NCBI GenBank assembly: GCA_003164075.1 | Contig: PLRZ01000153.1 | Location: 6,446 to 16,393 of the forward strand | Length of the DNA stretch: 9,948 nucleotides | Reading direction: 5' to 3' | From: Bryobacterales bacterium | GTDB lineage: Bacteria > Acidobacteriota > Terriglobia > Bryobacterales > Bryobacteraceae | Shown: piece after piece, positions 1 to 9,948 of the stretch | Layout of the letters: every line of letters begins with the position of its first letter | How positions within the stretch are numbered: position 1 is the stretch's first letter | Notes under the pieces: model-generated | Told to the model about the DNA's origin: nothing | Seen by the model: only the letters and a program-made list of their open reading frames with translations | The model's database searches: none | Position numbers and translations under genes: made by a program

Positions 1-449
1 GCAGCGTTGGCGCCGCGGGGACCGGGCAAGGGCGTTTCGCGGGCAACTTTCGCCTGCGTATCCAGCTCGCGGGATACTCCCGCCACCGGGTCGTGGATGT
101 TGACAATAGTCCGGGTCGTACCGGTAGCCGTAGCCCCGGCTGTCTGTCCCGGTGAAGGCCGTGCCGGGACGGTCATTTCCGTTCGCACGCGGCCCGAGCT
201 GTCGCGGTACACATTCGCCTGGGTCTTCCGCGAGATCACATTGCCGTTGGGAAGGGTTTGCGACGTTTCAGTCACTTCCTGGGCCGAATAGGGGGCGCCG
301 GTAACCGTGCGATTCAGGCCCGGTCCCATTCCCATCATCCCGCCCGGACCACCGGGCCCCATGCGGCCGGGACCTCTGCCGGCAGGCGGCCCCTGCGCGA
401 GGAGGGTTGCCGCAGCGCACAATCCGAGAACTATCAGACTCTTCTTCAT
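1..449 (-). CDS. Small secreted acidobacterial protein of unknown function, 3' end beyond window
   Basis: The reading frame opens with ATG at 449 and stays open to the left edge (149 codons), so the C-terminus is missing. GGAGG lies 9 bases before the ATG and fixes the start. Residues 1-18 form a signal peptide (MKKSLIVLGLCAAATLLA). They are followed by a Gly/Pro/Met-rich linker (about residues 20-50), then a segment reading TGAPYSAQEVTETSQTLPNG and continuing NVISRKTQANVYRD. I have seen this layout ('YSAQ..TE..Q.L.DGN.I.R.......RD..GR.R.E') in many uncharacterised secreted acidobacterial proteins. No catalytic motif is visible and the function is unknown. A weak -10-like CATAAT lies at 495-500 on the minus strand, without a convincing -35. 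The gene runs in the same direction as the padR/HAAS unit but is separated from it by 99 bases, so it is probably transcribed separately. Confidence 0.7.
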   Translation of the reverse strand, partial: MKKSLIVLGLCAAATLLAQGPPAGRGPGRMGPGGPGGMMGMGPGLNRTVTGAPYSAQEVTETSQTLPNGNVISRKTQANVYRDSSGRVRTEMTVPARPSPGQTAGATATGTTRTIVNIHDPVAGVSRELDTQAKVARETPLPGPRGANA

Positions 450-548
450 CCAACTAACCTCCGGAAACTTTCGGGCCGCAATTCCATGCCGCCTATTATG
501 ACTTGCGCGCCTGAAGAAAAAAGTTCCAATCATCAACCATGTTTTCCG

Positions 549-1546
549 TCACGACACCGTCAGGATCGCCGCCGGCTGGCTGGGTTTCCCGCGCAGCATC
601 AGCCGGAGTTGCCGGACAAGGTCAAAAAGCATGATCGGGAAAGCGCAGATCAGGCTGACCTGAATCACACCATTCACCCAGGCTGTCACCTTGGTCATAT
701 CCGCAGCCGACAGATTCGGAGCGGCGATCGCGACCCAGTTGCCGACCTTCAGAAGCACGCCCGCCATCAGGATTACTGCCACGTCCAGGCCGATCCGGAT
801 CCCCGAACTCACGCGAGTGCTGGCAGGGCGCAGAAAGCTGAACCCATCCACCAGGGCCCGCGCCAGAGTCACACCCAGAACGGGCCAATAGATCTGACTC
901 CAGATGGCGTTCAGGCCGATGCGAAGCCCTCCCTCGAAAGCGATCTCGCTGCGCTGCCACATCAGACATGCCCAAAAGACGAACGCGGCTATGCCGGTTA
1001 TGAATCCGGCGAAGTCCGTGCGGCGCACGGAGGTCTGGTGCGCCACCGGTACGCGCGGAAGCTTGCGCGGGTCCCAATCGTCGACCCATTTGGCGTGATA
1101 CCGGTCGATCGCCGCGAAAACCACCGTCACGATGCCCACCACCATGAAGCCGGCCCGCCAGGCTTCCACGAAAAACTCGAGGAGCGCCCGTCCCGGATGG
1201 CCCGAGCTGAAAACCGGAGCGAGGAAGATGAAGACAAACAACGGCGCCAGCACCCACAGCAGGACAATCCGGAGCACCAGTTTGTAAACCGGCAGCATCG
1301 CCGGACTGATGAGGCGATGTTCCGGAATGAAGCCGCTGGCCACCCGCGTGGGGGAACCGCGGCGTTTGAGGATGGCCGCCAGATCGGCTTCGTCCAGCGG
1401 ATGACCGAGAGCGGCTTCGCGCTCTTCGATCTGCGAATGCAGTCTTCGGCAAGCTCTGCCAGGAGGTCTTGCTGCTGGGCCTTGGGGAGCCAGAATTTCA
1501 CGGCGTGCAGGTAACGGTCAATGAGATCGTCTTTCGTTGGGGGCAT
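549..1546 (-). pseudogene. HAAS-domain polytopic membrane protein, one apparent frameshift
   Basis: The gene starts at ATG 1546 with AGGAAAAG just upstream, 10 bases after the padR stop. The first 35 codons read MPPTKDDLIDRYLHAVKFWL...AELAED, typical of the HAAS domain found next to PadR regulators. At 1442 the frame breaks. Reading on one base back from 1442 (LHSQIEEREAALGHPLDEA..) restores the family sequence, so a single base, most simply a C in GACCTG, is missing. The restored second part (1442-549, 297 residues) finishes the HAAS helix bundle. It then has about six membrane segments, among them VLRIVLLWVLAPLFVFIFL, MVVGIVTVVFAAI, ITGIAAFVFWACLMW and IGLDVAVILMAGVLL. Full product would be about 332 residues. 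HAAS proteins paired with PadR are thought to be membrane signalling or transport partners, but no substrate is known. The break may be a true mutation or a sequencing error; no slippery sequence suggests programmed frameshifting. Confidence 0.75.
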
Positions 1547-1556
1547 GGTTCTTTTC

Positions 1557-1919
1557 CTATTCGGTTCGGTTCACTGGCGCGGCGAGGATCCGTCCCAGGG
1601 CTGAGTTCATCCGCTGCCACTCCTCCAACAGGTCGGTGAGGACTTCCTCACCCACCGGAGACAAGCGGTAGAAGCGCTTGTTGCGCTTCGCGTCTTCGCG
1701 CCATTGGCTCACCAGCAGGCCCTGGCTTTCCAGGCGGCGGAGCAGCGGATAAAGAGTGTTTTCGTCGATGGCTAAGCCTTGATCGGTCAAGGCTTTGCGG
1801 ATAGCGTAGCCGTACAGTTCGGTGCGCAGTTGGACCAGCACGGCCACCACCAGGCAGCCGCGTCGCAGCTCCAGGCGGAGATTGTCGAAAAGCTCGGAAT
1901 TGGTGCCGTTATTGTGCAT
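1557..1919 (-). CDS. PadR-family transcriptional repressor
   Basis: A 120-residue winged-helix protein of normal PadR length. Visible family features are the first helix and YGYAI (residues 36-40), the recognition helix and wing region DENTLYPLLRRLESQGLL (52-69), and the wing strand KRFYRLSPVGEEVL (81-94), followed by the C-terminal dimerisation helix LTDLLEEWQRM. The start is set at ATG 1919 (MHNNGTNSELF). An in-frame ATG at 1967 would lie inside the promoter -35 box, and AGGAC sits about 8 bases before 1919. The gene is followed 10 bases later by the HAAS membrane protein, the usual PadR-HAAS pair, so both are likely one transcript. The palindromes in its promoter suggest autorepression. 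The effector is unknown. Confidence 0.88.
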   Translation of the reverse strand: MHNNGTNSELFDNLRLELRRGCLVVAVLVQLRTELYGYAIRKALTDQGLAIDENTLYPLLRRLESQGLLVSQWREDAKRNKRFYRLSPVGEEVLTDLLEEWQRMNSALGRILAAPVNRTE

Positions 1920-1930
1920 CACATGCTGTC

Positions 1931-1967
1931 CTATACACACTGTATAGCAAACAGTGTGTGACGTCAA
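1931..1967 (-). promoter_or_regulatory. padR promoter with two overlapping palindromic operators
   Basis: On the minus strand a -35 TTGACG (1962-1967) is separated by exactly 17 bases from a -10 TACAGT (1939-1944). Two inverted repeats overlap the -10. One is CTATACA-CAC-TGTATAG (1931-1947, perfect 7-base arms). The other is ACACACTG (1935-1942) and CAGTGTGT (1952-1959), perfect 8-base arms around 9 bases. Their position would block RNA polymerase, which fits PadR autorepression. The TACA/TGTA halves also resemble BlaI-type sites. Assigning them to PadR is inference from position. Confidence 0.7.
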
Positions 1968-2001
1968 GGATAAATTTGGGGGAAATTAGCTGGCGAGAGA
2001 T

Positions 2002-2108
2002 CCGGAGGTGGGGCAGGTGGTGCTCACCTGCCAGCTTTCCTGTTTGGGCTGCGGACTTGGTTCAGCGCGGGCGGACTGGCAGGCGAGCACCGCCTGCCCC
2101 ACCTCCGG
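2002..2108. repeat. Nested inverted repeat, REP/BIME-like
   Basis: Two 33-base arms (2002-2034 and 2076-2108) are inverted copies with two mismatches, separated by 41 bases. Each arm also folds on itself into an 8-bp stem with a 5-base loop (GGCAGGTG/CACCTGCC at 2012-2032; GGCAGGCG/CGCCTGCC at 2078-2098). The same core and the linker piece TTCAGCGCGGGCGG recur at 9608-9837, so this is a dispersed family. It lies between the padR promoter and the VWA gene. Confidence 0.85.
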
Positions 2109-2118
2109 GCCCACTGCT

Positions 2119-2147
2119 GTCGCGGCGAGCCTTGCTCGCGCCACGAC
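2119..2147. repeat. Imperfect GC-rich hairpin
   Basis: The stretch GTCGCGGCGAGC-CTT-GCTCGCGCCACGAC pairs imperfectly around a 3-base loop, with a central GAGC/GCTC stem and outer GTCG/CGAC ends. It follows the 2002-2108 repeat closely and may be a second type of palindromic repeat. There is no T-run, so it is not a typical terminator. The rest of 1968-2228 holds no gene. Confidence 0.4.
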
Positions 2148-2228
2148 GGCGTATTGCTGGGCGGCAGCTTCGACCGGGGAATCGACAACACCGATGCGCG
2201 GGTAGATACATGGAGGTAGAATCGTGGG

Positions 2229-3216
2229 ATGATCGAGGGAATCCCCTGTGCCGCAAGAATTGCGGTGCTGCTGTCCCCATTCTGCGCCGTAGGTTTGGCG
2301 TTCCAGCCCTCTTCAGACGGTCCCATACAAGTCATTCCGCGGGGATTATCCAAGGCGCCGTCCGCCACCGCCACTGTCCTGCGGGTGAACTCCTCCCTGG
2401 TACTCATCCCGGTACATGGCACCACGGCGGGTGGAGCTTCCGTCACCGGTCTGAAGAAAGAAGACTTCGTGCTCTTCGAAGATGGCGTGAGGCAGACCAT
2501 CACCCACTTCGCGCAGGGCGATGCCCCCGTTTCCGCCGGTTTGCTCCTGGACACCAGCGGGAGCATGAAGAACAAGATGGCCAAAGCTTCCGAGGCGGCC
2601 ACCGAGTTCTTCAAATTCGCCAATCCCGGGGATGAGTTCTTCCTGGTGGAATTCAACGGGCGCGCCCGCCTGAAAGTGCCCTTCACGGCGGACTGGTCAG
2701 GAATTGCCGCGGACATCGCCGGCGCCAAGCCTTCGGGCATGACCGCTATGCTGGACGGCATTCGCCTGGCCATGACGCAGATGAAACACGCGCGCAATGC
2801 ACGCAAAGCGCTGGTTGTGCTCTCCGATGGCGGCGACAATTTCAGCCGGCGCAATCTTCGGGAATTAGAGGCCGCGCTGATCGAATCGGACGTGCAGGTG
2901 TATGCCATGGGCATTTTCGACAGCGATTATTCGGTCAGGCACACGCCCGAGGAGCGAAACGGCCCCAGGCTGTTGGACCGGGTGGCCCTGGACACCGGAG
3001 GGCGCGACTTCCCGGTGGCCGGCCTGGACAATCTCCCGGACATTCGGCGTTCAAATCGCCCGCGAGTTGCGCAATCAGTACGTTTTGGGCTTTGCGCCGG
3101 CTACCCGGACGGCCGACGGCAAATTCCATCGCGTCGATCTGAAGCTGGCGACGCCCGAGGCGGATAGCGAACTGCGGACCTACTACCGCCAGGGTTACTA
3201 CGCTCCGGGGCAGTAA
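2229..3216 (+). pseudogene. Secreted VWA-domain protein (VWFA-related Acidobacterial type), frameshifted near 3042
   Basis: The start is ATG 2229, with GGAGGT 11 bases upstream (2212-2217). Residues 1-26 look like a signal peptide (ending GLAF-Q). An N-terminal strand region with GLKKEDFVLFEDGVRQTI (74-91) precedes the VWA domain. Its MIDAS metal site is complete: D108-T-S110-G-S112, T172 in GMTAM, and D200 in LSDGGDN. The frame carries on to a stop at 3165-3167, but family sequence is lost after LPDI (residue 272). From 3043 the +1 frame reads FGVQIARELRNQYVLGF and ends ..YYRQGYYAPGQ at 3216, the normal C-terminus of this family ('ELRNQYVLGY.P'). One extra base or two missing bases near 3042 explain this. 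The intact product would be about 328 residues. Such proteins are probably exported adhesion or metal-dependent binding proteins; the partner is unknown. If the indel is real, the protein has a scrambled tail but an intact VWA domain. Confidence 0.8.
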
Positions 3217-3456
3217 GTGCGCCCGCAAACAGCCAGCGAGAGTCTCCGAACTCCCGATGTCGTGGAATGAGAGTGATTTCTTCGAGTCCGGGCAAGGACA
3301 TTATTGGCCACATTGGCCACAGATAAACCACATCGGGGATTCACCTGGGCTGGGGACCGGTGCGGCGGATTTCTCAAGTCGGGGCGATGGGAGGATTCCG
3401 ATAGGGGAGGAGGTGGCCGGCGCTTCCGGGCCTCCCAGCCCTCCCAGCAGAAATGC
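3217..3456. other. Intergenic region with a short tandem repeat and a dispersed motif
   Basis: No gene is supported here. The motif GAACTCCCGATGTCG begins at 3248; it recurs with one change in direct orientation at 9698 and inverted near 9908, and similarity runs on a little further (TCGTGGAAT, AGTGA). At 3303-3320 ATTGGCCAC occurs twice in tandem, each copy holding the palindrome TGGCCA. The purine- and C-rich stretch at 3390-3450 shows no clear structure. Confidence 0.5.
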
Positions 3457-3486
3457 TTGACATATTCTGACAGTCAGATAGTCTGA
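3457..3486 (+). promoter_or_regulatory. Antitoxin-toxin promoter with three alternating TCTGA half-sites
   Basis: A consensus -35 TTGACA (3457-3462) is followed, after 16 bases, by a weak -10 TAGTCT (3479-3484). Between and across them lie three half-sites at 8-base steps: TCTGA (3466-3470), its inverse TCAGA (3474-3478), and TCTGA again (3482-3486). They form two overlapping palindromes, TCTGAC-A-GTCAGA and TCAGA-TAG-TCTGA. This is the layout expected of an autoregulatory site for the adjacent antitoxin. The predicted transcript start would fall almost on the ATG at 3493. Confidence 0.55.
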
Positions 3487-3492
3487 AAGGGT

Positions 3493-3777
3493 ATGGCAGT
3501 AAAATCAACCACAACACAGGAGCGGATCGGCCGCGTGGGCCAACGGCGCCAGGTAGTAATTCCGCGCGAGATGCTTGAAACTCTCAACATCCAGAAGGGG
3601 GATTTCGTGGCGTTCGCCCAAAAGCACAACGGCGTGCTCATCAAGCCCCGCCGCGTGGTTGATCCGGATGACGTACTGACGCCTGAGGAAGCGAAGAAAG
3701 TCCGCCACGGGATGAAGCAGATCAAGGAAGGTCGGTTCAAGCTGTGGCGCGACGTAAAGCATGAACTGGGTCGTTAG
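3493..3777 (+). CDS. AbrB/SpoVT-domain antitoxin
   Basis: A 94-residue protein with a SpoVT/AbrB swapped-hairpin DNA-binding domain at about residues 11-57: RIGRVGQRRQVVIPREML, then LNIQKGDFVAF and GVLIKPRR. The C-terminal part (58-94, DPDDVLTPEEAKKVRHG.., then KHELGR) is charged and would be the toxin-binding tail. AAAGGG lies only 1-2 bases before the ATG, an unusually short spacing, so translation may be weak or nearly leaderless. Its 3' end overlaps the start of the RelE-type gene by 17 bases (3761-3777), which indicates translational coupling of an antitoxin-toxin pair. It probably represses its own promoter through the half-sites upstream. The gene is intact although its toxin partner is broken. 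Confidence 0.85.
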   Translation: MAVKSTTTQERIGRVGQRRQVVIPREMLETLNIQKGDFVAFAQKHNGVLIKPRRVVDPDDVLTPEEAKKVRHGMKQIKEGRFKLWRDVKHELGR

Positions 3778-4038
3778 GATCGCAGAGGACGCGCAACTCT
3801 TTATCGACGGCCTCTGCCCGCTAAGGCTAGGCGGCAAGTTTCCCGCAGTATCACCCAGATGGAGCAGGATCCGTTCCAGGGCGATGTGAAAGCGCTCCAG
3901 GGCAAGGCGTGGAAGGGCTACTACCGCAAACGCACGGGCGACTATCGGATCATTTTCTTTCCCCATCGCGAGCAGCGGATCATTGACATAGCATGGGTTG
4001 TGCTGAAATCCGAGACGACCTATCGACAAGGTTCTTAG
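3761..4038 (+). pseudogene. RelE/ParE-type toxin gene, frameshifted
   Basis: From ATG 3761 the frame reads MNWVVRIAEDAQLFIDGL, then family sequence is lost and a stop follows after about 43 codons. In the frame entered at about 3814 it continues PAKARRQVSRSITQMEQDPF and later GYYRKRTGDYRIIFF to a stop at 4036-4038. Joined, these give about 91 residues, the normal RelE size, including the Arg/Tyr-rich strand (KRTGDYRIIF) and a final IDIAWVVLKSETTYR strand typical of mRNA-interferase toxins. Removing one CT from CCTCTGCCC at 3811-3819 restores the frame (DGL-PAKARRQ). No good start codon exists for the second frame alone, so no active toxin is expected as sequenced. It could be a truly inactivated toxin or a base-calling error. 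Confidence 0.8.
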
Positions 4039-4418
4039 GCTTCTGCGCAGAAATTCGTGGAAGTGCGGAATTGACGGGCCTCGCCGGCGCCGCGCCACTT
4101 GCCGGCCCAGCTCACCAGCGGCAGGGTACCGTTCTGAGCGTCCGCATGGAATCGCGTTGGTGAGGCGGCCGCACTGCGTGGGATCGTTCTTCACCACCGG
4201 AAATGCCGGCAGGGGATTCCGGAAGGTGTAAGTGGTTTCGTCCGAATCGACATCGGCTACTCCGCCATCGGCGGCGCCGGCGGTCTTCCCGCAGTAATAG
4301 CGCCAGTCGATCTTGCCGCTGCCCGGAAGCCCGGTGATTTCCGCGAAAGCGTAAGACGTGGGATGGAGTTGGCCGGTGCCGGCTCGAAGAGGCGGTCCTG
4401 CAATACATAGAGCCCCGC
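4035..4418 (-). pseudogene. Relic of a phosphoesterase (phospholipase C / acid phosphatase-like)
   Basis: Three pieces in different minus-strand frames together match the middle of the phosphoesterase family that includes bacterial phospholipase C. From about 4418: GLYVLQDRLFEPAPANSIP. After a frame change near 4360: GKIDWRYYCGKTAG, then CGRLTNAIP. After a second change near 4150: FHADAQNGTLPLVSWAG, running to a TAA at 4035-4037. The phrases 'YVLQDR.FEP', 'I.WRYY' and 'F..D..NGTLP.VSW' are characteristic. The N-terminal half with the family's catalytic Asn/Asp motifs is absent; the SPT gene begins its stop at 4480. The relic is therefore truncated and twice shifted. Its stop overlaps the stop of the convergent RelE-type gene. 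I recognise the family by eye only. Confidence 0.55.
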
Positions 4419-4479
4419 CCTGCACGAAAGATTCAGCCCGCGCCGGGCTTGCGGCGCTGCCACTGCCCTTATTCCGGAA

Positions 4480-5718
4480 TTACCGTTCGATTCCCAGTTC
4501 GTCGGCGACGCGCACCAGGGTATCGATGAGGCGCTCCACGTGAGCTTCCGTGTGTGCCGCGGTAACCGAAATGCGCAGCAGATTCTGTGCGGCGGCCGGG
4601 CGAAGCACCGGGTTGATGTAGATGTCTTGCTCCAGCAACTCTTTGCACAGACGGCAGAGATCCAGTTCCTTCTCAATCACCACCGGCACGATGGCCGTCT
4701 CACCGGGCAATACGGCGAAACCGCGGGCCCGCAATTCGTCGCGCAGGAACGAGGCGATGCGCAGCAGGTGCTGGCGGCGTTCGGGCTCCTTCTTGACGAT
4801 CTGCAGAGCTGCACCTGCCGCGGCGACGGAAGCGGCCGGCAAACTGGCGGAGAAAACGAAAGCCCGGGCGGTGTGTTTCAGGTAGTCTACTACGGCTCGT
4901 TCAGCGGCAATGAATCCGCCGACCGACGCCAGAGACTTGCTGAAAGTGCCCATCACGATATCGACTTCGTCCAGCACGCCCAGGTGCTCGGCGGCGCCGG
5001 CGCCGGTGGGCCCCAACACGCCGATGCCATGGGCCTCGTCGACGTAAACCCGGGCGCCATACGGCTTGGCGAGTTTGAGGATGCCCTGCAGCTCGGCGAT
5101 GTCGCCTTCCATGCTGAAGACGCCTTCCGATACGATGAAAATCTTCTCTTCCGGAGGACAGTTTTCCAGGCAGCGTTCGAAATGGTCCAGGTCGTTGTGA
5201 CGGAACCGCATGGTGCGCGCCGCCGACCGTAGCGCGCCCTCCACCAAGCTGGCGTGCAGGTTGTGGTCACAGATCATCACATCGCCCTTTTCGGTGAGCG
5301 CCGAGAGCGTGGCGTAGTTGGCCTGAAAACCGGTGCCGAAAATGATGGCGGCTTCTTTGTGCACGAAGGCGGCCAGTTCCTCTTCCAGTTTGACGTGGAT
5401 GTCGAGCGTGCCGTTGAGAAGCCGGGATCCGCTACATCCGCTGCCATATTTCCGGATAGCTGTGGCGGCCGCCTCTTTCACCTTGGGGTGGTTGATGAGA
5501 GAGAGGTAGTCGTTCGAGCCGAACATGAGCACCTTGCGCTTGCCCATGCGGACTTCGCCTGGTCCGCAGCCTTCGCGCTCGCCGAAGACTTCGAAATACA
5601 TGTAGAGTCCAGCGGCTTGCAGATCACTCGGACGAGTGAAATTACGGCATTTCTCGAAAATGTCGTTCGATGCGCTGCCCTTCTTTTTGCCGGTAATGTC
5701 GCTAGTCGATAAGCGCAT
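4480..5718 (-). CDS. spt: Serine palmitoyltransferase (first step of ceramide synthesis)
   Basis: A 412-residue PLP enzyme of the alpha-oxoamine synthase family. It should condense L-serine with an acyl thioester to 3-ketosphinganine, releasing CO2. The conserved path is visible: FGSNDYLSLINHPKV (66-80), KYGSGCSGSRLLNGTLDIH (90-108), the cofactor-stacking His in DHNLH (H155), DEAHGIG (D227, H230) and the PLP lysine in GTFSKSLASVGGF (K261). The 'TFSKS..S.GG' form around the lysine is typical of SPT, whereas AONS and KBL usually carry 'TLGKA'. The ATG at 5718 follows the bCerS-like stop by 5 bases with GAGGA just before it; an in-frame ATG at 5733 lacks a ribosome site and overlaps that gene. 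It is the last gene of the operon. The closely related KBL/BioF functions remain possible, but the neighbours (bCerS- and CerR-like genes) favour SPT. Confidence 0.85.
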   Translation of the reverse strand: MRLSTSDITGKKKGSASNDIFEKCRNFTRPSDLQAAGLYMYFEVFGEREGCGPGEVRMGKRKVLMFGSNDYLSLINHPKVKEAAATAIRKYGSGCSGSRLLNGTLDIHVKLEEELAAFVHKEAAIIFGTGFQANYATLSALTEKGDVMICDHNLHASLVEGALRSAARTMRFRHNDLDHFERCLENCPPEEKIFIVSEGVFSMEGDIAELQGILKLAKPYGARVYVDEAHGIGVLGPTGAGAAEHLGVLDEVDIVMGTFSKSLASVGGFIAAERAVVDYLKHTARAFVFSASLPAASVAAAGAALQIVKKEPERRQHLLRIASFLRDELRARGFAVLPGETAIVPVVIEKELDLCRLCKELLEQDIYINPVLRPAAAQNLLRISVTAAHTEAHVERLIDTLVRVADELGIER

Positions 5719-5723
5719 GGTCC

Positions 5724-6839
5724 TCAGTTCCATTCGTAAATTCGGTAAGTTTTGTACCGTTTTGCCCCCATCACCTCCAGGGAGCGATTCATCAGTACAT
5801 TGTCTTCCAGTATCCAGGACATTTCGCAGTCGCCATAGCCCAGCTTCCTGGCATTGCGGACCAGAGTCGCATAAAAACCCGCCGCAAGGCCCGAGGCGCG
5901 GTACTCCTCCACCACCCCCAGTGCAAGAACCCGAACATTTTTGATCAAACGTTGATAATACAAGATTTTGAAGATGCCTGTCGGGAGCAATCTCCCCCTG
6001 GCCGGTTTCAGCGCCTGGTTGATGTCGGGCAAAGCAAGTGCGAAACCCACGACGCGGCCCTCCACCTCGCCGATGAGTACCAATTCGGGCTTGAGAATCT
6101 GCTTCATCTCCTTGCCCATAAGAGCGAATTCCTCTTTGGACATCGGAATGAAGCCCCAGTTGCGGGCCCAGGCCGCCCCGTACACTTCCCAGACTTTGGC
6201 GACCTCCGCAGCGAAATTCTTCATGTCGATGGGACGAACCGTGACTCCGCTTTTTCCCAGGACCTTGTCGGCCACCCGGCCGATCTTGTTCATGTCGATG
6301 GTATTGGCATTGCTGAGCCAGGCGTACAAGTCCTTGGACTTGCGCAATCCCACCTGCTCCATGAGAGCCGGATAATACTCCGGATTGTAGGGCATCATGA
6401 CCATGGGGTCGGAATCGAAACCCTCCACCAGCATGCCGCATTCGTAATTGGTGGACGGATTTACGGGGCCGCGCAAAAACCTGGCGCCGCGTTCGAATAC
6501 CCAGCGGCGAGCGCGCTGGAGCAGTGCCTCGGCGACGACAGGGTCGTTGACGCACTCGAAGAACCCGAAGAAGCCGGCGTTCTCCTCATGAAAACGATTA
6601 TGCGCCTTATCGATGATTGCCGCCACACGGCCCACCACCTCGCCGTCCCTCTGGGCGATAAAAAGCTCGGTTTCGGCGTTCGCGTAAAACGGATGTTTGG
6701 CCTTGTCCAGCAGTTCCTTCACGGCGATGCGCAACGGCGGCACCCAGTGGGGAAGGTCGCGATGCAGACGGTAAGGCAGCTCCACGAACTGGTTCAACGC
6801 CTTCGGATTGTCAACCGCAATTACGTCGATTCCTCCCAA
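5724..6839 (-). CDS. bcerS: GNAT-fold acyltransferase, probable bacterial ceramide synthase
   Basis: A 371-residue cytosolic protein. The N-terminal half carries LPYRLHRDLPHWVPPL (21-36), NPSTNYECGMLVEGFD (127-142) and PYNPEYYPALME (150-161). The C-terminal half has a GNAT fold with an acyl-thioester loop near EEYRASGLAAGFYATLV (311-327) and the closing EDNVLMNRSLEVMGAKRY (345-362). This family, often annotated only as 'N-acetyltransferase', recurs beside SPT genes. The Caulobacter enzyme bCerS, which N-acylates the long-chain base, belongs to it as far as I recall. The start is TTG 6839: the TGA of the preceding PAP2 gene lies in the same frame two codons upstream, no ATG or GTG is available, and AAGGGG is 8 bases before the TTG. 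A stronger GGGAGG lies inside the first codons and leaves a slightly later non-canonical start possible. The gene is 3 bases from the PAP2 stop. Confidence 0.72.
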   Translation of the reverse strand: MGGIDVIAVDNPKALNQFVELPYRLHRDLPHWVPPLRIAVKELLDKAKHPFYANAETELFIAQRDGEVVGRVAAIIDKAHNRFHEENAGFFGFFECVNDPVVAEALLQRARRWVFERGARFLRGPVNPSTNYECGMLVEGFDSDPMVMMPYNPEYYPALMEQVGLRKSKDLYAWLSNANTIDMNKIGRVADKVLGKSGVTVRPIDMKNFAAEVAKVWEVYGAAWARNWGFIPMSKEEFALMGKEMKQILKPELVLIGEVEGRVVGFALALPDINQALKPARGRLLPTGIFKILYYQRLIKNVRVLALGVVEEYRASGLAAGFYATLVRNARKLGYGDCEMSWILEDNVLMNRSLEVMGAKRYKTYRIYEWN

Positions 6840-6842
6840 ATT

Positions 6843-7718
6843 TCATGCCCCTTTTGACAATTTCTTGTAAACCGCCGGACCCGCCGTCGCCACGACGAAC
6901 GCCGCCGTGGCGCCAGCCGCCAGATCGACCGTGTAATGGTATCGAAGATAAACTGTAGCAAAAATGAGGAACGGAGTGTAAGCCAAATAGATCCTGAACC
7001 ACCGCTTCGATACCACCCGGCTGCCCCAGCAGGCTAGCAAGGTCAGTTCCGTGTGGCCGCTCGGAAAGCAGTCGTAATGGTACGATTCCAGCTTGTCGAG
7101 CCCGTCCTGCATGCTCCGGAATAACCACAATCCCTGCAAGGGGATGTGCTGCAAACTCGCAAGCAAATACCGCGGCCCCCGCGCCGGCACGAAAATGTAG
7201 CCTGCGTACGAGACCATGTAGCCCACCGCAATTAAAAACGCATAATATTGGAACTCTACGAAACGGCCCTTGCGCCACAACAGCAGCGCCACCAATATGA
7301 CGGCTGGAAGAAACAATGTGTACAGCAGTTGCTCCCACTCGGTGAGCGCCCGCGACTGAATCCGCTCCAGCCAGACGCAGGGATTGGCACTCCAGATCCG
7401 GAAATCCAGATTGGCCAGCCACCGGTCCGAGACTTGCCGGGAAATGTCGTTTTGCCGCACGGCCGGAATGAGCAGGGCCATTTCTTTGTAGAAGTAACCT
7501 ACGTATGGCAGCGGATACCAGTTCCGGAAAAGCCAGGAGGTGCGGTTGGGCCGCTTCACCTCGAAGACGACCAGGGCCGCCCCCAGAATATGCCAGACCA
7601 GCAGGCCGGGCGCCTGTGGAAGCGTGTTCCACCAGCCGAGGACCACCAGGCCGGTCAGAAAAAAATAGCCCAGGATTACCTTGTCGACAGGCCAGAAACG
7701 TGTGCCGGCAGGCATCAT
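6843..7718 (-). CDS. PAP2/Aur1-like membrane phosphotransferase or lipid phosphatase
   Basis: A 291-residue inner-membrane protein with about six hydrophobic helices, for example VILGYFFLTGLVVLGWW, LLYTLFLPAVILVALLLW, FLIAVGYMVSYAGYIFV and FRIYLAYTPFLIFATVYL. Three catalytic PAP2 signatures are seen in order: PARGPRY (178-184), FPSGHTE (H222) and YLRYHYTVD (H261, D265), the last resembling the Aur1/inositol-phosphorylceramide synthase subgroup. The chemistry is transfer of a phosphoryl headgroup to, or removal of phosphate from, a lipid. Given the operon, ceramide headgroup transfer or ceramide/long-chain-base phosphate hydrolysis is the most reasonable inference. The start is uncertain: ATG 7718 (or 7715) precedes the first helix, but TTG 7763 would leave only 16 bases to the upstream stop and two neighbours use TTG. 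Neither has a clear ribosome site. Confidence 0.8.
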   Translation of the reverse strand: MMPAGTRFWPVDKVILGYFFLTGLVVLGWWNTLPQAPGLLVWHILGAALVVFEVKRPNRTSWLFRNWYPLPYVGYFYKEMALLIPAVRQNDISRQVSDRWLANLDFRIWSANPCVWLERIQSRALTEWEQLLYTLFLPAVILVALLLWRKGRFVEFQYYAFLIAVGYMVSYAGYIFVPARGPRYLLASLQHIPLQGLWLFRSMQDGLDKLESYHYDCFPSGHTELTLLACWGSRVVSKRWFRIYLAYTPFLIFATVYLRYHYTVDLAAGATAAFVVATAGPAVYKKLSKGA

Positions 7719-7779
7719 GAACGCCGGCCCAATGCCGCAGCGCCGGAAGGGCAATCGCCCCAACCCGCACCACGGAATC

Positions 7780-8745
7780 TTAGTATTTGAGCCAACCGGC
7801 CTCCTTGTACCAAGCTAGGGTTTTGGCCAAGCCGGCGGCGAGCGGCGTTGGCGCTTCAAAACCGAAGTCCGCGGCAGCGCGCGTAGGGTCACACGTCCAA
7901 AACCGGCAACAAGCTTCCGCGACCTTCTCTCGCGAGATGATAGCAGGATTCCGCGAAATGCGCGACCACATTTCGCTGAAAAATGCCACCGTATTGGCCG
8001 CCGCCACCGGTACTCGCAGCGTTCGCGGCCGGCAACCCATGATTTGCGCCGCGGTGGCGCCCAATTCCTGCCAGCTCGCCGGCTTGCGGCAGGTCAGGAA
8101 ATAGGTTCGGCCGGCGGCATTGCCGGCGCGCGCCGCGGCGCACAGGCCATCCGCCAGGTCTTCCACATAAATCGCGCTGAACCAGCGCTCGCCACCGGCT
8201 ATCTCCAGCACCAGCCCTTGGGCGATGGCTCTAAACATCTGGAAAACGTCGGTATCGCGCGGGCCATACACCACCGGCGGCCGGATAATCACGGCATCCG
8301 GAGCGAACCGGCGCGCAATTCTTTCGCCCTCCAGTTTGGATTCGCCGTAGCTGCTCACGGGATGCGGTACGGCATCCTCGTCCAGAGGGCGCCCATCGGG
8401 ACTCGGTCCGATGGCTGCCAGGCTGCTGACGTATACCAGGCGGATGGAGCGGCCTTGGAGGGCGCGTACCAGGGTTTCCGTGGCGCGGGCGTTGCCGGCG
8501 AAGTAATCGGCCTTGGATAACGCCTTGGTGACGCCCGCCAGGTGGATCACGGTATCCACCCCGTCGAGCGCCCGGTCCAAGCCCTGCCCGCCGGTCAGAT
8601 CGGCAAGGGCCGTTTCTACTCCCGCGGGCAAGCGGCGGGCGTTCGTAGTGGGCCGCACCAGACAGCGCACAGCCTCACCGCGAGCGCCGAGTTTTTCCAG
8701 AAGATGGCTGCCGACGAAGCCGGTGCCCCCGGTGACCAGTATCAT
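7780..8745 (-). CDS. cerR: NAD(P)-dependent epimerase/dehydratase family, probable ceramide reductase
   Basis: A 321-residue extended short-chain dehydrogenase. It begins with the Rossmann motif TGGTGFVG (5-12, GxxGxxG). Further on are the DLTGG acidic turn (49-53), VIHLAGVT (66-73), VYVSSLAAIG (104-113, catalytic Ser) and the active-site pair in SSYGESK (Y133, K137), then IIRPPVVYGP in the substrate-binding half. The length and extended C-terminus fit the NAD-dependent epimerase family to which Caulobacter CerR belongs. In that pathway it would reduce the 3-keto group of the oxidised ceramide after N-acylation. The ATG at 8745 shares its A with the stop of the upstream DUF3047-like gene (TAATG), implying translational coupling. 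By sequence alone a sugar epimerase, sterol dehydrogenase or flavanone-reductase-like role is equally possible; the CerR call depends on the SPT and bCerS-like neighbours. Confidence 0.7.
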   Translation of the reverse strand: MILVTGGTGFVGSHLLEKLGARGEAVRCLVRPTTNARRLPAGVETALADLTGGQGLDRALDGVDTVIHLAGVTKALSKADYFAGNARATETLVRALQGRSIRLVYVSSLAAIGPSPDGRPLDEDAVPHPVSSYGESKLEGERIARRFAPDAVIIRPPVVYGPRDTDVFQMFRAIAQGLVLEIAGGERWFSAIYVEDLADGLCAAARAGNAAGRTYFLTCRKPASWQELGATAAQIMGCRPRTLRVPVAAANTVAFFSEMWSRISRNPAIISREKVAEACCRFWTCDPTRAAADFGFEAPTPLAAGLAKTLAWYKEAGWLKY

Positions 8746-9395
8746 TATTCCGGCGTGCTACGGAAGGCCACTTCTCCGAAGTAGCTCTCCGCCACGGTGC
8801 CGGTATGCTGGGAATTAATCTGCAGTCGCAACCCCTTCACGCGCGTTACCGGCCGGCCGAAGGCGTGTTCGTAATCCGCCGCCACATTGTGGCTTTCCGC
8901 GACCCAGTGGTTGGCATCCCCGAAGCCAGACTCGCAGACCACCGCGAAAATGTGCACAAACGGGAAGGAGTTGGCGGATTGGGCGATGCCTTTGGGCGCG
9001 TTGGTATCCCAGATGTAAGCGATCACGCGATTGTCGTCGAAGGCCACCAGTACCTGGGCAGCCTGATCGTCGGTAGTAGCCCGCCGGAAATCGCCGCCGT
9101 TGGGCAACTGCGTCACCTTCCAGCGCCAAGTGAGGTATGGCATCTGGGCGGGATATACGTTCACCTTGTGCTCCAGCCCGAAAGAAGCACCGACACTTTT
9201 CAAGTGCAGGCACGGGCCGGAGTTATCCTTGCAGACACCGAATTCGGGCTGGCCATGATTCACCTTTACCTGCCAATCCATGGGCGGATGACCCGCATCC
9301 CAAGCGGCGGTATTTAAAACGACGAGGGCTAATGGCGAACTGCTGGCCTGAAAAATGAACACAAAAATAGCGCAAACTACTAAAAACGTCTTCAA
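8745..9395 (-). CDS. Secreted DUF3047-like protein, first gene of the ceramide operon
   Basis: A 216-residue protein with a signal peptide (MKTFLVVCAIFVFIFQASS) and no other membrane segment, so probably periplasmic or cell-surface. The body shows features I associate with DUF3047: LTWRWKVTQLPNGGDFR, a following DDQAAQVLVAF strand, IAYIWD, VVCESG and the NVAADYEHAFG stretch near the C-terminus. No catalytic motif is recognised and the function is unknown. The rich Trp/aromatic strand pattern suggests a beta-sandwich, which is inference. The start is TTG 9395: an in-frame TAG lies four codons upstream, no ATG or GTG precedes the signal peptide, and GCGAGG is placed 4 bases before it. It overlaps cerR by one base, so it appears to be co-transcribed with the pathway. 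Confidence 0.7.
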   Translation of the reverse strand: MKTFLVVCAIFVFIFQASSSPLALVVLNTAAWDAGHPPMDWQVKVNHGQPEFGVCKDNSGPCLHLKSVGASFGLEHKVNVYPAQMPYLTWRWKVTQLPNGGDFRRATTDDQAAQVLVAFDDNRVIAYIWDTNAPKGIAQSANSFPFVHIFAVVCESGFGDANHWVAESHNVAADYEHAFGRPVTRVKGLRLQINSQHTGTVAESYFGEVAFRSTPE

Positions 9396-9607
9396 TGAAC
9401 CTCGCTACGAAAACTAACCTTGAGACTCCATTATTACTATCGCATGAAAGCGGCGGGTTTTGCCACACTCGGGCTGCCTGCCGGTGCTGCTGCCGTTGGG
9501 TTTAAATGCGTAGTTTCCGACGTTTTTGCCGACCAAAGGCTCTGAACTCCCGAGGCACCCCGCCGTTTCGGGTGGCTTGGGAAAATGCGCTGACCCATTC
9601 CTTGCCC
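9396..9607. other. Upstream region of the ceramide operon, no gene seen
   Basis: The operon promoter should lie here, on the minus strand. A -10-like AATAAT (reverse complement of 9430-9435) sits about 35 bases before the TTG start, but no matching -35 is visible, so the promoter is unresolved. A variant of the dispersed motif, TCTGAACTCCCGA, lies at 9541-9553. GGAAAATG and CCATTCC within 9580-9601 are the left arm of an inverted repeat completed at 9850-9871 (19 of 22 positions match). Confidence 0.4.
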
Positions 9608-9675
9608 GGTGGGGCAGGCGGTGCTCGCCTGCCCTCTATCCTATTCGAGCAGCGCGCCAAATTCAGCGCGGGCGG
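9608..9675. repeat. Direct repeat copy A (68 bases) of the palindromic family
   Basis: This stretch matches 9736-9803 at 66 of 68 positions. It opens with the hairpin GGCAGGCG/CGCCTGCC around a 5-base loop (9613-9633) and ends TTCAGCGCGGGCGG, as the repeat at 2002-2108 does. The right arm begins (CTGGCAGGTGAGC) but is cut off at about 9690, where the dispersed motif TCAGAACTCC starts. Confidence 0.85.
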
Positions 9676-9694
9676 AGCTGGCAGGTGAGCGCCC

Positions 9695-9911
9695 TCAGAA
9701 CTCCTGATGTCGTGGAATTTGCAGTGAGCTTCGCAGGTGGGGCAGGCGGTGCTCGCCTGCCCTCGATCCTATTCGAGCAGCGCGCCAAATTCAGCGCGGA
9801 CGGGCAGGCGGCACCGCCTGCCCCACCTGCGAAGCTCTCGCCATCGAAAGGAATGGCTCAACCCATTTTCCCCGCCAGGCAGAAATTGCGCGGCGACATC
9901 AGGAGTTCTGA
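9695..9911. repeat. Nested inverted repeat unit (217 bases) containing copy B
   Basis: The outer ends are a perfect 18-base inverted pair: TCAGAACTCCTGATGTCG at 9695-9712 and its reverse complement at 9894-9911. Inside lies a second, perfect 27-base inverted pair (9726-9752 and 9811-9837) separated by 58 bases, which includes direct-repeat copy B (9736-9803). Each inner arm also contains the short GGCAGG../..CCTGCC hairpin (9741-9761, 9803-9822). I see no transposase and no target-site duplication next to the outer ends, so a non-autonomous element is possible but unproven. Confidence 0.8.
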
Positions 9912-9948
9912 AGTTGGAGCGGTATTCCGATTCCAGCCGGGAAAGCCG

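What the first reader, a model, noticed from the sequence alone, without database searches (positions are those of the whole stretch)
4480..9395. Compact ceramide (sphingolipid) operon in a probable acidobacterium
SPT, a bCerS-like GNAT acyltransferase and a CerR-like reductase lie together on one strand with gaps of 3 and 5 bases, a 16-61 base gap and a 1-base overlap. These are the three core enzymes of the bacterial ceramide route known from Caulobacter, here joined in one unit with a PAP2-like enzyme and a secreted DUF3047-like protein. The motifs are seen directly. The pathway is known from Caulobacter; the assignment here is inference from family and neighbourhood. The absence of an ACP or acyl-CoA ligase in the window raises the question of the acyl donor.
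Basis: partly seen in the sequence, partly recalled or inferred. Interest (0 to 1): 0.8.

Follow-up and report, generated by a model that had tools for sequence, protein, structure and literature searches.

The report
Soil acidobacterial operon for headgrouped ceramides
Five neighbouring genes in a soil acidobacterium look like a complete kit for making ceramide and then fixing a phosphate-linked headgroup, probably inositol, onto it, so some common soil bacteria may make fungus-like membrane sphingolipids.

Summary
The five-gene unit is real. On the minus strand, in transcription order, it reads DUF3047, NAD-dependent reductase, PAP2, GNAT, SPT (9395-4480), with the spacings reported. All five are found in this order in 35 of 44 close acidobacterial loci; six of the other nine are cut by contig ends. 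SPT, reductase, PAP2 and DUF3047 track the GNAT across 42 genomes of one order. SPT falls in the SPT group. The GNAT belongs to the SPT-linked YghO family. The reductase is CerR-like by linkage, but it is not shown to belong to the NDUFA9-like alphaproteobacterial CerR branch. Main correction: the 'PAP2-like enzyme' is best read as an inositol-phosphorylceramide (IPC) synthase-like transferase. Its best solved-structure matches are IPC synthase/AUR1 over nearly its whole length, with the H/H/D triad aligned. MIPS occurs in 22 of 22 strong-GNAT genomes, and PIPS-like genes, below model cut-offs, in 4 of 4 operon genomes examined. DUF3047 is an export-signal beta-sandwich of unknown role. Ceramides in an acidobacterium are already published (title only seen). 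No dedicated ACP is conserved nearby.

The parts
8745..9395 (-). DUF3047 protein, 216 aa, N-terminal hydrophobic export signal, beta-sandwich fold
   Evidence: PF11249 2.2e-30; N-terminal 17-residue hydropathy 2.26; AlphaFold model pLDDT 81; fold matches to beta-sandwich and carbohydrate-binding domains; follows the operon across genomes
7780..8745 (-). CerR-like NAD(P)-dependent epimerase/dehydratase-family reductase, 321 aa, Rossmann motif at residue 1, no signal peptide seen
   Evidence: PF01370 2e-35; tree with SPT- or GNAT-linked reductases of other phyla; co-occurrence with GNAT
6843..7763 (-). PAP2_3 membrane protein, 306 aa (start probably 7718), IPC-synthase/AUR1-like ceramide headgroup transferase
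   Evidence: PF14378 1.2e-13; model pLDDT 91; best PDB matches 9vj4 IPC synthase and 9ivc Aur1-Kei1; profile match to AUR1 with H/H/D aligned
5724..6839 (-). bCerS-like GNAT-fold N-acyltransferase (YghO family), 371 aa
   Evidence: PF00583 1.1e-5; 32-35% over 99% to Sphingomonas and E. coli YghO-family proteins, which lie near SPT, ACP and a reductase; tree
4480..5718 (-). serine palmitoyltransferase (alpha-oxoamine synthase), 412 aa, PLP lysine K261, alanine 30 residues on
   Evidence: Best PDB matches Sphingobacterium SPT 8guh/3a2b at 1.7e-99; SPT group support 99/96; diagnostic residue

Best explanation
This is a self-contained sphingolipid operon of Bryobacterales-type Acidobacteriota. SPT condenses serine with a housekeeping acyl-CoA or acyl-ACP to 3-ketosphinganine; the GNAT N-acylates it; the reductase reduces the 3-keto group to dihydroceramide (order of the last two steps open). 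The PAP2_3 membrane protein is an IPC-synthase-like transferase that moves a phospho-headgroup, most likely phosphoinositol from phosphatidylinositol, onto the ceramide. The exported DUF3047 beta-sandwich acts on the periplasmic side with the finished lipid, binding or handling it. Shown here: gene content, order, co-inheritance, family and fold placement. Inferred: every catalytic activity, the inositol headgroup, and the whole role of DUF3047.
Against: No activity is shown. Identity to AUR1 is only about 20% and the profile score modest (28 bits); the phosphatase LpxE follows at 25 bits, though over 65 residues only. MIPS is also in 16 of 20 GNAT-less genomes, so inositol supply is not specific to the operon, and the four PIPS-like proteins all score below the model cut-offs. 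L015 and L022 keep the operon without the reductase. G142 and G045 keep a PAP2-GNAT pair with no SPT above 41% identity found in the genome. The reductase does not join the alphaproteobacterial CerR branch. Four strong-GNAT genomes with PAP2 lack DUF3047 (G045, G084, G135, G142), so DUF3047 cannot be essential everywhere.
Confidence: 0.7

Rival explanations
1. The same ceramide operon, but the PAP2 protein transfers another headgroup (phosphoethanolamine or phosphoglycerol) to ceramide.
For: The fold and triad fix the reaction type better than the donor. MIPS is not clearly enriched (22 of 22 vs 16 of 20). Bacteroides makes ethanolamine phosphoceramide by an enzyme for which a homology search found no match (PMC8791184, passages).
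Confidence: 0.2
2. The PAP2 protein is a lipid phosphatase (for example on ceramide-1-phosphate or a glycerophospholipid) and the operon's product is free ceramide.
For: Pfam calls it only PAP2 superfamily. LpxE, a phosphatase, scores nearly as well as AUR1 in the profile search, over a short stretch. The one published acidobacterial report names ceramides in its title (Halamka 2024, seen only in reference lists).
Against: The SR pair before the last histidine of PAP2 phosphatases (recalled motif; visible in YodM) is replaced by A-T here, the T in 47 of 47; LpxE itself has ER there. Structural matches to phosphatases are weaker and align 160-182 residues rather than 257-269.
Confidence: 0.12
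3. The operon makes a related amino-lipid (sulfonolipid from cysteate, or another alpha-oxoamine lipid), not a serine-derived ceramide.
For: Cysteate acyltransferase is a relative (28eh at 4.7e-69), and SPT scores below the NCBIfam SPT equivalog cut-offs (457.7 vs 640).
Against: Position K+30 is Ala as in SPT, not the Lys of SulA (PMC9304779, passages). The protein falls in the SPT group (no SulA row was in that tree).
Confidence: 0.05

Closest known systems
Caulobacter bacterial ceramide pathway (Spt, bCerS, CerR)
   Same: Three core activities predicted; SPT and GNAT families fit
   Different: The window reductase ranks HpnA (below cut-off) and 3wj7 first, not the NDUFA9-type complex I homologue that the Sphingomonas protein ranks first; no conserved linked ACP; a headgroup transferase and DUF3047 sit inside the operon. 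In Caulobacter CerR is periplasmic (PMC11087976, passages); the window reductase has no visible signal peptide
Bacteroides thetaiotaomicron BT1522-1526 inositol phosphoceramide cluster
   Same: AUR1-like IPC synthase; MIPS and PIPS-like genes in the genome
   Different: In Bacteroides the IPC synthase is grouped with PI-making genes; here it is grouped with the ceramide-making genes, and no CDP-alcohol transferase motif of the expected size lay beside MIPS in 8 regions read
Ceramides of Solibacter usitatus (Halamka et al. 2024, Front. Geochem.)
   Same: Acidobacterial ceramides, related lineage
   Different: Only the title was seen (not held), so its gene content, and whether it covers PAP2 or DUF3047, could not be compared
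E. coli yghO locus and Sphingomonas spt locus
   Same: SPT-type gene, YghO/bCerS GNAT and an epimerase-family reductase near each other
   Different: They carry ACP, LptF/LptG permeases and, in E. coli, a fatty acyl-AMP ligase; no PAP2 or DUF3047 is annotated in the stretches shown

Membership tests
Serine palmitoyltransferase | Groups with SPTs apart from BioF, KBL and HemA | tested here: met
   22-row group, support 99/96, 31-row tree; the characterised PDB sequences themselves were not in the tree, and two SPT-like proteins near GNATs (L073, L108) fell outside the group
Serine palmitoyltransferase | Alanine, not lysine, at the SulA Lys281 position | tested here: met
   K261+30 = Ala; criterion from PMC9304779 (passages)
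Serine palmitoyltransferase | NCBIfam equivalog cut-off (an annotation threshold, not a biochemical feature) | tested here: not met
   Best SPT model 457.7 bits against a cut-off of 640; none of the 25 models listed passed its cut-off, and an SPT model ranked first
Serine palmitoyltransferase | Serine + acyl thioester condensation | not testable with these tools
   Needs enzyme assay
bCerS (YghO-type GNAT) | Member of the SPT-linked GNAT family | tested here: met
   37-row group, support 96/94, with Sphingomonas and E. coli proteins, excluding two weak paralogues; GNATs with no SPT seen nearby are interspersed in it
bCerS (YghO-type GNAT) | Clade with the characterised Caulobacter protein | not tested
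   No Caulobacter sequence was fetched; Sphingomonas used as proxy
CerR | Linked to and co-inherited with SPT and GNAT | tested here: met
   18 of 22 vs 0 of 20 genomes
CerR | NDUFA9-like branch of alphaproteobacterial CerR | tested here: inconclusive
   About 30% identity; separate branch in a weakly resolved tree. Best PDB match 3wj7, complex I homologue 9g83 ninth, whereas the Sphingomonas protein ranks 9g83 first
IPC synthase (AUR1 type) | Whole-length AUR1 fold | tested here: met
IPC synthase (AUR1 type) | His/His/Asp catalytic triad | tested here: met
   H237, H276, D280 aligned with AUR1 H255, H294, D298; invariant 47 of 47. That these are AUR1's catalytic residues is recalled
IPC synthase (AUR1 type) | Phosphoinositol transfer to ceramide | not testable with these tools
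   Needs assay or lipidomics

The most novel reading that the evidence does not exclude
Many Acidobacteriota make fungus-like inositol phosphoceramides from an AUR1-type synthase encoded beside their ceramide genes. DUF3047 is a new dedicated periplasmic component of bacterial sphingolipid metabolism, binding or handling the finished headgrouped lipid on its way to the outer membrane.
Probability: 0.4. Interest if true: 0.72.

Novelty: new variant of a known kind. Interest (0 to 1): 0.52.

Why it matters
A soil lipidome study that treats ceramides as common in fungi and less so in bacteria asked whether Acidobacteriota make them (PMC9969633, passages). If this operon makes inositol phosphoceramide, soil sphingolipid budgets need a further bacterial source, and AUR1 inhibitors such as aureobasidin might touch soil bacteria (speculation). 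DUF3047 also gains a testable pathway, and the reductase offers a second case for the open question of reaction order and compartment raised for Caulobacter (PMC11087976, passages).

Tried and rejected
Own-genome search: no genome is held for the window. Rfam at gathering thresholds: no match. PDB sequence search with GNAT and PAP2 as single sequences gave only chance-level matches, with DUF3047 none. Dedicated ACP or ligase: outside the five genes and ORFs overlapping them, no family recurs in more than 9 of 44 loci with up to 10 kb flanks (overlapping ORFs judged by their positions, not one by one); an ACP-motif scan of the 44 loci and the window gave three hits, of which L028 and L032 look like ACP (86 aa) over 3 kb upstream. 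No search for acyl-CoA ligases was run. PI synthase beside MIPS: a CDP-alcohol motif scan of 8 MIPS regions gave one chance-like hit in L127; PIPS-like genes were then found elsewhere. A fifth CDP-alcohol gene type (L147) gave only weak matches. DUF3047 on plasmids: 11 records, 22-30% identity, their neighbourhoods not examined. PAP2 on plasmids: one weak Prevotella match. DUF3047 fold: CFAP20 15.9, glucuronyl C5-epimerase 15.7, CIA30/NDUFAF1-type 12.5 (identity of that chain recalled), hyaluronan-binding module 12.4; a CIA30-reductase partnership was considered and is too weak to claim. Promoter and terminator scans were at chance. Literature: 10 searches. None of the listed papers was on inositol phosphoceramide in Acidobacteriota or on DUF3047 with sphingolipids; several listings were capped, and Halamka 2024 and Stankeviciute 2022 are not held.

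Full report
Observation. The window carries five minus-strand genes in transcription order DUF3047 (9395-8745), reductase (8745-7780), PAP2 (7763-6843, start probably 7718), GNAT (6839-5724) and SPT (5718-4480), with a 1-base overlap and gaps of 16-61, 3 and 5 bases. Pfam supports each name. The host is acidobacterial: the VWA protein passes TIGR03436, the PadR protein matches TIGR03433 below its cut-off, and the nearest relatives of the GNAT are in acidobacterial genomes, most of them titled Bryobacterales, Bryobacteraceae or Solibacter.

Conservation. Eighty genome loci were fetched with a GNAT alignment (321 relatives were found and the best 80 kept). In the 44 closest, all titled as Acidobacteriota, the order DUF3047-reductase-PAP2-GNAT-SPT is present in 35 (one search showed 34 because a display filter hid PAP2 in L004). 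Two of the 44 (L013, L017) come from one genome bin. In five of the 35 SPT runs into a contig end, and in L042 the reductase and GNAT matches are split. Of the other nine, six are cut by contig ends, L015 and L022 have no reductase, and L035 shows no DUF3047. Outside the five genes and ORFs overlapping them, no family recurs in more than 9 of 44 loci. The unit therefore travels as a unit in varying neighbourhoods.

Co-inheritance. Of 150 genomes drawn from the order of L001's genome (G003), 25 have a GNAT match and 22 a strong one. I compared the 22 with 20 GNAT-less genomes, the first listed, and 3 with weak GNAT matches (45 in all). PAP2 above 300 bits: 21 of 22 versus 0 of 20; the one miss, G116, is at a contig end. 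SPT at 70% identity or more: 20 of 22 versus 0 of 20, the best there being 39% (G134 and G151 partial). Reductase at 47% or more: 18 of 22 versus 0 of 20, the best there being 32%. DUF3047: 17 of 22, all on the GNAT's contig, versus 1 of 20. The 3 weak-GNAT genomes have none of the four at these levels. In G084 and G135 the reductase lies on another contig than the GNAT, so the genes co-occur even when not seen side by side. Completeness of these genomes is not given, so absences may be gaps in assemblies. Genomes of one order are related, so these counts are not independent events.

SPT. The best PDB relatives are Sphingobacterium SPTs, ahead of BioF, KBL and HemA. In a 31-row tree the window protein lies within a 22-row SPT group (99/96) apart from BioF, KBL and HemA. 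Two SPT-like proteins near GNATs (L073, L108) fell outside that group. The window protein has alanine where cysteate-using SulA has lysine (PMC9304779, passages). It fails the NCBIfam equivalog cut-offs.

GNAT. It belongs to the YghO family: 32% to a Sphingomonas and 35% to an E. coli protein over 99% of its length. Both lie near an SPT-type gene, ACP and an epimerase-family reductase. In a 39-row tree all but two weak paralogues form one group (96/94) holding SPT-linked GNATs of many phyla; 11 rows with no SPT seen nearby are interspersed in it. No Caulobacter sequence could be placed.

Reductase. It groups with SPT- or GNAT-linked reductases of other phyla at about 28-42% identity, but the tree is poorly resolved, unlinked paralogues also sit among them, and the Sphingomonas and E. 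coli CerR-type proteins form their own branch. PDB ranking differs too: the Sphingomonas protein ranks the complex I homologue 9g83 first; the window protein ranks 3wj7 first and 9g83 ninth. It starts at the Rossmann motif with no visible signal peptide, so it would be cytoplasmic, while Caulobacter CerR was reported periplasmic (PMC11087976, passages). The Sphingomonas protein also starts at its Rossmann motif, so this point is weak.

Phylum-wide. PAP2 relatives at 1e-40 or better occur in 38 of 297 genomes sampled from the phylum. Of the 30 loci read, 16 carry SPT, GNAT or reductase matches within about 1.5 kb, one of them L001's own genome; five of the 16 (L167, L168, L170, L171, L173) rest on a weak reductase match of 28-31%, leaving 11 firm. 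The flanks are too short to judge the rest. The link between the IPCS-like protein and ceramide genes is therefore wider than the operon with DUF3047.

DUF3047. It has an export-like N-terminus and a beta-sandwich model (pLDDT 81) whose best matches are CFAP20 and glucuronyl C5-epimerase, followed by a complex I assembly factor and carbohydrate-binding modules. This suggests ligand binding but no specific role. Its co-inheritance makes it a candidate partner on the periplasmic side; this is inference.

Known versus new. The bacterial ceramide route and its broad distribution are known (PMC11334938, passages and section 20). Ceramides in Solibacter usitatus are published (Halamka 2024, title in reference lists). 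Bacterial IPC is known from Bacteroides. New as far as my ten searches show: an AUR1-type synthase inside an acidobacterial ceramide operon, and DUF3047 as a conserved member. Whether Halamka et al. already described these genes could not be checked.

Noticed in passing
window 2229-3216 (+): VWA-domain gene of the acidobacterial TIGR03436 family appears frameshifted: its C-terminal part continues in another frame (ORF 2902-3216). Could be a sequencing error or a decayed gene.
   Followed up: partly
window 3493-4040 (+): MazE/AbrB-type antitoxin gene (3493-3777) followed by a frame that reads like a RelE/ParE-type toxin (recognised by eye, no search), i.e. a possible type II toxin-antitoxin pair.
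   Followed up: no
window 2000-2108, 9601-9675, 9726-9837: About 75-nt palindromic repeats between genes, three direct copies with inverted arms, REP-like in look.
   Followed up: no
window 549-1967 (-): PadR-family regulator (1557-1967) next to a membrane-protein-like ORF with no Pfam match (549-1343).
   Followed up: no
L015:8465-12353 and L022:6827-10752: Operons that lack the reductase; in G093, which by matching coordinates holds the L022 operon, no close reductase was found. They may make keto-ceramides or use another reductase.
   Followed up: partly
L100 (G142, same locus as L054 by its matches) and L101 (G045): PAP2-GNAT pairs with no close SPT beside them; the best SPT matches elsewhere in these genomes are 40-41%.
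   Followed up: partly
L109:1-7122: E. coli record: yghO lies with an SPT-like gene, ACP, epimerase, fatty acyl-AMP ligase and LptF/LptG, i.e. it looks like a ceramide-type locus.
   Followed up: no
L052:3552-8153 and L053:1-3524: In a TA06 and a Latescibacterota MAG the order is SPT-GNAT-reductase-PAP2 (PAP2 25-27% identical), so the pairing may reach beyond Acidobacteriota.
   Followed up: no
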